From Limnohabitans sp. 2KL-17 (GTDB lineage Bacteria; Pseudomonadota; Gammaproteobacteria; Burkholderiales; Burkholderiaceae_C), in NCBI RefSeq assembly GCF_003063415.1, contig NZ_NESK01000010.1, forward strand, positions 1 through 64,000: 64,000 nucleotides of DNA. The letters are read 5' to 3'. Position 1 is the stretch's first letter. Each line of letters begins with the position of its first letter. Of this stretch, positions 1 through 64,000 are shown piece by piece. The position numbers and the translations under genes are program-made. The notes beneath the pieces were generated by a model. The model did not search any database and was not told the DNA's origin. It saw only the letters and a list, made by a program, of their open reading frames with translations.

Positions 1-459
1 CGACTGCGGCCGGGGAAGTCAGGATTGAGATTGAGCCTGCAATACAAAAGGCAAAAAGCGGGGCAGCGCCGACCAGCTGCGAGAAGTTGAGTGCAACTTA
101 AACTGCCATCAAGGCTGTCCTGACTTTTGGGTCCACTTCAGTTCTTGGGCAGCCTCCAGCGACACCCCCAGCAGTGGCACGCAGCGAATGATAGTCTGGA
201 TGCGTTCTGTCTGCTAGCACAGGGTGCCCACGGCTTTCCTGACAAAGCGGCCATTCAATCGATTCTTCAATCGATAATTTGTTTTGTTCACACATCGAAC
301 AAATGCCTGAAATACGGTACAGTTCTGGTTCAATTAAAAATCACTGACTTATTTGCTGTAGTTGACCCCTTAATCGCGCTGCCAATTGCGCCACGGCACT
401 GCGGTAGCGTGCCCAAAGCACTTCTTTCACCTCATGACTGCCGCCTTAACGCTACCCCA
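1..459. other. Non-coding region upstream of the polysaccharide cluster
   Basis: No convincing gene is visible on either strand; the short open frames here have no recognisable protein features. The stretch presumably holds the promoter of the regulator starting at 460. The only clear structure is the inverted repeat at 283-303. Confidence 0.5.
283..303. promoter_or_regulatory. Inverted repeat, candidate operator for the EPS regulator
   Basis: TTTGTTC (283-289) and GAACAAA (297-303) form a perfect 7-bp dyad with a 7-nt spacer, about 155 bp upstream of the MarR-type regulator. Winged-helix regulators often bind dyads of this size near their own promoters, so autoregulation is plausible. No confident -35/-10 pair was found. 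Confidence 0.35.
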
Positions 460-825
460 ATGACAAGCCCACAAGCCAAGATCCAAGAAGACACCCATTT
501 TCGGATCATGCGCATCTTGCAAGAAAACCCGGACCTCACCCAACGCGAGTTGGCCGACCAGCTCGGCATGAGCGTGAGTGGGCTGAACTATTGCCTCAAA
601 GCCCTCATCGACAAGGGCTTTGTGAAGATGCAGAACTTTCAAAACAGCAAAAACAAGTTCAAGTACGTGTATCTGCTCACCCCAATGGGCATCGCCGAAA
701 AATTAGCACTGACCAGTCGATTCCTCAGTCGCAAGATGCAAGAGTACGAGGCACTGAAGTTGGAAATCCAGGCGCTCCAGTCTGAAGTTGACACCCCAGG
801 TCAAGATAAAACACAAAAAGCATGA
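460..825 (+). CDS. MarR-family EPS-associated transcriptional regulator
   Basis: A 121-residue winged helix-turn-helix protein. The N-terminal half (about residues 8-75) has the form FRIMRILQENPDLTQRELAD, then a recognition-helix segment (MSVSGLNYCLKALIDKG) and a wing. The C-terminus is a charged helix. This matches the small MarR-like regulators that open exopolysaccharide clusters in proteobacteria. The start at 460 gives the usual family length; upstream in-frame codons code for unconvincing sequence. The stop overlaps the manC start (ATGA), so it is co-transcribed with the sugar genes and probably controls them. The regulatory direction and ligand are unknown. Confidence 0.85.
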   Translation: MTSPQAKIQEDTHFRIMRILQENPDLTQRELADQLGMSVSGLNYCLKALIDKGFVKMQNFQNSKNKFKYVYLLTPMGIAEKLALTSRFLSRKMQEYEALKLEIQALQSEVDTPGQDKTQKA

Positions 826-2279
826 TCAACGTCACCCCCGTTATCCTCTGTGGCGGCTCTGGCACCCGCTTGTGGCCGTTATCGCGTACCGGCTTCCCCA
901 AGCAATTCCTCTGCTTAACAGGCAATGAAAGCCTGTTTCAACAAGCCGCTCAGCGTTTGGCTGGCTTGGCCCAAGACGGCATTCAAGTCGCTGCCCCACT
1001 GATCGTCAGTGGCGAAGACCATCGGTTTTTGGCGTCTGAGCAGCTGCGCGAAGTCGGCATCACGTTGGGCGCCGCATTGCTGGAGCCAATTGGCCGCAAC
1101 ACAGCGCCCGCCTTGACACTGGCTGCCCTGGCCGCCACAGAAAACGGCCAAGACCCCGTTTTGGTGGTCACACCCGCCGACCAAACCGTGGCCAATGCCG
1201 CCGCCTTCACCGCGGCCGTGCAACAAGCCATTGCCCAAGCGGCTGATGGCAACATCGTCATACTGGGCGTCACCCCCGACAAACCCGAAACAGGCTACGG
1301 CTACATCCGCACCGCGCAAAGCCAGGATGCATCCTCGTGCGCGATTGCCTTGCAAGTCACGGCCTTCGTAGAAAAACCCAACCAAGCCACCGCTGAAGCC
1401 TACTTAAAAGAAGGCGGCTACTTTTGGAACGCCGGCATGTTTGTGCTGCGTGCTTCGGTCTGGCTCAAAGCCCTTGAAACCTTTCGCCCCGACATCGCCC
1501 AAGCCTGCCAAGCCGCATGGGTCAACAAAAAGCAAGACGCCCAGTTCATTCGCCCCGGCAAAGATGAATTCGCCGCCATCCCTTCAGATTCGGTGGACTA
1601 CGCCGTCATGGAGCACTGCCCCGGCAGCGCATTCCCTATCCAGATGGTCCCGCTCGATGCCGGATGGTCAGACCTTGGTGCATGGGACGCGGTGTGGAAC
1701 GTGTTGCCCAAAGATACACATGGCAACGCCCATGTGGGCGACGTGCTGACCACCGACAGCCGCAACACCTTGGTGCACGCCAGCAGCCGCTTGGTCACAC
1801 TGGTGGGCGTGAGCGACTTGGTCGTCATTGAAACAGCAGACGCCGTGCTGGTGGCCGACAAAACCCGCAGCCAAGACGTCAAGCACATCGTGGCCCAACT
1901 GCAAAACACAAAGCGCGAAGAACAAACCTTGCACCGCAAAGTGCACCGCCCCTGGGGTTGGTACGACAGCATCGACGAAGGAGGGCGTTTCAAGGTCAAG
2001 CGCATCCAGGTCAAGCCAAAGGCCAGCCTGAGCTTGCAAAAACACCACCACCGCGCTGAGCATTGGATTGTGGTGACCGGCACGGCCGAAATCACCAATG
2101 GCGACCAAGTGATCACCCTGACCGAAAACCAGTCCACCTACATTCCATTGGGGGCTGTGCACCGATTGGTCAACCCCGGCACGATTCCTTTAGAAATCAT
2201 CGAAGTGCAGTCGGGTAGTTATTTGGGTGAAGACGACATCGTGCGGTTTGAAGATACCTACGGGCGTACCAACTCATGA
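822..2279 (+). CDS. manC: Mannose-1-phosphate guanylyltransferase / mannose-6-phosphate isomerase
   Basis: A bifunctional type II enzyme of 485 residues. It makes GDP-mannose from mannose-1-phosphate and GTP, and its cupin half interconverts fructose-6-P and mannose-6-P. The N-terminal nucleotidyltransferase has the signature [13 protein letters not shown] (residues 10-22) and FVEKPN near 178. The C-terminal cupin starts around residue 370 (RPWGWYD) and has the metal-binding KHHHRAEHW. It is full length. It supplies substrate to gmd two genes downstream. It overlaps the regulator before it and fcl after it by 4 bp each, indicating translational coupling. Confidence 0.95.
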
Positions 2280-3241
2280 GCGAACAGCCCAAAATTTATG
2301 TAGCCGGTCACCGAGGCATGGTGGGCAGCGCCATTTGCCGCACACTGCAGGCGCAGGGCCAGACCCACTTGGTCACTCGCACCCATGCCGAGCTGGACTT
2401 GACCAATCAAGCGGCAGTCCAAGCCTTCTTCGCGCAAGAAAAGCCCGACCAGGTCTATCTGGCCGCCGCCAAAGTCGGCGGCATCCATGCCAACAACACC
2501 TACCCGGCAGACTTCATCTATCAAAACCTGATGGTGCAGGCCAACGTGATTGATGCAGCTTTTCAGAGCGGTGTGAAGAAACTGCTCTTTTTGGGCTCCA
2601 GCTGCATCTATCCCCGCATGGCGCCGCAACCTATGCGCGAAGACGCGTTGCTTACTGGCACCTTGGAGCCCACCAACGAGCCTTATGCCATCGCCAAAAT
2701 CGCCGGTATCAAACTCTGCGAAAGCTACAACCGCCAGTATGGTGCGAGCCACGGGGTGGACTACCGCAGTGTCATGCCGACCAACTTGTATGGCCCGGGT
2801 GACAACTACCATCCTGAAAACTCCCACGTTATTCCGGCACTCATTCGCCGCTTCCACGAAGCCAAATTGGCCAATGCCCCCAGCGTCGCCATTTGGGGCA
2901 CAGGCACACCGCGCCGAGAGTTTTTGTACGTAGACGACATGGCCGCAGCCAGCGTGTACGTCATGAAGCTTGGTAAGGCCCTTTACGACCGGCACACCAG
3001 CCCCATGCAAAGCCACATCAATGTGGGCAGTGGGTCTGACGTGACCATCGCAGAAGTGGCCCAAGCCATAGCCCAAACTGTGGGTTATCTAGGCCAAATT
3101 GAGTTCGATGCCACTAAACCTGATGGCGCTCCGCGTAAGTGGATGGACAGTTCGCGCCTCAATGCCTTAGGCTGGCAAGCCAAGATCGATTTACAACATG
3201 GCCTCTCTTCGGCCTATCAAGATTTCGTGAGCAAACTATGA
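2276..3241 (+). CDS. fcl: GDP-L-fucose synthase
   Basis: A 321-residue extended SDR that epimerises and reduces GDP-4-keto-6-deoxy-mannose to GDP-L-fucose with NADPH. It has the nucleotide-binding [10 protein letters not shown] near residue 12, the family motif SSCIYP, and the catalytic YAIAK (YxxxK). The length is typical. It sits between manC and gmd, overlapping both by 4 bp, so the three genes together cover fructose-6-P to GDP-fucose, given a phosphomannomutase encoded elsewhere. Confidence 0.94.
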
Positions 3242-4335
3242 CAAAAAGTACCCAACCCAAAGTCGCCCTCATTACCGGCATCACAGGCCAAGACGGCTCT
3301 TACCTCGCTGAATTCCTTCTGGAAAAGGGCTATATCGTCCACGGCATCAAGCGCCGTGCCAGTAGCTTCAACACCCAGCGTGTGGACCACATCTACCAAG
3401 ACCCGCATATAGACAACGCAAACTTCAAGTTGCATTACGGTGACCTGAGCGACACCAGTAACTTGGTGCGCATCGTGCAAGAAACCCAGCCCGACGAAAT
3501 CTACAATCTGGGCGCACAAAGCCATGTGGCCGTGTCATTCGAGTCCCCCGAATACACCGCCGATGTAGACGGTATGGGTACGCTTCGCCTGCTGGAAGCT
3601 ATCCGCATCCTTGGGCTAGAAAAGAAAACACGCTTTTACCAAGCCAGTACCTCTGAACTGTATGGCCAGGTGCAAGAAACCCCCCAAAAGGAAACCACAC
3701 CCTTCTACCCCCGCAGCCCCTACGCCGTGGCTAAGATGTACGCCTACTGGATCACGGTCAATTACCGCGAAGCCTACGGCATGTATGCCTGTAACGGCAT
3801 CTTGTTTAACCACGAAAGCCCTCGCCGCGGCGAAACCTTTGTCACCCGCAAAATCACCCGCGGCATGGCCAACATCAGCCAAGGCCTGGAAGACTGCCTT
3901 TACATGGGCAACATCGATGCCCTGCGCGACTGGGGCCACGCCAAAGACTATGTGCGCATGCAATGGATGATGCTGCAACAAGACCAGCCAGAAGACTTTG
4001 TGATTGCCACTGGCAAGCAATTCAGCGTCCGCCAGTTTATTGAGTGGACGGCTATAGAGCTTGGCATGCAAATACGCTGGGAAGGCGAAGGCGTCAACGA
4101 AGTCGGGTACGCAGACGGCAAGGCCGTCATCCGCATCGACCCCCGCTACTTCCGCCCCACCGAAGTCGAAACCCTGCTTGGCGACCCGACTAAGGCCAAA
4201 CAAAAGCTAGGCTGGGTGCCCGAAATCACCGCGCAAGAAATGTGTGCCGAAATGGTGGCGTACGACCTAGCCAAAGCCAAGCAACACGCGCTGCTAAAAG
4301 CCAACGGCTACACCGTCAACGTGAGCGTGGAGTAA
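3238..4335 (+). CDS. gmd: GDP-mannose 4,6-dehydratase
   Basis: A 365-residue SDR that makes GDP-4-keto-6-deoxy-D-mannose. [12 protein letters not shown] lies at about residues 12-23, YAVAK is the active-site YxxxK, and [15 protein letters not shown] and [10 protein letters not shown] are characteristic of Gmd. The ATG at 3238 overlaps the fcl stop (ATGA) and gives the normal N-terminus. A second, diverged Gmd-like gene lies at 22614. This copy has the GC-rich composition of the first part of the cluster. Confidence 0.95.
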
Positions 4336-4337
4336 AA

Positions 4338-5111
4338 ATGAAAGCAGTCATCCTCGCCGGGGGCCTAGGCACCCGCATTTCCGAAGAAACCTCGACCCGG
4401 CCTAAGCCGATGATCGAGATCGGCGGCAAGCCCATCCTTTGGCACATCCTCAAGACCTATTCCCACCACGGTATCAATGACTTTGTCATCTGCTGCGGCT
4501 ACAAGGGCTACGTCATCAAAGAGTACTTCGCCAACTACTTCTTGCACATGTCCGACGTCACCTTTGATATGAGCAAAAACAGCATGGAAGTACACCAGCG
4601 CAACGCCGAGCCTTGGCGTGTCACCTTGGTGGACACGGGCGAAGACACGATGACAGGCGGCCGCTTAAAACGCGTGGCCGATTACGTCAAAGACGACGAG
4701 GCTTTTTGCTTCACCTATGGCGACGGAGTAGGGGACGTCAACATCACCGAACTTGTCACGTTCCACAAAGTACAAAACGTCAAAGCCACCCTCACAGGCA
4801 CCATTCCCCCAGGTCGCTTTGGTGCGCTGGACTTGAAGGAAAGCAAGGTCAACAGCTTTATGGAAAAGCCCAAGGGCGACGGCGCCATGATCAACGGCGG
4901 CTTTTTTGTGCTCTCGCCTGATGTGCTTGATTACATCAAAGACGACACAACCACCTGGGAGCGCGAACCGCTGGAGCGCCTTGCGCAAGAGGGCAACTTG
5001 GCCGCCTACCAGCACCACGGCTTTTGGCAACCTATGGACACGCTACGCGACAAGGTTCACCTAGAAGAACTGTGGCAGTCTGGCAAAGCGCCCTGGAAGG
5101 TCTGGCCGTGA
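4338..5111 (+). CDS. rfbF: Glucose-1-phosphate cytidylyltransferase
   Basis: A 257-residue nucleotidyltransferase that makes CDP-glucose, the entry to CDP-3,6-dideoxyhexoses. It has [18 protein letters not shown] at the N-terminus and [10 protein letters not shown] next to it, both typical of RfbF/DdhA. The ATG at 4338 follows the gmd stop by 2 bp. Its end overlaps the GTG start of rfbG. It forms one pathway with rfbG and rfbH. Confidence 0.94.
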
Positions 5112-6181
5112 ACCCTTCTTTTTGGCACGGCAAGCGCGTCTTGCTAACAGGGCACACTGGCTTCAAGGGCAGTTGGCTTAGCCTATGGCTGCAATCCATG
5201 GGCGCACAGGTAACCGGATATGCCCTGGCGCCGCCCACCAACCCCAGCCTTTTTGAGATAGCCGAAGTTGGCCAAGGCATGACCAGCGTTATCGGCGACA
5301 TTCGTGACCTGGCCAACTTGCAAGTCGTGTTTACACAGCACCGCCCAGAGATCGTTATCCACATGGCGGCGCAGCCTTTGGTGCGCTATTCCTACCAAAA
5401 ACCAGTAGAAAACTACGCCACCAACGTGATGGGTACCGTGCATTTGCTAGAGGCCGTGCGCAACACCCCAGGCGTCAAAGCCGTGGTCAACATCACCACA
5501 GACAAATGCTATGAAAACCGCGAGTGGGTTTGGGGTTACCGTGAAAACGAACCGATGGGCGGTTTTGACCCTTACAGCAACAGCAAAGGTTGCGCAGAAC
5601 TGGTCAACGCGGCCTACCGCTCCTCTTTTTTCAATGTAGATAACTACGCCCAACATGGCGTTGCTACCGCCACAGTGCGCGCCGGCAACGTCATTGGCGG
5701 CGGCGACTGGGCGCAAGACCGGTTGATTCCTGACATCCTCGCCGCTTTTGAGCAAGGCCGTCAAGTCAACATCCGCAACCCACACGCCATCCGCCCTTGG
5801 CAACACGTCATGGAGCCTTTGCGTGGCTACCTCACGTTGGCTGAGCAGTTGTTTGAGCACGGCCCAAGCTTTGGCGAAGGCTGGAACTTTGGTCCTAACG
5901 ACGAAGACGCCAAGTCGGTAGGCTGGATCGTTGAGCAAATGGCTGCGCTGTGGGGCGCTGACGCGCAATGGCAGGTAGATACCGGCGTGCATCCTCATGA
6001 AGCTCATTATCTTAAATTGGATATTTCCAAAGCCCGCAGTCGCCTGGACTGGCATCCAGCCTTGCGCCTGCAAGACGCTCTGGCACTCATCATCGACTGG
6101 TCTAAGCAGCAAACGGCGGGCGCCAATATGCAACAGCTCACCCTCGCTCAGATTCACGCCTACCAAGCTCTCACCAGTTAA
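5108..6181 (+). CDS. rfbG: CDP-glucose 4,6-dehydratase
   Basis: A 357-residue extended SDR that converts CDP-glucose to CDP-4-keto-6-deoxy-glucose. [14 protein letters not shown] is the NAD-binding motif near residue 10. [16 protein letters not shown] and YSNSKG (YxxxK) form the active site. I chose the GTG at 5108, overlapping the rfbF stop (GTGA), because the usual family start ([10 protein letters not shown]) begins exactly there. Confidence 0.93.
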
Positions 6182-6206
6182 GTCATTACTTAGAAGCAAG
6201 CACCTT

Positions 6207-7529
6207 ATGGAAAACGCAAAAACCCAAGCTCTGCGCGAGCAAATTGCCAAACTCGTTGACGAGTACGCTGCTATCGCCCTAGCCCCCCAGCCCTTCTTGC
6301 CCGGGCTTACCGTGGTGCCCCCATCGGGCAAGGTGGTGGGCGCTGAAGAACTCAAAAACATGGTTGAGGCGTCTTTGGACGGCTGGCTCACAACTGGCCG
6401 TTTCAATGCGGAGTTTGAGAAAAAGCTAGCCGCCTTCATCGGCATCAAACACCTTATCACCGTCAATTCAGGGTCGTCTGCCAACCTGGTGGCCTTCAGC
6501 ACACTCACATCACCCAAGTTGGGTGAGCGTGCTATTCAAAAGGGTGATGAAGTCATTGGCGTGGCGGCAGGTTTCCCCACCACGGTCAACCCGATCTTGC
6601 AGTTTGGTGCCGTGCCCGTTTTTGTAGATGTGGATGCACTTACCCACAACATTGATGCGACAAAAATAGAAGCCGCCATTGGCCCTAAAACCAAGGCCAT
6701 CATGCTGGCGCACAGCTTGGGCAACCCGTTCAATTTAGACGTGGTGACTGCCCTGTGCAAAAAGTACAACTTGTGGCTGGTTGAGGACTGCTGCGATGCC
6801 CTGGGCACCACCTACCGTGATCAGATGGTAGGCACTTTTGGCGACATTGGAACGCTCAGTTTTTACCCCGCGCACCACATCACCATGGGCGAAGGCGGTG
6901 CCGTGTTCACCAACAACGACGAACTCAAAACCATTGCCGAGAGCTATCGCGACTGGGGCCGTGACTGCTACTGTGCGCCTGGCAAAGACAACACCTGCGG
7001 CAAGCGCTTTTGCCAAAAACTGGGCAAGCTGCCCGAAGGCTACGACCACAAATACACCTACAGCCACCTGGGCTACAACCTCAAAATTACCGACATGCAA
7101 GCCGCTTGCGGCCTGGCTCAGTTGGACAAAGCCCCGGCCTTCATCCAGGCCCGCAAAGACAACTTTGCCTTTTTGAAAGCACGCCTGAAAGACTGTGAAG
7201 AATTTGTAAACCTGCCCGAAGCCACCGAGCACTCAGACCCTTCATGGTTTGGCTTCCCCATCACGCTCAAAGACAACTGCCCCGTCACCCGGTTAGACCT
7301 GCTGACCTACCTTGACCAAAATAAAGTGGGCACCAGACTTCTGTTTGCCGGCAACCTGACCGCTCAGCCTTACATGCAAGGGGCCAACTACCGCGTGAGT
7401 GGTGATTTGACCAATACCGACAACGTCATGAACAACACCTTTTGGATCGGCGTGCAACCTGCGCTGACGCGTGAGATGTTGGAGTTTGCAGCAGCCAAGA
7501 TTGAAAGCTATTTGGGTGTTAATTTCTAA
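6207..7529 (+). CDS. rfbH: CDP-4-keto-6-deoxy-glucose 3-dehydrase (E1)
   Basis: A 440-residue pyridoxamine-phosphate, iron-sulfur enzyme of the aspartate-aminotransferase fold that removes the C3 hydroxyl. Two diagnostic features are visible. The usual PLP lysine is replaced by histidine ([14 protein letters not shown], His223/224). The [2Fe-2S] ligands follow the E1 pattern C-x57-C-x1-C-x7-C, ending in [11 protein letters not shown]. The enzyme needs a reductase (E3, RfbI/DdhD), which is not present in this window. The start at 6207 gives the normal length. It is 25 bp after rfbG; the DNA becomes clearly AT-richer right after its stop. Confidence 0.93.
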
Positions 7530-7579
7530 ATTTTCGAAAACTTTCCAAATCAACTTAGTTAACTAAAGGAAGCAGTGAA

Positions 7580-8668
7580 ATGAAAAATGAAATATTTGAA
7601 GACCTCTTTGTACTAGAAATGGCCAGCAATCACCAAGGTAGTGTGGAGCGTGGTTTAAGAATTATTGAGCAATTTGCAAAAATTGCAAGATTTAATAATG
7701 TAAGAACTGCTATAAAACTTCAATTTCGCGATCTGGAAAACTTTGTCCACAAAGATTTTATTGGCCGAGATGACATTCGCTACATTAAGCGAGTAGCTGA
7801 TACCAAGTTAAGTAAAGAAGATTTTGCAACGTTAGTTGAGGCCATTCGAGGAAGTGGTTGCATACCCATGTCCACACCTTTCGATGAGAAATCTGTTGAT
7901 CTCTGTGTCGAATTCGATCTACCAATTATTAAAGTTGCAAGTGCCGATAACAATGATTGGACGTTGCTTGAAAAAATTGCGAAGACCCGCAGGCCGGTAA
8001 TTGTCTCCACAGGTGGCATGTCAAAAAAAGACCTTGATGATCTAGTTACATTTTTTGAACATCGTAACGTATTACTGGCACTCAATCATTGTGTTGCCGC
8101 TTATCCGCATGAAGACAATGAGGCAGAACTAGGGCAAATTGATTACTTGAAGAATCGATATCCAAACTTGACCATTGGCTATTCTTGTCATGAATATCAT
8201 GATTGGACCTCGTCAGTTCAAATTGCTTTGGCTAAAGGTGCAAAGACATTTGAGCGCCATATCGACATTGATGATGACGGCTTTAAAGTAGCAACTTATT
8301 CGTCATTGCCACACCAAATTGATACTTGGTTCAAAGCCTGGAAGAAAGCCAAGGAAATGATAGGTAATTCTGGCACGGAACGTCGCATACCGATTGATCG
8401 TGAAGTTGCTTATTTAGATTCCTACGTGCGCGGTGTCTATGCCAAGCGTGATTTGGAGAAAAATCATTTATTAACTGAGGATGATGTATATCTTGCGATT
8501 CCTCTGCAGAAAAAACAAATTTCAAGTCGCGAACTGATGTTGGGAAAATTTGGCCATCGCATGATTATGGATTGCAAGAAAGATATGCCAATAACGATTG
8601 ATCAGTTAAATACGCCATACTCTGACAATCCTGATCTGTTAAAAAGTATTCATGCCAGAGGTTTGTAA
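7580..8668 (+). CDS. NeuB-family PEP-condensing synthase (ulosonic acid synthase-like)
   Basis: 362 residues. The N-terminal TIM barrel keeps NeuB-type positions: LEMASNHQG (residues 12-20), AIKLQF (44-49), IIKVAS (116-121), the metal-ligand His in GYSCHEY (His204) and FERHID (224-229). A C-terminal antifreeze/SAF-like domain starts near residue 283 (RGVYAKRDLEK). The family joins phosphoenolpyruvate to an aldehyde sugar to give a 3-deoxy-ulosonic acid. The substrate cannot be read from sequence. No CMP-ulosonate synthetase is visible nearby, whereas a dehydroquinate-synthase-like gene follows, so the product may be cyclised rather than CMP-activated. A good ribosome site (aaaggaag) precedes the ATG. 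It is the first gene of the AT-rich segment. Confidence 0.82.
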   Translation: MKNEIFEDLFVLEMASNHQGSVERGLRIIEQFAKIARFNNVRTAIKLQFRDLENFVHKDFIGRDDIRYIKRVADTKLSKEDFATLVEAIRGSGCIPMSTPFDEKSVDLCVEFDLPIIKVASADNNDWTLLEKIAKTRRPVIVSTGGMSKKDLDDLVTFFEHRNVLLALNHCVAAYPHEDNEAELGQIDYLKNRYPNLTIGYSCHEYHDWTSSVQIALAKGAKTFERHIDIDDDGFKVATYSSLPHQIDTWFKAWKKAKEMIGNSGTERRIPIDREVAYLDSYVRGVYAKRDLEKNHLLTEDDVYLAIPLQKKQISSRELMLGKFGHRMIMDCKKDMPITIDQLNTPYSDNPDLLKSIHARGL

Positions 8669-8698
8669 GGCATAAGATAATTATATATATTAATTTTC

Positions 8699-9409
8699 AT
8701 GAGCAACAAGCCTAGAATACTTATTTTTGGTGCAAATGGAGCAATTGGATCAACAATGGTCAGTCATTTTTGTAAAAATGACTGGCAAGTTGTATCCGTT
8801 TTCCGTACATCAACAACTAAGGATGAATTAAAATCCATAGTGCACGATTTTTCTTCACTGCCACCTGCACCTGACGACATATTTGACTCCAACGCACCCT
8901 ACGATGCGGTTTGTTGGGCGCAAGGTCGCAATGCCAGTGACGATGTCAACACTGTGGATATGGAGGAGCACTTGGCCGTCTATCATGCCAATTGCCTTTA
9001 TATTCTTGCCACTTTAAAGATGCTGCTTAACCGCAAATTGCTTGCGCCTCAGGCAAAGCTTTGCATCATCAGCTCTATTTGGCAAAACCTGGCGCGCCAA
9101 GACAAGCTGTCATATTGCATGAGTAAAGCTGCTTTGCAGGGCTTGGTGCTGTCGGCCAGTGCTGACTTGGCCAAAGACGGCATATTAATCAACGCGATTT
9201 TGCCGGGTGCCTTGGATACCCCAATGACACGTCAAAACGTGGCGCAAGATCAACTGGACAAATTGACTGGCGCAACCTATTTCAACCGCCTGCCAGCACT
9301 GCAAGACGTTGCCAATTTAGCCTATTTTTTATGCTCCCCGCAAAACACGGGTATCACAGGTCAGTTTATTGCGGCAGATCTTGGGTTTAGTCATGTCAGA
9401 TTACTTTAA
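8699..9409 (+). CDS. Short-chain dehydrogenase/reductase
   Basis: A 236-residue classical SDR. The cofactor motif is a variant, FGANGAIG (residues 10-17). Catalytic Ser125/126 (IISS) and YCMSK (Tyr139, Lys143) are present, and the C-terminus contains ILPGALDTPM. Its last 17 bases overlap the start of the cyclase-like gene, so the two are translationally coupled. From context it probably reduces the product of the neighbouring synthase or cyclase, or prepares their substrate. The substrate is unknown. No clear ribosome site is visible. Confidence 0.8.
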   Translation: MSNKPRILIFGANGAIGSTMVSHFCKNDWQVVSVFRTSTTKDELKSIVHDFSSLPPAPDDIFDSNAPYDAVCWAQGRNASDDVNTVDMEEHLAVYHANCLYILATLKMLLNRKLLAPQAKLCIISSIWQNLARQDKLSYCMSKAALQGLVLSASADLAKDGILINAILPGALDTPMTRQNVAQDQLDKLTGATYFNRLPALQDVANLAYFLCSPQNTGITGQFIAADLGFSHVRLL

Positions 9410-10472
9410 AGTAGCCGCCAGCACTGGTGAATACGCTGTGCATATCGGCAGCAACTTACTTAAGTCCCAGCTTGCTCAGTCAGACCAACAGATTGTGCTG
9501 TGTGATGATTTTTTTGCTTCTGCACTGCAGGCGCAAGGTTCAAACCTAATCTGTATACATGCCACTGAATCAGCCAAAAGCCTTGATCAGATGGAGCCCA
9601 TAATTGTTGCGCTACGTCAACTGGGTGCAACCCGCAAGACGCACATCCTAGCCCTGGGCGGTGGGGTGGTGCAGGACATTGCCACGTTTGTAGCCTCTGT
9701 CTACATGCGCGGGCTAAAGTGGCATTACCTGCCCACCACGCTGCTGGGTATGGTGGACTCTTGCATTGGGGGCAAGTCGTCCATTAACGTGGGACCGTAT
9801 AAGAACCTGATTGGTAACTTTTACCCACCTGACAAAATTTATATTGACTTGCAATTTATCAACACGCTCAGTGCCGACCAGCGTGCCGCAGGTTTACTAG
9901 AGGCCGTCAAAATTTGCTTTGCACACACCGGTGAAGCTTTTGACAATTACATAACCCTGCAACCACTGACTGACAGCAGCCCAGATGTGTTTCACCAAGT
10001 CATTCGGCTCGCCTTGGCAACCAAGCGCTGGTTCATCGAGATTGACGAACACGACCACAAAGAGCGGCTCTTGCTGAACTATGGGCACACGTTTGGTCAT
10101 GCGATCGAAGGAGCCTGCGATTTTTTAATACCCCACGGTATTGCCGTCGGCATGGGTATGTTGGCAGCCATAGAGTTTGCACGGTTGAACCATCACTTTG
10201 AAGAAAGTCCCACGCGCGTCGCAGCGCTTTCGACCTATGTGCGTGCGTTGCTTTCAACCGTTACCGACCTACCCACTTGGACCCGGCAAATTGCCTGTGA
10301 TGAATTGATGGACCGCTTTGGCTCTGACAAAAAACACAGCAGCACACACTACTGTGTCATCGTGCCAGATACTGCGGGTTATTTGACCCGTTTGATGGTC
10401 GAAAAAAACGCGGGTAATCGCGCGCTGATTGATTTGGCGTTTCGCAAAGTTTGTTTGGGCAATGCCGCCTGA
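9393..10472 (+). CDS. 3-dehydroquinate synthase-like sugar-phosphate cyclase
   Basis: 359 residues from ATG 9393, which lies 17 bp inside the SDR. By eye every active-site residue I recall for dehydroquinate synthase is kept with the right spacing: GGG 89-91, R106, D122, K128, K137/N138, E170, K173, K211, R225, N229, H232, H236 and H248. One difference from E. coli AroB is HGI (248-250) where AroB has HGE. The family binds NAD and metal and turns a 7-phospho-ulosonate (DAHP) into a carbocycle. Its place in a polysaccharide operon behind a NeuB-like enzyme suggests a specialised paralogue, not the housekeeping aroB. It could still make dehydroquinate itself. Confidence 0.83.
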   Translation: MSDYFKVAASTGEYAVHIGSNLLKSQLAQSDQQIVLCDDFFASALQAQGSNLICIHATESAKSLDQMEPIIVALRQLGATRKTHILALGGGVVQDIATFVASVYMRGLKWHYLPTTLLGMVDSCIGGKSSINVGPYKNLIGNFYPPDKIYIDLQFINTLSADQRAAGLLEAVKICFAHTGEAFDNYITLQPLTDSSPDVFHQVIRLALATKRWFIEIDEHDHKERLLLNYGHTFGHAIEGACDFLIPHGIAVGMGMLAAIEFARLNHHFEESPTRVAALSTYVRALLSTVTDLPTWTRQIACDELMDRFGSDKKHSSTHYCVIVPDTAGYLTRLMVEKNAGNRALIDLAFRKVCLGNAA

Positions 10473-10475
10473 TCA

Positions 10476-11432
10476 ATGGTCATGTGCTCTTTTTTAAGCT
10501 TCAGCCCCAACTTGGCTGTGCGCTTGCGTGCAGCGCAGTGCAACTATGTAGTCACTGGCGCTAATGGATGGCTGGGCAGCGCCACATTAGCAATGCTGCG
10601 CCAGGCGCTGGGCGATGCGTTTGACGCACGGGTGACGGCACTTGGCTCCCGCCACGTGCATCCCGTTCAAGCACTGCTGCAGTGGCAGCCACCCCAGGGT
10701 CAGGCCTTGATCGTTTTCCACTATGCTTTTTTAACCAAGGACAAGGTCAACGGGATTAGCACCAGTGAATACATTGAGCGCAATGCGGCCATCAGCAGCA
10801 AAGTCAGAGGCTGGATTGATGCCGGGCAGGTTCGTGGTGTGGTGCTCCCTTCGTCTGGGGCCGTGTATGACCATCTGCTTCACAAAAACCGCGACCCAGC
10901 AGCGGTTTTGTATGGCAGGCTCAAGTATCAGGATGAGCTTGACTTTACAAACACCTGTGCGGCGTATGACACCAGTGTGGTCATCCCCCGCGTTTTTAAC
11001 CTGTCTGGCCCCTACATCAACAAGTTTGACAGCTACGCGCTGGCCTCCTTTATTCAGCAAGTTTTGCTTGGTAAGCCCATTGCCATTCAGGCTCAAAAAC
11101 CAGTTATACGCTCGTATTACTTTATTGGAGATTTGATTGAGCTATGTGTGCAATTGCTGCTAAATAAAGTTACGCCGGGTACAGTTTGTTTTGACACGGC
11201 GGGCGGTGAAATAGTTGAGCTGGGTGAATTGGCTCAGCGCGTTTCGTCCGTTTTGGTTGAATACAAACCCCAAGCAGTGGTACGGTTGCCCATACAAGAT
11301 GACGCCGTCGCAGACCGCTATGTTGGCAACCGTGAGCAAATCAGTGCGTTGGAAAAAAGCTTGTGTATGCAGCTCAGATCACTTGACCAGCAAATCACTT
11401 TGACTGCGCGGTATATGCAAAGCTTGTTGTAG
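10476..11432 (+). CDS. NAD-dependent epimerase/dehydratase family protein
   Basis: 318 residues; extended SDR with VVTGANGWLGSA (about residues 24-35), SSGAVYD and YGRLK (YxxxK). The C-terminal half is typical substrate-binding sequence (FNLSGPYINKFDSYA). It starts 4 bp after the cyclase gene; a second ATG 6 bp downstream is equally possible and neither has a strong ribosome site. It may be the ketone reductase that follows the thiamine-diphosphate enzyme next door, as YerK does in yersiniose synthesis, or act on the carbocycle. The function is not decided. Confidence 0.75.
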   Translation: MVMCSFLSFSPNLAVRLRAAQCNYVVTGANGWLGSATLAMLRQALGDAFDARVTALGSRHVHPVQALLQWQPPQGQALIVFHYAFLTKDKVNGISTSEYIERNAAISSKVRGWIDAGQVRGVVLPSSGAVYDHLLHKNRDPAAVLYGRLKYQDELDFTNTCAAYDTSVVIPRVFNLSGPYINKFDSYALASFIQQVLLGKPIAIQAQKPVIRSYYFIGDLIELCVQLLLNKVTPGTVCFDTAGGEIVELGELAQRVSSVLVEYKPQAVVRLPIQDDAVADRYVGNREQISALEKSLCMQLRSLDQQITLTARYMQSLL

Positions 11433-11493
11433 CGCCATACCAGCTCAATCATCCGCTCAAACACATAATCAACATTTATTGATAAGGACCAAC

Positions 11494-13266
11494 ATGAAAT
11501 ACAGCGACCTTTTGGCACAGTGGCTCAAAGACATGGGCTATACCCACTGCTTTTATGTGGCCGGTGGCAACATCATGCACATGCTGGCCAGCAGCAACAA
11601 CCACTTTCACATGGTAAGTGTGATACATGAAGTGGCCGCAGGCATTGCTGTTGAGTATTTCAATGAAACCAACGCCGAGGCAAAAGCCTTTGCGTTGGTG
11701 ACTGCTGGACCAGGTTTAACCAATATCGTGACAGCACTGGCGGGTGCCTATCTGGAAAGCCGCGAATTACTGGTTATTGGTGGTCAAGTCAAAACGGCTG
11801 ACCTGAGCCATGGAACGCTGCGCCAGCGTGGTATTCAAGAAATTGACGGCATCAGCATTGCCAAACCGGTGTGTTGCGTAGCAGAGTTGCTTGAGGAACC
11901 CGTTAATTTGGCACGCTTTCGCCAACTCATTCAAGCGGATGCCAGTGGCCGAAAGGGCCCTGTCTTTTTGGAGATGCCGCTTGACGTGCAAGGGCGCACG
12001 GTTGAACGTTCAGTCATGGAGCAGGCATCACCCGAGCCACTGACCGTGCTGACCATGCCGGCTGCCGGTGCAGAAGTAATAGAGCAACTGTCACAAAAAA
12101 TTCGCATGGCTAAGCGACCTGTGCTGCTGCTGGGTGGCGGTGTATCCCGTGAAACCAGCGATTTTCTGCATGATCAATTTGCTGCAATGGGCTTAGCCGT
12201 CATGACCACTTGGAACGGCGCTGACCGCATCGAAGCAGATCATCCCAATTACTTTGGCCGCCCCAACACCTGGGGCCAGCGATATGCCAATATATTGATG
12301 CAACAAAGCGATTTGTTGATTGCGGTTGGCACCCGGCTGGGCATGCAGCAGACCGGCTTTAACTGGCAGCAATTTATTCCAATGGGCGAGGTGGTACAGG
12401 TGGATTGCGATCAGGCCGAACTGTCCAAAGGGCACCCTAATGTGGCTTTGCCAATTTTGGCGGATGCCAACCAGTTTTTGCTAGATCTATCTGCTCAACA
12501 ATTGGGCAAACATGATGCGTGGCTTGGTTATTGCCACCAAGTCAAAGCAGCCGTGCCGCTAATTGAAGCCAACACAACGGGGGACAGCTACTTGTCGCCG
12601 TACCGCTTTGTGGAGGAATTGTCACGGCAATGCGGAGCGGGCGATGTCGTCATCCCTTGCAGCAGTGGCGGTGCATTCACGGTGATGATGCAAGTATTTG
12701 CGCAAAAACGCGGTCAAAAAATAGTAACAAACAAGGGCTTGGCCGCTATGGGTTATGGGCTATCCGGGGCCATTGGTGCTGCCATGGGCAATCCCAATGG
12801 CCGCACCATTTTGGTTGAAGGCGATGGTGGCTTTGCGCAGAACTTGCAGGAGATTGGCACGGTTGCTGTCAACAAACTTAATCTGAAGATTTTTATCTTT
12901 GATGACAATGGTTACGCGTCCATCCGCATGACCCAAAAGAACTACTTTCCAGGCGCGTATATTGGCTGTGATATCAATTCTGGCTTGGGTTTACCCGACT
13001 GGGAGCAACTGTTTAAGGCATACAGGGTGCCTGCTTTGCGCATTAATAAAGGCTTTGAAGCACAAGCTGAGTTCACAGAACTTTTTAACGCTGATGGGCC
13101 GGCAGCCTTCTTCGTCACTATTGATCCTGAGCAAAGCTATTTCCCAAAAATCATGAGCCGGGTAACCGACAGCGGCACTATGGAATCGAATCCACTCCAC
13201 AAAATGTCACCGGATTTACCGGTGGAGATCCAACAACTTTTGTCAATGCCTGCTGTCTTAATGTAA
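11494..13266 (+). CDS. Thiamine-diphosphate enzyme, acetolactate synthase-like (YerE-like candidate)
   Basis: 590 residues. The N-terminal ThDP domain has the activating Glu46 in HEVAAGIAVEYF. The C-terminal domain has the ThDP motif EGDGG (Asp444) with Asn472 in DDNGY, 28 residues later. The size and order match acetohydroxyacid-synthase-type enzymes. Because rfbF, rfbG and rfbH lie upstream, the best analogy is YerE, which adds a two-carbon unit from pyruvate to CDP-4-keto-3,6-dideoxyglucose. A role in housekeeping branched-chain amino-acid synthesis is unlikely here, as no small subunit is present. I chose ATG 11494 because a ribosome site (aagga) sits 5 bp upstream. It is followed by a 168-bp AT-rich gap. 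Confidence 0.8.
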   Translation: MKYSDLLAQWLKDMGYTHCFYVAGGNIMHMLASSNNHFHMVSVIHEVAAGIAVEYFNETNAEAKAFALVTAGPGLTNIVTALAGAYLESRELLVIGGQVKTADLSHGTLRQRGIQEIDGISIAKPVCCVAELLEEPVNLARFRQLIQADASGRKGPVFLEMPLDVQGRTVERSVMEQASPEPLTVLTMPAAGAEVIEQLSQKIRMAKRPVLLLGGGVSRETSDFLHDQFAAMGLAVMTTWNGADRIEADHPNYFGRPNTWGQRYANILMQQSDLLIAVGTRLGMQQTGFNWQQFIPMGEVVQVDCDQAELSKGHPNVALPILADANQFLLDLSAQQLGKHDAWLGYCHQVKAAVPLIEANTTGDSYLSPYRFVEELSRQCGAGDVVIPCSSGGAFTVMMQVFAQKRGQKIVTNKGLAAMGYGLSGAIGAAMGNPNGRTILVEGDGGFAQNLQEIGTVAVNKLNLKIFIFDDNGYASIRMTQKNYFPGAYIGCDINSGLGLPDWEQLFKAYRVPALRINKGFEAQAEFTELFNADGPAAFFVTIDPEQSYFPKIMSRVTDSGTMESNPLHKMSPDLPVEIQQLLSMPAVLM

Positions 13267-13434
13267 GTATCCATACTTCCTGTTATCGACTATTAGATAA
13301 GATAATTGTTATCGTTACCTAAAATTCAAAATATTCTCATCGCAGATCACAATTTAACGATAAAAATAGCTGCATTCATATCGTAATTTGCAATTTCTTT
13401 GAAATATTCATGATTCGACTATAAATTAATACTC

Positions 13435-14298
13435 ATGCAAAAACACTTCACATTACTTTTGCCGGTATACAATGAAGAAAATAGAATTGAACGCCTGATA
13501 GACTACTATTCTGATTATGGTCATATTATTGTCATTGACAATTTTAGCAATGACTCTACGTTAACTCGAGCTAAAGAACGAGGTTGCACGGTTGTTCAAA
13601 TCGCAAATAATGGATCACTTCAATCAGCCGAATGGGTGCGACAAGCATTAATTATCTCGCCTACGCAGTATGTACTCGTATTGTCGAGCAGTGAGTTCAT
13701 TCCTCCAGCTACGCTCAAAGTATGCAGTGAAGTGGCCCGTACAAAGTCACACAACATGGTTTCTACTTCTGTAGTGTCCTATACCTGCGGTTCAAACATC
13801 CAGTTATGGGATGCCTTGATTAAGCCTGTCGGGCGTCGCATTGAGAGATTTTATAACCGTGACGAATTAGACTTTGATAGTATTTTTATTCACGCACCTT
13901 TTAAGACAAAGCGTGGTGGCGACATACTCTATTTGCCAAACGATCCTCAACACACCATTGTTCATTTACGTGATAGCGATTTAAAAAGTTTAACACACAA
14001 ACACTTGAACTACGCGGCAGTTGAAGCAAATCAAATAATAAATGGGGGCTTACGATTTACGTTGAGAAGTGTTTTCAAGAGGTGCTTAAGTGATTTAATC
14101 CGCTACCAAAGACTAGACTCGTCAGCAAAAGGACTAGTCGCATCTCGCGAGCTATGGGCACGTGTGATGCTGCATTTCTCAATCTACTTTTTAGTTCGTG
14201 AAGGTCAGGATGGATATGGTATCGATTACTCGCGAAAGCGCTCAACACAACTTTGGGAATCGCTTGTCGATACTGCACGTATCTCGGAAAGAAAATAG
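13435..14298 (+). CDS. Family 2 glycosyltransferase
   Basis: A 287-residue GT-A protein. The start LLLPVYNEENRIERLID is the usual GT2 opening, followed by IIVIDNFSNDST and ERG. The DxD equivalent is unclear; VLSSSEFIP occupies that place, which is unusual. It presumably adds one sugar of the repeat unit at the inner membrane. An AT-rich leader (13267-13434) could hold an internal promoter. Its stop shares one base with the GTG start of the flippase. Confidence 0.7.
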   Translation: MQKHFTLLLPVYNEENRIERLIDYYSDYGHIIVIDNFSNDSTLTRAKERGCTVVQIANNGSLQSAEWVRQALIISPTQYVLVLSSSEFIPPATLKVCSEVARTKSHNMVSTSVVSYTCGSNIQLWDALIKPVGRRIERFYNRDELDFDSIFIHAPFKTKRGGDILYLPNDPQHTIVHLRDSDLKSLTHKHLNYAAVEANQIINGGLRFTLRSVFKRCLSDLIRYQRLDSSAKGLVASRELWARVMLHFSIYFLVREGQDGYGIDYSRKRSTQLWESLVDTARISERK

Positions 14299-15527
14299 TG
14301 AGAACGTTCACCATTGTTACTGGTGCTAGAGTCGCATTAGTCATGTTGCAACTTTATTACATCAAAATATACACAAATATATTATCGCTTTCAGAGCTTG
14401 GCCATTACGCTTACTGGATTACAGTAGCATACTTTTTTAGCGCATTTGTATTTGTACCATTCGACAATTACCAACAATCACGCATTTATATATGGAAGAA
14501 AAACGGAGTCTCGCTTCGCTCGGCAATTCAATTTAATCTTATCCTTTTGTTTGGATGCGCATTAATAATAGCAATTGTGGCTATTCTAACGCTGATCTTT
14601 TTTTCATTGCATATCGCTTTGGCATTAACTATTAGTCTATTCTATGGCTTAGTATTGCATGTTTCGAATGCATCGAGAAATCTCGCCAACAATCTTAATT
14701 ACAGGTCAATGGCAGCATCCTTTCTAATCATTGACAGTCTTCTAAAGATAATTATTTTAATTATCTTGCAGCGATTTGTTGTTATCGATGGAATTATTTT
14801 AATCGCAAGCGCAACACTTGCAATACTTTTATCATCGGCTATCTCCCTAGGACTCATGTTGCGTGGGGGTGTTTTTTTTGCGGGAACAACTGAAACTATA
14901 AATATAAAGGAAGTATTCGAGTTCAGTTATCCAATCTCGATTTCTGCGATATTGAATTGGCTTCAACTTCAAGGTTATAAACTTGTACTCGTACCGTTTG
15001 GCGCTGCAGAAGCTGTTGGAATATTTTCGACAGTGTCAAGTATCGGGGCGGCCTGCATGGCCTCCGCTGGATCCATATATGCGCAAATGAAAACGCCTGA
15101 GATATATCGATCGAATGGGAGATCAATTAATGCTTACCTGGGTGGCGTTGTCGCTCTTATAGTTGTAGTCGCTCTTTGTGGCTGGTTGTTCTCAGGACTT
15201 ATCATAAGTCTGCTTACCACTAAAAACCTAACTGTGTATGCTAATTTATTGGTATTCGGAATTCTTGTAGAGGGTGGTAATTTGATTTTAGGTGCCATGG
15301 GGATTGCACATTCACTCAACCGATCAACTAGTCTTTTTATCGGAATTGGCAGTATCGGACTTTTCAGTTGCATAGTTGCTTTTGCTGTTTTATTCAATTG
15401 GTTAAATGTCATGAACATTGGATACCCATTACTATTTTCTCAGATCGCAACTGGATTATGCATGTGGAATATGATGAAGCGAAGCGGTTGGATGCCGCAA
15501 CCTAAACAGTCGAAAATAGATGTCTAA
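14298..15527 (+). CDS. wzx: Oligosaccharide flippase, Wzx-like
   Basis: 409 residues, highly hydrophobic with about 12 predicted membrane segments, in the style of the polysaccharide translocase (MATE-like) family: TGARVALVMLQLYY at the N-terminus and SYPISISAILNWLQLQGYK in the middle. The likely role is moving undecaprenyl-linked repeat units across the inner membrane. The start is GTG 14298 (TAGTG with the previous stop). It overlaps the next gene by 8 bp. Wzx proteins diverge strongly, so the assignment leans on topology and context. Confidence 0.75.
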   Translation: MRTFTIVTGARVALVMLQLYYIKIYTNILSLSELGHYAYWITVAYFFSAFVFVPFDNYQQSRIYIWKKNGVSLRSAIQFNLILLFGCALIIAIVAILTLIFFSLHIALALTISLFYGLVLHVSNASRNLANNLNYRSMAASFLIIDSLLKIIILIILQRFVVIDGIILIASATLAILLSSAISLGLMLRGGVFFAGTTETINIKEVFEFSYPISISAILNWLQLQGYKLVLVPFGAAEAVGIFSTVSSIGAACMASAGSIYAQMKTPEIYRSNGRSINAYLGGVVALIVVVALCGWLFSGLIISLLTTKNLTVYANLLVFGILVEGGNLILGAMGIAHSLNRSTSLFIGIGSIGLFSCIVAFAVLFNWLNVMNIGYPLLFSQIATGLCMWNMMKRSGWMPQPKQSKIDV

Positions 15528-16311
15528 AAAACTAATCTCCGTTATCACTATCGTACGCAATGATGCTGCAGGTTTGGAACGTACTTTGCGAAGTGTAATA
15601 GCACAGAATTCGCCCGAGATCGAACACATCGTTGTAGATGGTGCATCGTCAGATGGTACAGTTGACGTCATTCGAGCTCATGCAAACCACGTCAACAGGT
15701 GGGTATCAGAAAGTGATAAGGGTATCTATGACGCAATGAATAAGGGAATTGCGCTGGCCCAAGGCGCCTGGATCTGTATGCTAAATGCAGGAGATGTCTT
15801 TGAACCCAAGATTTTAACTCGCGTTATCGAAGAGATAACGCACTGTGATTCTATTTCCATCCTTTATGGCGATGCCTACTACTATTACCCTGATCTGAGA
15901 CAACGACGTCTGGTGCAAGCTTGCAGCGAACGGCTTTACACAGGCATGAGCATCTGCCACCAAGCGGTATTTATTCCTGCTGCTATTTACGCAAACTATG
16001 GCTTATACAATCGAACATACAGTTTCGCCGCCGATTTTCACTTTTTGCTTAGACTCGCAATGTCAGGAGAAAACTTTGTCCACATGCCCTTCGCCGTGGC
16101 TACATTTTTCGCTGGCGGCACTAGTGATATCTGCGTGCTTGGCTCGCGCTTTGAAAGTATTCGAATTTTGTGGAGACTTAAAAGTCCACGTGCCTTAAAA
16201 GGTACGTTACGTTACATATACGAAGTACTTCAGCAGTACGCCTATATGACTCTAGTGTGGGCGCTTGGTCAGAAACTGGCGGCCCGTCTGCGTGCACGTC
16301 GTATCCGTTAA
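15520..16311 (+). CDS. Family 2 glycosyltransferase (WcaA/WcaE-like)
   Basis: 263 residues. SVITIVRNDAAGLERTLRSV opens the GT-A domain. IEHIVVDGASSDGT and SEKDxGIYDAMNKG-type sequence (WVSESDKGIYDAMNKGI) are typical of colanic-acid-style transferases. MLNAGD stands for the metal-binding DxD-like turn. Its position between flippase and another GT indicates a role in building the repeat unit. The sugar specificity is not readable. Confidence 0.82.
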   Translation: MSKKLISVITIVRNDAAGLERTLRSVIAQNSPEIEHIVVDGASSDGTVDVIRAHANHVNRWVSESDKGIYDAMNKGIALAQGAWICMLNAGDVFEPKILTRVIEEITHCDSISILYGDAYYYYPDLRQRRLVQACSERLYTGMSICHQAVFIPAAIYANYGLYNRTYSFAADFHFLLRLAMSGENFVHMPFAVATFFAGGTSDICVLGSRFESIRILWRLKSPRALKGTLRYIYEVLQQYAYMTLVWALGQKLAARLRARRIR

Positions 16312-16322
16312 AAAAACCACAT

Positions 16323-17252
16323 ATGAAACTTTCGCTAGTTGTTCCCGTAGTAAGACCCGAAGCCCACCTTGGTAAGCTGTTTGACACCCTCATTAAGTCG
16401 TGCAAAAGTGCCAAGAATATCGAACTGATAGTAGTCAACCAATCTGGTACAAGCATAAGGTCGATGTGCGGTGGACTACCAATGGACGTTCGAGAAGTCA
16501 TGACGCAAACGATCATACCAGCAGCTAACGCTCGAAATCTTGGTGCGCTGGAAGCAGTGGGTGAATTCTTGTTCTTCCTTGATGACGATGCGCTCCTAAT
16601 TGCTGAGCCTCAAGAATTTTGTAGATTAATTGAAGAACTTACTCCACAGCTCGCTGCGGCTGTATGTCACCGAGGCGAACTAATCGACGGGACCTACCTA
16701 TCACACTGGCCGACGGGAGTTACTCGTATAACAGTTCAAAACTTCAGTGCTTTCTGTATCGAGTGGAACTTTATCGTACGCAGAGAGTTATTTTTCTCAA
16801 GTGGGGCTTTCCCGGAAATTGGTACAGGCTCACAGCATGCGGCGCTTTCTGGTGAGATATTCGTTCTTGCGGCTCGTTTACTTGGGTGTGGCCACTCTCT
16901 GAATACCATCAACTTTATAAGAGTAGCACACCCTAGTCTTTTGAAGCCTAGAAACACAGCTACTAATTTGCTCGGATACTACTACGGTTCAGGATATGCC
17001 GTCGGTATTAGCTTTAATTACTTTTCCCTATGGGCTAAAATTTATTGGATTACACGTGTTGCGGTGGCTGCAATTTTCGATTCTACTCATCGGTATCGAA
17101 CTTACAAAGATTGTATTAAACCTGAACTGGCCGGGTTAAGAGTCAAGCTGAGTCGGGCCCGCCTCGTTGGATTTGCGGATGGACTTTTTGGTAGAGAAGT
17201 CAAACAGCATAATTGGCTCTCCTCCATGGTTGCAAATGGAAAAAAACTTTGA
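16323..17252 (+). CDS. Glycosyltransferase, GT-A/family 2-like
   Basis: 309 residues. KLSLVVPVVRPEAHLGKLF opens a GT-A fold and FLFFLDDDALLI (around residue 85) carries the acidic metal-binding motif. The second half (FPEIGTGSQHAALSGEIF) resembles acceptor-side sequence of family 2 enzymes. I chose ATG 16323, 11 bp after the previous stop. Donor and acceptor are unknown. Confidence 0.75.
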   Translation: MKLSLVVPVVRPEAHLGKLFDTLIKSCKSAKNIELIVVNQSGTSIRSMCGGLPMDVREVMTQTIIPAANARNLGALEAVGEFLFFLDDDALLIAEPQEFCRLIEELTPQLAAAVCHRGELIDGTYLSHWPTGVTRITVQNFSAFCIEWNFIVRRELFFSSGAFPEIGTGSQHAALSGEIFVLAARLLGCGHSLNTINFIRVAHPSLLKPRNTATNLLGYYYGSGYAVGISFNYFSLWAKIYWITRVAVAAIFDSTHRYRTYKDCIKPELAGLRVKLSRARLVGFADGLFGREVKQHNWLSSMVANGKKL

Positions 17253-17267
17253 TCGATGATTGCTTTA

Positions 17268-17283
17268 TGAATGAATGAATGAA
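17268..17283. repeat. Short tandem repeat (ATGA)4
   Basis: Four perfect ATGA units lie in the gap between a glycosyltransferase and the Wzy-like polymerase gene. Tetranucleotide tracts can slip, but four copies is short and the tract is outside any assigned reading frame. Confidence 0.6.
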
Positions 17284-17379
17284 TATTTTTTGTTCTGATT
17301 TGTCTCTCCAGTCAGCATTCTAGGACTTTTTTTCTTAGTATCAACTCCAACCAAATATGCAATATCGGTATTTTATTCA

Positions 17380-18771
17380 GTGCATCAACCGGTTCGACAT
17401 AATTTTATTAATCTGTTAATCAAAACTATGATACTTATTTTATTCCGAATAGCAGTTTTCTTTGCTCTAATGTTCCTAGTTCTTGGCTTCGCTAGAGGAA
17501 GGAGATCAACAAACCCTTTGTTTCTATATTTATCATTCTCAACGTTAATTTATTCGGCATACGCTTTCTCTGGGGCTGAATTCAATACTGGAATATCCAT
17601 GTTAGGCGAGATCTATTTTTTGCTCGCCGTCACCATGGCATGCTTTGGCTACCGACTTACGGCGGATCGTTCCGAGTGTAAGTTTAGTAACGTTGGCGGG
17701 CTAGACAATGGATTCCTTGTCAATATTGTCAAAGCGCTAATGATTCCTATGCTGCTGGCTCTGGCTATTCTCATATTTAGCTTGACCGATGGGAATCTGT
17801 TATCATTGTTCGACCTTTCGAGCGGAAACGCAATGAAATGGTTGCGAATTACAGAACGCAATTTAATCGTCTATGTTTCTGAAGCACTTTTTTCGGCTTT
17901 AATCGGAATCTTGTTGCCGGCATCGGTTCTGTTACTAGCTCAGAAACGCAAGAGTGCATTTACTGTCTCTATGATCGCCTATACTCTTTATCTGTTGTCA
18001 ACGGGATCACGTTCACCAGTGGTCGGTGTTGTATTAATGTTGATCGCGCCTATCGTGGAATTTAGACGGAGAGGAATTTACAGTGTTGCAATTCGCCGTA
18101 TTTTTTTTGGTGTAATAGTTTCGGTACTGTTACTTTTTACGGCAGTTTCGTTAAGTAGGGATCAGATCGAGGATAACAGCGATCAAATGCTAGAGGCGGT
18201 TTTCAACGCTAAGCGACTTGGCTTCATTGCAGAAGAGAAGCTTTTACCCAATTTTCTTCAACTACCTGTGAACATTGTCACTATTTACTTTGCCTCCACT
18301 TTTAATAACTATCTTATTGCATATGAAGAATCTGCTACTATGGAAAAATCCTGGGGTTATCGTTTGTTTTACACTGAGTACAAGGCCCTAGGTGTTCTCA
18401 TTCCAATGGAACAAAGTCGCGCTGAGATGATTCTGTTTGATAACACGGAGAAACTCAGGTCGATATCACCCACTGGTGACCAATGGGGAATGAGCTTGGG
18501 GACTCTTGTTCTGGAGTTTGGCGCATATTTTGCTCTGGTTGTTAGTTTTCTGCAGGGTATTCTAATGGGATGGCTAGTAAAATTGTCGCGAAATATGGAA
18601 AATAACCGGCGCGTTGTAATTGAGTCATTCCTCATTCCTGTTGCAATCTCGGCAGCATTAGTACATCCACTCATGTCCTTTTCTACGCATATTCAGCTAG
18701 CCATACTGCTCATAATTGCGCTGAAAGGTTCCCGGTTGTACAAAGGCACAGTGGTTAAAGGACATATATAG
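17380..18771 (+). CDS. O-antigen polymerase-like membrane protein (Wzy candidate)
   Basis: 463 residues (447 if it starts at the second Met, 17428), with about 11-12 hydrophobic segments and a longer periplasmic-type loop around residues 255-360 containing SRDQIEDNSDQM. This topology and the position after flippase and transferases fit a Wzy polymerase that joins repeat units in the periplasm. Wzy proteins share little sequence, so no motif proves it. It is preceded by a 127-bp AT-rich gap containing an ATGA repeat. Confidence 0.65.
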   Translation: MHQPVRHNFINLLIKTMILILFRIAVFFALMFLVLGFARGRRSTNPLFLYLSFSTLIYSAYAFSGAEFNTGISMLGEIYFLLAVTMACFGYRLTADRSECKFSNVGGLDNGFLVNIVKALMIPMLLALAILIFSLTDGNLLSLFDLSSGNAMKWLRITERNLIVYVSEALFSALIGILLPASVLLLAQKRKSAFTVSMIAYTLYLLSTGSRSPVVGVVLMLIAPIVEFRRRGIYSVAIRRIFFGVIVSVLLLFTAVSLSRDQIEDNSDQMLEAVFNAKRLGFIAEEKLLPNFLQLPVNIVTIYFASTFNNYLIAYEESATMEKSWGYRLFYTEYKALGVLIPMEQSRAEMILFDNTEKLRSISPTGDQWGMSLGTLVLEFGAYFALVVSFLQGILMGWLVKLSRNMENNRRVVIESFLIPVAISAALVHPLMSFSTHIQLAILLIIALKGSRLYKGTVVKGHI

Positions 18772-19245
18772 GTTCTGCTGAGTATGTGTTTATTTTTGGA
18801 GAATGGATGGGCAGCTTTGCTAAGAACTAAATTATCGTATAAGGTGCGATAGGCGTCCTGTAGACGGTTGTTGCATTTCTATATTCTAAAAATTAGTTTC
18901 TACGTTTGAATCTATATGGGTCAATACCGTGCTCCTTGGGGCGCTATTCTGATATATAAGCATAAGTGGATTTGGTATATTGGCTATTTATGGATGCCGC
19001 GCTTCTTGCGGCGCGGTTGTTTACTTTAAATTATTCAGCATCAAAAATTTCATGCAAAATGTACTTTATAAACTATTAAATTACTTTTAAGTATTTTTTT
19101 ATAAACTTTTGAAATTTAATTATAATTTAATAAATGCTTTCGAAGTTTATAAATCCCATTTCCTTTATGCACAGTCGTGGTATTTTTAAAATAATTCTGA
19201 CTTTGCAAAAAACTTTGCTCTGCTAAAAGAATTGGAATTCGTTTA
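18772..19245. other. AT-rich intergenic region with a possible weak terminator
   Basis: No gene is supported. A hairpin at 18996-19012 (GCCGC / GCGGC around a 7-nt loop, with an alternative CCGCGC pairing) is followed by a loosely T-rich stretch and could end the upstream transcript. The very AT-rich stretch 19040-19140 probably holds the promoter for the GT4 gene at 19246, although no single -35/-10 pair stands out. Confidence 0.4.
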
Positions 19246-20403
19246 ATGATAGTTGGAATTGATGCTCGATTTATTACTCGCCAGCCACGACGTGGCATCG
19301 GTACTTATTCTCTAAATTTAGTCAATGAATTGGTGAGACTGGATCCTTCCGTTGAATTTATTCTTTATATTGCAGAGTCAGATATTGAGTGCCTTTTGCC
19401 TCAATTACCCAATGTGCGAATTCGCCAACTTTGGCCATATAGTTATCCACTTTGGGAAAATATTGCATTGCCTATTGCGACAAAGCAGGACAACCTCGAT
19501 TTGTTACATTGTTTAGGGAATACTGCGCCTTTATTTCTGCCATCATCTGTGCAATTGGTTCTTTCTATTATGGATGTGATGTTTCTGCAATCAGGTGAGT
19601 TTGTGCCTAAACCCACCACTCGATATCAAGCATGGGGACGCCTTTATCGCTCATATTTAGTTCCATTTGTTGCCCGGCATGCTAAAAAAATAATCACGAT
19701 TTCAGATTTTTCTCGTGATGATATAGTGAAATCAGTACATGGAGTTGCTATTGATAAAGTTTGTGTATCGTATATTTCTTGTGATAAAGTTTTTGTTGAT
19801 TCTCAAGCGGCTACCAATACAAATATAAGTTCCATAAATGAAGAGATTGGTAATTCATTTATTTTCTGTTTAGGTGCAGAAGACCCACGAAAAAATACTC
19901 TTCGTTTTGTTCAGGCTTACCTGAATTTACTTAAAAAAGGAATAATTTCAGAAAATCTCATTATAAGTGGTTATGCCAATTGGGAAATGAGCGCATCTTT
20001 TCAAGCTGTTCGGGCAGCAGGGGCGGAAAATAATGTTAAATTTCTGAAATTTGTCGCTATTGAAGATCTTGCACTGCTCTACCACAAAGCCACTGTTTTT
20101 GCCTATCCATCACTCTATGAAGGCTTTGGCATCCCGATTCTTGAGGCATTTTCATCAGGTTGCCCTGTTATGGCCTCCAACCTGACGTCCATACCTGAGG
20201 TGGGTGGCGATGCCGCTTTATATTTTGATCCTTTGAGTGTGAGTGCAATGGAAGCCGCATTGCTGCAGATTATTCGTAACCCTGAATTACGCCAAGAATT
20301 AGTTGCCTGTGGATATGAACGTGTGAAGCAGTTCACCTGGGCTGAGACTGCACGCAAAACAATGACCGTTTATCATGAATGTATGGATGAGCAACAGCTA
20401 TGA
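19246..20403 (+). CDS. Family 4 glycosyltransferase
   Basis: 385 residues, GT-B fold. The N-terminal half begins IVGIDARFITRQPRRGIGTY. The donor-binding half has GAEDPRKNTLRFV and the family 4 signature YPSLYEGFGIPILEAFSSG, ending in SIPEVGGDAALYFDP. It resembles retaining mannosyl/rhamnosyl-type transferases, and GDP-mannose or its derivatives are made in this cluster, but the donor is inference. It overlaps the next gene by 4 bp (ATGA). Confidence 0.86.
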   Translation: MIVGIDARFITRQPRRGIGTYSLNLVNELVRLDPSVEFILYIAESDIECLLPQLPNVRIRQLWPYSYPLWENIALPIATKQDNLDLLHCLGNTAPLFLPSSVQLVLSIMDVMFLQSGEFVPKPTTRYQAWGRLYRSYLVPFVARHAKKIITISDFSRDDIVKSVHGVAIDKVCVSYISCDKVFVDSQAATNTNISSINEEIGNSFIFCLGAEDPRKNTLRFVQAYLNLLKKGIISENLIISGYANWEMSASFQAVRAAGAENNVKFLKFVAIEDLALLYHKATVFAYPSLYEGFGIPILEAFSSGCPVMASNLTSIPEVGGDAALYFDPLSVSAMEAALLQIIRNPELRQELVACGYERVKQFTWAETARKTMTVYHECMDEQQL

Positions 20404-21572
20404 AAATTTTAGCAGTGAGTGTGCGTGTTCCAGAAGACGGCAAAAAAGGCGATCAAGTTTTGTCGTTTCATCGGTTAAGTTATCTATCCCGTAAACACAC
20501 CATAAAACTTATTTGCTTTGGTTCGCCCAATGCGGATGCTGATGCGCTCTCCAAACTTGAAGCATTGGGGATTTCTGTGCAACTTGTTAAGTGGAATAAG
20601 TTTGTTGCAGGCTTTAATGTGCTGACTGCCGTGTTTGACGCACTTCTTCCTTTTCAGTGTGCTTTATTTCAATCAGGTCCTTACAAACGCGCAGTTGCTC
20701 AAGAATTGGCATTGTTCAAGCCAGATGCCGTGTATGCCGTGTTGATTCGATCTTTTGTGAATCTTCCCCCCAGTGGTTTGCCATTGTTTGTGGACATGGT
20801 TGATTCAATGGGGCTTAATTTTTCACGTCGGGTTGCTTTAGAACGTGGCTTAAAAAGGTTGGCTTTTGACATGGAAAGCCAGCGGGTCAGCGCTTATGAA
20901 GTTTACGTGGCGCAACAGGCGACGCTTTCTTACGTGGTTTCAAAGGTTGACCAGAAGTTTATTGGTCACGAAAAAGTTAAGGCTTTACCGCTTGGAATCA
21001 ATGGACACGAATTTTATAAACAGTCGGAAGGCAGTTTGGAGTCGTCAATTGTTTTCACTGGCAATATGAATTACAAGCCTAATGTAGATGCTGTAATTTG
21101 GTTTTATGGCCAGTGCTGGTCAAAGCTAAAGTTGGCGGTGCCCGCCGTTCGCTGGGTGGTTGCAGGCAGCAATCCAACAGCCGAAGTGTTGGCACTGAGC
21201 GCAGATGAGGCCATTACTGTAACAGGACGCGTTCCTTCGCTTGCCGCGGTAATTAATACGGCACGGATGTCGATAGCACCTATGCAATCAGGCTCTGGCA
21301 TGCAGTTCAAGATTTTGGAGGCTATGGCTTGCGGCGTGCCTGTGGTTACCAGTTCGTTGGGTTTGGGCGATATTGCTGCGAAACCAGGGCAAGAGGTTGT
21401 TTTGGCTGACACTGCTGATAATTTTGTTCAATCAATTATCGATTTGTTGGGTTCGCCGGATTCGTGCCAAGCCATAGGTGAAGCGGGCCTGCGCTATGTT
21501 AATGTAAACCACACTTGGGATGCATTGAATGCCGATTTTGAACAGTCTACGTTTGCAACGTTATATAAATAG
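20400..21572 (+). CDS. Family 4 glycosyltransferase
   Basis: 390 residues, GT-B. The N-terminus ILAVSVRVPEDGKKGDQVLS followed by a sugar-acceptor domain is typical of exosortase/EPS-type GT4 proteins. The C-terminal domain has VFTGNMNYKPNVDAVIWF and KILEAMACGVPVVTSSLG. It is translationally coupled to the preceding GT4 gene, so the two probably act consecutively on the same lipid-linked glycan. Confidence 0.84.
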   Translation: MKILAVSVRVPEDGKKGDQVLSFHRLSYLSRKHTIKLICFGSPNADADALSKLEALGISVQLVKWNKFVAGFNVLTAVFDALLPFQCALFQSGPYKRAVAQELALFKPDAVYAVLIRSFVNLPPSGLPLFVDMVDSMGLNFSRRVALERGLKRLAFDMESQRVSAYEVYVAQQATLSYVVSKVDQKFIGHEKVKALPLGINGHEFYKQSEGSLESSIVFTGNMNYKPNVDAVIWFYGQCWSKLKLAVPAVRWVVAGSNPTAEVLALSADEAITVTGRVPSLAAVINTARMSIAPMQSGSGMQFKILEAMACGVPVVTSSLGLGDIAAKPGQEVVLADTADNFVQSIIDLLGSPDSCQAIGEAGLRYVNVNHTWDALNADFEQSTFATLYK

Positions 21573-21582
21573 GGGAGCGGAG

Positions 21583-22575
21583 ATGGGTCTTATAATTATT
21601 GGTGGTTCAGGTTTTATTGGTACCAGATTAGGGCGATTACTCACGCAAGCAGTTAATGGTTTCAAAATTGTGGATAAGGCTGTTAGTGGCGTGTATCCCA
21701 GTCGAACTGTACTTGCGGATGTCAGAGAAGTTGAAACACTACGCGCAAGTATTCATGAGGGTGCCACCGTTATTAACTTGGCCGCAGAACACAGGGATGA
21801 TGTTAGTCCGCTTAGACTATATGACGATGTTAACGTTGGTGGTGCCAGAAACGTCTGCACCGTGGCACGGGAGAAACATGTACAAACCATAGTCTTCACT
21901 AGCTCCGTTGCGGTATACGGCTTTGCGCCCATTAATACCGATGAGTCTGGTCAGATTGCCCCTTTTAATGACTACGGTCGCACCAAATATGAAGCAGAGC
22001 AGGTTTATAAAACTTGGCAGGCCGAGGCACCCATGGAACGCACACTAGTTATCGTACGCCCCACAGTAGTCTTTGGTGAGCAAAACCGAGGAAATGTTTA
22101 TAATCTGCTGCATCAAATTGCGTTGGGAAATTTTGTTATGGTGGGCGACGGTCTCAATCGAAAATCCATGGCTTATGTGGAGAACGTAGCAGCATTTTTG
22201 CAGTTTTCCACCACTGCGTTTAAACCTGGTGTACACATCTACAACTATATAGACAAGCCAGACAGCAGCATGAATGTTTTGGTGGGTACGGTAAACCGCA
22301 TGTTGGGTAAGCCGGAGCAGATTAGCTTGAGGTTGCCCCTTGCAGTGGGTTACGCCATTGGCAAGTGTTTTGATGCATTGGCCGCAATTACTGGTAAAAA
22401 ATTTGCAATCAGTTCAATACGGGTTAAGAAATTTTGCGCTAATTCCGTGTTTGAGACTTCAATAGCTAAAACCGGTTTTATTCCTCCTGTTCCGTTGTCT
22501 GAAGCACTTGAGCGCACGGTTCGGCATGAGTTCATTGAGTCGCATGAGGGGGATGGGGTTTTTTACACAGAATAA
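21583..22575 (+). CDS. Nucleotide-sugar epimerase/dehydratase (extended SDR)
   Basis: 330 residues. GLIIIGGSGFIGTRL is the cofactor loop, FTSSVAVYGF the serine region, and YGRTK the YxxxK. The C-terminal region (LRLPLAVGYAIGKCFDALAA) resembles the Gne/Gnu-type epimerases found in O-antigen clusters. A strong ribosome site (ggggagcgg) precedes ATG 21583. It likely interconverts a UDP-HexNAc, but the substrate is not decided by the sequence. Confidence 0.8.
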   Translation: MGLIIIGGSGFIGTRLGRLLTQAVNGFKIVDKAVSGVYPSRTVLADVREVETLRASIHEGATVINLAAEHRDDVSPLRLYDDVNVGGARNVCTVAREKHVQTIVFTSSVAVYGFAPINTDESGQIAPFNDYGRTKYEAEQVYKTWQAEAPMERTLVIVRPTVVFGEQNRGNVYNLLHQIALGNFVMVGDGLNRKSMAYVENVAAFLQFSTTAFKPGVHIYNYIDKPDSSMNVLVGTVNRMLGKPEQISLRLPLAVGYAIGKCFDALAAITGKKFAISSIRVKKFCANSVFETSIAKTGFIPPVPLSEALERTVRHEFIESHEGDGVFYTE

Positions 22576-22613
22576 CGTGTATATTCAATATTAATATGAA
22601 TGTAAATTAGATT

Positions 22614-23579
22614 ATGGTAACAAAAACTGCCCTTATTTGTGGTGTATCTGGTCAAGATGGTGCTTATCTTGCTCGCCTCTTGTTGGCTAAGGGCTACGCT
22701 GTCCATGGCACTGCGCGCGATGCACAAATGGCGAGCTTTGGACATTTAGAAAGGTTTGGCATCAAGTGCCAGATCAACTATCATTCGATGGCGCTTAACG
22801 ATTTCCGAAGTGTTCTTCAAGTGCTATCCAAGGTACGCCCTGATGAAATTTATAATTTGGCCGGTCAAAGCTCTGTAGGTTTGTCATTTGACCAACCTGT
22901 AGAAACTCTGGAAAGTATCAGTGTTGGCACATTAAACTTGTTGGAGGCTATTCGTTTTACCAGTCGACCTATAAAATTATATAGCGCGGGCTCTAGTGAG
23001 TGCTTTGGAAATACATCTGACATACCGGCGGACGAAGATACACCATTTCGACCGCGTAGTCCTTATGCCGTGGCTAAAGCCACAGCATTTTGGGAGGTGG
23101 CTAATTACCGTGATGCATATGATATCTTTGCCTGTACGGGGATTTTGTTCAACCACGAGTCCCCTTTACGGCCAGAACGATTTGTCACAAAGAAAATTGT
23201 TAATTCAGCCCTTCGAATTGCAACCGGCAGTACTGAAAAATTGAAATTGGGAAACATTGAGATTGCCCGAGATTGGGGTAATGCCGAGGAATATGTGGAT
23301 GCCATGTGGCGTATGCTGCAGCAGCCAAACCCTGTTGATTTTGTCATAGCCACAGGTCAAACCAATACGCTACAAGACTTCGTTTCCGCTGTGTTTGACG
23401 CGTTACATCTTGATTGGCGTGACCATGTGGTTAGCGATGCATCCCTTTTGCGTCCCAGTGAGATTATGGTTAGCCGTGGCAATCCAATCCGAGCAAAGCA
23501 ACAACTGGGTTGGCAAGCTACAATGAAGATGCGTGATGTGGTAGCTTGGATCATTGATGAGGAAAAAAGTAAAGGCTGA
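22614..23579 (+). CDS. GDP-mannose 4,6-dehydratase-like protein (second copy)
   Basis: 321 residues. It has CGVSGQDGAYLARLL, GQSSVGLSFDQP, YAVAK and NHESPLRPERFVTKK, all in Gmd order, but it is about 40 residues shorter than the Gmd at 3238 and clearly diverged. It probably also acts on a GDP-hexose. Possible outcomes include GDP-rhamnose or another 6-deoxy sugar if a partner reductase exists. No adjacent reductase follows: the gene is the last intact one of the cluster before the insertion-sequence remnant. Confidence 0.85.
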   Translation: MVTKTALICGVSGQDGAYLARLLLAKGYAVHGTARDAQMASFGHLERFGIKCQINYHSMALNDFRSVLQVLSKVRPDEIYNLAGQSSVGLSFDQPVETLESISVGTLNLLEAIRFTSRPIKLYSAGSSECFGNTSDIPADEDTPFRPRSPYAVAKATAFWEVANYRDAYDIFACTGILFNHESPLRPERFVTKKIVNSALRIATGSTEKLKLGNIEIARDWGNAEEYVDAMWRMLQQPNPVDFVIATGQTNTLQDFVSAVFDALHLDWRDHVVSDASLLRPSEIMVSRGNPIRAKQQLGWQATMKMRDVVAWIIDEEKSKG

Positions 23580-23710
23580 GTAAAAACTCTGCCGAACTGT
23601 GTGGAATTATTAAAATATTGAAATAATTTTCCGTGTTGATATAACTTCAGTGAATTTTACATTCTACGGGCTCTGAAAATTAGACTCCAATGTAGAAGCC
23701 GGTAATAAGG

Positions 23711-23723
23711 CGCCCCTGCAAAA
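23711..23723 (+). repeat. Left terminal inverted repeat of the IS5-family remnant
   Basis: CGCCCCTGCAAAA pairs with the inverted copy at 25306-25318 (12/13). Confidence 0.65.
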
Positions 23724-23833
23724 CCACTGAAACCCTCATGAACGCTGGTGATCTGGGGTGAATCCGGATTGTCAGAACTCTCAAATAGATATCCAATAGA
23801 GCCTGTTTTCTGGGAGTTTTTGAAAGTAGCGCC

Positions 23834-25299
23834 ATGATCGATGACTTTTTCCGTAACCGCCTGAACCAGATGATCGATTTGGGCCACTTGGTGGCGGTTT
23901 TGTCCAATCGAATGCCTTGGCAAGAAATCGAAGCATCACTCGCACAGCTCTGGGCACGTCAGCTCAAGGCTGGCAAGAAGATCGAAGACTTGGATTTATT
24001 TGGCCCGGTCTCGGCCGTTGCAGGTGGCGGCATTTCCAAAGCCGGTCGTCCTCGTCTGCCCATCCGTTTGATGGTGGCCTTGCTGTACCTTAAGCATGCG
24101 TTCAACGAGAGCGACGAGGATGTGATACAAGGTTGGGGTGAGACTCCCACTTGGCAGTACTTTTCTAGCAATGAGTATTTCGCGCACCAATGGCCGTGCG
24201 ACCCCACGCAACTGGGGCGGTTTCGCAAAGCCCTAGGCTAAGAAGGCGTGGAAAAGCTGTTCGCCCGCACCATGGAGGTGGCTGTTACGCTCAAGCTGAT
24301 CGCCAAGAAAGAGTTGACACGCGTGATCGTGGACTCCACTGTGCAAGAGAAAGCAGTGGCACACCCCACCGACAGCAAGCTGCTGGAGACCGCCAGGTCC
24401 AAGGTGGTGGTGGCGGCCAAAGCCAATGGCATCGAGCTCAAGCAGACCTACGCCAAAGAAGGCCAACTGCTGGGCTACAAGGCTGGGCGCTACTCCCATG
24501 CCCGTCAGTTCAAACGCATGCGCAAAGTCATCAAACGCCAACACACCATCGTCGGGCGGTTGCAGCGCGAGGTGGCTCGCAAGATGAGTACGCTCAGTAA
24601 AGCCGGTCAGTAAGCCTTGAGCCAGATCTTGTGCAAGGCCAAACGCCTGGTCACGCAGACGGCCAGTCGCAAGGCAGTGGACAACCGCGCCAAGCTCTAC
24701 AGCTGGCACGCGCCCGAGGTGAAGTGCATCAGCAAGGGCAAGAGCCGCAATCCGTACGAATTTGGCGTCAAGGTGGGTTTGGCCGTGACGCTCAAGGGAA
24801 ACCTGATCGTGGGCGCAAGGAGCTTTCCAGGCAACCCGTATGACGGGCACACGATGCATGAGCAGATCGAGCAAAGCGCCATCCTGATGCAGGGCTTGGG
24901 CGTCAAGCCCTAGGTGGTCTATGCCCACCTGGGCTACCGGGGTGGACAAGTACAACTCGGACATTGAGATCAAACACCGGGGCAAAGACAAGCGACTCAC
25001 GGATGAAGAGCGCAGGTTGCTCAAACCCCGCGATCGAGCCGATCATCGGGCACCTAAAAGCTGATCAACGTATGGACCGCTGCCACCTCAAAGGGTCAGA
25101 GGGTGATGCGCTGCATGCGGTGCTGTGCGCTGCGGGCTAAAACATCCGCTGGCAGCTGCGGATGATCATCAATAAAGGCTTAGGCCTTTTGTTGTGCCTG
25201 TTGCAGGCGAGCGGTTTGACGGGCTTGTTTAAGAAATTGGCTAAAAACTTTGGCCGCAATCGACTGCAAAACTCAGATCATCGCTGGGTGCTGGCTTGA
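23834..25299 (+). pseudogene. IS5-family DDE transposase, inactivated
   Basis: The reading frame begins MIDDFFRNRLNQMIDLGHL and is broken by in-frame stops at 24239, 24611, 24911 and 25138, plus two frameshifts (near 24940 and 25030). Conserved blocks remain: VIVDSTV (first catalytic Asp), KSRNPYEFGVKVGLA, NPYDGHT, and GHLKADQRMDRCHLKG near the end. The second catalytic Asp of the usual VDLGYRG block is His (AHLGYRG). It cannot make an active transposase. Confidence 0.9.
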
Positions 25300-25305
25300 A
25301 TTAAA

Positions 25306-25318
25306 TTTTGCAGGGACG
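25306..25318 (-). repeat. Right terminal inverted repeat of the IS5-family remnant
   Basis: TTTTGCAGGGACG lies 6 bp after the transposase pseudogene end and mirrors the left end with one mismatch. Confidence 0.65.
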
Positions 25319-25405
25319 ACTGTTTGGCATCACTCAAGCCAAACTCGGCACTGACTTCTGCGCGCAAGTGACGTGAATGAAATAGTTAAAAGCACCACCC
25401 CAAAG

Positions 25406-25438
25406 AAAAAGGCCTTGCATCGCTGCAAGGCCTTTTTT
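25406..25438 (-). terminator. Rho-independent terminator, probably the original one of tRNA-Asn
   Basis: AAGGCCTTGCA and TGCAAGGCCTT (25409-25419 and 25424-25434) form a perfect 11-bp stem with a 4-nt loop, flanked by A and T runs, so it can work in both directions. It lies just outside the 46-bp tRNA-Asn 3' fragment, in the position of the tRNA's own terminator. Insertion of the island would have moved it about 20.8 kb from the gene. Confidence 0.8.
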
Positions 25439-25450
25439 CATTTGCTTTTC

Positions 25451-25496
25451 TTGGCTCCTCGACCTGGGCTCGAACCAGGGACCTACGGATTAACAG
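25451..25496. repeat. attL: 46-bp tRNA-Asn 3' fragment
   Basis: Identical over 46 bp to 46266-46311. It contains the acceptor/T-arm part of tRNA-Asn and ends inside the anticodon arm, which is typical for integrases that use the 3' half of a tRNA. Confidence 0.92.
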
Positions 25497-25527
25497 GAAA
25501 ACAGGCTCGTCAAAAATCTATATAAAT

Positions 25528-25574
25528 CAACGACTTATAGGTGTTTTTATTAAACGTGTAATATTTTGTGCAAT
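25528..25574. promoter_or_regulatory. Candidate integrase arm sites, left end
   Basis: CAACGACTTA (25528-25537) is the inverse of TAAGTCGTTG at 46242-46251. CGTGTAAT (25555-25562), with a near copy TGTGCAAT at 25567-25574, matches the two CGTGTAAT copies at 46197-46215. Shared short repeats just inside both att sites are expected for integrase or excisionase binding. Confidence 0.5.
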
Positions 25575-25649
25575 AACCCCAAAAGTTACATTATGTAACT
25601 TTCCAGCCAAAACATCCAAATTTGCGTTGAGCCGTGTCATTTTGCACCC

Positions 25650-25703
25650 AAAAGTTAGACGCTTGGCTTGGGGCTCGCGCTTGTTTTCGAAAAAGTTAGA
25701 CGC
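25650..25703. repeat. Direct repeats AAAAGTTAGACGC at the truncated MerR end
   Basis: Two exact 13-bp copies (25650-25662 and 25691-25703) abut the point where the MerR-family reading frame is cut off. They may be the scar of a lost insertion sequence that truncated the regulator; no element is left to confirm it. Confidence 0.5.
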
Positions 25704-25791
25704 CATGCGTGGGCATCAAGCCCTGTTTTTCGTAGTAACGGATGGTTTCGACATCCACGCCGGTGGCGAGGGCAAGTTCCTTTATCTGCAT
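25696..25791 (-). pseudogene. Truncated MerR-family metal regulator (N-terminal fragment)
   Basis: Thirty-one codons from ATG 25791 read MQIKELALATGVDVETIRYY and continue EKQGL, the classic MerR/CadR/PbrR helix-turn-helix start. The frame then leaves the family sequence (MPTHGV) and stops at 25696. The dimerisation helix and metal-binding cysteines are missing, so it cannot be a working regulator. Its divergent target promoter remains intact. Confidence 0.88.
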
Positions 25792-25817
25792 TAGATGGTC
25801 CTGCTTTAAATAAGTAT

Positions 25818-25848
25818 TTGACACTGTAGCGGCTCCAGGGTTTCTAAT
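25818..25848 (+). promoter_or_regulatory. MerR-type promoter with 19-bp spacer
   Basis: TTGACA (25818-25823) and TCTAAT (25843-25848) are separated by 19 bp, the overlong spacing that MerR-family activators correct by bending DNA. An imperfect dyad (CTGTAGCGGCTCCAG) fills the spacer. It faces the cation transporter at 25871 and lies between it and the truncated MerR gene. Confidence 0.78.
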
Positions 25849-25870
25849 GCAAGAATTGAAAGGAAAACCC

Positions 25871-26527
25871 ATGTCCACCCACTGCTGTGACCATGTCGCA
25901 CCCAAACTTGATGCCATTGTCAACCTGGCCCGTTACCGCAAGATCCTCTGGATTGCCCTCTTGGTCAATGCCGCGATGTTCCTGGTCGAGATCGTGGCTG
26001 GCGTTCAGTCTGGGTCACTTTCTTTGCTGGCAGACGCGGTCGATTTTGCGGGCGACGCAATGAACTACGCGGTGTCGCTCGCGGTGCTTGCTTCGGCGCT
26101 GGCATGGCGGGCGCGCGCCGCCATGCTCAAAGCCTTGAGCATGATGGGTTTTGGCCTGTATGTGCTAAGTGCAGCACTGTGGTCGGTGTGGAACGGCGGC
26201 ATGCCTCTGGCCACCACAATGGGTGCAATAGCACTCGTGGCACTGGTCGCCAACATCGCAGTGGCTTGGATGCTCTATGCCTTCCGAGAAGGCGATGCCA
26301 ACATGCGAAGCGTGTGGCTATGCTCTCGCAACGACGCCATCGGCAACCTTGCCGTGTTCATCGCCGCCTTGGGCGTGTTTGGCACTGGATCGGCTTGGCC
26401 TGATCTTGCGGTGGCAAGCCTGATGGCGGCGCTCGCCTTGCACGGTGGCTGGACCGTGCTGCAGCAGGCGCGCGGTGAACTGGGCGAAGATAGTGCCAAG
26501 GAAGACCGCCATGGCCACGTCCACTGA
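25871..26527 (+). CDS. Cation diffusion facilitator-type metal exporter
   Basis: 218 residues with about six membrane segments. SLLADAVDFAGDAMNYAVSL in TM2 and SRNDAIGNLAVF in TM5 are the places of the CDF metal site; here the usual HxxxD is DxxxD-like. A histidine-poor tail ends HGHVH. It is short for a CDF because the C-terminal cytoplasmic domain is nearly absent. I chose ATG 25871 for its good ribosome site (aaagga). It is controlled by the MerR-type promoter upstream and probably exports a divalent ion such as Cd, Pb, Zn or Co; which one is not decidable. Confidence 0.75.
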   Translation: MSTHCCDHVAPKLDAIVNLARYRKILWIALLVNAAMFLVEIVAGVQSGSLSLLADAVDFAGDAMNYAVSLAVLASALAWRARAAMLKALSMMGFGLYVLSAALWSVWNGGMPLATTMGAIALVALVANIAVAWMLYAFREGDANMRSVWLCSRNDAIGNLAVFIAALGVFGTGSAWPDLAVASLMAALALHGGWTVLQQARGELGEDSAKEDRHGHVH

Positions 26528-26599
26528 ACCAATCCGATGGAATCCTTCCGCTGTGTGTCAGACAAACTCGGTATGAATAGAGCTGTCCTTTAAGCGCTT

Positions 26600-26994
26600 T
26601 GTGCTGCAGCACTGTTTGGCGCTAGCCCCCCGTTTGCCAAGCTATTGACGGGTGATACACCACCAGTTCTTTTGGCGGGGTTACTTTATTTGGGAAGCGG
26701 GCTTGGCCTAAGTCTGGCACGCGTGATTCGTGATCACGGCGTAAGGCCGTCGGGCCTGCCCAAAGGTGACTGGCCCTGGCTGCTGGGGGCGATCTTTTTT
26801 GGTGGTATGCTAGGCCCTGTGGCGCTGATGTTTGGATTGCTATCAACAAGCGGTTCCACTGCATCGCTGTTGCTGAACCTCGAAGCTTTGAATGGGATGG
26901 CGTTGAGCCTCACACACATGATCACAAGCATGCAAAACTCAAACACGAGCATGCACATTTTCCGGACATTCACCACCGACATTCGCATTCATGA
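26600..26994 (+). pseudogene. EamA/DMT-family transporter remnant
   Basis: The frame AALFGASPPFAKLLTGDTPP, then LLAGLLYLGSGLGLSLARV and up to SLLLNLE is the first half of a DMT permease, with no start codon. The characteristic histidine-rich C-terminus ([25 protein letters not shown]) follows directly but in another frame, so a middle segment was deleted. The stop overlaps the next gene's ATG. Confidence 0.78.
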
Positions 26995-27329
26995 CACCGA
27001 TCCAAGCATTGGGCCTGTACGCGCTAACCGCCTGCGCAGAGATTATTGGTTGCTACCTGCCGTACTTATGGCTCAAGAAAAGTGCGTCTCCATGGTGGTT
27101 GATTGTTGCCGCAGCAAGTTTGGGCCTGTTCGCGTGGCTGCTGACGCTGCATCCACATCCTGCTGGACGTGTGTATGCCGCCTACGGTGGGGTATACATC
27201 GTTATTTCAGTCTTGTGGCTGTGGTTAGTCGATGGCGTGTTGCCTGATCGCTGGGACTTGGTAGGCGCATCACTCGTGCTTGCCGGAGTGGCTGTGATTT
27301 ATTTTGCACCGCGCAACGTGTCGCTTTGA
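26991..27329 (+). CDS. ynfA: YnfA family (UPF0060) small membrane protein
   Basis: 112 residues, four membrane segments, with [28 protein letters not shown] and [14 protein letters not shown], the conserved blocks of the family. The fold is related to small multidrug-resistance transporters, and members are often found in metal-resistance islands. Its ATG overlaps the stop of the broken DMT gene, showing that the pair was once one operon. The function of the family is not firmly established. Confidence 0.88.
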
Positions 27330-27390
27330 CTCAGCATGTGCTTTCGAGTGTCTAGGCGATAAGCGCTGCCCCCGCTTCTCAGAGTCATGC

Positions 27391-27549
27391 TCAAAACTCT
27401 CCAAACGAACCATTCCCAATGACAGCTTGGCATGGCAGGTGCTTCCAGAACATCAGAGCAACAAGTGCTACAAAGACCATCCAAAGTCTTGCGGAGTAAA
27501 GATGGTACTTGTCCAGACAGGTTGAAGCAATCCCGCCAATGACAATCAG
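27391..27549 (-). pseudogene. Possible remnant of a small membrane protein
   Basis: An open stretch of 52 codons without a start reads IVIGGIASTCLDKYHLYSA and then LWMVFVALVALMFWKHLP. It looks like real hydrophobic protein sequence cut off at its N-terminus. I do not recognise the family. It may equally be chance. Confidence 0.3.
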
Positions 27550-27572
27550 TCATGGCGGATGGCCTCGGAGCA

Positions 27573-28100
27573 TCAAAGCAAAGTGATGTCTTTGATCAAA
27601 CGAGAACGCAGTGCGCGCTGTTTGAGTTGATCCACTGAGTCATTCGTCCACTGATGTGAAGATTTGCCCCAAAAATAATCAGTACCCGTAATTCCCAACA
27701 ACCGAACTTCTCCCTTCGTACCTGAAATTGTTCGGTCAAACGTTTTACCTCCAACATTGAAAGTGATTTGATGAGTCCCCTCTTTTAATCGCAGGCGAAT
27801 CATGGAGTTTGGAACAGTCTCCATCGCTGCGCCACCATCCACAGAAATGTCCAACGGATGATGTCCGTCGCCCCAATAACGCACGACGTAAACCGTCAGA
27901 GCTTCAGGCACTGAGGCAAACGACTTTGCTTCATCATCTTTGGCAATGCTGGGTGCAGGATCTTTGGTGCAGTAAGCATTTCTTCCTCGATCCGTATGGC
28001 AATGCGGCTTCTCAGCGATTCGATCAACCGGTGAAGCGCAGCCTGCGATGCCAAGTACGCAAGCTGAGACGACGATTGTTTTAGTAATCCAAGTTTTCAT
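27573..28100 (-). CDS. Lipoprotein of unknown function
   Basis: 175 residues. MKTWITKTIVVSACVLGIAG is a type II signal with the lipobox Cys at residue 21. The mature part has a beta-rich section (VYVVRYWGDGHHPLDISVDG ... LRLKEGTHQITFNVGG) reminiscent of DUF2846/PEGA-like domains. It is the last gene of the metal-efflux operon, 58 bp after the small periplasmic protein gene. A link to metal stress is inferred from position only. Confidence 0.65.
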   Translation of the reverse strand: MKTWITKTIVVSACVLGIAGCASPVDRIAEKPHCHTDRGRNAYCTKDPAPSIAKDDEAKSFASVPEALTVYVVRYWGDGHHPLDISVDGGAAMETVPNSMIRLRLKEGTHQITFNVGGKTFDRTISGTKGEVRLLGITGTDYFWGKSSHQWTNDSVDQLKQRALRSRLIKDITLL

Positions 28101-28158
28101 AATATTTTCCCAAAATTGATCCACCATTTGTGGCAAAAACAAGTAAGTTGTAAACGCC

Positions 28159-28533
28159 TCATTTCAGAACAAAACGTGCAGAAGTTGTTTTCCCAGCTGA
28201 ACTGAATTGAGCAACAACCTTTGTCCCAGGAGCTACCTTGAAGCTACCTTTGGCTTCAAGCTTGTCGCCTGTTGGTTTCAACTCAACTTCTTGCTTGTCA
28301 GCGCCAGAAAGCAGTGTGACTTTTGCCGTCGTTTTACTCACGTCAACGGGTTTGCCATGGTCACGCACGAACAACTGCAGCACATCAGGTTTGGCGACCA
28401 GTTCGTAGTCAACATCCTTGACGGTGGTCAAAACACCCCCTTGCATGGGTTTGTGATCTGTATCGTGTGGCCCTGCCCATGCGAGTCCGCTGAGGAAAAG
28501 TGACGATGTGATCAAGAGCGTATGGAATTTCAT
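28159..28533 (-). CDS. Small periplasmic protein of the metal-efflux operon
   Basis: 124 residues. A cleavable signal (SSLFLSGLAWA) is followed by GPHDTDHKPMQGGV, a His/Met-containing motif common in proteins next to Czc/Cus pumps, and a beta-rich domain. It may bind metal ions or help load the pump in the periplasm. The start at 28533 gives the signal peptide; it is 49 bp downstream of the pump gene. Confidence 0.7.
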   Translation of the reverse strand: MKFHTLLITSSLFLSGLAWAGPHDTDHKPMQGGVLTTVKDVDYELVAKPDVLQLFVRDHGKPVDVSKTTAKVTLLSGADKQEVELKPTGDKLEAKGSFKVAPGTKVVAQFSSAGKTTSARFVLK

Positions 28534-28582
28534 GAGATGTCCTTTTGAGGTTTTGGTTGAGGTTGAAGAAACGAATGAATGG

Positions 28583-31500
28583 TCAGAATGCTTCAGCATC
28601 TTTGTCTTGCAAAAGCGCCTCGGCAGGTTTGCGGCCAAAGAGCCAAAACATGGCAGGCGTCAGAAAGGTGTCGAGCAGCGTCGAGCTGATCAAGCCCGAG
28701 AAAATCACCACGGCGACCGGGTGCAAAATTTCGGTGCCGGGGCGTTCGGCCTCGAAGAGCAATGGTGCCAATGCGAAGGCAGTCACCAAGGCCGTCATCA
28801 ACACCGGGCTCAGACGCTCCAGCGAACCGCGCAAGATCATGGGCTTGGTGAAGGCCTCCCCTTCAAAGCGCATGAGGTTGATGTAGTGGCTAACTTTCAA
28901 AATGCCGTTGCGCACCGAAATGCCCGCCAGCGTAATGAAGCCGACCAGGGCGGCCACCGACAAAGGCTGACCTGACAGCCAAAGACCCAACACGGCACCC
29001 ACGAGCGCCAAGGGAATGTTCACCATGATCAAGGCCGACAAAACGGCGGACTTGTAGCGGCTGTAAAGCACCACAAACATCAACACCACAGAGACCACCG
29101 AGAGCAAAGAGATCAGGCGTGAGGCTTCTTCTTGCGCCTGGAACTGCCCTCCGAGGGTGATGAAGTAGCCCTCAGGCAATCGAGAATCCGCCGTCACTTT
29201 GCGTATGTCGGCCACGACTTCTGACAATGGGCGGCCCGAAGCGTTGGCAGAAATCACGATACGCCGCTTGCCGTTGTCCCGACTGATTTGGTTGGGACCA
29301 TCGGCGTCTTCAATCGTTGCGATTTTGGACAGCGGAATTCTGCCCGAGGGTGTTTCGATCAACACCTGGCCCAAGCCTTCCAGCGATCGTGCGGATTCTG
29401 GTAAACGCACAACCAGCGCAAAGCGGCGACCTCCCTCCATGATTTGCGTGACACGTTCACCTTCCACCAGGGTCTGCAGTGTGGCAAGCACTTGCGCGCC
29501 AGACAGGCCGTATTGCGCCGCTGCCGCATAGTCCAACCGTACCTTGATCTGGGGCGCAAGAACTTGTTTTTCGATTTGCAGGTCGGCTATGCCCTCGATG
29601 CCTGACAACTTTGAGCGCAGCGCATCGGCTTGCCCGCGCAGCACGTCCAGGTCTTCGCCAAAAATCTTGATGGCGATTTGGGAGCGCACCCCAGACAGCA
29701 TATGGTCGATGCGGTGTGAGATGGGTTGCCCCACCTCAATCGAAGCAGGCAGGTTGACCAAGCGTGCACGGATGTCGGCACGGACCTCATCCATTGAGCG
29801 CGTCAACTCGCCTGAGGGTTTGATGCCCACGTCCAATTCGCTGACATGAACGCCTTCGGCATGCTCATCCAATTCAGCACGTCCGCTGCGTCTGCCCACA
29901 TGCAGCACTTCGGGCACCTGCTTGACCAGCACTTCGGCCTGGCGCGCCAGGTCAGAGGACTCGGTCAAGGTCACGCCCGGGTTCAGCCGTATGCCCACCA
30001 GCAAGGTGCCTTCATTGAAAGGAGGCAAGAAGGTGGTCGGAAAAAACGGAACAGCTGCCGCGGCAAACACTACCGCCACACATGCACTGGTTATCGCCAC
30101 GCGTGGCTTGTCCAGCACTTTTTGCAAACTGCCTTTGTAGCCTTGCTTGAGCCATGCCAGCACTTTGGTGTCGCCATGGTCCAGGTTTTTCATGCCCGGC
30201 AAGAGGTAGTAGCTCAGCACCGGCGTCATCGTTACCGACACCAACAAAGAGGCCAGTGTCGAGATGATGAAGGCAATGCCCAGTGGGACAAACAACTTGC
30301 CTTCCAGGCCCGGCAAAGCAAAAAGCGGAAGGAAGACCAGCACGATGATCACCGTCGCATAGAGGATCGCCGAGCGGACTTCCATGGACGCCTTGGCCAC
30401 GAGCGCGAGCAGCGACAGGCGCTGGCTTGGGTCCTTTGCACGGTCTTCTTTCATGCGCCGCAAGATGTTTTCCACATCCACCACGGCATCGTCCACCAGT
30501 CCGCCAATGGCAATCGCCAGCCCCCCCAGCGTCATGGTGTTGATCGACAAGCCAAAATACTTGAACACCAGTGCCGTGATGAAGATGGACACTGGGATGG
30601 CGGTGAGCGCAATGATGGTGGGGCGAACCGTGCCCAGGAAGAAGAACAGGATCGCGGCCACAAACAGCGAGGCGCCGATGAGTTTGCCTTGCAGCGTCGA
30701 GATCGAGGCCTCGATGAAGCTGGCCTGCCGGAAGGTCACACGGGGTGCCTCCATCCCCGCAGGAAGGGATGCCTTGAGATCCGTAATCGCTTCTTCAATC
30801 GACTGTGTCAAACGGGTCGTGTCAGCGGTTGGCTGCTTTTGAACGCCCAGAATCACGGCTGGCTTGCCTTCAAAGCCTGCATCCCCACGTTTGATGGCTG
30901 CGGCAAAAGTGACCTCAGCGATCTGGCGCAACAAGATGGGCTGACCGTTCTTGGCGGTAATAGCCAGATTGCGCAAGTCCTCCAGGCGGGAAGTGCGACC
31001 AAGATTTCGAATCAGGTACTCGCGCCCGTTGAGCTCCAAAAATCCCCCTGAGGTGTTGGCCGAAAACCCGCGCAACGCCGACTCCAACTGGTCCAAGGAG
31101 ATACCCAAGTCCGACAGGCGCGCTGTGTTGGGCTGCACCTGAAACTGGCGCACTTCGCCGCCAATGGGGATGATCTGTGCGACGCCGGGGATGGCCAGGA
31201 GTCGAGGCCGGAGCACCCAGTCGGCGTACTCACGCACGGCCATAGGGGAGATCTTCTGCGGATCGACAGGAATAGCGATCTGCATGATCTCACCCATGAT
31301 GGAGCTGATCGGCCCCATCCGTGGTATTACCCCGGCAGCCAAACCTTCTTCCATGGACGAGAGGCGTTCAGACACCAGTTGGCGTGCCCGAAAAATCTCC
31401 GTGTCCCAGTTGAAGGTGACATACAAAAAGGACAGGCCAGCAGAAGAGGTCGAACGAACCGATTCGACCCCAGGCAAGCCATTCATGGCCGTCTCCAGAG

Positions 31501-31702
31501 GAAAGGTAATCAGTTGCTCGACCTCTTCAGGCGCCATGCCACCCGCCTCGGTCATGATCGTCACAGTAGGTTTGTTGAGATCGGGAAAGACATCGACTGG
31601 CGTTCGAGACAATGTGAATGCCCCGTAAGCCATCAATACGGCACCCGCTATCAACACCAGAAGCCGGTTGGTCAGGCTATTTTCGAGAAGCCACTTGAAC
31701 AT
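28583..31702 (-). CDS. czcA: Heavy-metal efflux RND pump, CzcA/CusA family
   Basis: 1039 residues; inner-membrane proton-driven pump, normal length. It begins LLENSLTNRLLVLIAG, and FPETxxN-type periplasmic porter sequence follows. The proton-relay/metal segment in TM4 reads GGLVDDAVVDVENILRR (Asp404, Asp405, Asp409, Glu411). This differs from the DFGxxxDGA pattern of classic CzcA, so the metal may not be Co/Zn/Cd. It works with the adaptor (31715) and outer-membrane channel (33426) as a tripartite complex. Confidence 0.92.
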   Translation of the reverse strand: MFKWLLENSLTNRLLVLIAGAVLMAYGAFTLSRTPVDVFPDLNKPTVTIMTEAGGMAPEEVEQLITFPLETAMNGLPGVESVRSTSSAGLSFLYVTFNWDTEIFRARQLVSERLSSMEEGLAAGVIPRMGPISSIMGEIMQIAIPVDPQKISPMAVREYADWVLRPRLLAIPGVAQIIPIGGEVRQFQVQPNTARLSDLGISLDQLESALRGFSANTSGGFLELNGREYLIRNLGRTSRLEDLRNLAITAKNGQPILLRQIAEVTFAAAIKRGDAGFEGKPAVILGVQKQPTADTTRLTQSIEEAITDLKASLPAGMEAPRVTFRQASFIEASISTLQGKLIGASLFVAAILFFFLGTVRPTIIALTAIPVSIFITALVFKYFGLSINTMTLGGLAIAIGGLVDDAVVDVENILRRMKEDRAKDPSQRLSLLALVAKASMEVRSAILYATVIIVLVFLPLFALPGLEGKLFVPLGIAFIISTLASLLVSVTMTPVLSYYLLPGMKNLDHGDTKVLAWLKQGYKGSLQKVLDKPRVAITSACVAVVFAAAAVPFFPTTFLPPFNEGTLLVGIRLNPGVTLTESSDLARQAEVLVKQVPEVLHVGRRSGRAELDEHAEGVHVSELDVGIKPSGELTRSMDEVRADIRARLVNLPASIEVGQPISHRIDHMLSGVRSQIAIKIFGEDLDVLRGQADALRSKLSGIEGIADLQIEKQVLAPQIKVRLDYAAAAQYGLSGAQVLATLQTLVEGERVTQIMEGGRRFALVVRLPESARSLEGLGQVLIETPSGRIPLSKIATIEDADGPNQISRDNGKRRIVISANASGRPLSEVVADIRKVTADSRLPEGYFITLGGQFQAQEEASRLISLLSVVSVVLMFVVLYSRYKSAVLSALIMVNIPLALVGAVLGLWLSGQPLSVAALVGFITLAGISVRNGILKVSHYINLMRFEGEAFTKPMILRGSLERLSPVLMTALVTAFALAPLLFEAERPGTEILHPVAVVIFSGLISSTLLDTFLTPAMFWLFGRKPAEALLQDKDAEAF

Positions 31703-31714
31703 ATCGTGACCCCT

Positions 31715-32845
31715 TTACCGGACTTGATTGATGAGCGTGGCACCTTGGGTCGCCACACGATCGCCAGACTTCAAGCCCGAGATCACCGTGACGCGCGCTC
31801 CATCCAGGGGCTCGAACGTCACCGTGCGGGGTTCAAACTGCTCAGCTGCAGACTTGACCCACACCACGTTCTGATTGGCAGCGTTTTTCATCAGTGCCGA
31901 CTGGGGGACCGCAATACCCTGTGTCTTTTGCTTGGACTGCACATAGACTTTGACGGGCTGTCCAACGGCCAGGCCTAATAGTTCCGGGCTTTGCACTTGG
32001 AAGTTCAGCGGCAGAGCTTGCTCTCGCAAACTGCGCGCTGCACCCATGAAAACCAGTGGCGTGCGCTGGTCGCCGACAGCCAATGTGGCACCGCCGATGT
32101 TGTTGGCCACTGAGATATCAAAAGCCAAGGCTTCAATGCGCAGCCGCTTCGGGTCGACAATTTCAAAAATCAATTCCCGCGTGTCCACCACTTGGCCTGC
32201 CACGACATGCGCCGAGGCAATCACGCCAGAAACGGGCGCGACCAGTGCTTCTTTGCTGCTGAGGCCGCCACCGACGGCCGACATGCGATCGGTCAGGCTG
32301 AGCACCTCACTCTCTGCGGCTTCCACTTCCTTGCGCGGCACCGTGTCCGACAACTCGCGCAAACGTGCCAAACGCTTTTCAGCAAGCGCTTTGGCAGCGC
32401 GAAATTCGGCCAATTGAGTCAACTGGCTGGCCCGCTCCAGGGGGGCGAACGCAGGGACGACGTAGGCCAAGACCTGTCCCTTCTTGACGGTTTGCCCTGC
32501 GCTGGGCAGGCCATTAGGGCCGGGTTCGATGCGTCCGGCGTTGATGGGCTGGACTTTGCCCCCAGCGTTGGGGTCCATCAGCACCCGACCATTGAGTTCA
32601 AAGGCGCGTGGCAGCTCAGCGGTTTCCACCACCATCGTGCGCACATTCAGTTGGCGTTGGGCTGGTTTGGGCAGAAACACGCTGCCATCGGCCATGCGCT
32701 GTGGACCATTGGCATTGGCCGTCGCAGGCGCAGCGCCGTGGTCATGGCCTTCGCCCGCGTACGTAGGCAGCGCAGCACCTGCAAGGGTCAAAGCAGTGGC
32801 CAGTGCCATCCAGTAACGTTTTTTTGAAGTGTTGATTGTTTTCAT
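31715..32845 (-). CDS. czcB: RND efflux periplasmic adaptor, CzcB-like
   Basis: 376 residues from the ATG at 32845, with a signal peptide (LTLAGAALPTYA) and a His-rich EGHDHG start of the mature protein. The middle has a coiled-coil hairpin (FRAAKALAEKRLARLREL) between lipoyl-like halves. It links the pump to the outer-membrane channel. A ribosome site (aaggag) precedes this start. It lies 12 bp upstream of the pump gene. Confidence 0.88.
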   Translation of the reverse strand: MKTINTSKKRYWMALATALTLAGAALPTYAGEGHDHGAAPATANANGPQRMADGSVFLPKPAQRQLNVRTMVVETAELPRAFELNGRVLMDPNAGGKVQPINAGRIEPGPNGLPSAGQTVKKGQVLAYVVPAFAPLERASQLTQLAEFRAAKALAEKRLARLRELSDTVPRKEVEAAESEVLSLTDRMSAVGGGLSSKEALVAPVSGVIASAHVVAGQVVDTRELIFEIVDPKRLRIEALAFDISVANNIGGATLAVGDQRTPLVFMGAARSLREQALPLNFQVQSPELLGLAVGQPVKVYVQSKQKTQGIAVPQSALMKNAANQNVVWVKSAAEQFEPRTVTFEPLDGARVTVISGLKSGDRVATQGATLINQVR

Positions 32846-32856
32846 GCTGAGGCTCC

Positions 32857-33393
32857 TTAGGCCGTACGAGCTTGTTGACGAAAGCGAACGATCACGGCTA
32901 ATGCCATCAGGGCCAATAACCCCCCGCCGATCCACAGGGCGATGCCTTTCCAAGAAGAACCACTGACAGGTTCATCTTCGTCCTCGTGCAAATCGAGTTC
33001 GCCAGTCAGCAGGTCGTTCAGTTCACCGGCCTGAATGGTTGCGGTGATGGCAATGACGCCAGGTTTGAGCGTGTCCTTGAGGATGACTTCGTATTCACCT
33101 ACGCCGTGTTTTTCAGCTTTGTATTTGCTGCCTTCGATGTCAATGTCGATTTGAGCGTCATTGACGGGACTGTTGTCTTTAAAACGGTCCAGGTAAATCG
33201 TCAGCTGCTTGCCATTGACGATGCCAACCATTTCCAGATCCTCTGAAACCGCGACGAAACGCGGCAGTGCTGTGCCCTGTGCTTTTGGAGCAGCTTCTCC
33301 ATGGTCGTGACCCGCACCGGCAATGGCCATGGGACTAAGCAGTGTGAAGATCAGCGCCAAGAGAGTGGCGGCTGTTGAATGAATTAAATTCAT
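32857..33393 (-). CDS. Membrane-anchored periplasmic accessory protein of the Czc-type operon
   Basis: 178 residues. A signal peptide ends PMAIAG and is followed by AGHDHGE. A beta-rich domain (residues 50-130) contains KQLTIYLDRFKDN and EGSKYKAEKHGVGEYEV. One C-terminal membrane helix (IALWIGGGLLALMALAVIV) ends in basic residues. Such proteins often sit between czcC and czcB; the role (metal binding or adaptor stabilisation) is not established. Confidence 0.72.
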   Translation of the reverse strand: MNLIHSTAATLLALIFTLLSPMAIAGAGHDHGEAAPKAQGTALPRFVAVSEDLEMVGIVNGKQLTIYLDRFKDNSPVNDAQIDIDIEGSKYKAEKHGVGEYEVILKDTLKPGVIAITATIQAGELNDLLTGELDLHEDEDEPVSGSSWKGIALWIGGGLLALMALAVIVRFRQQARTA

Positions 33394-33425
33394 GGTGTTC
33401 CTTGAAATTTTGAAGGGTGTCAGCA

Positions 33426-34694
33426 TCACTCGGGCAGCAAGCCCAAGGACTGCCGCAATGCCGAAATGGCGGAGGCTAGGTCAATTCGGCTTCGAGCCGC
33501 TTGTCGCGCGGCCTCTGCAGCCTCGGCCTCAATGCGCAAGCGTGTGGGCAGATCTGTCTCGCCCAGCCTGAACGACTTGTCGAAAAAACCTCGGGACTCG
33601 TTGGCCAGCATTTCTCGTCGTTGCGCGGCGACGAGTTGGGTTCTTACAGCCTCTAGTCGAGAAGCAGCGCCTCTTTGATCAGCTTGAATTTGGTCCCTCT
33701 CAAGGATCAGCTTTGACTGCACTTCAATAGCCTCTGCCTGTGCCGTCGCGATACGAGCGTCATTCCTGGGCCCTGAACCAAACGGCACTCGAATGCCGAT
33801 GAGCACAGTCTGGCCATAGCGGTCTCCAAATGCCCCACGACCGCGCGTTGTGGCCACCGTGAGTTCCGGGTTGGATCGCTTCTGGGTGCTGATCAGCTGA
33901 GCCGTCCGCTCGGCCATCGTGATGCGGTCCTCCAGTTCAGCCAACAAGGGATGACCAACTGATATAGCCGAACTGGGGGTCGGTTCAGCTGCAGCGTTGG
34001 CTATCAAGTCAGCCTGAGCCGTTCTGCCTGCCAACGACATCACTTGTGCCAAGGCTGCGGCAGAGGCCGCTTGAGCATGGGCGGCATGCGCCTGGGCCGC
34101 AGCGAGAGCGCCTTCGGCTTGATGCCGGTCCGACTTGGCCAGATCACCCGCGCTGGTACGTTTAGCAACATCAGCGGCGAGGCGTAGCGAATTAGCCAGT
34201 TGTTCGCTCGCCAGTTCAGCATCGACGCGAGCTCGCAACCAGCCCCACCAAGCATCCCTGACGGAAGCGGCGAGCCGCAGTTGTGAGGCGAGCAGCTTGC
34301 GCTCAACCAACGAGATTTCAGCCTGCGCCAGATCGGTACTGGCCGTGCGTTGCCCGGGTAGCCAAATGGGAATGGCAATTCCCACCTCGGTTTCACGCGA
34401 ACCGTTGTTGCCAGTCATCTGGTCCGATCGCTGACTGATATCCAACGATGGTGGCTCGGGAGACAGCATCAATGCGGCTTTAGCCTGGGCCTGGGCTGCA
34501 TCGCGACGCGATTGAAGCGCGTGCGCCTCGGGCTGCCTTTGCCACGCCGTATCGAAAACATTTTTCAAGGACACCGAGCCACTCAACGCGGCGGCGGATG
34601 TGCCTTGTGCTTGGGCCGTCAGCACCAAGCCACTCAGGGTCATGACCGACAGCGCGATTCGAATCGGTGTCGATCTTTTTTTGTACAAACTCAT
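33426..34694 (-). CDS. czcC: Outer-membrane efflux protein, CzcC/TolC family
   Basis: 422 residues with a signal peptide (TLSGLVLTAQA). Two long coiled-coil repeats rich in Ala, Gln and Glu (QSRRDAAQAQAKAALMLSP; DQRGAASRLEAVRTQLVAA) mark the alpha-barrel of the TolC family. It forms the exit duct of the tripartite metal pump and is followed by the accessory gene after 32 bp. Confidence 0.88.
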   Translation of the reverse strand: MSLYKKRSTPIRIALSVMTLSGLVLTAQAQGTSAAALSGSVSLKNVFDTAWQRQPEAHALQSRRDAAQAQAKAALMLSPEPPSLDISQRSDQMTGNNGSRETEVGIAIPIWLPGQRTASTDLAQAEISLVERKLLASQLRLAASVRDAWWGWLRARVDAELASEQLANSLRLAADVAKRTSAGDLAKSDRHQAEGALAAAQAHAAHAQAASAAALAQVMSLAGRTAQADLIANAAAEPTPSSAISVGHPLLAELEDRITMAERTAQLISTQKRSNPELTVATTRGRGAFGDRYGQTVLIGIRVPFGSGPRNDARIATAQAEAIEVQSKLILERDQIQADQRGAASRLEAVRTQLVAAQRREMLANESRGFFDKSFRLGETDLPTRLRIEAEAAEAARQAARSRIDLASAISALRQSLGLLPE

Positions 34695-34840
34695 AGCTCA
34701 TCTCCAATGGTGAAAACATCCAAGGAGATCAGCGAGCAGCGACAACACGTCGCTAGGCGATGAGGCAAAACGCAAAAAGCGTCATGCTCACTCGCGCACA
34801 GGGGATTCGAAAAGAGGTGGAGAAACCCGAGACTCGCCGA

Positions 34841-35194
34841 TCAGGCAAGCACGGGCCAATTAGGCCGCTCAGGACGTTCTCTTGAAAGCTGAGAAACAAT
34901 CACCTGAGGGTGAAGTGGATTATCGTCAGAGACCGCTGCTGTGGTCGTGTTCAGATCGTTGACCAGAGCAGCTGCACAACCCATATGGCAAGTGGCACAG
35001 TCATGGTCCATGCCCGTCGATTGGGGTGAGTTTTTGCTGGACTCTTTCTGGTCAACTGACGCATGGTCATGGGTGTGGTGACCAGGGTGCGTGGCAGTCA
35101 CACTGGTTTCGTGCTCGCAATAGCTTGCCATTGCTGCCCAACTGAACTGCAAGGGCAACAGAACTAGCAGGAAGATTGCCAAGAACTTTTTCAT
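34841..35194 (-). CDS. czcI: CzcI-like periplasmic metal-binding protein
   Basis: 117 residues with a signal peptide (LLVLLPLQFSWA). The mature part is rich in His, Cys and Met: THPGHHTHDH and MDHDCATCHMGC. This arrangement and the position just upstream of czcC match CzcI, described in Cupriavidus as an accessory of the czc operon. It is likely the first gene of the transcript, with its promoter in 35195-35300. Confidence 0.78.
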   Translation of the reverse strand: MKKFLAIFLLVLLPLQFSWAAMASYCEHETSVTATHPGHHTHDHASVDQKESSKNSPQSTGMDHDCATCHMGCAAALVNDLNTTTAAVSDDNPLHPQVIVSQLSRERPERPNWPVLA

Positions 35195-35592
35195 GAATTT
35201 TAATTTTAAAGATTTAGTCCTTCATCGTCAAGGTTTGTTCAATTGCCCTCATGGATGCTCCGGTTTATTACAAAAAATTCAAATGTTGAATTTTATTGAT
35301 TGCATATCAGTCGAGCATGAATCAACTTGAAGAACGAAATTTCATTCAACTTGGTTCAGAGCCCATTTTGCACAAACCCGCAAATTCACGGCTCGGAACC
35401 AAGTCCGAAAAAGTCATGAGGTTTTGAGACAAACGGGGTTTGAGACGACTTTGCCGGGCTGATGCGAGAGGTCGCAGTCAGGAGCCCATAGCAAAAAGCC
35501 CCGCGTGGTGCGGGGCCTGAGGCTGCCTCAAGGCCTGCTGAGCAGGTTTGAGGTCTTTGTTCTGGCGGGGTAAAAGGGATTCAAACTCTCAA
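35195..35592. other. Intergenic region between czc operon and recombinase gene
   Basis: No gene is supported. The AT-rich part 35200-35330 probably carries the czc promoter. The rest holds a terminator for the recombinase gene (35493-35516). No regulator of the czc operon is encoded here. Confidence 0.5.
35493..35516 (-). terminator. Rho-independent terminator after the small recombinase
   Basis: GCCCCGC (35498-35504) and GCGGGGC (35510-35516) pair around a 5-nt loop; on the minus strand the stem is followed by TTTTTGC. It lies 76 bp downstream of the recombinase stop. Confidence 0.8.
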
Positions 35593-36165
35593 TCAAACCA
35601 ACTCAACTGCTGCCTTCAATTGACTGGGGCTGCTGTAAAGATACGCAGCTGTAGTGCTGATGCTGCGATGCCCAGCAAGCGTTTTCAGAATGTGTATCGC
35701 CGTGCCTTTGTTGGCAAGGTTTGTTAAAAACGTTCTGCGACCGCTGTGACTGCTAGCACCTTCAAGTCCAGCGCCTTCGTAAAGTAGAGCGAATGTTTGG
35801 GCCAAGCTGTTTGCGTTAAAGCCTGCCTTGATGCTTTTTTGACTTGCAAAGAATGGATAGCTGCGATCCACGCACTTGGCTTCTTTTGCGTAGGATTGCA
35901 ACTCCGCTTTGAGCTTTGCGCTTACAAATACAGTACGAGCGTGACGACCTTTGGTCATGTCGGGCAGTAAGCGGATCTCATCTTTGATCTGCCCATCGCT
36001 GTTTGTAACATCGCTCCAGCGTAAGCAGGCTACTTCACCGATTCGCAAACCTGCCCAGTGTGTGAGCAGCATCATTGATCTGTTTCGGGCTGCGTACTTG
36101 CGTGTGTTGATATGCGTTAACAAGCGCTCAATTTCAGCAGTTGTCAGTGTCTTTGCTTGTGCCAT
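35593..36165 (-). CDS. Small tyrosine recombinase (catalytic domain only)
   Basis: 190 residues. The catalytic set is complete: Arg41 (GLRIGEV), Lys72 (TKGRHAR), His140 and Arg143 (HSGRR), His166 (LAGHRSISTT) and Tyr175. The N-terminal core-binding domain of ordinary integrases is missing, as in the FimB/FimE-size group. It could invert or resolve DNA of the element rather than integrate it, since a full-length integrase sits at the right end. The start at 36165 was chosen as the first Met with sensible sequence. Confidence 0.85.
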   Translation of the reverse strand: MAQAKTLTTAEIERLLTHINTRKYAARNRSMMLLTHWAGLRIGEVACLRWSDVTNSDGQIKDEIRLLPDMTKGRHARTVFVSAKLKAELQSYAKEAKCVDRSYPFFASQKSIKAGFNANSLAQTFALLYEGAGLEGASSHSGRRTFLTNLANKGTAIHILKTLAGHRSISTTAAYLYSSPSQLKAAVELV

Positions 36166-36238
36166 GGTTTTATCTCCTAAATCATTTGTTTGCGTTAATT
36201 GCATTGTGTTTTCATATATTTATCTGGACAACCTGAGT

Positions 36239-36261
36239 CCCGCCAAAGTGATGGGTTTCTC
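36239..36261 (+). repeat. 23-bp repeat family, copy 1 (degenerate)
   Basis: CCCGCCAAAGTGATGGGTTT is a diverged relative of the copies at 36658 and 39101. It lies 74 bp from the recombinase start, on the other strand. Confidence 0.5.
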
Positions 36262-36288
36262 TGCTGGAGCAGGGTGAAATGAACTGGC

Positions 36289-36406
36289 TGTGGATAACTT
36301 TTGAGCGGTTTTTTTCTTCAATGATTTCAACGCTCAAACTTTGAAATCTATTAAAAGTAATGTTTTTCGTGATTTTTCTTGGATAACTTGCGCTAGCTGT
36401 GGATAA
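36289..36406. other. Candidate replication origin: DnaA boxes around an AT-rich core
   Basis: TGTGGATAA occurs at 36289-36297 and 36398-36406; this is the exact complement of the DnaA box TTATCCACA. A weaker copy (CTTGGATAA) lies at 36378-36386. The DNA between 36300 and 36380 is strongly AT-rich. A polymerase-like gene follows 1.1 kb downstream. This looks like an origin of the excised element, but function is untested. Confidence 0.5.
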
Positions 36407-36657
36407 CCAGCGCAGATCGACGAGCAAGCCCTACAAGCGCTGATCTGGGTTCTCAGCAGTCCGAGTATTCGGGCAGGTGAATCGAAGCGCTATGGGGCTT
36501 TTAAACGCGAGGCATTTTGCTGGTAGTGACTGAAATTTATACATGTAGTGCGGTTTGTATCTGTAGCCCGAATGGGTCCTGCAGGTCTAAATTTCTGGGC
36601 TGTGGATTTTTTAGGTGGAGTACTTATCAAATCACCCAGGTGATTTTTACCCGGTAC

Positions 36658-36680
36658 CCCGCCAAGTTTTCGGGTTACCA
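36658..36680 (+). repeat. 23-bp repeat family, copy 2
   Basis: CCCGCCAAGTTTTCGGGTTA (first 20 of 23 bases) matches the copy at 39101 at 21 of 23 positions. CCCG/CGGG can pair as a small hairpin. It ends 67 bp before the next start codon. Confidence 0.65.
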
Positions 36681-36747
36681 AATGTCGGTTGTCCATTTGT
36701 GTGTCTGAAACAAAACTGTAGTCATTCAACAAAAGAAGGACGCAGCG

Positions 36748-37104
36748 ATGAAAAAATTCGACTCTACGCAATTGACACAATTTATTGGAACAACTGGCTA
36801 TTTCCGTATCAGCCGCAGGCATCTGCTGACTGATGGCACCAAATACTTGGCTGAAGAGGCCGAGTGTTTTTGGATGATGGATGCGATTGCCAGCCACCTA
36901 AGCGAGATTGGCACTGAGGACTGGTTTGTCCAAGTGCGTGTCACAGTCAATGGCAACAGGGCAACAATGATCTACGAGGACGGCAGTGGCAGTGAACATG
37001 CCCGTCAAGAGATCCCATATACGGACTTTCCAATGCAAGCCATTTCACTTTATGCCTGCTGGGACGGTGAGCACTGGGTAATCATGCTGCCTAGCGAGTA
37101 TTGA
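36748..37104 (+). CDS. Small protein of unknown function (DUF6876-like)
   Basis: 118 residues. It starts MKKFDSTQLTQFIGTTGYFR and has LLTDGTKYLAEEAECFWMMD in the middle. The C-terminus ends in LPSEY. This resembles, from memory, the small proteins grouped as DUF6876 that occur on plasmids and integrative elements. No catalytic motif, signal or membrane segment is visible. The ribosome site is agaaggac, 6-7 bp upstream. Confidence 0.65.
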   Translation: MKKFDSTQLTQFIGTTGYFRISRRHLLTDGTKYLAEEAECFWMMDAIASHLSEIGTEDWFVQVRVTVNGNRATMIYEDGSGSEHARQEIPYTDFPMQAISLYACWDGEHWVIMLPSEY

Positions 37105-37273
37105 CCTGATTAGGGCCAGACTGGATGCTGTGAAATCCCCACTGAGCCCATAGCAACCAACGCGCGTCTTGCGCGTTCATGGCCCGAACTTCGGTCCTGA
37201 TCACTTGGCTGCGGCCTTTGACCTGTGCGCGAACTGATGCTTTGTATGTATGCATCAAGTACTTATCAAAATT

Positions 37274-37299
37274 GCCGCCTAGTCATTTCGGAACCAATG
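37274..37299 (+). repeat. 23-bp repeat family, copy 3 (degenerate)
   Basis: GCCGCCTAGTCATTTCGGAA followed by CCAATG is a weaker match with a small insertion; its neighbours on both sides are also duplicated from the 36619-36741 region. Confidence 0.4.
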
Positions 37300-37345
37300 C
37301 CAAACAAAAGAAGGACTTGCTTGATTTGACTTCAATCAGTCCAAG

Positions 37346-37363
37346 TGACCCATTTATGGGTCA
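37346..37363. promoter_or_regulatory. Perfect 7-bp dyad, candidate operator
   Basis: TGACCCA and TGGGTCA flank TTTA about 140 bp upstream of the polymerase-like gene. It is short and symmetric as in a dimer-binding operator, and no T-run follows, so a terminator is less likely. Confidence 0.45.
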
Positions 37364-37503
37364 TTTGGGCATATGTGCTTATGACTTAGTTGATTAATTA
37401 CTATAAGCGTGTGACTTTTTTAATTTTCTAGATAATCTGTATATTCCAGCTAAATACGTGTGAATTCCAGGATTTCTTTAGTCCTGACTACATGGGGTGG
37501 CAG

Positions 37504-39078
37504 ATGATCAAAATTACCGTTGATGCACGAGTCTACGAAGCGCTGCAAAAGGCGTTTCCCAAGCCTGCGAATACAGCACATAGAGCACTGGCTAAATACA
37601 TCAGCGTACTAGAAGCCATGCTGTTCAAAAGCCTGCATTTTGCTGCAACGCCCCTGCAGCGCAAGTTGGATTTATTTGCCATTTCACTCCAGCAGCTTGC
37701 AAATCAAGGCGGTCAGATTGGACCCAAGAAGCTGCGTGTGCATGCATGGCTAAGGAACAACAACTTCAACTTGGTTGAGTCTGTGATCACTGGCTCAAAC
37801 CTAACTGGTAGTGTGAGCCAATGCAAATTAACCAGTCTCGTGACCATGGTTGACACGCTGGCAGTAGAGGACAAGATCTTGCGTTCAGGCAAAAGCGATA
37901 AAGAAATTGACCAGTACCTATGCGGCGATGACTTTGGCAATTACCAAGTCTTAAATCTGCTGTTTCCCGAATTCAAGCAAAGGATCAAATCACCAGAGAT
38001 TGAGGAGTTATTTGACCTGGTGCCGGTTGACAAGGAAAGCGTCAAAAGCTACATCATCTGGCTCACTACAGAATCCGAACACATTACAAAAGAGAAGATG
38101 GACCAAGCGCTGCGTCAAGCGCGAATTATTTTGGCCATATCCAGTGTGATGGATGGCTATTACGTGCAGCGTAAGAAACCCAGCCCGTTTGGGCGCATGT
38201 ATTACGAGGGAACCAGTATTCAAAACATCAACAAGGAGCTTCGTCGAGCAGTGTTGGGTGACTGTTGGGAGTACGACATCCGCTCAAGTGTTGTGGCTTG
38301 GAAGATGGGTTGGGCCAAACAATACATCGATGCGTATGGACAGGGTAAGGATTTGCGTAAGGTCTTTAGCGCCACGTTGAATTTTCTGGAAGACAAAGCT
38401 GACTTCATGGGCACAGTGCAGTACTTCACATTTGGAGATGACAGCCCAGTACACAAAGATCTACAACCGAAATTGCTCAAGCAGGCGTTTACAGCCATCA
38501 GCTTTGGCGCCCGTCAAAACACCACTGGCTGGCAGAATGAATCTGGTGGGTGGACAAATCCAGCGCTAGTTGACATCATCAAAAACGGCACTGACAGAGA
38601 ACGTTTTCTTGCTGACCCCACAGTACAGGCCTACATTAACGAGCAGAGCATCCTTGATACGCACCTTTATGAATTAGTCAAAGCAACACGTAGGGACTTG
38701 CTCAGCAAATCATTTCTTCAAACGCCAAGTGGCCGACCCAGCAAGTCCAAGATCCTTGCGTATCTTTACCAGCATGATGAAACCGAAGTCATGGACATTG
38801 TTTGTGAAGTAGCTGCCCAACATGGCCGCGAACCCATTGCCCGTGTACATGACGCTATCTTTTTCAAGCACAAGCTCAGCGTGGACTTGCGCCATGAGAT
38901 TGAAATGACCATGCAAGATCGCACCGTTAATCAGTATTGGCGCTTGAGTCACAAGCAGTTGGAGCGTTATGAGCCTCGTTATTTTGATTTGAAAATGGAT
39001 GAAGCTGCACATAAAGAGCGCATACTTCAAGAAACTATCCGAGCTCGAGAACACTATTCAAACCTGTCTGTTGATTGA
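37504..39078 (+). CDS. Protein with single-subunit polymerase motifs (family A / T7-like; TV-Pol candidate)
   Basis: 524 residues. No standard annotation is obvious, but three ordered motifs match the palm and fingers of family A DNA polymerases and T7-like RNA polymerases. Motif A is WEYDIRSSV (Asp258). Motif B is KQAFTAISFGAR (326-337), which lines up residue by residue with KRSVMTLAYGSK of T7 RNA polymerase. Motif C is RVHDAIFF (His449-Asp450). The N-terminal 200 residues are unassigned and no 3'-5' exonuclease motifs are seen. It resembles the transposon/virus polymerases (TV-Pol) described in mobile elements, as I recall them. I chose ATG 37504 because GGGGTGG precedes it; ATG 37492 is also possible. 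It may replicate the excised element or act as an RNA polymerase or primase. Confidence 0.65.
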   Translation: MIKITVDARVYEALQKAFPKPANTAHRALAKYISVLEAMLFKSLHFAATPLQRKLDLFAISLQQLANQGGQIGPKKLRVHAWLRNNNFNLVESVITGSNLTGSVSQCKLTSLVTMVDTLAVEDKILRSGKSDKEIDQYLCGDDFGNYQVLNLLFPEFKQRIKSPEIEELFDLVPVDKESVKSYIIWLTTESEHITKEKMDQALRQARIILAISSVMDGYYVQRKKPSPFGRMYYEGTSIQNINKELRRAVLGDCWEYDIRSSVVAWKMGWAKQYIDAYGQGKDLRKVFSATLNFLEDKADFMGTVQYFTFGDDSPVHKDLQPKLLKQAFTAISFGARQNTTGWQNESGGWTNPALVDIIKNGTDRERFLADPTVQAYINEQSILDTHLYELVKATRRDLLSKSFLQTPSGRPSKSKILAYLYQHDETEVMDIVCEVAAQHGREPIARVHDAIFFKHKLSVDLRHEIEMTMQDRTVNQYWRLSHKQLERYEPRYFDLKMDEAAHKERILQETIRAREHYSNLSVD

Positions 39079-39100
39079 TCTGTCAACCGATAGCGTGAGT

Positions 39101-39123
39101 CCCGCCAAGTAGTCGGGTTACCA
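39101..39123 (+). repeat. 23-bp repeat family, copy 4
   Basis: CCCGCCAAGTAGTCGGGTTA (first 20 of 23 bases) differs from copy 2 at two positions. It lies 72 bp before the start of the next gene, as copy 2 does for its gene. Confidence 0.65.
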
Positions 39124-39195
39124 GTCGTTTTGGTTGCTCTGCGCCATGGTTCGACAATAAATTAGCTATTCCTGCAACACACACAAGGAGTAGCT

Positions 39196-39684
39196 ATGTC
39201 AGGTTTAAGCGCGTTGAAATTAGTTCAAGCCAAGCGTGAAAAGGGCACGAGCCCACAGCATGCAAGGCGTCAAAAGCTCAGTACCAAGTTGGGTGAGCAA
39301 ATCCAGTTAGCCAAGGCGCAGCAGTCGGGCACTGATTTTTCGCCCGTAAGAGTTCGCACAGTCAAGGACGAGGTAACAGGGCAGAACCGCAAGGTTGAAG
39401 TTCCTAAGAAGTTAAAGCCTTGGTGGTGGACGGACGACAAGGGCAAGATGTGCATCACCGTTCGCTATGGTGCACGCACACTCGAAATAGTCGAGGGGAA
39501 AAATGCCATCGAGACTGACAGCATTGCCGATGTGATCACCTCGCTTCAGGTGATTCGGACAGCTGTAGATTCAGGGGAATTGGACAAACGTATTGATGCA
39601 GTGATGGGACAGGTAACAGCAGGCTTTGCCAAAGACTCTGCGGCTAGTAGTCGCCCAACATTGAAGTTACCAGCCAAGTCTTAG
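39196..39684 (+). CDS. Basic protein of unknown function (DUF6641-like)
   Basis: 162 residues. A Lys/Arg-rich start (SALKLVQAKREKGTSPQHAR) is followed by a compact domain (KPWWWTDDKGKMCITVRYGA, EIVEGKNAIE) and a helical tail. It resembles, from memory, the DUF6641 proteins of proteobacterial mobile elements. A strong ribosome site (caaggagtagct) precedes ATG 39196. The basic N-terminus would suit nucleic-acid binding, but this is speculation. Confidence 0.68.
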   Translation: MSGLSALKLVQAKREKGTSPQHARRQKLSTKLGEQIQLAKAQQSGTDFSPVRVRTVKDEVTGQNRKVEVPKKLKPWWWTDDKGKMCITVRYGARTLEIVEGKNAIETDSIADVITSLQVIRTAVDSGELDKRIDAVMGQVTAGFAKDSAASSRPTLKLPAKS

Positions 39685-39736
39685 TCCAATGCGAGTTCAG
39701 AGCCAGCAGGTGAATAGCTTGCTGGTTTTCTTTTGA

Positions 39737-39949
39737 CTAAACGGCCGTGATAGGTTTGATTGGCTTGACAGTGCTAGTTTTGGGCTTGGTTGGCATACGC
39801 AGCTTTTGCAGAGCTTGTTGTGCGCGTTGTGCCTTCTGCCTTTCACGTTCAGTTTTTAACGCATCACTTGCGCGTTTGCTGGTGACGCGTAGTTGATCCA
39901 GTCTCAATTGTTCTGGCGTTTTTGGTTTCTCTAGTTCGAATATTCGCAT
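39737..39949 (-). CDS. Small helical protein of unknown function
   Basis: 70 residues. MRIFELEKPKTPEQLRLDQL is followed by a charged helix (ALKTERERQKAQRAQQALQK) and a Pro/Lys tail. The first 20 residues resemble those of the divergent gene at 40000. The ATG lies 1 bp from the inverted repeat at 39951, leaving no room for a normal ribosome site, so it may be leaderless or controlled by that palindrome. Confidence 0.55.
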   Translation of the reverse strand: MRIFELEKPKTPEQLRLDQLRVTSKRASDALKTERERQKAQRAQQALQKLRMPTKPKTSTVKPIKPITAV

Positions 39950-39950
39950 G

Positions 39951-39980
39951 CATTTATTTATGGCAACGGATAAATAAATG
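39951..39980. promoter_or_regulatory. Perfect 11-bp inverted repeat between divergent genes
   Basis: CATTTATTTAT (39951-39961) and ATAAATAAATG (39970-39980) flank an 8-nt spacer. It sits exactly between the starts of the 39949 (minus) and 40000 (plus) genes and could be a shared operator. A second palindrome, CGAATATTCG, lies just inside the minus gene (39937-39946). Confidence 0.6.
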
Positions 39981-39999
39981 TAGGAAAAGGAGACCAAAG

Positions 40000-40404
40000 A
40001 TGAGATTTATGGAAATTGCAAATCCCGAAGACCAACTGGCACTTTGGAGGCTGATATCTGACAACGTATGGTCAGCGGTCATGGCACAGGCCAAGCAAGC
40101 TACAGCTCAAAAAGCTCAGGCCGCAGCTAACCCTAAGCCAAAAAAGTTCAAGCCCAAGAAGGCCATACCTAAACCACCCCCAGCCCCAAAGCCAAAACCA
40201 CCAACCCCCAAGCCACCCCCAGCTAAAAGTCCTGTACCCCCACAGCAAAGATCGGTGGCCCCCAGCAGGCCCTCACCATTACCCAGCTCTCAACCTGTTC
40301 TGAGGCCCACTCACTCAAGTAGTTTTAGCCAAGCTGATTTGCATGGCATGCAGCAGCAGCCTCAGGGTGCAGGGCAATCCTATTCGGCACAAAAACCCTT
40401 CTAA
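40000..40404 (+). CDS. Proline/lysine-rich protein of unknown function
   Basis: 134 residues. A short folded start (MRFMEIANPEDQLALWRLIS) is followed by an Ala/Gln helix and a long disordered PKPKxPxPP tract (about residues 45-90). It resembles neither TonB nor a secreted protein: no signal or membrane anchor is seen. It has a strong ribosome site (aaaaggaga). Such tails often tether partners or bind nucleic acid; the function is unknown. Confidence 0.6.
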   Translation: MRFMEIANPEDQLALWRLISDNVWSAVMAQAKQATAQKAQAAANPKPKKFKPKKAIPKPPPAPKPKPPTPKPPPAKSPVPPQQRSVAPSRPSPLPSSQPVLRPTHSSSFSQADLHGMQQQPQGAGQSYSAQKPF

Positions 40405-40531
40405 CGGCTCGAAACCGTGGATTTATGACGAGAAATACTGTGTTTTTAAATTTCATGGCCGTGGGGATGACAGGCATAGCAAAAATGGTTCTTCCTCCAG
40501 GGTAGTCAAGCTAGCAAGATTTACACGAGGC

Positions 40532-41479
40532 TCAGCCGGCGTGGCTCACGCTTCTCATGTCACTCAATAAGTCCAAGCACCTCGGCTGCTTGAGACCATC
40601 AAAGCTGGTGTCACCGACCAGATGCTCAGGCAACATGAATGAATGCTCTGATTCAAACCAACTGGATTTTTGCCATTGCCCACAAGAGATTGCAGTTCTC
40701 AGATCAGCTTCCTGATTGGGTGTCCATCTGGCCTTTATTTGCACATCTGAACAACTTGGAAATCGACCAATCTCAACATTGGCGATCAGCTTGGCCGCCA
40801 TCGAAGTCGCTTGGCTTGATTTAGTTCGCATGGCTTTTTGCTTTGATTTCGTTCTGATAATGGAGTCACCAGCTTTGGGGTGATGCTGTGGGCATAGCTC
40901 CAAAAATTTACTCACCTGATAGGTACCCCAATGATTGATCTGATCTGAAGCGGTACTGTGATCAATGCAGACATTGAGCGCATTCGTCAGGTAAGCAGGC
41001 TTGATACTCTTATATGCTTTTTTGTTACCTGACTTGATGATTTGGTACTTGGCATCTTGATCGAAATGCGAACCACGTAGCCTTGCTGTGGTGAAGAGTT
41101 TGAAAATTGCCTCACTGATGGTTTTAGGATCTAGGTGTAATGGAATCGCAAGGCAAACCATTCCAGGCATTGGGATTTTGAGATCAGTCTTTAGCAGCAG
41201 TTGAAGACCTGCTGTTAAGGCTTTGACCAGTTCCATTTCAATTTGTGGCGAGTCAAATAGCTTGGTCCCTTTTTTGACCCACCACTCTGGAAACGATTTG
41301 TACTGGTAGAGATCCCCAAAGTCTTCCCAAATCTTGATCAAACGTTCATCAAGGCACTTGCCATTTTGCTGGCAAATCCACCAAAAATCTTTGCTACTGC
41401 GAAGTAATGCCACCCACCAAAAATGAAGACTAGATGCCAGTAAATCGTTGCTGCGCAGCGCATGGTTAGGCGTGTCCAA
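40532..41479 (-). CDS. Unrecognised protein of the mobile core
   Basis: 315 residues, soluble, with no signal or membrane segments. It is rich in Trp near the start (SLHFWWVALLRSSKDFWWI) and has a basic stretch around residue 210 (IIRTKSKQKAMRTKSS). I do not recognise a family or catalytic motif. Together with the divergent 41617 gene it shares the 12-bp palindrome at 41521. Being in the same segment as the polymerase-like gene, it could serve replication or maintenance of the element. Confidence 0.62.
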   Translation of the reverse strand: MDTPNHALRSNDLLASSLHFWWVALLRSSKDFWWICQQNGKCLDERLIKIWEDFGDLYQYKSFPEWWVKKGTKLFDSPQIEMELVKALTAGLQLLLKTDLKIPMPGMVCLAIPLHLDPKTISEAIFKLFTTARLRGSHFDQDAKYQIIKSGNKKAYKSIKPAYLTNALNVCIDHSTASDQINHWGTYQVSKFLELCPQHHPKAGDSIIRTKSKQKAMRTKSSQATSMAAKLIANVEIGRFPSCSDVQIKARWTPNQEADLRTAISCGQWQKSSWFESEHSFMLPEHLVGDTSFDGLKQPRCLDLLSDMRSVSHAG

Positions 41480-41520
41480 ATTGATCTCCCAGCTAGTTAT
41501 GGGCTTATCAATATAAAAAA

Positions 41521-41554
41521 TGATACAGATTCTGTCTAGCGTGAATCTGTATCA
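41521..41554. promoter_or_regulatory. Perfect 12-bp inverted repeat between divergent genes
   Basis: TGATACAGATTC (41521-41532) and GAATCTGTATCA (41543-41554) flank a 10-nt spacer, giving about 22 bp between dyad half-centres (two helical turns). It is 42 bp from the 41479 gene and 62 bp from the 41617 gene, the right place for an operator controlling both. Confidence 0.65.
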
Positions 41555-41616
41555 CGCAACCCATTTAGCCTTGGTTCCAGCAGCGATTGGCTGCATAACC
41601 CTGAAAGGAAATAGCC

Positions 41617-42639
41617 ATGCAATTAACCAATGGAGCCATCAAAGTTGGGGTGCAACCGCCCCCATTGAACCCTACCGCCGTAGAGGAATACGAGGGCGTT
41701 GATCTGAATACTTTTGATCTAAGCGCTTTCGCCAAGCCTGCGAAGGTTCGCACTGCCAGCTCGGCAGGCACGGATGTCTTGAGTAACAACCCTGAGGTTC
41801 AAAAATTCCTCACTGAAGGAGCTGAGCTATTCAAGCTCGGTGAACGCTATGAAGTGGAAATTGTCCAGCGTGGCCACAACGCGCTGTATGAACTCCTGGC
41901 TTCGATCTATGACTTCTCCATGCGCATTGAAAACAGTAGTTTCAAGGAAAAGATCTTGACTGAAATCCGCAAGGATTTAAAAGATAACCACAGCATCACG
42001 ATCAAGTCCAATACACCTGCCATCAATACGATGGTCAAGTACATGGTTCGCTCAGACAAGGTTACGGCGAGCCGTTATTTGAAAGTTTTGACTGTGGCGC
42101 AAAAAGAAAATCTTGTAGCCGCCGATCTGCCCGCATACATCGCTCGCCGCGGTGGTGTGAGCCAGATTCAGGACGTTGAATCTGCGGCGCTGGCTAAGGG
42201 CACTGGTGATAAGAACAACAAGGAAAGAACGTCGCTGATTCGTGAGTATTACGAGTTGGTTGGTAAGGCATCCAAATTGGACTTCGATTTTGATGGCGAT
42301 GTTTGCGTTTACGCTGAAGAAAAAGAAGGCAAAACGGAAGAATCATCTTTTTGCGTGTTCGTTGCCGTGCATGTGGGTGGCAGCAAGTTCAAGATGGTCT
42401 CTGCCAATGAGCTTGGAAAAGCTTACGAAGACAACCTGGTCAAGTTCATTGGCAAAACGCTGCCAAATGATCTGACAGTGCTGGAGCACGGTGTTCGTAA
42501 TCTCAAAAAGCAGATCTCCATGGACAAATCTCAGCCTGAAAGCCTGCGCAAGGAAATGCAGGTTCAGTTGGCAATTCCGCTCAAACACAAGCAAGTAGAA
42601 GTCATTGATATGGATAACAGTGACGACGCGCCCCTATAA
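41617..42639 (+). CDS. Unrecognised protein of the mobile core
   Basis: 340 residues, mainly helical in the middle (LYELLASIYDFSMRIENSSF ... NTMVKYMVRSDKVTASRYLK), with an acidic region near 230-245 and an acidic C-terminus (DMDNSDDAPL) of the kind seen in proteins that interact through a tail, as SSB does. It has a good ribosome site (aaagga). I do not recognise the family. It is the first gene of a plus-strand run that ends at 44226. Confidence 0.65.
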   Translation: MQLTNGAIKVGVQPPPLNPTAVEEYEGVDLNTFDLSAFAKPAKVRTASSAGTDVLSNNPEVQKFLTEGAELFKLGERYEVEIVQRGHNALYELLASIYDFSMRIENSSFKEKILTEIRKDLKDNHSITIKSNTPAINTMVKYMVRSDKVTASRYLKVLTVAQKENLVAADLPAYIARRGGVSQIQDVESAALAKGTGDKNNKERTSLIREYYELVGKASKLDFDFDGDVCVYAEEKEGKTEESSFCVFVAVHVGGSKFKMVSANELGKAYEDNLVKFIGKTLPNDLTVLEHGVRNLKKQISMDKSQPESLRKEMQVQLAIPLKHKQVEVIDMDNSDDAPL

Positions 42640-42733
42640 AGCCAGCCCTTGATTTGGTCAGGGCGCAGAGTAACGGCTGTGCCTTGGCTGGTCAGCTTCA
42701 GATAGGAAAACATATCAAACAGGAGAAATCAAA

Positions 42734-43222
42734 ATGACAAAATACTTGGTTTTTAGGAATCAACCCGATAGTGGACAAGTAAATGAGCCGGGCAGCAGGG
42801 AGGAGATGGCAAGTGAGATAGCTAATGTTGTTTCGCAAGATCGCATGCCAGCAAATTACTACATTGCTTTTCCAATTGAAAATCCAAAAGTTTCTTTCGA
42901 GTCACTGAAGGAATTAGCTAAGTTCTCAGTAGAGATTACTGATGAGACTGCCGAACTTTGGGTCAATGAAATTCAGGAGATGGTTGAAAAAGCTTACATG
43001 GTAGATGACGCTATTGGTGAGGCGTCCGGTGGTATTTACCAAGCAATGATTGCGTACAACAATGCGATTGAAGCCAGCAGTAATTTCAAAGATTTGACCA
43101 GTTTGAGCATAAAAGCTCTAGATCGTGCGTTTGAATACTTTGAGGTGGAATCTGCCTACGAAGTTTCAACCAAGGTGGAGGAAATTTATTCAGTCGAATC
43201 CTTTGAACATCATCACGTTTGA
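42734..43222 (+). CDS. Unknown small acidic protein (paralogue of the next gene)
   Basis: 162 residues beginning MTKYLVFRNQPDSGQVNEPG. It is acidic and helical, with SVEITDETAELWVNEIQEMV in the middle. The next gene product starts the same way and has a matching SLEITPKTLDTW segment, so the two arose by tandem duplication. There is no known domain. Ribosome site aggag. Confidence 0.65.
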   Translation: MTKYLVFRNQPDSGQVNEPGSREEMASEIANVVSQDRMPANYYIAFPIENPKVSFESLKELAKFSVEITDETAELWVNEIQEMVEKAYMVDDAIGEASGGIYQAMIAYNNAIEASSNFKDLTSLSIKALDRAFEYFEVESAYEVSTKVEEIYSVESFEHHHV

Positions 43223-43234
43223 AAGGAAATGACC

Positions 43235-43732
43235 ATGTCTAAATACCTCGTTATTCCACGTCGTGCTGATTCACCAATGACCCATAAAGGTGGCAGTACT
43301 GAAGAGACGGTTTGTGAGATCGCTAAAAACTTGTTGCATTACCCAGGCCCGTCCGATTACTTGATGGCAATACCAGCAGATACAAAGATTGCCACATTTG
43401 CTGTTCTTAAAGACGACGCGTTCTGCTCACTCGAAATCACCCCAAAAACTCTTGATACTTGGCGCAATGATGTCATTGGTATTCAAGATGCCATCAATTC
43501 ATTTCAGTCAGCTAGGGATCGTGCAGAGAATATTTTGGATCGGGCCTTGGCAGATTTGGACGAGGCTTATGAAAACAGCATCGGATTTAAAGGCTACACA
43601 CCAAGTGATGACATCAGTGTGTATGGTGCGCTAGAGCAGATGGGTTCTAACGATCTTGAGTACACATTTCAACGCGCCTTGCATGAGATGTACAAATTCC
43701 AAGTGCTCAGGCGTGAGACGGCTAGAAGGTAG
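43235..43732 (+). CDS. Unknown small acidic protein (paralogue of the previous gene)
   Basis: 165 residues beginning MSKYLVIPRRADSPMTHKGG. It aligns with its neighbour at the start and around residue 70. I chose ATG 43235 over the ATG 6 bp earlier because the ribosome site (aaagga, 43222-43227) has proper spacing only for it and the paralogue starts the same way. Function unknown. Confidence 0.65.
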   Translation: MSKYLVIPRRADSPMTHKGGSTEETVCEIAKNLLHYPGPSDYLMAIPADTKIATFAVLKDDAFCSLEITPKTLDTWRNDVIGIQDAINSFQSARDRAENILDRALADLDEAYENSIGFKGYTPSDDISVYGALEQMGSNDLEYTFQRALHEMYKFQVLRRETARR

Positions 43733-43737
43733 GAACC

Positions 43738-44226
43738 ATGGAACAAGCACAACTTTTCAAACGTTTGTTCGACATGAGCTTGGATGAGATCGCATCTTTC
43801 ATTGATTACGATGAAACGATTGAAGCATCCCTGTACAAGTTGGACATGGCCGCTAGGACAAGACACATCATTGACGCAGTCCAATTCGAGGACATGTGGC
43901 AGTCACTCGATGAGAAAAGTCAAACGTTCGATATCTACATATCCATGCGACTGTCGCCTATGACGCTGGCATCTTGCTACCACTTGAACCACGATATGAA
44001 TGGATTGGAGTGGCGATTTGTATTTCCGCGCTATGACGATCTATCAAAGAACTCTCGGCCCAAGTGTTTCGGTGAGTACTTGGCATTGAACAAAAGTGTG
44101 CAGATTATGGATATCGAAAACTACGATATAGACATAGCGTGTGAATTTTTGGACAAGGCGTACGACTTCTCACATCACAAGAACAAGCCCATCATTCCTC
44201 GCCAGCAGGGTAGCGCTAACCAGTAA
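43738..44226 (+). CDS. Unknown small protein of the mobile core
   Basis: 162 residues with no signal or membrane segment. FKRLFDMSLDEIASFIDYDE at the start is helical and acidic; WRFVFPRYDDLSKN is in the middle. It starts 5 bp after the preceding gene, so it belongs to the same transcript. Its 3' end overlaps the convergent 44216 gene by 11 bp. Unrecognised. Confidence 0.6.
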   Translation: MEQAQLFKRLFDMSLDEIASFIDYDETIEASLYKLDMAARTRHIIDAVQFEDMWQSLDEKSQTFDIYISMRLSPMTLASCYHLNHDMNGLEWRFVFPRYDDLSKNSRPKCFGEYLALNKSVQIMDIENYDIDIACEFLDKAYDFSHHKNKPIIPRQQGSANQ

Positions 44227-44695
44227 GCGCAATAAATGTCAGTTGCTTCTCGAGTTCAATGCAGGCCATTTGCGCGGCCATGGGATTCTTGCCTGCATTG
44301 ATCTCCAATTTAAAAGTCTCGCCTGCAGTGGTGATGTGAACCTTCACGATACCGGCTTTACTTTTAAATTGATAGGAGACATCTGCCCGGGGCAGATGTT
44401 CACGTTCATTAACAATCAAACTAACCTTTTGTTTGCCGATGTCTTGCAGGCGCTGGTTTAACTCCCAAGCGCCAGCAACTCGGCCTTTGTAGTCGGCCAT
44501 GGCTTCTTTGACCACGGTCATGGTTCCAGCAGGGCCCACTTTGGCAATGATGGCCAGTTCGCCACTCAAGTCTTCTTTCTTCACAAGCCTGACCCTTATC
44601 CGCTCGTAGTAATCGACCGCGATCAAAGCTGCCTTCATCTTGGTGATGGCTTCTTCTGCGTAGCGTTCGAAGTACTGGGTTAAAAGTTCAGACAT
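44216..44695 (-). CDS. Unknown protein, helical N-terminus and beta-rich C-terminus
   Basis: 159 residues. MSELLTQYFERYAEEAITKM opens a helical half; the second half (KVSLIVNEREHLPRADVSYQ, KVHITTAGETFKLEINAGKN) is beta-rich. It is convergent with the 43738 gene and lies 60 bp downstream of the integrase, perhaps on the same transcript. No family recognised. Confidence 0.58.
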   Translation of the reverse strand: MSELLTQYFERYAEEAITKMKAALIAVDYYERIRVRLVKKEDLSGELAIIAKVGPAGTMTVVKEAMADYKGRVAGAWELNQRLQDIGKQKVSLIVNEREHLPRADVSYQFKSKAGIVKVHITTAGETFKLEINAGKNPMAAQMACIELEKQLTFIALTG

Positions 44696-44755
44696 GGTGG
44701 GCTTTGATTATTCAGTCGTGAGGGTAGGCCGAGGTTTGTATTTCATTTCAGGGGA

Positions 44756-46141
44756 TCAGGTGGACTTCTTGCGTTGAGCTTTGAGGCGATTCTCAAAGTC
44801 ATCTGTCAGTTCGGGGTTCTGTGCGATGAGGGGCATGACAAGACCTGTGCTCATCTGCACCAAGTTCATGATGTTGTTATTGGCCATCTGTGCTGTCATG
44901 ATGGCTCGGATCTGTGCGGCTTCGCCACTGGTGGCGTTTGGATCTATAACGCCAGCGAATTGCTTGGCCTTCATCAAAGGTGTCAAGTGGCTGTAATGCT
45001 TGGTGATCATCAAAACGGATGTGCCCATCTGCTCAGCCAAATCGTGAATTGGAATTCCCTCCAACAAACGCTGAGTGGCGTAGTAGTGGCGCAAGCTGTA
45101 CAAGCTGCGTTCCTTGCCCGTAACAGGGCAGTTGAGTAGCTCTGAGTCCTCAAGCCACTGCCGGAAAGGTTTGTTCCAGTTGTCGGGCACGGAGCCATCC
45201 GAAAGCCGGAACAGCAACTTGGGGATCTTTTTCTTTAAAACTTCCTCAAGCGTCATGCTGGACAAGTCTGGGCTAAGCTGACGTAGGCGCTCTAGCAGCA
45301 GCCAGCAGCTGTTGTGGGCTACAAAGTTACGTGCACCGCGTTTGCCGCGCTGTAGACGGAAATGCAGGATGGGCTGCCCATCACGTACTTCCACATCAAT
45401 GTGTCGCCATTCCAAGTATTCGGCTTCCGTGCCTGGACGCATACCAGTAGCTGCCATGAATGGGACGTAGATAGCCAGCAGTTCACGGATGATTTTTGTA
45501 CGTGCAGTGCGGCCATCCAAGATGAACTTGGGTGCGTACTTCATCATGGCTTCCAGTTCTTCATGACTGAACTCAGCGCGACGGTCACTCTCAACCCCAG
45601 TGTTCTTGGTAAGAGGGCGCTCATAGGCGGTCATGTAACCGCGCTCAATAGCTTCGTCAAAGATGAGGTTCAGCGCAGCGTTGTGATTGTTCTGGGCACT
45701 GCCAGAGAGCTCGCGTCCCACCTTGTCACGCCGCCACACATGGAATTCTGAAATTACGGAGGGCTTGACGCCATCCACGTTGTACAGGCCGTAGAAGGGG
45801 ATCAAGTACAACTTAATAGCTGAAACATAGTCCCGAAAGCTAGGTTTGGCGGTACCTGCGGCAATTTCAGCTTCCAAGCGGTGCAGGACGATTTCAGCCA
45901 CTGGCTTGAACTTTCTGCTGGTGACAGGGCGACCTTCTTCCAAGTCAAACGTTGCCTTCATCCACATGCGTTCAGCAATGCGCGCTGCTTCCTTCACATT
46001 GGCTGTATCAGTGCTGCGACGGAACCAAGTTTTTAGATTCTCCAGCTTGTAATGCGCTTGCCATTTTTTGCTGTCGTCACGACGCACAAGCCTAATCAAT
46101 TCAGGCTTGACTATGACGGTTTCGCTTGCTGGTACACGCAT
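44756..46141 (-). CDS. int: Phage-type tyrosine integrase of the island
   Basis: 461 residues. Arm/core-binding domains occupy roughly residues 1-190. The catalytic domain carries Arg235 (ATGMRPGTEAEYLEW), Arg351 (SLYSLRHYYAT) and the nucleophile Tyr383 (TKHYSHL). The first box-II His is Tyr348 and the LGH-type His is MGT, as in some integrases of proteobacterial islands. A helical tail follows to 461. It sits 125 bp from attR and the tRNA-Asn it targets, transcribed away from the tRNA. It probably drives insertion and, with a still unidentified excisionase, excision. Confidence 0.93.
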   Translation of the reverse strand: MRVPASETVIVKPELIRLVRRDDSKKWQAHYKLENLKTWFRRSTDTANVKEAARIAERMWMKATFDLEEGRPVTSRKFKPVAEIVLHRLEAEIAAGTAKPSFRDYVSAIKLYLIPFYGLYNVDGVKPSVISEFHVWRRDKVGRELSGSAQNNHNAALNLIFDEAIERGYMTAYERPLTKNTGVESDRRAEFSHEELEAMMKYAPKFILDGRTARTKIIRELLAIYVPFMAATGMRPGTEAEYLEWRHIDVEVRDGQPILHFRLQRGKRGARNFVAHNSCWLLLERLRQLSPDLSSMTLEEVLKKKIPKLLFRLSDGSVPDNWNKPFRQWLEDSELLNCPVTGKERSLYSLRHYYATQRLLEGIPIHDLAEQMGTSVLMITKHYSHLTPLMKAKQFAGVIDPNATSGEAAQIRAIMTAQMANNNIMNLVQMSTGLVMPLIAQNPELTDDFENRLKAQRKKST

Positions 46142-46196
46142 GTCAGCACTTTACAATGACTTTTTGAAAAAAGCAACCAGCGGCAGATTAATTATT

Positions 46197-46251
46197 CGTG
46201 TAATAACCGTGTAATTAACAAATCAAATAAAAAAAACGAGGTAAGTCGTTG
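46197..46251. promoter_or_regulatory. Candidate integrase arm sites and int promoter region, right end
   Basis: CGTGTAAT occurs at 46197-46204 and 46208-46215, 11 bp apart (one helical turn). TAAGTCGTTG at 46242-46251 is the inverse of the left-end CAACGACTTA. The AT-rich gap also must hold the int promoter, so the integrase may repress itself. Confidence 0.5.
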
Positions 46252-46265
46252 TTTTTAAAGGGGTT

Positions 46266-46311
46266 TTGGCTCCTCGACCTGGGCTCGAACCAGGGACCTA
46301 CGGATTAACAG
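46266..46311. repeat. attR: 46-bp repeat inside intact tRNA-Asn
   Basis: Perfect copy of 25451-25496. At this end it is continuous with the rest of the tRNA, so the gene stays functional. Confidence 0.92.
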
Positions 46312-46342
46312 TCCGGCGCTCTACCGACTGAGCTATCGAGGA
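46267..46342 (-). tRNA. tRNA-Asn (anticodon GTT)
   Basis: The minus strand reads TCCTCGATAGCTCAGTCGG at the 5' end. The anticodon loop is CTGTTAA, the T-arm GGTTCGAGCC, and the acceptor TCCTCGA pairs with TCGAGGA, followed by encoded G-CCA. It is 76 nt with all arms intact. It is the integration target of the island. Confidence 0.97.
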
Positions 46343-46352
46343 ATAGCTTCGA

Positions 46353-46358
46353 ATTATA
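46353..46358 (-). promoter_or_regulatory. Likely -10 element of tRNA-Asn
   Basis: TATAAT on the minus strand ends 10 nt before the tRNA 5' end and overlaps the thiE stop codon (46354-46356). The -35 is poor. thiE read-through may also contribute to tRNA transcription. Confidence 0.45.
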
Positions 46359-47343
46359 GAGTGGTTTTTGGCCTGTTTTGAGAGGGGGCAGAGAATTTTT
46401 CCAAAATCGCTTGCAAGCGCTGGGCCCCTGCTTCCGGGTCGCTGGCACCTGTGATGGCGCGCACCACGGCAACCGAGCCCACACCGCTTTGCATGACCTC
46501 GGGCAGGCGTGATTCGTCGATGCCGCCGATGGCGACCAGGGGGTTGTGCTGCATGAGCTTGGCGTAGGCATTCAAACGGCCTGTGCCTTGAGGCGCTGTT
46601 TGCATGCGCTTGAGCGTGGTGGGGAACACCGCGCCCAGCGCCAGGTAGCTAGGGCTGGCGGCATCGGCGCGCAGCATTTCGGCATACCCGTGCGTGCTCA
46701 GGCCCAGGCGCAGGCCGGCACTGCGCAGGGTGTCTATGGGTGCGTCGTCCATGTCTTCTTGGCCCAGGTGCACGCCATAGGCCCCTTCGTCGATGGCGAT
46801 TTGCCAGTGGTCATTGATGAAAAGCAGGGCCTTGGTGCCTTGTACCGCTTGGACAGCCGCGCGCACTTCCTGGCGAATGGCTTGCTCGTTTTCAGACTTG
46901 AAGCGCAGCTGCAAGGTGGGCACGCCCGCTTGGGCCATGCGCGCCACCCAGGCGGCATCGGGCAGCACCGCATAAAGCCCCAAGTTTTTGGGGCAGGCAG
47001 GAAAGGCATTGGCTCTGGGTGTGGGCAAGATGCCAAAGTCTTCGGGCTGGCAGGGCCAATCGGTCAGCGTGAACTGGCCTGTGCGTTGGGTCTGAGCATG
47101 CCAGGCCGCGGCCACGCATTGCGCATCGTGCTCTACAAAACCCAACATGCGGCAGGCTTGCAAAACCGCGGCGTGCTCGGCGCTCAAAGCGGCGTCGCTG
47201 GCGTGTTGGGCTTGTTCAAAGCCGATGGCCGTGCCTGCCAGCATGGCCGCATGCTGCTGCGCCAGGGCCTGGGCGATGTCTTGAGGTGTGTCCTGCGTCA
47301 TGTCGTGCGTCGTGTCGTGAGTTGTGTCTGTTGCGTTGCTCAT
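46354..47343 (-). CDS. thiE: Thiamin-phosphate synthase with N-terminal extension
   Basis: 329 residues. The enzyme couples HMP pyrophosphate and thiazole phosphate to thiamin phosphate. The C-terminal domain (about residues 115-320) is a TIM barrel with KALLFINDHWQIA, GVHLGQEDM, LGAVFPTTLKRM and LVAIGGIDE. The first 115 residues are extra compared with the usual 210-residue ThiE. They have the form AALSAEHAAVLQACRMLGFV, with no known catalytic motif. The ATG at 47343 overlaps the thiG stop by 4 bp. It is the last gene of thiOSGE. Confidence 0.92.
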   Translation of the reverse strand: MSNATDTTHDTTHDMTQDTPQDIAQALAQQHAAMLAGTAIGFEQAQHASDAALSAEHAAVLQACRMLGFVEHDAQCVAAAWHAQTQRTGQFTLTDWPCQPEDFGILPTPRANAFPACPKNLGLYAVLPDAAWVARMAQAGVPTLQLRFKSENEQAIRQEVRAAVQAVQGTKALLFINDHWQIAIDEGAYGVHLGQEDMDDAPIDTLRSAGLRLGLSTHGYAEMLRADAASPSYLALGAVFPTTLKRMQTAPQGTGRLNAYAKLMQHNPLVAIGGIDESRLPEVMQSGVGSVAVVRAITGASDPEAGAQRLQAILEKFSAPSQNRPKTTL

Positions 47344-48161
47344 GCCTGGTGCCAAAAGGGTGTGCCCAGCACGGGGGTGCTGGGTTGGGCGCTGTCTTGC
47401 GCTTGCATGGCACCCGACAAAAAGGCGGCTCTGCCCGCATTCACGGCATCTGCAAATGCACGGGCCATTTGGACGGGGTCTCGGGCCAGTGCCACGGCGG
47501 TGTTCAGCAGCACGGCGTCGTAGCCCCACTCCATCACCTGGCACGCGTGCGAGGGCAAGCCCAGGCCTGCGTCCACGATCATCGGCACATCCAGCCGGTC
47601 GCGCAGTGTGCGCAGCGCATGCGGATTGATGGGCCCTTTGCCCGTGCCGATGGGCGCGGCCCAGGGCATCACGGCCTGGCAACCCACGTCCACCAGGCGC
47701 TGGCACAGCACCAGATCGTCGGTGGTGTAGGGCAACACCTTGAAGCCCGCCTTGATCAGCGTGCTGGCAACGGCGGGCAGGTTCAGGGTGTCGGGCTGCA
47801 AGGTGTAGTCGTCCCCAATCAGCTCCAGTTTGATCCAGTCGGTCTCGAACACTTCACGGGCCATTTCTGCCGTGGTGATGGCTTCTTGCGCGCTGTGACA
47901 CCCAGCGGTGTTGGGCAACACCGGCACATTGGCCTGGCGCAACAGGTTCCAGAAACTTTGTGAGGCCTCGCCGCCGCTGCCGGTTTGCCTGCGCAGCGAG
48001 GCCGTGAGCATGGCGGGGGTCGAGGTGTGGATTGCTTCCAGCAACACAGCGGGTGATGGGTATCGCGAGGTGCCGAGCATCAAGCGGCTGCCAAAGCTTT
48101 CGCCGTAAAGGGTCAAGGGGTCTTGGGGCAAGGTGTTTGGGAGCAATGTGTTTAGGGTCAT
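47340..48161 (-). CDS. thiG: Thiazole synthase
   Basis: 273 residues, TIM barrel. The enzyme forms the thiazole phosphate from DXP, dehydroglycine and ThiS thiocarboxylate. LMLGTSRYPS (28-36), the Schiff-base Lys111 in WIKLELIGDD, and VDAGLGLPSHA are all present. It follows thiS by 6 bp and overlaps thiE. The imine donor is probably made by ThiO next to it. Confidence 0.95.
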   Translation of the reverse strand: MTLNTLLPNTLPQDPLTLYGESFGSRLMLGTSRYPSPAVLLEAIHTSTPAMLTASLRRQTGSGGEASQSFWNLLRQANVPVLPNTAGCHSAQEAITTAEMAREVFETDWIKLELIGDDYTLQPDTLNLPAVASTLIKAGFKVLPYTTDDLVLCQRLVDVGCQAVMPWAAPIGTGKGPINPHALRTLRDRLDVPMIVDAGLGLPSHACQVMEWGYDAVLLNTAVALARDPVQMARAFADAVNAGRAAFLSGAMQAQDSAQPSTPVLGTPFWHQA

Positions 48162-48167
48162 GCGGGT

Positions 48168-48380
48168 TCAACCTCCGGTGATGGGGGCAATCAATTCGAT
48201 CTGGTCGTCTTGCGCCAGTGTGTGTTGGGCGTATTGTCCGCGCGGCACAAACTGCAAATTGACCGCTGCGGCAAAAGGGGGCTGGATGGCGGCTTTGGCC
48301 ACGGCATCGGCCAAGCTGGCGCCCTCTGCCAAGGTGTGCAGTGCTTGGTTGATCCGCACTTGGATGGTGTTGTCAGACAT
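48168..48380 (-). CDS. thiS: Sulfur carrier protein ThiS
   Basis: 70 residues, beta-grasp. It ends in the required Gly-Gly (PITGG), which is adenylated and thiocarboxylated to give sulfur to ThiG. It starts inside the end of thiO (8-bp overlap). No thiF homologue is in the window. Confidence 0.94.
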   Translation of the reverse strand: MSDNTIQVRINQALHTLAEGASLADAVAKAAIQPPFAAAVNLQFVPRGQYAQHTLAQDDQIELIAPITGG

Positions 48381-49458
48381 GGTCGAATTTCAAGTTGAAT
48401 TGTGTGGCCAGCGTGGTGGTTTGGTGTTGCACCCATTCCACCACCACGTCCAGCATGGCGGGGGATATCAAAAATCCGTGGCGGTACAAGCCGTTGATCT
48501 GCAAGCAGCGCTCGCCCAGTTGCTGGATGGCCGGCAGGTTGTCGGTCAGTGTGGGCCGGGCCTGGGTGCTCACCTCCAGAATGCGCGCTTCGGCAAAGCC
48601 GCTGTGCACGGTGTAGGCCGCGCTCAACAGCTCCAGTGTCGAGCGCACGCTGGCAGGCGACAGGTCTTCGGTTTCAATTTCAGTGGCCCCGATCACAAAC
48701 ACATGGTCTTGCTTGGGGGCAATGTAGATCGGGTAGCGCGGGTGAATCAAGCGGGTGGGGCGTTGCAGCGTGACCTCGGGGGCATGCAGGCGGATCACCT
48801 CGCCGCGCACACCTCGCAGTTGCGGCCACTCGCTGCGCGCACCCAGGCCCCTGCAGTCAAAGACCCAGTCGGGCTGGCCAGTCTGTCCCGGCTGAAAATC
48901 TTCGGGTGCACGTGGGCTGTGCCAGCGCATCTCAACGGCTTGCTGCTCAAGGCTGGCCAGCAAGGCGGCCAGCAGTTGACGGTTGTCGAGCTGGGCCTCG
49001 TCGGGTAAATACAGCGCCTGGTTAAAACGCGACGCCAGCGATGGCTCGCAAACGGGCAAGCTGCTGGCGTCCAGCATTTGAGCCGCAGGCAGGCTGGGCA
49101 ATTGCTGTTGGGTCTGCGCCAGAATGTCGGTGAAGCGCCTGGCCTCTGCCGCATCTTGTCGGTGCCACACCACCAGGGTGCCGTTTTGCTGGAAAAAAAC
49201 AGGCGCCGGCAGCCCCGCAATCAGCTCAGGCCAGCGCTTGAGGGCGTGTTGCCCCATGCGCACCACGGGCAGCTCGGTGATGGCCGATTCGGCCAAGGGG
49301 GCCAGCATGGCAGCGGCCACGCGCGCGGCTGCGCCTTGTGCATCGGGCCCCTGGGCTTCGTGCACCACCACCTTGTGGCCCCGTTGCGCCAAGGCATTGG
49401 CGAGCAAGCGGCCCATCAGGCCAGCACCCAGCACCACACTCGAAACTTCTGCGCTCAT
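48373..49458 (-). CDS. thiO: Glycine oxidase
   Basis: 361 residues, FAD-dependent. VVLGAGLMGRLLANALAQRG is the dinucleotide-binding loop. RGEVIRLHAPEV and YIAPKQDHVFVIGATE belong to the DAAO-type fold, and INGLYRHGFLISPA is near the C-terminus. It oxidises glycine to the iminoacetate used by ThiG. I chose ATG 49458 because it puts the FAD motif at residues 8-20. It diverges from thiD across a 38-bp gap. Confidence 0.92.
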   Translation of the reverse strand: MSAEVSSVVLGAGLMGRLLANALAQRGHKVVVHEAQGPDAQGAAARVAAAMLAPLAESAITELPVVRMGQHALKRWPELIAGLPAPVFFQQNGTLVVWHRQDAAEARRFTDILAQTQQQLPSLPAAQMLDASSLPVCEPSLASRFNQALYLPDEAQLDNRQLLAALLASLEQQAVEMRWHSPRAPEDFQPGQTGQPDWVFDCRGLGARSEWPQLRGVRGEVIRLHAPEVTLQRPTRLIHPRYPIYIAPKQDHVFVIGATEIETEDLSPASVRSTLELLSAAYTVHSGFAEARILEVSTQARPTLTDNLPAIQQLGERCLQINGLYRHGFLISPAMLDVVVEWVQHQTTTLATQFNLKFDHV

Positions 49459-49496
49459 GAAAAGATTTCCTGGGTGATTCGCGGATAATTTCCCGC

Positions 49497-50351
49497 ATGA
49501 CTCATTCTTACCGTTACGCACGCGTGCTCACCATTGCCGGCTCTGACAGCGGGGGCGGTGCCGGCATTCAGGCCGACCTGAAAACCTTTGCCGCATTGGG
49601 TTGCTACGGCATGAGCGCCATCACCGCACTCACGGCGCAAAACACCCTGGGCGTGCAGGGCATTCACGCGGTGCCGCCCGCGTTTTTGAAAGCGCAAATT
49701 CAGTCGGTGGTGGAAGACATTGGCGTGGACGCCCTGAAGATCGGCATGCTGCATGAACCCGCCGTGGTCGAGGTGGTGGCCTGGGCCATAGACCATTACC
49801 AACTCACCCGCGTGGTGCTCGACCCCGTGATGGTGGCCACCAGTGGCGACCGCTTGATGGCCAACGAGACCGTGCAGGTGCTGGTGCGCGAATTGTTTCC
49901 GCGCGTCAGCGTCATCACCCCCAACCTGGATGAAGCTGCCTTGCTGCTGGGCCATGACATTGCGGATGCCGATGCCTTGAACCAAGCCGTGCAAGATCTG
50001 CTGGCCATGGGCGCCAAGGCGGTGTTGCTCAAAGGTGGGCACCTGGCAGGCAATGAGGTGGTCGACTTGCTGGTGCAAGCCCATGGGCCATCGCGGCGCT
50101 TGGCCTCGCCCAGGATTGCCAGCAACAACGTGCATGGCACCGGCTGCACCTTGTCGTCGGCGATGGCCGCTTATCTGGCGCTGGGCCATGACTTGACCGA
50201 GTCCGTTGCCTTGGCGCGCACCTTCATTTTGGGCGCCATTGCCCACGGGGCTGATGTGAAGACCGGTCACGGTCACGGCCCCTTGAACCATGGTTTCTCG
50301 CCCGTGCCGCTTCATCGCATCACCAATCCGCCATCGACCAGCAGCACCTGA
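49497..50351 (+). CDS. thiD: HMP kinase / HMP-phosphate kinase
   Basis: 284 residues, ribokinase fold. TIAGSDSGGGAGIQADLKTF is the N-terminal signature, VLDPVMVATSGDRL the substrate region, and NNVHGTGCTLSSA the anion hole with the catalytic Asp/Cys-Gly motif. It phosphorylates HMP twice, which suits the HMP-type transporters nearby. The last 40 bp overlap the convergent SDR gene. Confidence 0.95.
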   Translation: MTHSYRYARVLTIAGSDSGGGAGIQADLKTFAALGCYGMSAITALTAQNTLGVQGIHAVPPAFLKAQIQSVVEDIGVDALKIGMLHEPAVVEVVAWAIDHYQLTRVVLDPVMVATSGDRLMANETVQVLVRELFPRVSVITPNLDEAALLLGHDIADADALNQAVQDLLAMGAKAVLLKGGHLAGNEVVDLLVQAHGPSRRLASPRIASNNVHGTGCTLSSAMAAYLALGHDLTESVALARTFILGAIAHGADVKTGHGHGPLNHGFSPVPLHRITNPPSTSST

Positions 50352-51109
50352 CCGGTGACAAAGCGGCTCCAGTCGGATGCCAAAAACAGCACCGGTCCCG
50401 CCACATCGTCGGGCGTTGCCAATCGGCCCATGGGCGTTTGTGCGATCAGGCTGTCCTTGATGGCCTCTTTGGTGTGGCGGCTCGAATCGGTGGGGCTGAC
50501 CAAACCGGGCGCCACGCAGTTCACGCGGATGCCCAATGGCCCCAACTCGGTGGCCAGGTTGCGGCTGAAGCCCACCAGCGCCGATTTGGCCGTGCTGTAG
50601 TCGTGGTACGCGATGCTGGGCCGGTCCACCATATCACTCACCAAGTTGACGATGCTGCCTTGCGCACGTTGCCTGAAATGCGGCAGCACGGCCTGGCACA
50701 CGTTGTAGGCTGCGTGCACCGCGCCGTCAAATTGGCTTTGGTAGGCCTGCCAGGGGGTGTCCCAAAATCGGGTGCGATGGTCTGGGTCGAACGTGTAGGG
50801 GCTGAACGCGTTGTTCACCACCACATCGATGCGCCCAACCTCGCGCAAGGCCTGGGCCACCATGGCATCCACGGCCTCGGCAGAACGCACATCGGCGGGC
50901 AAGGCCCAGGCATCTCCGCCCGTGGCTTGGCCGAGCTCTTGGCATTGCGCCACAACGGCTTGGGCGGCAGCGGTGTTGCTCAGGTAATTCACCAGGACCA
51001 TGGCGCCTTCGCGCGCAAAAGCGCGGGCAATGGCCGCACCGATGCCACGGCTGGCCCCTGTGACCAGCACCACCTTGCCGGCAAATTGAGCGTGCTGCGG
51101 TGAGTTCAT
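50312..51109 (-). CDS. SDR oxidoreductase (FabG-like) at the end of the TPP-regulated operon
   Basis: 265 residues, classical SDR. VTGASRGIGAAIARA is the cofactor loop, NNAFSP stands for NNAG, Ser (LVSDM) and YSTAK form the active site, and VAPGLVSPT is conserved. It starts inside the binding-protein gene (4-bp overlap) and so belongs to the operon under the TPP riboswitch. Next to a LuxC/LuxE pair, an aldehyde or ketone reductase role is an attractive guess. The substrate is unknown. Confidence 0.85.
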   Translation of the reverse strand: MNSPQHAQFAGKVVLVTGASRGIGAAIARAFAREGAMVLVNYLSNTAAAQAVVAQCQELGQATGGDAWALPADVRSAEAVDAMVAQALREVGRIDVVVNNAFSPYTFDPDHRTRFWDTPWQAYQSQFDGAVHAAYNVCQAVLPHFRQRAQGSIVNLVSDMVDRPSIAYHDYSTAKSALVGFSRNLATELGPLGIRVNCVAPGLVSPTDSSRHTKEAIKDSLIAQTPMGRLATPDDVAGPVLFLASDWSRFVTGQVLLVDGGLVMR

Positions 51110-52128
51110 CGCTTGGCCGGTGTGTGCGGTGGCAGCAGGTCTTGGCTGACCACATCTTTCACCAAAATGTCGCGCTGGATGACGCCAAAAGATTGGTAGG
51201 CCTTGGCACCTTTTTGCAAGCTCACCATGTCAAAGGCACCCAGGCCGCGCTGGGCGGTGGTGGCCGACACGCTGGACTCGTTGCGCAGCCGAATGATGTC
51301 CAGGTTCATGCTGGGGTTTTGCCCATCGATGGCGTATTTCACGGCCAGTTTGGCGGCTTCTTCAGGCGAGCCGATCATCCATTTGGCGCTGTCCTGGTAG
51401 GCCTTCAAGAAGCGCTTGAGGACTTCTTTTTTCTGCTGGTAGGTGTCTTCGCGCACGACAAAAAAGTCGCTGGAAATGTTCAGGTGGTTTTTGATTTCCA
51501 TCACGTTCACGCCGCCCAGCCCTCTTTGACGCCCGATCAGCAAGCCGGTGTCGGTGGCGGCTGTGGCGTCCACTTGTCCCTGCATGAGCGGGGCAAAGTT
51601 GAGCAAGCCCGTGACCACCACGGTGACGTCGGCTTCGGTCAAACCGGCCTGGTGCAACAGCACTTGCAGGTTTTGCCTGGTGCCGCTGGACAGGCTGTAA
51701 ACGCCGATGCGCTTGCCCCTGAGGTCCGCCGGTTTGAGGATGTTTTGTGATTTGAGCGACACCACATTGAAGACGTTTTGGGGGTAGATGTCGTAGATGG
51801 AACGCAGTTTTTCGCCCTTGTCCAGCGCCGTGAAAAACGAGCCGGGGTCGGTGAACGCCACATCGGCCTGGCCGCTGAGCAAGTTGCGCAGCGCGTCTCC
51901 GCCGCCCGCACCCGGCAGGAAGCCCAGCTCGATCTGGTGGGCCTTGAAAAACCCTTTTTCTTCTTCAACCAGCAAGTTGGTGATCTCGGTGATGGGTTTG
52001 CTCCAACCGGCCACCACCACTTTGTCCAGTGCTTGTGTTTTTTGAGCCCAGGTAGCGCCCGAGAAGCCCAACAACAGCAAGCTGCCAAGCACCATGGCCA
52101 AGCACTTGTTCATCCATTCAATTTTCAT
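51106..52128 (-). CDS. thiY: ABC transporter substrate-binding protein, thiamin-precursor type (ThiY/NMT1-like)
   Basis: 340 residues. A signal peptide (VLGSLLLLGFSGATWA) is followed by a two-lobe binding fold of the NMT1/THI5-like family: GWSKPITEITNLLVEEEKGF and the glycine-rich GFLPGAGGGDALRNLLSGQA. This family brings hydroxymethylpyrimidine, formylaminopyrimidine or similar ligands to ThiX/ThiZ. Its place in a TPP-riboswitch operon supports a pyrimidine ligand. Confidence 0.88.
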   Translation of the reverse strand: MKIEWMNKCLAMVLGSLLLLGFSGATWAQKTQALDKVVVAGWSKPITEITNLLVEEEKGFFKAHQIELGFLPGAGGGDALRNLLSGQADVAFTDPGSFFTALDKGEKLRSIYDIYPQNVFNVVSLKSQNILKPADLRGKRIGVYSLSSGTRQNLQVLLHQAGLTEADVTVVVTGLLNFAPLMQGQVDATAATDTGLLIGRQRGLGGVNVMEIKNHLNISSDFFVVREDTYQQKKEVLKRFLKAYQDSAKWMIGSPEEAAKLAVKYAIDGQNPSMNLDIIRLRNESSVSATTAQRGLGAFDMVSLQKGAKAYQSFGVIQRDILVKDVVSQDLLPPHTPAKR

Positions 52129-52141
52129 TTCGGGTCTTTCA

Positions 52142-52930
52142 TTAAAAAACTTGTGCAGCGCGAAGGCGCGGTTCTGTCAGCCACTGGGTGAATTTGTAAA
52201 AAGCCAAACCCAGCACGGTGATGACGGTGAGCACGGCAAACATCAACGGGGTATCCATGGAGCCTTGTGCTGCAATGATCAAAGCCCCCAGCCCGCGGCT
52301 GGCACCAATGAACTCGCCGACCACCGCACCCACCCACGCCAGCACCACGGCCACGCGCAGGCCCGCAAAAATGCCCGCCAGCCCTGCCGGCACCTTGAGG
52401 CGCCACAAGGTTTGCCAACGGCTGGCACGCAGCATGCGAAACAGCTCCAGCTGTTTGGCGTTGACCTGTTGCATGGCGGTGGTGGTGTTTTCGAGCAGCG
52501 GAAAAAAACAGATCAGCGCCGTCATGACCACGATGGGCCAGGTGCCAAAACCAAACCAGACGATGAACAGCGGTGCAAGTGCGAGCTTGGGCACCACTTG
52601 GCTGGCCACCAAGTAGGGCATCAACACCGCACGCCAGCGCGGCGCTTCGCCCAGCAGCACGCCGATCGCAAAGCCCATGCTGGCACCCAGCGCCAAGCCC
52701 AGCACCACCTCGGTCAGGGTGGCCGCGATGTGGGGCCACAGGTAGCCACTGGCCAAACCCTGCACCAGAGATTGCGCCACCACCGATGGCGCAGGCAAGA
52801 CCAGCGGCGAGGTTTGGTTCAGCCGCACCAGGGCTTCCCAGGCGGCCAAAAAGACGGCGCCTAAAACCCATGACCAGACCAGTTCACGCCTCTTCTCATG
52901 CCGTACATCACGCCGTACATCACGCTGCAT
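52142..52930 (-). CDS. thiX: ABC transporter permease (ThiX-like)
   Basis: 262 residues, about six membrane segments. The BPD permease loop is visible around GASRGLGALIIAA and the EAA-like segment. A run of basic residues (MQRDVRRDVRHEKRR) precedes TM1. The start at 52930 overlaps the ATPase gene by 11 bp; longer upstream frame is not protein-like. It belongs to the importer with the neighbouring binding protein and ATPase. Confidence 0.87.
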   Translation of the reverse strand: MQRDVRRDVRHEKRRELVWSWVLGAVFLAAWEALVRLNQTSPLVLPAPSVVAQSLVQGLASGYLWPHIAATLTEVVLGLALGASMGFAIGVLLGEAPRWRAVLMPYLVASQVVPKLALAPLFIVWFGFGTWPIVVMTALICFFPLLENTTTAMQQVNAKQLELFRMLRASRWQTLWRLKVPAGLAGIFAGLRVAVVLAWVGAVVGEFIGASRGLGALIIAAQGSMDTPLMFAVLTVITVLGLAFYKFTQWLTEPRLRAAQVF

Positions 52931-53678
52931 GTGTCGTCCCTTCGTCCATCGCCTGGCGCAGCTGCGCACACAGGGCATTGAAGGGGGCTGCGTAGCGCAA
53001 AGTGGCGCTGCGTGGACGAGGCAGGTCAATCGCCAGGGGCTTGGACATCGCGCCGTCCTGCATGAGGCTGACGCGATCGCCCAAATACACCGCTTCGCCA
53101 ATGTCGTGCGTGACAAACAGCACGGTGGTGCCTTCGGCCTGGCACAGCTTTAAAAAGTCGTGCTGCAGTTCGTCACGGGTGATGGCATCGAGCGCGGCAA
53201 AGGGCTCGTCCATGAACAGCACCGATGGCCGTGTGATCAGGGCGCGGGCAATGGCCACGCGGCTTTGTTGGCCCCCTGAGAGCTTGTCTGCCTTGACCTG
53301 CGACACATTTGCCAGCCCCAGGCGCTCCAGCCATTGTTCAGCCTGTCGGTGGTCGTCTGGGGTGACCGCGCGGTGCAGGCTCAAGGGCAGCAGCACGTTG
53401 TCGCGCACGTTCAACCAGTCGAGCAGTGTGGGCGCTTGAAAGACAAAGCCCATTTCTGGCAGGGGTGCCGTAACAGCGCGCTTGTTCAGCAAGACTTGGC
53501 CGTGTTGCGGCGAGAGCAACCCTGCCGCCAGTTTGAGCAAGGTGGTTTTGCCGCAGCCGCTGCGGCCGATCAGGCAATGGATTTCACCCGCAGCCATTTG
53601 CAAATTGACCGCGCTGACGGCGGCAGAACGCTCAGGGTAGGCGTAACTCACACCCAGGAGTTGCAAGAAGTTCGGCAT
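52920..53678 (-). CDS. thiZ: ABC transporter ATP-binding protein (ThiZ-like)
   Basis: 252 residues. Walker A is GRSGCGKTT, the signature LSGGQQSRV, Walker B VLFMDEPFAALD, and the H-loop VTHDIGEA. It resembles the nitrate/taurine/thiamin-precursor class. The ATG at 53678 follows the LuxC-like stop with a single base between (TGACATG), so translation is coupled. Confidence 0.9.
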   Translation of the reverse strand: MPNFLQLLGVSYAYPERSAAVSAVNLQMAAGEIHCLIGRSGCGKTTLLKLAAGLLSPQHGQVLLNKRAVTAPLPEMGFVFQAPTLLDWLNVRDNVLLPLSLHRAVTPDDHRQAEQWLERLGLANVSQVKADKLSGGQQSRVAIARALITRPSVLFMDEPFAALDAITRDELQHDFLKLCQAEGTTVLFVTHDIGEAVYLGDRVSLMQDGAMSKPLAIDLPRPRSATLRYAAPFNALCAQLRQAMDEGTTHAA

Positions 53679-53679
53679 G

Positions 53680-55209
53680 TCAAGGCGCATAGCGGGTGAA
53701 GTTTTCGGCACTGCGCTCGGTGCTGTCGTCCAGGTCCACCATGCGCACCAGGTCGAGCAGGCTGAAGCGCCCGTCGTGGTGCCAACCGGCTTCGGGTGAG
53801 GTCATGGCCCCCAGGGCGCAAATGCGCGTGACACCCACCTGGCCCAGGCGTTCGGCCAGGTGCATGAGCTCTTCGGGGGCCGCAGCCAAACCAGCGGTTT
53901 GCAAAAAATCGCGCTGCGGTGCCACCAGGGCCATCACCTCGTCCAGGCTGTCGACTGCGACCACCCAGACGTTGCGGTTGAGTGGCCCGGGTGCCAGGGG
54001 CAAGGCACGGTCGGCATACAACACGCTGCCCCATGCGGCCTGACTGGCTTGGAGGTGCTGGGGCTGGCTGGCGTCGTTCATGGCCGCCAGATCATGGGTC
54101 GCCAGCTGATTGGCCGCTAGCTTATGGACCGCCAGCTCGTGGGCCTCGCGCCACGCGCCCACCTGGGCGGCTTCTTCGATCGACAACACGCGCTGCGGCA
54201 GCTTGTGCTGCAGGGCGGCCAAGGCGCCGGCAAGGTGTTGTGAAAATTCCTGGGGGCTGATGTGCCCATTGCGCTGCACATAAAAAACATGCGGCGAATA
54301 GCAGCCTTGCTGGTCGTAACGTGCGACATCGAGTGCAGCTTGCTGCGCCAGCTTGGGCCCTTTGCTGGCCGACAGTGCGGCTGCCGACACCATGCCAAAA
54401 CTCAGCTTGTGGCCGTGCGCCAAAAAGCGGGTGGTCACTGGCACGTGCGCTTGCATGACGGCGAGGGCGGCGTTGCCCCCATAAGCCAGCACCACGTCGG
54501 CCAAGGCGAAGACGTGCTGTTCAGCGCTGTGCTCAGGTTCAGCCGAGGCTTGACCGCTTGGCCACCACACCACGGCAAAGCAGTCAGCCCAGCGGGGCTC
54601 CACCTCCACCAGCAAGCGGGCATAAAGGCTGGCAAAAATCGGCTCAGCGCTGGAGACTTTGCCAATCGCCCCCGCTTTGACCAACAAGCCCGAAACCCAG
54701 CTCCACATGGACAAGGCGGGCACATTGCCGGCCCAGACATGCAGCAACAAGTCGGGGCCAAAGGCTTTGGACCAACCGCCTTTGGTGCGGGGCTGAAATT
54801 CGTCCAGAATTTTGGGGTTGGCAAAATCTTCGGCCACAAAGCGTTGCAGTTGCAGGGCCCGAAAGGTCTGCAAAAAGCTGTTCAGGTTCAGCCGCACCAT
54901 CTCGGCGTCAAAGCCTGTGGCTTGGGGCAAAAGGCGCTCCAGCGTCTGGCGGTAAATGTCTGTGCTGTCGAGCAAGCGGGCAGTGGCGCGGTCCAAAACG
55001 CGCACGATGTCCGACACGCTCATGGTCTTCAAGTGGGCTTGGCTTGCACCCCGGATGCGCAGGGCCAGCACCGCCATTTGGCTGGGGCTGAGCTCGGGCA
55101 CATCCACTTGCATGGGCGCATGGGGGGCGCCCAGGGTCAGGCGATGCCAAGCCACATCGGCATCGCGCAATCCGGGCAGGTAGCCGGCCTTGAAGACGGG
55201 GGTGTTCAT
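53680..55209 (-). CDS. Acyl-CoA reductase, LuxC family
   Basis: 509 residues. The middle (GPDLLLHVWAGNVPALSMWS) and the following WVSGLLVKAGAIGKVSSAEP are hallmarks of the LuxC family of NAD(P)H-dependent fatty-acyl reductases, related to aldehyde dehydrogenases. The likely catalytic Cys is in QQGCYSPHVFYVQ. In luciferase operons LuxC reduces the acyl group handed over by LuxE. No lux luciferase genes are here; the partners are thiamin-precursor transporters. It overlaps the LuxE-like gene by 4 bp; ATG 55209 gives the normal N-terminus. Confidence 0.85.
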   Translation of the reverse strand: MNTPVFKAGYLPGLRDADVAWHRLTLGAPHAPMQVDVPELSPSQMAVLALRIRGASQAHLKTMSVSDIVRVLDRATARLLDSTDIYRQTLERLLPQATGFDAEMVRLNLNSFLQTFRALQLQRFVAEDFANPKILDEFQPRTKGGWSKAFGPDLLLHVWAGNVPALSMWSWVSGLLVKAGAIGKVSSAEPIFASLYARLLVEVEPRWADCFAVVWWPSGQASAEPEHSAEQHVFALADVVLAYGGNAALAVMQAHVPVTTRFLAHGHKLSFGMVSAAALSASKGPKLAQQAALDVARYDQQGCYSPHVFYVQRNGHISPQEFSQHLAGALAALQHKLPQRVLSIEEAAQVGAWREAHELAVHKLAANQLATHDLAAMNDASQPQHLQASQAAWGSVLYADRALPLAPGPLNRNVWVVAVDSLDEVMALVAPQRDFLQTAGLAAAPEELMHLAERLGQVGVTRICALGAMTSPEAGWHHDGRFSLLDLVRMVDLDDSTERSAENFTRYAP

Positions 55210-56279
55210 GCTTTGGCCGCCTGCAAAAATTCGTCCACCGCCATCGAGCAGCCTTTGGCTTGGGTGCCTTGGGCGCGCCCGAGCAAGACAAAGCCATCGC
55301 CCGTGGCCTGCCCCACGTCTTCGGTCAGGATGGTGACCACCGAGTTGTAATTGCCCAGGTCGGTGTGGGCCAAGATGCCTTGCTCGCCCGTCGCCACTTC
55401 GCGGCCAGTGAGCGGGTCCAGCAAGCGCGATCGGATCCAGTGGGGACCGCGCTTGACCGAGGGCACAGTGGGGTTGCCCGCATCGTAGAACTGGGTGCTG
55501 AGCTCGGTCATGCCGTACATGTTCAGGCACTGGTCGCGGCCGACCCCAAAGCAGGCCGATAGCTGCTCGTAAAACAAGTCCATGGGCACCTCGCGCGACT
55601 GGCCCTTGAAGCCACCCGTATCAAGCAAGCGGCTGCCGGGCGGCAATTGAAATGTCTGGCCCCGCGCTTGCAGGGCGTCCATCAGGTGCACAAAGCCGTA
55701 GCTGGCCCCCAGCAGCATGAAGGGTTCTGCCGATGCTTGCGCGGCCTCCAGGGCTTGGCACAAGGCGTCGATGCACAAACCGTTTTCGTCCAGGTAATGC
55801 CTGCTGTCGGGGGTGCCGAAGTGGGTGATCGCCAAAGCCAGGTAGTGGGCCAGTGACGAGTGGGGCATCAACACTTCGTCAGGAAACAAAACGCCCATGC
55901 GCATGCGGGTATCGCTGGGCATGACGTGCTGCGCAAAATTGCGCAGCATGGACGCGTCGTACACGGCCAGGTCGGGGTGGTGGTGTTGGCCTTTGACATC
56001 GCCGCGTGTTGTGCCGCTGGTCTTGAAGGTGCGCGTGCAGCTTTCGGGCGGCAGGCAACTGAGTGTCAGGTCCTTGAAGGCGTTGATGGGCACGGCCGGA
56101 ATGTCGCGCCAGCTTTTCACCATGCGCGGGGTTTTGCTGCGCCCCTGGCAAAAGCGCTGAAAGGGCAGGTTGTGTGCGAACTGGTGGGCAAAAACCTTGA
56201 GGGCTAGGGCATTGAATGCGTCATCGCTGCCCGTCGAGTGGTCGATGAACGCCAGAACGTCTGATGCGATGTCGGTCAT
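55206..56279 (-). CDS. Acyl-protein synthetase, LuxE family
   Basis: 357 residues, adenylate-forming. TFKTSGTTRGDVKGQHHH is the ATP-binding motif, MLLGASYGFVHLMD the region of the acyl-accepting residue, and NMYGMTELSTQFYD the second adenylation motif. LuxE activates a carboxylate as acyl-AMP and passes it, as a bound ester, to LuxC. Here it would supply the neighbouring reductase. It is 33 bp downstream of cytX. The substrate acid is unknown. Confidence 0.85.
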   Translation of the reverse strand: MTDIASDVLAFIDHSTGSDDAFNALALKVFAHQFAHNLPFQRFCQGRSKTPRMVKSWRDIPAVPINAFKDLTLSCLPPESCTRTFKTSGTTRGDVKGQHHHPDLAVYDASMLRNFAQHVMPSDTRMRMGVLFPDEVLMPHSSLAHYLALAITHFGTPDSRHYLDENGLCIDALCQALEAAQASAEPFMLLGASYGFVHLMDALQARGQTFQLPPGSRLLDTGGFKGQSREVPMDLFYEQLSACFGVGRDQCLNMYGMTELSTQFYDAGNPTVPSVKRGPHWIRSRLLDPLTGREVATGEQGILAHTDLGNYNSVVTILTEDVGQATGDGFVLLGRAQGTQAKGCSMAVDEFLQAAKA

Positions 56280-56312
56280 GCTGAAACTTTGTTGTTGGAG
56301 GGCTTTGATCGC

Positions 56313-57572
56313 TCAGTGGCTTGCGCTGCGCAGCAAGCGGGCAAGCGTGAAGGTTACGACCAGGCAGGGCAGGGCAGAGCCATACTGAGGGGCCCAGGTG
56401 GCGCATGCATGAAACACCGTCACACCCAGCACCCACAAGCCGGCGGCAACAGGTTCAATTTTTGGCGCTATCGACAGGTCTGCACTTTGAACCACCGTGC
56501 TCCACCGCCCCAAGATGACCCCGTATAGGGGCACAAACACCGAACTGAGCAAGAGTAAAAAAGGCTCCAGGCTGTGCATGGGCAATACCAAGGCCAGTGC
56601 CGTGCACAAGCCAGCCAGCAACAAGCCCCAGACACGCACCGACCAGGCAGACTTCAGACTGTTGGCAGACACGGCGCCCGAGTAGACATCGCCATAGGCA
56701 TTGTCGAGTTCATCCAGCAAGATCAAACCCAAGGCCAGCAAGCCGCCTTGTGCCAATAGCAAGACCGTGACCAGGTTGGCCCCGGGTTCTGACATGCTGG
56801 CTACCAAAAACCCCAAGGCATAGCACCATGCATTGGCTATGGCATACCCCAGCCAAGTGCCCACAAAGGTGCTGCGGCCGTGACGGCCATGGCGCGCAAA
56901 GTCTGCCACCAAGGGCAGCCAGGACACTGGCATGGCCATGACCAGGTCGATGGCAGAGAGCATGCCCATGCTGCCGTTGCCGGGGCGGTCCATGAATACG
57001 CTCAAGCCTTGGTTATTGACCATCCCGATGAAATGCCAGCTCAGCCATAAAAGGGAAGCGATCACAAGTGGCAGCCCCACGCGGCTGACAAATTGACGGA
57101 CCAGTTTGAGCATGGAGCCCATCATCAGCAGCGTCAGAACACCGCCCCACAACAGGGTTGGCCAAACAACGCCCAAGTCCAGCCCCAAGGCTTGTTGGCC
57201 AATGGCGTGGGTGCCCTCCCGCATGATGACCAGCTCAAAGGTGGTCCATCCGATCAGTTGCACGATATTGAGCAGTACAGGCAGGCGCGCAAAGGAGCTG
57301 CCGTAAACACGGTGCATCAGTCCGGCACTCGACAGGCCGCTCTCGCAGCCAAGTTTGGCAGTTGTTGCCAGCAAGGCTGAGCCCACAATGGAACCAACCA
57401 AAATCGCGATGATGGCATCACGCGTGCCCACAGCGGGCACCAGATAGGCCCCAACTTGCATGACCAGCAAGCCCACGCCAAGGCTGAACCAAAGCGCAGC
57501 ATGCGTAAAACCCGAAAAAACTCGTTCGTTTTCACGGATCGGTGTGAGGGAGGAGATGACTGTAGTTGCCAT
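56313..57572 (-). CDS. cytX: CytX-like NCS1 permease, putative hydroxymethylpyrimidine transporter
   Basis: 419 residues with about 12 membrane segments, of the nucleobase-cation-symport family 1: FSGFTHAALWFSLGVGLLVM near the start, IGWTTFELVIMREG and LPLVADFARHGRHGRSTFVG in the core. TPP-regulated NCS1 members are known as CytX and are thought to import HMP. It is the first gene after the TPP riboswitch. The alternative start is TTG 57584. Confidence 0.87.
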   Translation of the reverse strand: MATTVISSLTPIRENERVFSGFTHAALWFSLGVGLLVMQVGAYLVPAVGTRDAIIAILVGSIVGSALLATTAKLGCESGLSSAGLMHRVYGSSFARLPVLLNIVQLIGWTTFELVIMREGTHAIGQQALGLDLGVVWPTLLWGGVLTLLMMGSMLKLVRQFVSRVGLPLVIASLLWLSWHFIGMVNNQGLSVFMDRPGNGSMGMLSAIDLVMAMPVSWLPLVADFARHGRHGRSTFVGTWLGYAIANAWCYALGFLVASMSEPGANLVTVLLLAQGGLLALGLILLDELDNAYGDVYSGAVSANSLKSAWSVRVWGLLLAGLCTALALVLPMHSLEPFLLLLSSVFVPLYGVILGRWSTVVQSADLSIAPKIEPVAAGLWVLGVTVFHACATWAPQYGSALPCLVVTFTLARLLRSASH

Positions 57573-57653
57573 TGCTTTTTTCAAGTGAATGGCAGTTCGG
57601 CTGACTGGGAACGCAACAATCCTTTTGGCAATGCCTTGGGCGACGTTCTTTTG

Positions 57654-57742
57654 ACGAGCTTCCCTGCGCGAGGATTACCTCAATCAGGTTCAAAGGGACT
57701 TTCTCAGTCGGAGACCTCTCGGCCTTCAACACCCCTAGCGAA
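57654..57742 (-). promoter_or_regulatory. TPP riboswitch (THI element)
   Basis: Reading the minus strand: CTAGGGGTG, then CTGAGA, CCCTTTGAACCTGAT, GAGGTAATCCTCGCG and CAGGGAAGC in the canonical order and spacing. It is 82 bp upstream of the cytX start. When thiamin pyrophosphate is bound it should lower expression of the whole cytX to SDR operon. The expression platform (57573-57653) has no strong U-run terminator, so control may be at translation start. Confidence 0.95.
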
Positions 57743-57744
57743 TG

Positions 57745-57764
57745 CGCCGCAAAATTCTGCGGCG
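57745..57764 (-). terminator. Hairpin between the reductase gene and the riboswitch
   Basis: CGCCGCA and TGCGGCG form a 7-bp stem with a 6-nt loop 10 bp after the reductase stop. No T-run follows, so termination is uncertain; it might insulate the riboswitch from upstream transcripts. Confidence 0.4.
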
Positions 57765-57774
57765 AGGGTGAATT

Positions 57775-58812
57775 CTATGCGATGCCCAAGCGCTGGTGCA
57801 ACAAGCTGGACGTTGTCGTGTACTGCAGCAGGGTCTTTTCTGCCGGGCGCAAAAGGGCTGCAGCGCCAAAGGCGGCCAAGGTGGCTTCATGAAAGCCGCA
57901 GAGGATGAGCTTTTTCTTGCCTGGGTAGGTGTTGATGTCACCCACCGCAAAAATGCCGGGTTCGGAGGTCGCAAAGTTTTCGGTGTTGACCACCAGCTGT
58001 TTGCGTTCCATGGCCAGGCCCCATTCGGCGATGGGGCCCAATTTGGGCGACAGGCCCAGGCAGGTTTGCAAAATGTCCAGGCTGAGCCACTCGGTTTCGC
58101 CCTGCGGGTTGAGCAGCTCGAGTGCGTTCAGGCGCTGCTGCTCGGTGCGCAGGCCCGTGGCTTGTCCGGGGACAAAACGCATGCGACCAACCGTGCAGGC
58201 TTGGCGCATTTGCCCAACCAATTCAGGTGTGGCGCTGAACTGGTCTCGGCGGTGCAGCAGGGTGACGCTGGCAGCCGCTTGCGGGCCATCGAGGGCGTCC
58301 AGGCAGGTTTGCAAGGCGGCATCGCTGTCACCGGCCACCACCAGGTGTTGCCCCGCCCAGAGCTCAGGGGCCGGGTGCTCTGCAAAGACTTGGCTGCCTT
58401 CAAAGGCTTCCAGCCCGCTGAGCACCATGCGGCGCGGCACAAATGCGCCCACACCGGCCGCGATGAACAGGGTTTGGGTGTGCAAAACGGCGCCCGGTGC
58501 GGTGCGCACTTCCAGCCGCTGGTCGCTTTGCCTTTGGATGCTGCTGACGGGGTTGCCCAAATGCAGTGTGGGTTTGAAGGGCGCGATTTGTTGCTGCAGG
58601 CGCTGGATCAGCTCCAGGCCGGTGCAAACGGGAATGCCCGGAATGTCGTAGATCGGTTTGTGGGCATACAGCTCAGCGCATTGGCCACCCACGTGGGGCA
58701 GGGCGTCAACGAGGTGGCAATGGATGCCTTGCAGCCCCAACTGGAAAACCTGAAACAGGCCCACAGGGCCTGCGCCAATGACCAGCGCTTCGGAGTCGAT
58801 GGGGGTGGTCAT
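57775..58812 (-). CDS. Ferredoxin/flavodoxin-NADP reductase, thioredoxin-reductase-like type
   Basis: 345 residues. VIGAGPVGLFQVFQLGLQG binds FAD, LVDALPHVGGQCAELY follows, VVAGDSDAALQTCLDALDG binds NADP, and IFAVGDINTYPGKKKLI is the C-terminal FAD motif. The CxxC of thioredoxin reductases is absent, as in this FNR class. It lies 48 bp after fdxA and probably reduces that ferredoxin for sulfite reduction. Start ATG 58812. Confidence 0.9.
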   Translation of the reverse strand: MTTPIDSEALVIGAGPVGLFQVFQLGLQGIHCHLVDALPHVGGQCAELYAHKPIYDIPGIPVCTGLELIQRLQQQIAPFKPTLHLGNPVSSIQRQSDQRLEVRTAPGAVLHTQTLFIAAGVGAFVPRRMVLSGLEAFEGSQVFAEHPAPELWAGQHLVVAGDSDAALQTCLDALDGPQAAASVTLLHRRDQFSATPELVGQMRQACTVGRMRFVPGQATGLRTEQQRLNALELLNPQGETEWLSLDILQTCLGLSPKLGPIAEWGLAMERKQLVVNTENFATSEPGIFAVGDINTYPGKKKLILCGFHEATLAAFGAAALLRPAEKTLLQYTTTSSLLHQRLGIA

Positions 58813-58860
58813 GGCGGTCTGTTGGGGGAAAAAGGCCAAAAGGCTCGGCCCGGAGCGGGT

Positions 58861-59190
58861 TCAGCGGATCAAATGCGCCAGCTTGCCGGTCTTGTCTTTC
58901 CAGGCATCGGCATCGGGCATGGGGATCTTGCGCTTGGTGATGCTTTTCCAGCCGGGCAACAAGGCCAGCTCGGCGTTGAGTGGTGTCATGTGCTGCTGGT
59001 CGGCTGGCAGGTCTTCTTCGGCGTAGATGGCGTTCACGGGGCACTCGGGGATGCACACGGCGCAATCAATGCACTCGTCCGGGTCGATGGTCAGGAAATT
59101 CGGGCCTTCGCGAAAGCAATCCACGGGGCAAACGTCGACGCAGTCGGTGTATTTGCATTGGATACAGGATTCGGTAACAACGTGGGTCAT
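58861..59190 (-). CDS. fdxA: Ferredoxin FdxA (3Fe-4S/4Fe-4S type)
   Basis: 109 residues. The cysteines [17 protein letters not shown] and [13 protein letters not shown], with the extended C-terminal tail, are those of the seven-iron ferredoxins of proteobacteria. It lies between cysN and the ferredoxin-NADP reductase gene, forming an electron-delivery pair at the end of the sulfate-assimilation operon. Confidence 0.94.
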
Positions 59191-59254
59191 GGTGGACTCG
59201 GAAAAGGGAATGGGTACTGCCCGTGCAGCGCCAAGGGGGTGATTTTAAAGGAGA

Positions 59255-60547
59255 TCAGTTCACCAGCACGGCGCCTGAGGTTTTGTGGGTGGCGGTGTCC
59301 ACCAGCACCATCGCCCCCAGCACGCGCGAACGGGCAAAGGGCAGCGTCATCAGGGGCTCTTGCAGCGCCAATATCACGTGGCCAATGGCGTTGGGGGCCA
59401 GTTCGGTGGCTTCTTCTTCGGCCAGGGTGTTCACGTTCAGCCGGTGCACCACGCGCTGCACTTTGACCTTGACCCAGCGGTGGCCGTGCAGCGCCCAATA
59501 CAGGCGACCAGCCAACAGGGGCTCGTCGTCCATCCAGGCGATGGTGGTGCTCAATTCGCGCTGGCTTTCGGGGGCCCCAAAAAACGCCGATTTTTCGGCC
59601 AGCAGCCAGTCGCCACGTGAGACGTCCACCTCGCGGTCCAGCACGATGCCGGCGCTGTGGCCTGCGGCTTTGTTTTGGGGTTGTCGGGTGGCTGACAGCA
59701 CTTGCGAAACCACGGCGGTCTGGCCGCTCGGGAAGACCTGGAGGGTCTGGCCTGGCGCAATGCTGCCGGTGGCCACGCGGCCCCAGAACACACGGCGGCC
59801 CTGGGTGGTGACGCCGGAGTCATGGAACTTTTCGACCCACTGCACCGGAAAGCTGAAAGCCACATCGGTCTCGGCCGGCGTCACGGGCAGGTCTTCGAGG
59901 ATGCTCAAAAGGCTTGGGCCGGTGTAGCCGCACCAATCGCTTTGGCCGTGGTTGTCGGTGTCCACCACGTTCCAGCCCTTGAGGGCCGATATGGGCACCA
60001 TGGCGGTGATGCGGATGCCCGCTTCTTGGGCAAATTTTTCGAGGGCGCCTGCGATGTTTTGGTAAGCCAGTGCCGGATCGGCCACGGCGTCGAGTTTGTT
60101 GATGGCGAACACGATGGATGGCACGCGCAGCAGGTTGACCAGCAGCGCGTGGCGGCGGGTTTGCGGCAGCAGTTGCAGTGCAGGGTTGGCCCAGTCGAGC
60201 TTGATGGCGTCGACCAGCACCACAGCGGCGTCGGCACTGGATGCGGCCGTGACCATGTTGCGGGTGTACTGTTCATGGCCGGGGGCGTCACCGATGATGA
60301 ACTTGCGTGCTTCGGTGTTGAAGTAGCGGTAGGCCACGTCGATCGTGATGCCTTGTTCGCGCTCGGCGCTCAGACCATCGGTCAGCAAGGCCAGATCGGT
60401 CTCGCCCGAGCGCTGTACGCCGGCCAAGTGGTCTTGCAACACCGCCTTGGTGTCCACCAGCAGGCGGCCAATGAGGGTGCTCTTGCCGTCGTCGACCGAG
60501 CCGCAGGTGATGAACTTGAGGGCGGAAAAATGTTTGTCGTTGTGCAT
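59255..60547 (-). CDS. cysN: Sulfate adenylyltransferase subunit 1 (GTPase)
   Basis: 430 residues, EF-Tu-like. GSVDDGKSTL is the P-loop, DAPGHEQYTRN is G3 and NKLD is G4. It drives APS formation by CysD with GTP hydrolysis. The length shows that no APS kinase domain (CysC) is fused, which fits a direct APS reductase route. The start at 60547 puts the P-loop near residue 16, as in homologues. It follows cysD by 16 bp. Confidence 0.95.
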   Translation of the reverse strand: MHNDKHFSALKFITCGSVDDGKSTLIGRLLVDTKAVLQDHLAGVQRSGETDLALLTDGLSAEREQGITIDVAYRYFNTEARKFIIGDAPGHEQYTRNMVTAASSADAAVVLVDAIKLDWANPALQLLPQTRRHALLVNLLRVPSIVFAINKLDAVADPALAYQNIAGALEKFAQEAGIRITAMVPISALKGWNVVDTDNHGQSDWCGYTGPSLLSILEDLPVTPAETDVAFSFPVQWVEKFHDSGVTTQGRRVFWGRVATGSIAPGQTLQVFPSGQTAVVSQVLSATRQPQNKAAGHSAGIVLDREVDVSRGDWLLAEKSAFFGAPESQRELSTTIAWMDDEPLLAGRLYWALHGHRWVKVKVQRVVHRLNVNTLAEEEATELAPNAIGHVILALQEPLMTLPFARSRVLGAMVLVDTATHKTSGAVLVN

Positions 60548-60563
60548 GTCTTGTGCTCCCAGC

Positions 60564-61514
60564 TCAAAAATAACCGTCTTTTTTGCGCTTCTCCATGGAA
60601 GCCTCGGACGTCTTGTCGTCCATGCGCGTGGCGCCACGCTCGCTGACATCAGCGGCCAGGGTTTCGATCACGATCTGCTCGGGCGTGGCCGCCGTGCTTT
60701 CCACCGGGCAGGTGCAGGTGATGTCGCCCACGGTGCGAAAGCGCACGTTGCGGGTCACCACTTCTTCGCCGTCTTTGGGCGGGGTCAGTTCGGTCACCGG
60801 CACCAGCAGGCCCCGGCGGTCCACCACCTCGCGCTTGTGGGTGTAATAAATCGAGGGCAGGGCGATCTTTTCGCGGGCGATGTACTGCCACACATCCAGC
60901 TCGGTCCAGTTGCTGATCGGGAACACGCGAAAGTGCTCGCCCGGCTGCAGGCGCGTGTTGAACAAGGTCCACAGTTCGGGGCGCTGGGCCTTGGGCTGCC
61001 ATTGGCCAAAGCTGTCGCGGTGGCTGAAGATGCGTTCTTTGGCGCGGGCTTTTTCTTCGTCGCGGCGGGCACCGCCGATCAGCGCGTCAAAGCGAAATTC
61101 TTCAATGGCTTCGAGCAGCGTGATCGACTGGTGCACGTTGCGGCTTTCGCCCGGATGGGCCAGCCGCACGGTGCCGCGCTTCATGGAGTCTTCGACGCTG
61201 CGCACGATCAGCTCGGCCCCCAGCTCTTGGGCACGCGCGTCGCGAAAGTCGGTCACTTCCTGGAAGTTGTGGCCGGTGTCGATCATCAAGAGCGGGTAAG
61301 GAATGCGGCCACTGCCGGAAGGGCTGGTCTTGCCCCCAAAGGCTTTTTCGGCGCACTTGAGCATGACCAGCGAATCCTTGCCGCCCGAAAACAGCAGGGT
61401 GGGGCGCTCGAAAGCGGCAGCGACTTCGCGCAGGATGAAGATGGTTTCTTCTTCCAGTGCATCCAGATGGGAATTGCTCAGGGTGTGCAATTCGGTTTGT
61501 GTCATGGCGTTCAT
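60564..61514 (-). CDS. cysD: Sulfate adenylyltransferase subunit 2
   Basis: 316 residues, PP-loop ATP pyrophosphatase. LLFSGGKDSLVMLKCAEKAF holds the PP-loop, DTGHNFQEVTDFRD and RVFPISNWTELDVWQYI follow. With CysN it converts sulfate and ATP to APS. It is 49 bp downstream of cysH. A second Met (61505) is an alternative start. Confidence 0.95.
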   Translation of the reverse strand: MNAMTQTELHTLSNSHLDALEEETIFILREVAAAFERPTLLFSGGKDSLVMLKCAEKAFGGKTSPSGSGRIPYPLLMIDTGHNFQEVTDFRDARAQELGAELIVRSVEDSMKRGTVRLAHPGESRNVHQSITLLEAIEEFRFDALIGGARRDEEKARAKERIFSHRDSFGQWQPKAQRPELWTLFNTRLQPGEHFRVFPISNWTELDVWQYIAREKIALPSIYYTHKREVVDRRGLLVPVTELTPPKDGEEVVTRNVRFRTVGDITCTCPVESTAATPEQIVIETLAADVSERGATRMDDKTSEASMEKRKKDGYF

Positions 61515-61563
61515 GTTGGTTTCTCTTCAAATGGGGTCAAGGCGTTTCGGGGCTGACCCCCCG

Positions 61564-62319
61564 TCAAGCTTTGACGTGCAATCCACACTCGTTGGCCGCA
61601 TCGTCCTCCCACCACCATCGCCCGGCGCGGAACTCCTCGCCCAGACTGATGGCGCGGGTGCAGGGGGCACAGCCGATGCTGGGGAAAAACCGGTCGTGCA
61701 GCGGGTTGTAGTCCACCTTGTTTTCGGCGATGTAATGCCACACGTCACCCCAGGTCCATTTGGCCAAAGGGTTGAACTTGGACAGTTCTTTGGCGGTGAC
61801 TTCGCTGTCGTCTTGCAGCGGCACCTCGGCGCGGGCCGTGGATTGCTCTTGGCGCAGGCCGGTGATCCAGGCCCTTTGGCCTGTGAGGGCGCGGGCCAGC
61901 GGCTCTATCTTGCGCACGCCGCAGCATGCCTTGCGCAGCGCGGTGCTCTGGAAAATCGCGTCTTGGCCTTTGTCGCGCAGGAACTGAATGACCGATTCCT
62001 GTACCGGGCGAAACACGTTGATGGGCGCACGCGAATGCGCCTGGGTGCGCTCCAGCAAGGCCAAAGTCTCGGTGTGCAGCGCGCCGGTTTCCAGCACGAA
62101 GACCGGAATGTCCAGCTGCAGGCTGTTGATCAGGTGGGTGATCACCACGTCTTCTGCGCCCAGGCTGGAGGCTTGCGTGACGGGCTTGAACTCGGCGGCA
62201 ACGCGGCGCAGAAGGGCTTGAGTCTCGGCCAGTTTGGCGGCAAAGTCAGGGCTGGCTTTGGCGTTTAGCTCTGTGGCCTTGGCTGGGGCGCTGCGTGAAG
62301 CAATGAGGCTGGAGGTCAT
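61564..62319 (-). CDS. cysH: APS (adenylylsulfate) reductase, assimilatory
   Basis: 251 residues. SSLGAEDVVITHLI is the PP-loop-like site. The cysteine pairs ACCGVRK and GCAPCTRAI are the [4Fe-4S] ligands that mark APS rather than PAPS reductases, and ECGLH near the end holds the catalytic Cys. It yields sulfite for CysI. Its ATG shares a base with the stop of the DUF934 gene. Confidence 0.94.
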   Translation of the reverse strand: MTSSLIASRSAPAKATELNAKASPDFAAKLAETQALLRRVAAEFKPVTQASSLGAEDVVITHLINSLQLDIPVFVLETGALHTETLALLERTQAHSRAPINVFRPVQESVIQFLRDKGQDAIFQSTALRKACCGVRKIEPLARALTGQRAWITGLRQEQSTARAEVPLQDDSEVTAKELSKFNPLAKWTWGDVWHYIAENKVDYNPLHDRFFPSIGCAPCTRAISLGEEFRAGRWWWEDDAANECGLHVKA

Positions 62320-62744
62320 CAGGCGACTTTGGCAAACGGGGGTTGTGTCCCCACGGCAGAGCCCTGGTAGAAGCCGGCAAAGCGTTCAAACTGGCGTTCG
62401 GCCGCAGAGGCGTCCACGCCATCGCGCAGCACAGCCACATCAAAGCCGGTGCGCTGCATGTGCACCAGCTGATCGATCAGCACATCGCCGGTGGCACGCA
62501 ATTCGCCTGCAAAGCCCAAGCGGCGTCGCAGCAAGAAAGCCTGGCTGTAAGCGCGGCCATCGGTGAATTTGGGGAACTGCAAATCGATGCGCGTCACGCC
62601 TCCGAGGTCAAGACTGCGAGGGTCTGCATCGTTGGCCAGCGTGATGACCGCTGGATGGGTTGCGGTGGTTTGTGCGGCTTGCTGCGCAGCTTGGTGCTGA
62701 GCTTGGTGCTGAGCTTGGTGCTCTTGGGCAGAAATGATTTTCAT
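62319..62744 (-). CDS. DUF934 family protein of the sulfate assimilation operon
   Basis: 141 residues. The domain (DLGGVTRIDLQFPKFTDGRA, then SQAFLLRRRLGFAGELRATG and VLIDQLVHMQRTGFD) is the DUF934 core always found next to cysI/cysH in beta- and alphaproteobacteria. The N-terminus has a simple Gln/His/Ala repeat (HQAQHQAQHQAAQQAAQ). The role is not established; an assembly or partner factor for the sulfite reductase is assumed. Confidence 0.9.
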   Translation of the reverse strand: MKIISAQEHQAQHQAQHQAAQQAAQTTATHPAVITLANDADPRSLDLGGVTRIDLQFPKFTDGRAYSQAFLLRRRLGFAGELRATGDVLIDQLVHMQRTGFDVAVLRDGVDASAAERQFERFAGFYQGSAVGTQPPFAKVA

Positions 62745-62761
62745 AGGTTTTTTTCCGGCGA

Positions 62762-64000
62762 TCAGGCGGTCTGTGCTTCGGCGGGATGGCGGGCTGCATT
62801 CGCCGCAGCCTTGAAGGGGTCCTGGCCAACACGGCGCAAGGTGTCCACAAAAGCCTCGGCTTTGCCACCCTGGCTGGTGCGCAATGCTTTGTAGGTGTCG
62901 AGGATCGCTTCGATCACATCAGGCACTTCGAACGACGAGAACGATGGGCCGACCACCTTGCCTGCCACGGTGGGGCCCGACAGCGCTTTGCCGTCCGAGC
63001 CGCCCAGCGTGACCTGGTACCACTCTTTACCGTCTTTATCCACACCCAAGATGCCGATGTGGCCCGAGTGGTGGTGCCCGCAAGAGTTGATGCAGCCGCT
63101 GATGTGGAAGTCGATCTGACCCAGGTCGTTCAACTCGTCAAGGTCTTGGTAGCGCTCGGTGATGGCCGCAGCCAAAGGCAGCGAGCGGGCATTGGCCAGC
63201 GCGCAGTAGTCGCCACCGGGGCAGGCGATCATGTCGGTCAACAAGCCGATGTTGGGTTGGGCCAGGCCCAGGGCCTTGGCCTGCAGCCACAAGGCATGCA
63301 ATTGGTCCAGGCGCACCCAAGGCAGCACCAGGTTCTGGGTGTGGGTCACACGGGCTTCACTGGCCGAATATTGGGCCACCAAATCGGCGGCAGCGTCCAG
63401 TTGGTCGGCCGTGGCATCGCCGGGGGCTTGCCCCTTGCGCTTGAACGACAGGGTCACGGCACGCAACGCAGGGTTTTGATGCGGCGTGACGTTTTGCGCC
63501 ATCCAGCGGGCAAAGGCCGGGGTCTTGGCAGCCTCGATGCTGACGTCGGCTTCTGCATTGGCCAGCCATTCGGCGGAGTTGGCCGGCAGGTCCAGCACAG
63601 GGGCCGCAAAGCTGGCGGCCACACGGTCGAATTCGGCTTGCGGGATGGTGTGCAGGCCGCCGTCTTTTTCCAGAATATCCCGGTACTCGGCTTCGACTTC
63701 GTCAAAGTAGCGCTGGCCTTCGGCTTTCACCAAAATTTTGATGCGGGCTTTGTACAGGTTGTCGCGGCGGCCCCAGCGGTTGTAGACGCGGATCACGGCT
63801 TCGAGGTAATTCATGATCTGGTTCCAGGGCAGGAACGCGCGGATCTCTGTGCCCACCACGGGGGTGCGGCCCATGCCACCACCGACCTGCACCTTGAAGC
63901 CGATCTCGCCCTGGGCGTTTTTCACCATTTGCAGGCCCACGTCGTGCCAGCCAATGGCGGCGCGGTCTTCGGCTGCGCCGGTGATGGCGATCTTGAACTT
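62762..64000 (-). CDS. cysI: Sulfite reductase hemoprotein (nitrite/sulfite reductase), partial
   Basis: 412 residues are visible; the frame runs off the right edge, so the N-terminus is missing. The siroheme-[4Fe-4S] ligands are present: ACPGGDYC (C-x5-C) and GCINSCGHHHSG (C-x3-C). VQVGGGMGRTPVVG and GWHDVGLQMVKN are also typical. It reduces sulfite to sulfide; the ferredoxin and FNR genes downstream, and no CysJ flavoprotein, suggest ferredoxin as donor. It lies 17 bp before the DUF934 gene. Confidence 0.94.
   Translation of the reverse strand, partial: KFKIAITGAAEDRAAIGWHDVGLQMVKNAQGEIGFKVQVGGGMGRTPVVGTEIRAFLPWNQIMNYLEAVIRVYNRWGRRDNLYKARIKILVKAEGQRYFDEVEAEYRDILEKDGGLHTIPQAEFDRVAASFAAPVLDLPANSAEWLANAEADVSIEAAKTPAFARWMAQNVTPHQNPALRAVTLSFKRKGQAPGDATADQLDAAADLVAQYSASEARVTHTQNLVLPWVRLDQLHALWLQAKALGLAQPNIGLLTDMIACPGGDYCALANARSLPLAAAITERYQDLDELNDLGQIDFHISGCINSCGHHHSGHIGILGVDKDGKEWYQVTLGGSDGKALSGPTVAGKVVGPSFSSFEVPDVIEAILDTYKALRTSQGGKAEAFVDTLRRVGQDPFKAAANAARHPAEAQTA

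Follow-up and report, generated by a model that had tools for sequence, protein, structure and literature searches.

Among the closest described relatives of the locus considered here are the pathways for yersiniose and erwiniose, with which it has in common a CDP-3,6-dideoxy-4-ketohexose acceptor and a ThDP-dependent ligase (PMC12247030). The acceptor of YerE is CDP-3,6-dideoxy-4-keto-glucose. YpYerE prefers pyruvate as its donor, and ErwE leaves pyruvate unused and prefers 4-hydroxy-2-oxo acids (PMC12247030). JanthE, a YerE-like enzyme with a solved structure (8rph), can use pyruvate, which may or may not be its substrate in nature (PMC12188165).

Caryophyllose, from the LOS of Mycobacterium marinum, is 3,6-dideoxy-4-C-[D-altro-1,3,4,5-tetrahydroxyhexyl]-D-xylo-hexopyranose (PMC5706390). 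Its branch is an acyclic chain of six carbons with a CH3 terminus. Mutants in MMAR_2331, MMAR_2332 and MMAR_2333 accumulate LOS-II*, a precursor without caryophyllose, and for MMAR_2331 the choice between a role in synthesis and one in transfer was left open (PMC5706390). MMAR_2332 is similar to the YerE/ErwE-type enzymes (PMC12247030). In the accessible literature, published mutants of this M. marinum region were found for these three genes, and none for the AroB-like or SDR gene. Another terminally deoxygenated C7 sugar, 7-deoxysedoheptulose, arises by transketolase action on 5-deoxyribose (PMC6358636).

The Limnohabitans Locus

The window, i.e., the whole stretch of 64,000 nucleotides analyzed (Limnohabitans sp. 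2KL-17, contig NZ_NESK01000010.1, positions 1 to 64,000), contains a surface-polysaccharide cluster in which a NeuB-family gene, an SDR gene and a gene for a dehydroquinate synthase (DHQS)-like protein are consecutive on the plus strand (Table 1). The first-pass annotation had described this trio, with the last two genes overlapping, and Pfam matches and a 17-nt overlap between the SDR stop and the ATG of the DHQS-like gene bear it out. The mechanical start of the DHQS-like ORF, at 9369, is a TTG upstream of the ATG at 9393.

Table 1. Genes of the cassette and their supporting matches.
Product	Position	Strand	Best match	Remark
RfbF-like glucose-1-phosphate cytidylyltransferase (CDP-glucose)	4338..5111	+	Pfam NTP_transferase 75.2 bits	named by eye and by position preceding RfbG
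RfbG, CDP-glucose 4,6-dehydratase	5111..6181	+	TIGR02622 510.7 bits (cut-off 278)	start codon uncertain
RfbH, CDP-4-keto-6-deoxyglucose 3-dehydrase	6207..7529	+	NF011936 743.9 bits (cut-off 423)	
NeuB-family putative PEP-dependent 3-deoxy-ulosonate synthase	7580..8668	+	Pfam NeuB 134.7 bits	predicted activity
SDR, proposed heptulosonate 6-keto reductase	8699..9409	+	Pfam adh_short_C2 89.7 bits	
AroB-like (DHQS-fold) protein, proposed non-cyclising phospholyase	9393..10472	+	PF01761 126.8 + PF24621 85.7 bits	
Extended SDR/epimerase, proposed branch C1' ketone reductase	10476..11432	+	Pfam Epimerase 66.3 bits	putatively YerF-like
YerE-like ThDP-dependent ligase (predicted)	11494..13266	+	solved chain 8rph 291 bits	

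We define a caryophyllose-type cassette as RfbF, RfbG and RfbH together with a C3-extender enzyme, an SDR, an AroB-like protein and a ThDP enzyme. The window contains all of these genes, and its assignment to this type is strong. The next solved chain after the YerE-like 8rph scores 192 bits against the ThDP protein, and RfbG and RfbH, both over their cut-offs, are encoded adjacently. Relative to the YerE and ErwE pathways, the window adds the NeuB, SDR and AroB-like steps, and the donor that these provide would be longer and deoxygenated at its terminus.

The NeuB-family protein belongs to the same PEP-condensing family as the NeuB and PseI sialic acid-type synthases but falls far under their equivalog cut-offs (123.8 of 340 bits for PseI and 119.3 of 400 bits for NeuB), and its partner is a ThDP enzyme instead of a CMP-transferase. 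Its nearest solved chain is 3g8r, at 238 bits versus 86 for a PseI chain.

Distribution of the Cassette

An F04-type aldolase or a NeuB is carried by 40 of 53 distinct loci (G1552, identical to L011 in its cassette scores and in the length of its contig, was left out of the counts). A YerE-like ThDP gene accompanies 37 of these 40, versus 2 of the 13 others, and loci with both mostly encode RfbF, RfbG and RfbH as well; BLAST screens found RfbF relatives in 35 of the 40. The extended SDR/epimerase family is present in 18 loci. Among the 13 loci lacking both extenders are G855, which has a HpaI-type aldolase instead, and L043, where the cyclase gene is cut by a contig end. L034 and L036 have the ThDP gene, with neither aldolase nor NeuB found by the screen used, and in L015, L026 and G856 the SDR–cyclase pair occurs without aldolase, NeuB or ThDP gene in the stretch read.

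Relatives of the SDR are 37–72% identical, and the SDR gene lies immediately 5' of the cyclase gene in 46 of 51 loci, so this order is not due to chance. The earlier proposal that the three genes serve one pathway is supported. Their expected co-occurrence held for the SDR–cyclase pair; the third slot is mostly occupied by an HpcH/HpaI-type pyruvate aldolase (35 loci), with NeuB in 5 and both in none. Methylomonas sp. LW13 (L021) is one of the organisms with the cassette, in its aldolase form. The NeuB label requires three changes on the cyclase tree, or about two without the long-branched G1199, and more than one exchange therefore seems to have taken place in this slot. A PDB search with the aldolase gave no match at E ≤ 0.1.

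CMP-transferases are found in none of the 40 aldolase or NeuB loci versus 3 of the 13 others, all three being PF02348. This agrees with the window, where BLAST screens (E ≤ 0.01) of the first 25 kb found no CMP-ulosonate synthetase, as had been noted before. PF02348 matches occur at three places in the genome: a 180-bit match on contig C16, probably kdsB; a weak one of 25.9 bits on C79; and a neuA-like gene at C38:35493. The last directly adjoins a second NeuB (NeuB_NnaB 341 bits, cut-off 400), so the linkage of a neuA-like gene is to a NeuB other than that of the cassette.

G961, which entered the set through its NeuB, has NeuB, the ThDP gene and RfbFGH, and neither cyclase nor SDR was seen within the 16 kb read; this gene content is the expected outcome if NeuB supplies the ThDP enzyme. 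G855 has the order SDR, cyclase, HpaI-type aldolase and CMP-transferase, an arrangement that suggests that the C2 ketone may survive.

Comparison with Mycobacterium marinum

In the mycobacterial genus, seven genomes have a homologue, and the gene orders cyclase-SDR-aldolase-ThDP-GT-RfbF and RfbH-RfbG are found in five of them. The five cyclases are only 38–40% identical and lie on a long branch. One of the genomes, G882, matches M. marinum, as judged from several sequence features. With suitable start codons, two of its ORFs have the lengths published for mmar_2318 (909 bp) and mmar_2319 (1638 bp), a DegT (wecE-like) gene adjoins these ORFs, and a PKS lies past the cassette. At a distance of about 26 kb, 20 of the 21 bases of a published mmpL12-flank primer are matched, in this genome alone among the seven searched.

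In G882, the cyclase, SDR, aldolase, ThDP, RfbF, RfbG and RfbH genes form one block, which would correspond to the MMAR_2331–2333 region, and the aldolase, ThDP and GT assignments are confirmed by Pfam. By gene order, MMAR_2331 would be the aldolase. The window differs in that a NeuB-family protein replaces the aldolase and an extended SDR is encoded next to the cassette genes; screening of its first 25 kb found no MMAR_2333-like GT (family F08).

The AroB-Like Protein

The best NCBIfam match of the AroB-like protein is TIGR04425 (AroB-related putative sugar phosphate phospholyase, cyclizing), at 281.8 bits and below the cut-off of 400; the aroB profile TIGR01357 gives 244.8 bits, below its cut-off of 305. 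The best TIGR04425 E-value in a set of 36 is 8.8e-92, and the G855 relative passes the cut-off with 435.9 bits. Loci over the TIGR04425 cut-off also have an SDR neighbor, but the four differ from the window in their partners, with a SIS protein in 3 of 4 and a 2-hydroxyacid dehydrogenase and CMP-transferase in 2 of 4. A plasmid search with the cyclase returned 22 records, every one below 37% identity.

The protein has the fold of AroB and, as the first-pass annotation had stated, keeps the DHQS active-site residues. All 14 positions checked are retained (D95, R106, D122, K128, K137, N138, E170, K173, K211, R225, N229, H232, H236 and H248, in window numbering), which we take to be the functional sites of A. 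nidulans DHQS. They are invariant in 38/38 main-clade cassette proteins and in the 9/9 AroB proteins compared. In a tree, however, the 9 AroB proteins are separated from 50 cassette-type proteins with 100/100 support, and the signature Q94, W110, C124 and L208 is present in all 50 of the latter and in none of the AroB proteins. Ring closure is the step that we propose this separate clade to skip.

The structure model (pLDDT 93) resembles both DHQS (3qbe, TM 0.80) and DOI synthase (2gru, TM 0.83) in Foldseek, which does not set the model apart from ring-closing enzymes. A sequence-profile comparison places 13 DHQS/AROM chains ahead of 2d2x (DOIS) and 4p53 (EEVS-like cyclase).

A Proposed Pathway

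The cassette in the window probably makes a CDP-activated caryophyllose-type branched sugar through a non-cyclising AroB-like step. On the computational side this reading draws on gene families, cassette conservation, aldolase/NeuB exchange and the match to the M. marinum-like LOS locus, and from the accessible literature it draws on YerE-like chemistry and the three neighboring M. marinum mutants without caryophyllose. The first-pass annotation had expected a carbocyclic product from an ulosonate phosphate. The substrate, PEP- or pyruvate-derived, probably stands; the carbocycle is not supported. The conserved CDP-hexose and YerE-like ThDP partners, and the occurrence of the cassette in an LOS locus like that of M. 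marinum, with the acyclic branch of caryophyllose, suggest instead that a 7-deoxy keto acid without a ring would serve as the ThDP donor.

In the first step, NeuB, or elsewhere the HpcH-type aldolase, would extend an aldose phosphate, for which D-erythrose 4-phosphate is the likeliest candidate, with PEP (or pyruvate) to form a 3-deoxyheptulosonate 7-phosphate. The AroB-like enzyme would then carry out the DHQS half-reactions, in which C5 is oxidized, the C7 phosphate is eliminated and C5 is reduced. Here, the enol would be protonated without ring closure to leave a C6 ketone and a C7 methyl group, and the SDR would reduce C6; this order of the first three steps is the one that we favor. The ThDP enzyme would decarboxylate the resulting C7 alpha-keto acid and transfer the acyl group to C4 of the CDP-3,6-dideoxy-4-hexulose supplied by RfbF, RfbG and RfbH, and the adjacent extended SDR may reduce the C1' ketone. 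The ulosonate would need no CMP, and no neuA, since the CDP-hexose carries the activation.

Somewhat less firmly, but still as the better bet, we propose that a DHQS-fold enzyme here removes the terminal phosphate of a 3-deoxyheptulosonate 7-phosphate by internal redox without closing a ring and, together with the SDR, provides 3,7-dideoxyheptulosonate as the ThDP acyl donor. A PEP-dependent NeuB and a pyruvate aldolase would be interchangeable sources of the C3 unit of this donor. By its published name, the caryophyllose branch presumably corresponds to 3,7-dideoxy-D-ribo-heptulosonate. We assume that D-erythrose 4-phosphate and a NeuB-type si-face attack yield this configuration and that the re-face attack of DAHP synthase would not.

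If correct, the pathway would supply missing steps of the caryophyllose branch, add a new reaction outcome to the DHQS fold, known as a ring-closing enzyme family, and explain NeuB without a CMP-transferase. C4-branched sugars would become predictable from gene content: RfbH present or absent would mean 3-deoxy or 3-hydroxy, and the SDR and AroB-like pair would mark the presence or absence of a terminal CH3. No paper combining caryophyllose and dehydroquinate was found in literature outside subscription, the one paper found on dehydroquinate synthase with O-antigen and NeuB has, judging by its title and the opening of its abstract, a different subject, and no paper on an "AroB-related" phospholyase was among the matches listed.

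Alternative Readings

The best placed of the alternatives, although unlikely, has the phospholyase and SDR act first to make a 4-deoxytetrose that NeuB or the aldolase then extends. The same keto acid and the same final sugar would result, and the aldolase and NeuB families both accept aldehydes. However, the conserved DHQS substrate-binding set suggests an ulosonate 7-phosphate substrate, and a tetrose phosphate would be unable to form the pyranose that DHQS binds.

Next, and also unlikely, is a true cyclase, which would convert the ulosonate phosphate to a carbocyclic acid. The SDR would reduce this acid, and the carbocycle would end up either as a residue of the glycan or attached to the branched sugar. 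The 14 retained positions fit ring closure equally well, and the final DHQS steps are chemically easy. Also in favor are the resemblance of the model to DHQS and DOI synthase and a sequence profile that is nearer to DHQS, with DOI synthase and the EEVS-like 4p53 more distant. The cassette also occurs in two Bradyrhizobium loci (L028 and L029), and bradyrhizose is a carbocycle-containing O-antigen sugar of other strains of that genus (PMC4743980). Against this, a DHQ-type product no longer has the alpha-keto acid for the ThDP partner, CMP-transferases (the class of nucleotidyltransferase screened for) are missing from all 40 cassette loci, and the same cassette is present in the LOS locus of the M. 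marinum-like genome, the LOS residues of M. marinum being described without a carbocycle in the accessible text (PMC5706390).

Bradyrhizose, a bicyclic C10 sugar, had been our first idea for the product and was set aside, as the loci fit caryophyllose better. The accessible main text on its eleven-gene cluster does not contain the word "dehydroquinate" (PMC4743980). Among the 296 genomes in the family of a Bradyrhizobium genome, the center genome itself was the single match at E ≤ 1e-90, so the R. palustris sugar was not tied to genes.

We consider it rather improbable that two pathways lie side by side, with RfbFGH, the ThDP enzyme and pyruvate making a yersiniose-like sugar and the NeuB/aldolase, SDR and AroB-like proteins an unrelated residue. 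The use of pyruvate by YpYerE (PMC12247030) and JanthE (PMC12188165) would suit such a division, as would the SDR–cyclase pair without a ThDP gene in L015, L026 and the TIGR04425 loci. It fits poorly with the ThDP gene in 37 of 40 aldolase or NeuB loci, with the lack in those 40 of a CMP-transferase for a second ulosonate residue, and with G961, which retains NeuB and the ThDP gene without a cyclase.

Under redundant housekeeping, the NeuB-like protein would serve as an additional DAHP synthase, alongside the AroB-like protein as a second dehydroquinate synthase; despite the DHQS-like fold and active-site positions, this is very improbable, given the signature that sets the cassette proteins apart from AroB and a full-scoring aroB elsewhere in the genome (C34; TIGR01357 380.6 bits, cut-off 305). 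The tree and this gene confirm the earlier view that the cyclase is not the housekeeping enzyme. In 8/8 other cassette genomes searched there is likewise a second, lower-scoring gene, which groups with true aroB in the tree.

Gene content of the cassette

Judging from gene content, the window cassette is likely a shikimate-type module that has been repurposed for a branched sugar. The first-pass annotation described its NeuB-like, SDR and DHQS-like genes as consecutive, with the last two overlapping, and the coordinates bear this out. The manC, fcl and gmd-like genes suggest that GDP-fucose or a related sugar enters the same glycan as the cassette sugar.

Window genes of the cassette and its surroundings
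Feature	Position	Strand	Remarks
manC, fcl, gmd-like genes	822-4335		upstream, directly before the cassette; Pfam, exact names by eye
RfbF, RfbG, RfbH			between the gmd-like group and the NeuB-like gene
NeuB-like	7580-8668	+	consecutive with SDR and DHQS-like gene
SDR	8699-9409	+	between NeuB-like and DHQS-like genes
DHQS-like (AroB-like, "cyclase")	9393-10472	+	17-nt overlap with SDR gene
Extended SDR, then ThDP enzyme			downstream of the DHQS-like gene
Family 2 glycosyltransferase			beyond the ThDP enzyme; more genes after, named by eye alone

The genome (3.5 Mb, 111 contigs) carries its true aroB on contig C34 (TIGR01357, 380.6 bits; cut-off 305) and a second NeuB on C38 (NeuB_NnaB, 341.3 bits; cut-off 399.65), immediately preceded by a PseF-like CMP-transferase (80.4 bits; cut-off 205.7). 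As this CMP-transferase adjoins the C38 gene, a neuA linked to the window NeuB was not found, in agreement with the earlier reading. The cassette cyclase was not found in G087, a genome of the same genus, at the thresholds used, which may reflect gain or loss of the cassette during the history of the genus.

Distribution and conservation

A contig scan of the genomes gave 36 loci, and adding loci from further genomes brought the set to 54, or 53 distinct loci once one duplicate was removed. For the pair of SDR and cyclase, the gene co-occurrence proposed as a check was upheld: an SDR gene directly precedes the cyclase in 46 of 51 cyclase-bearing loci, three more miss this arrangement solely through long stop-to-stop frames, and an SDR was not found in the other two (G1199, L042). 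The NeuB slot is usually occupied by a 260-residue HpcH/HpaI-type aldolase (Pfam, 31.0 bits; cut-off 25), present in 35 of the 53 loci; NeuB is found in five (window, G073, L035, G1199 and G961), and none has both. On the cyclase tree, the NeuB label requires three changes, one due to the uncertain G1199, and 39 of 500 label shufflings were as low. Both a PEP synthase and a pyruvate aldolase yield a 3-deoxy-2-ulosonate, and the exchange thereby indicates what the first step does.

Among the 40 loci with aldolase or NeuB, the ThDP gene is present in 37, RfbG in 36, RfbF in 35 and RfbH in 32. The cases missing RfbF or RfbG lie on contigs of 5-9 kb; RfbH was not found in L027-L029 (21 kb read) or G1405 (9.8 kb read). 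A CMP-transferase was found in none of these 40 loci and in three of the remaining 13 (G855, G1287, G1504; PF02348), two of which 13 (L034, L036) have the ThDP gene. The cassette cyclase is uncommon and scattered, occurring in two of 150 genomes of the family, own genome included (E <= 1e-40), one of 296 of the Bradyrhizobium family (E <= 1e-90) and seven of 248 of a mycobacterial genus recognized by its PPE genes (E <= 1e-64).

The AroB-like protein

The best NCBIfam model of the window cyclase is TIGR04425, "AroB-related putative sugar phosphate phospholyase (cyclizing)", which has the status of a hypothetical equivalog and scores 281.8 bits, under the cut-off of 400; the aroB model gives 244.8 bits, under its cut-off of 305. 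Both match all 36 members of a set of cyclase-type proteins, window included. In a tree of 59 proteins, all either AroB or cassette-type, with G1199, G1504, L058 and L038 long-branched and unsurely placed, the 50 cassette-type proteins split from the nine AroB at 100/100, so the cyclase stands apart from housekeeping AroB, as the first reading required. The window protein clusters with aldolase-bearing Gallionella and Oxalobacteraceae. A second, lower-scoring gene in all eight other cassette genomes searched clusters with own aroB in every case.

Q94, W110, C124 and L208 occur in all 50 cassette-type proteins and in none of the nine AroB. The two groups have the checked catalytic positions in common, except for H at K173 in two of five TIGR04425-context proteins. 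With the predicted structure (pLDDT 93), the best Foldseek matches by E-value are DHQS chains (3qbe, TM 0.80), and DOI synthase 2gru reaches TM 0.83; the fold therefore cannot separate ring-closing types.

The ThDP enzyme and caryophyllose

The closest solved relative of the window ThDP enzyme is 8rph, named as JanthE, which takes pyruvate and longer keto acids (PMC12188165). YerE joins pyruvate to CDP-3,6-dideoxy-4-keto-glucose; ErwE prefers 4-hydroxy-2-oxo acids and does not use pyruvate; and MMAR_2332, the M. marinum ThDP gene for caryophyllose, has a preference similar to ErwE (PMC12247030).

Five of the seven mycobacterial genomes with a cyclase homolog (G882, G806, G742, G880, G676) have the order cyclase-SDR-aldolase-ThDP-GT-RfbF plus RfbH-RfbG, with the G882 aldolase scoring 37.3 bits in Pfam. 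G882 is probably M. marinum or a very near relative: two of its ORFs have possible starts that yield 909 and 1638 bp, as published for mmar_2318 and mmar_2319 (PMC4703794), a DegT gene adjoins these ORFs, a PKS lies past the cassette, and a published mmpL12-flank primer matches at 20 of 21 bases, in this one of seven genomes searched. Mutants in MMAR_2331, 2332 and 2333 accumulate a precursor without caryophyllose, and for MMAR_2331 the authors considered either synthesis or transfer possible (PMC5706390). As 2333 is the GT (PMC4403928) and 2332 the ThDP gene, 2331 would by gene order be the aldolase gene.

Caryophyllose is 3,6-dideoxy-4-C-[D-altro-1,3,4,5-tetrahydroxyhexyl]-D-xylo-hexopyranose (PMC5706390). 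By its structure, the branch matches the decarboxylation product of a 3,7-dideoxyhept-2-ulosonate: its C3 unit would come from pyruvate or PEP and the remainder from a four-carbon aldehyde with its last carbon deoxygenated. The AroB-like protein and the SDR, the only conserved cassette genes without a role, would be the natural candidates for this deoxygenation. The carbocyclic product of the first-pass annotation is unlikely, given the nearly constant ThDP partner and the match to this M. marinum-like locus for a sugar with an acyclic branch.

An FGGY-type sugar kinase gene adjoins the mycobacterial AroB-like gene in L077 (13163-14437, 46.5 bits), and a cut fragment at L070 17299-18000, similarly placed, has an FGGY-type match below cut-off; such a kinase may supply a sugar phosphate.

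A proposed step without ring closure

DHQS first oxidizes C5; the phosphate on C7 is then eliminated, C5 is reduced again, and the enol attacks C2. In the AroB-like enzyme, the enol would instead be protonated, giving a 7-deoxy-6-ketone that the SDR would reduce. The shared catalytic residues and constant SDR partner fit this route. G961 has NeuB, ThDP and RfbFGH, and neither cyclase nor SDR was found within the 16 kb read; this is what an optional deoxygenation module made up of cyclase and SDR would lead one to expect, and it also supports the route. In G855 (L074 4977-8323), an SDR, a true TIGR04425 protein (435.9 bits), an HpaI-type aldolase and a CMP-transferase stand in a row. CMP activation requires a C2 ketone, which ring closure would consume, so this neighborhood supports AroB-like action without closure. 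Against it, ring closure may be chemically easy, and ring-closing enzymes have this same fold and the same residues at the checked positions. The model also leaves unexplained the settings of the SDR-cyclase pair in L015, L026, G856, L034, L036 and the over-cut-off TIGR04425 loci.

Variant loci

A CMP-activated deoxy-ulosonate pathway is possible in G855. The four over-cut-off TIGR04425 loci (L099-L102) have SDR and AroB-like genes, with SIS-domain genes in three; two hold a 2-hydroxyacid dehydrogenase gene and a CMP-transferase gene (PF02348). In Sphingomonadaceae, the pair occurs at L015 2874-4719, preceded by a luciferase-like monooxygenase, and L026 9214-11059; no nearby gene was recognized as a polysaccharide gene at either. 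Besides RfbFGH, NeuB and ThDP, the G961 cluster (L089 632-8488) holds a pair of methyltransferase-like genes, one of which matches FkbM in Pfam; the cluster probably makes a branched sugar without deoxygenation of the branch. An RfbH-less cassette occurs in Bradyrhizobium (L028, L029, both also with a methyltransferase gene of family F17) and Rhizobium (L027). This version would fit a 3-hydroxy or 3-O-methyl analog like the one reported for R. palustris (PMC9912281).
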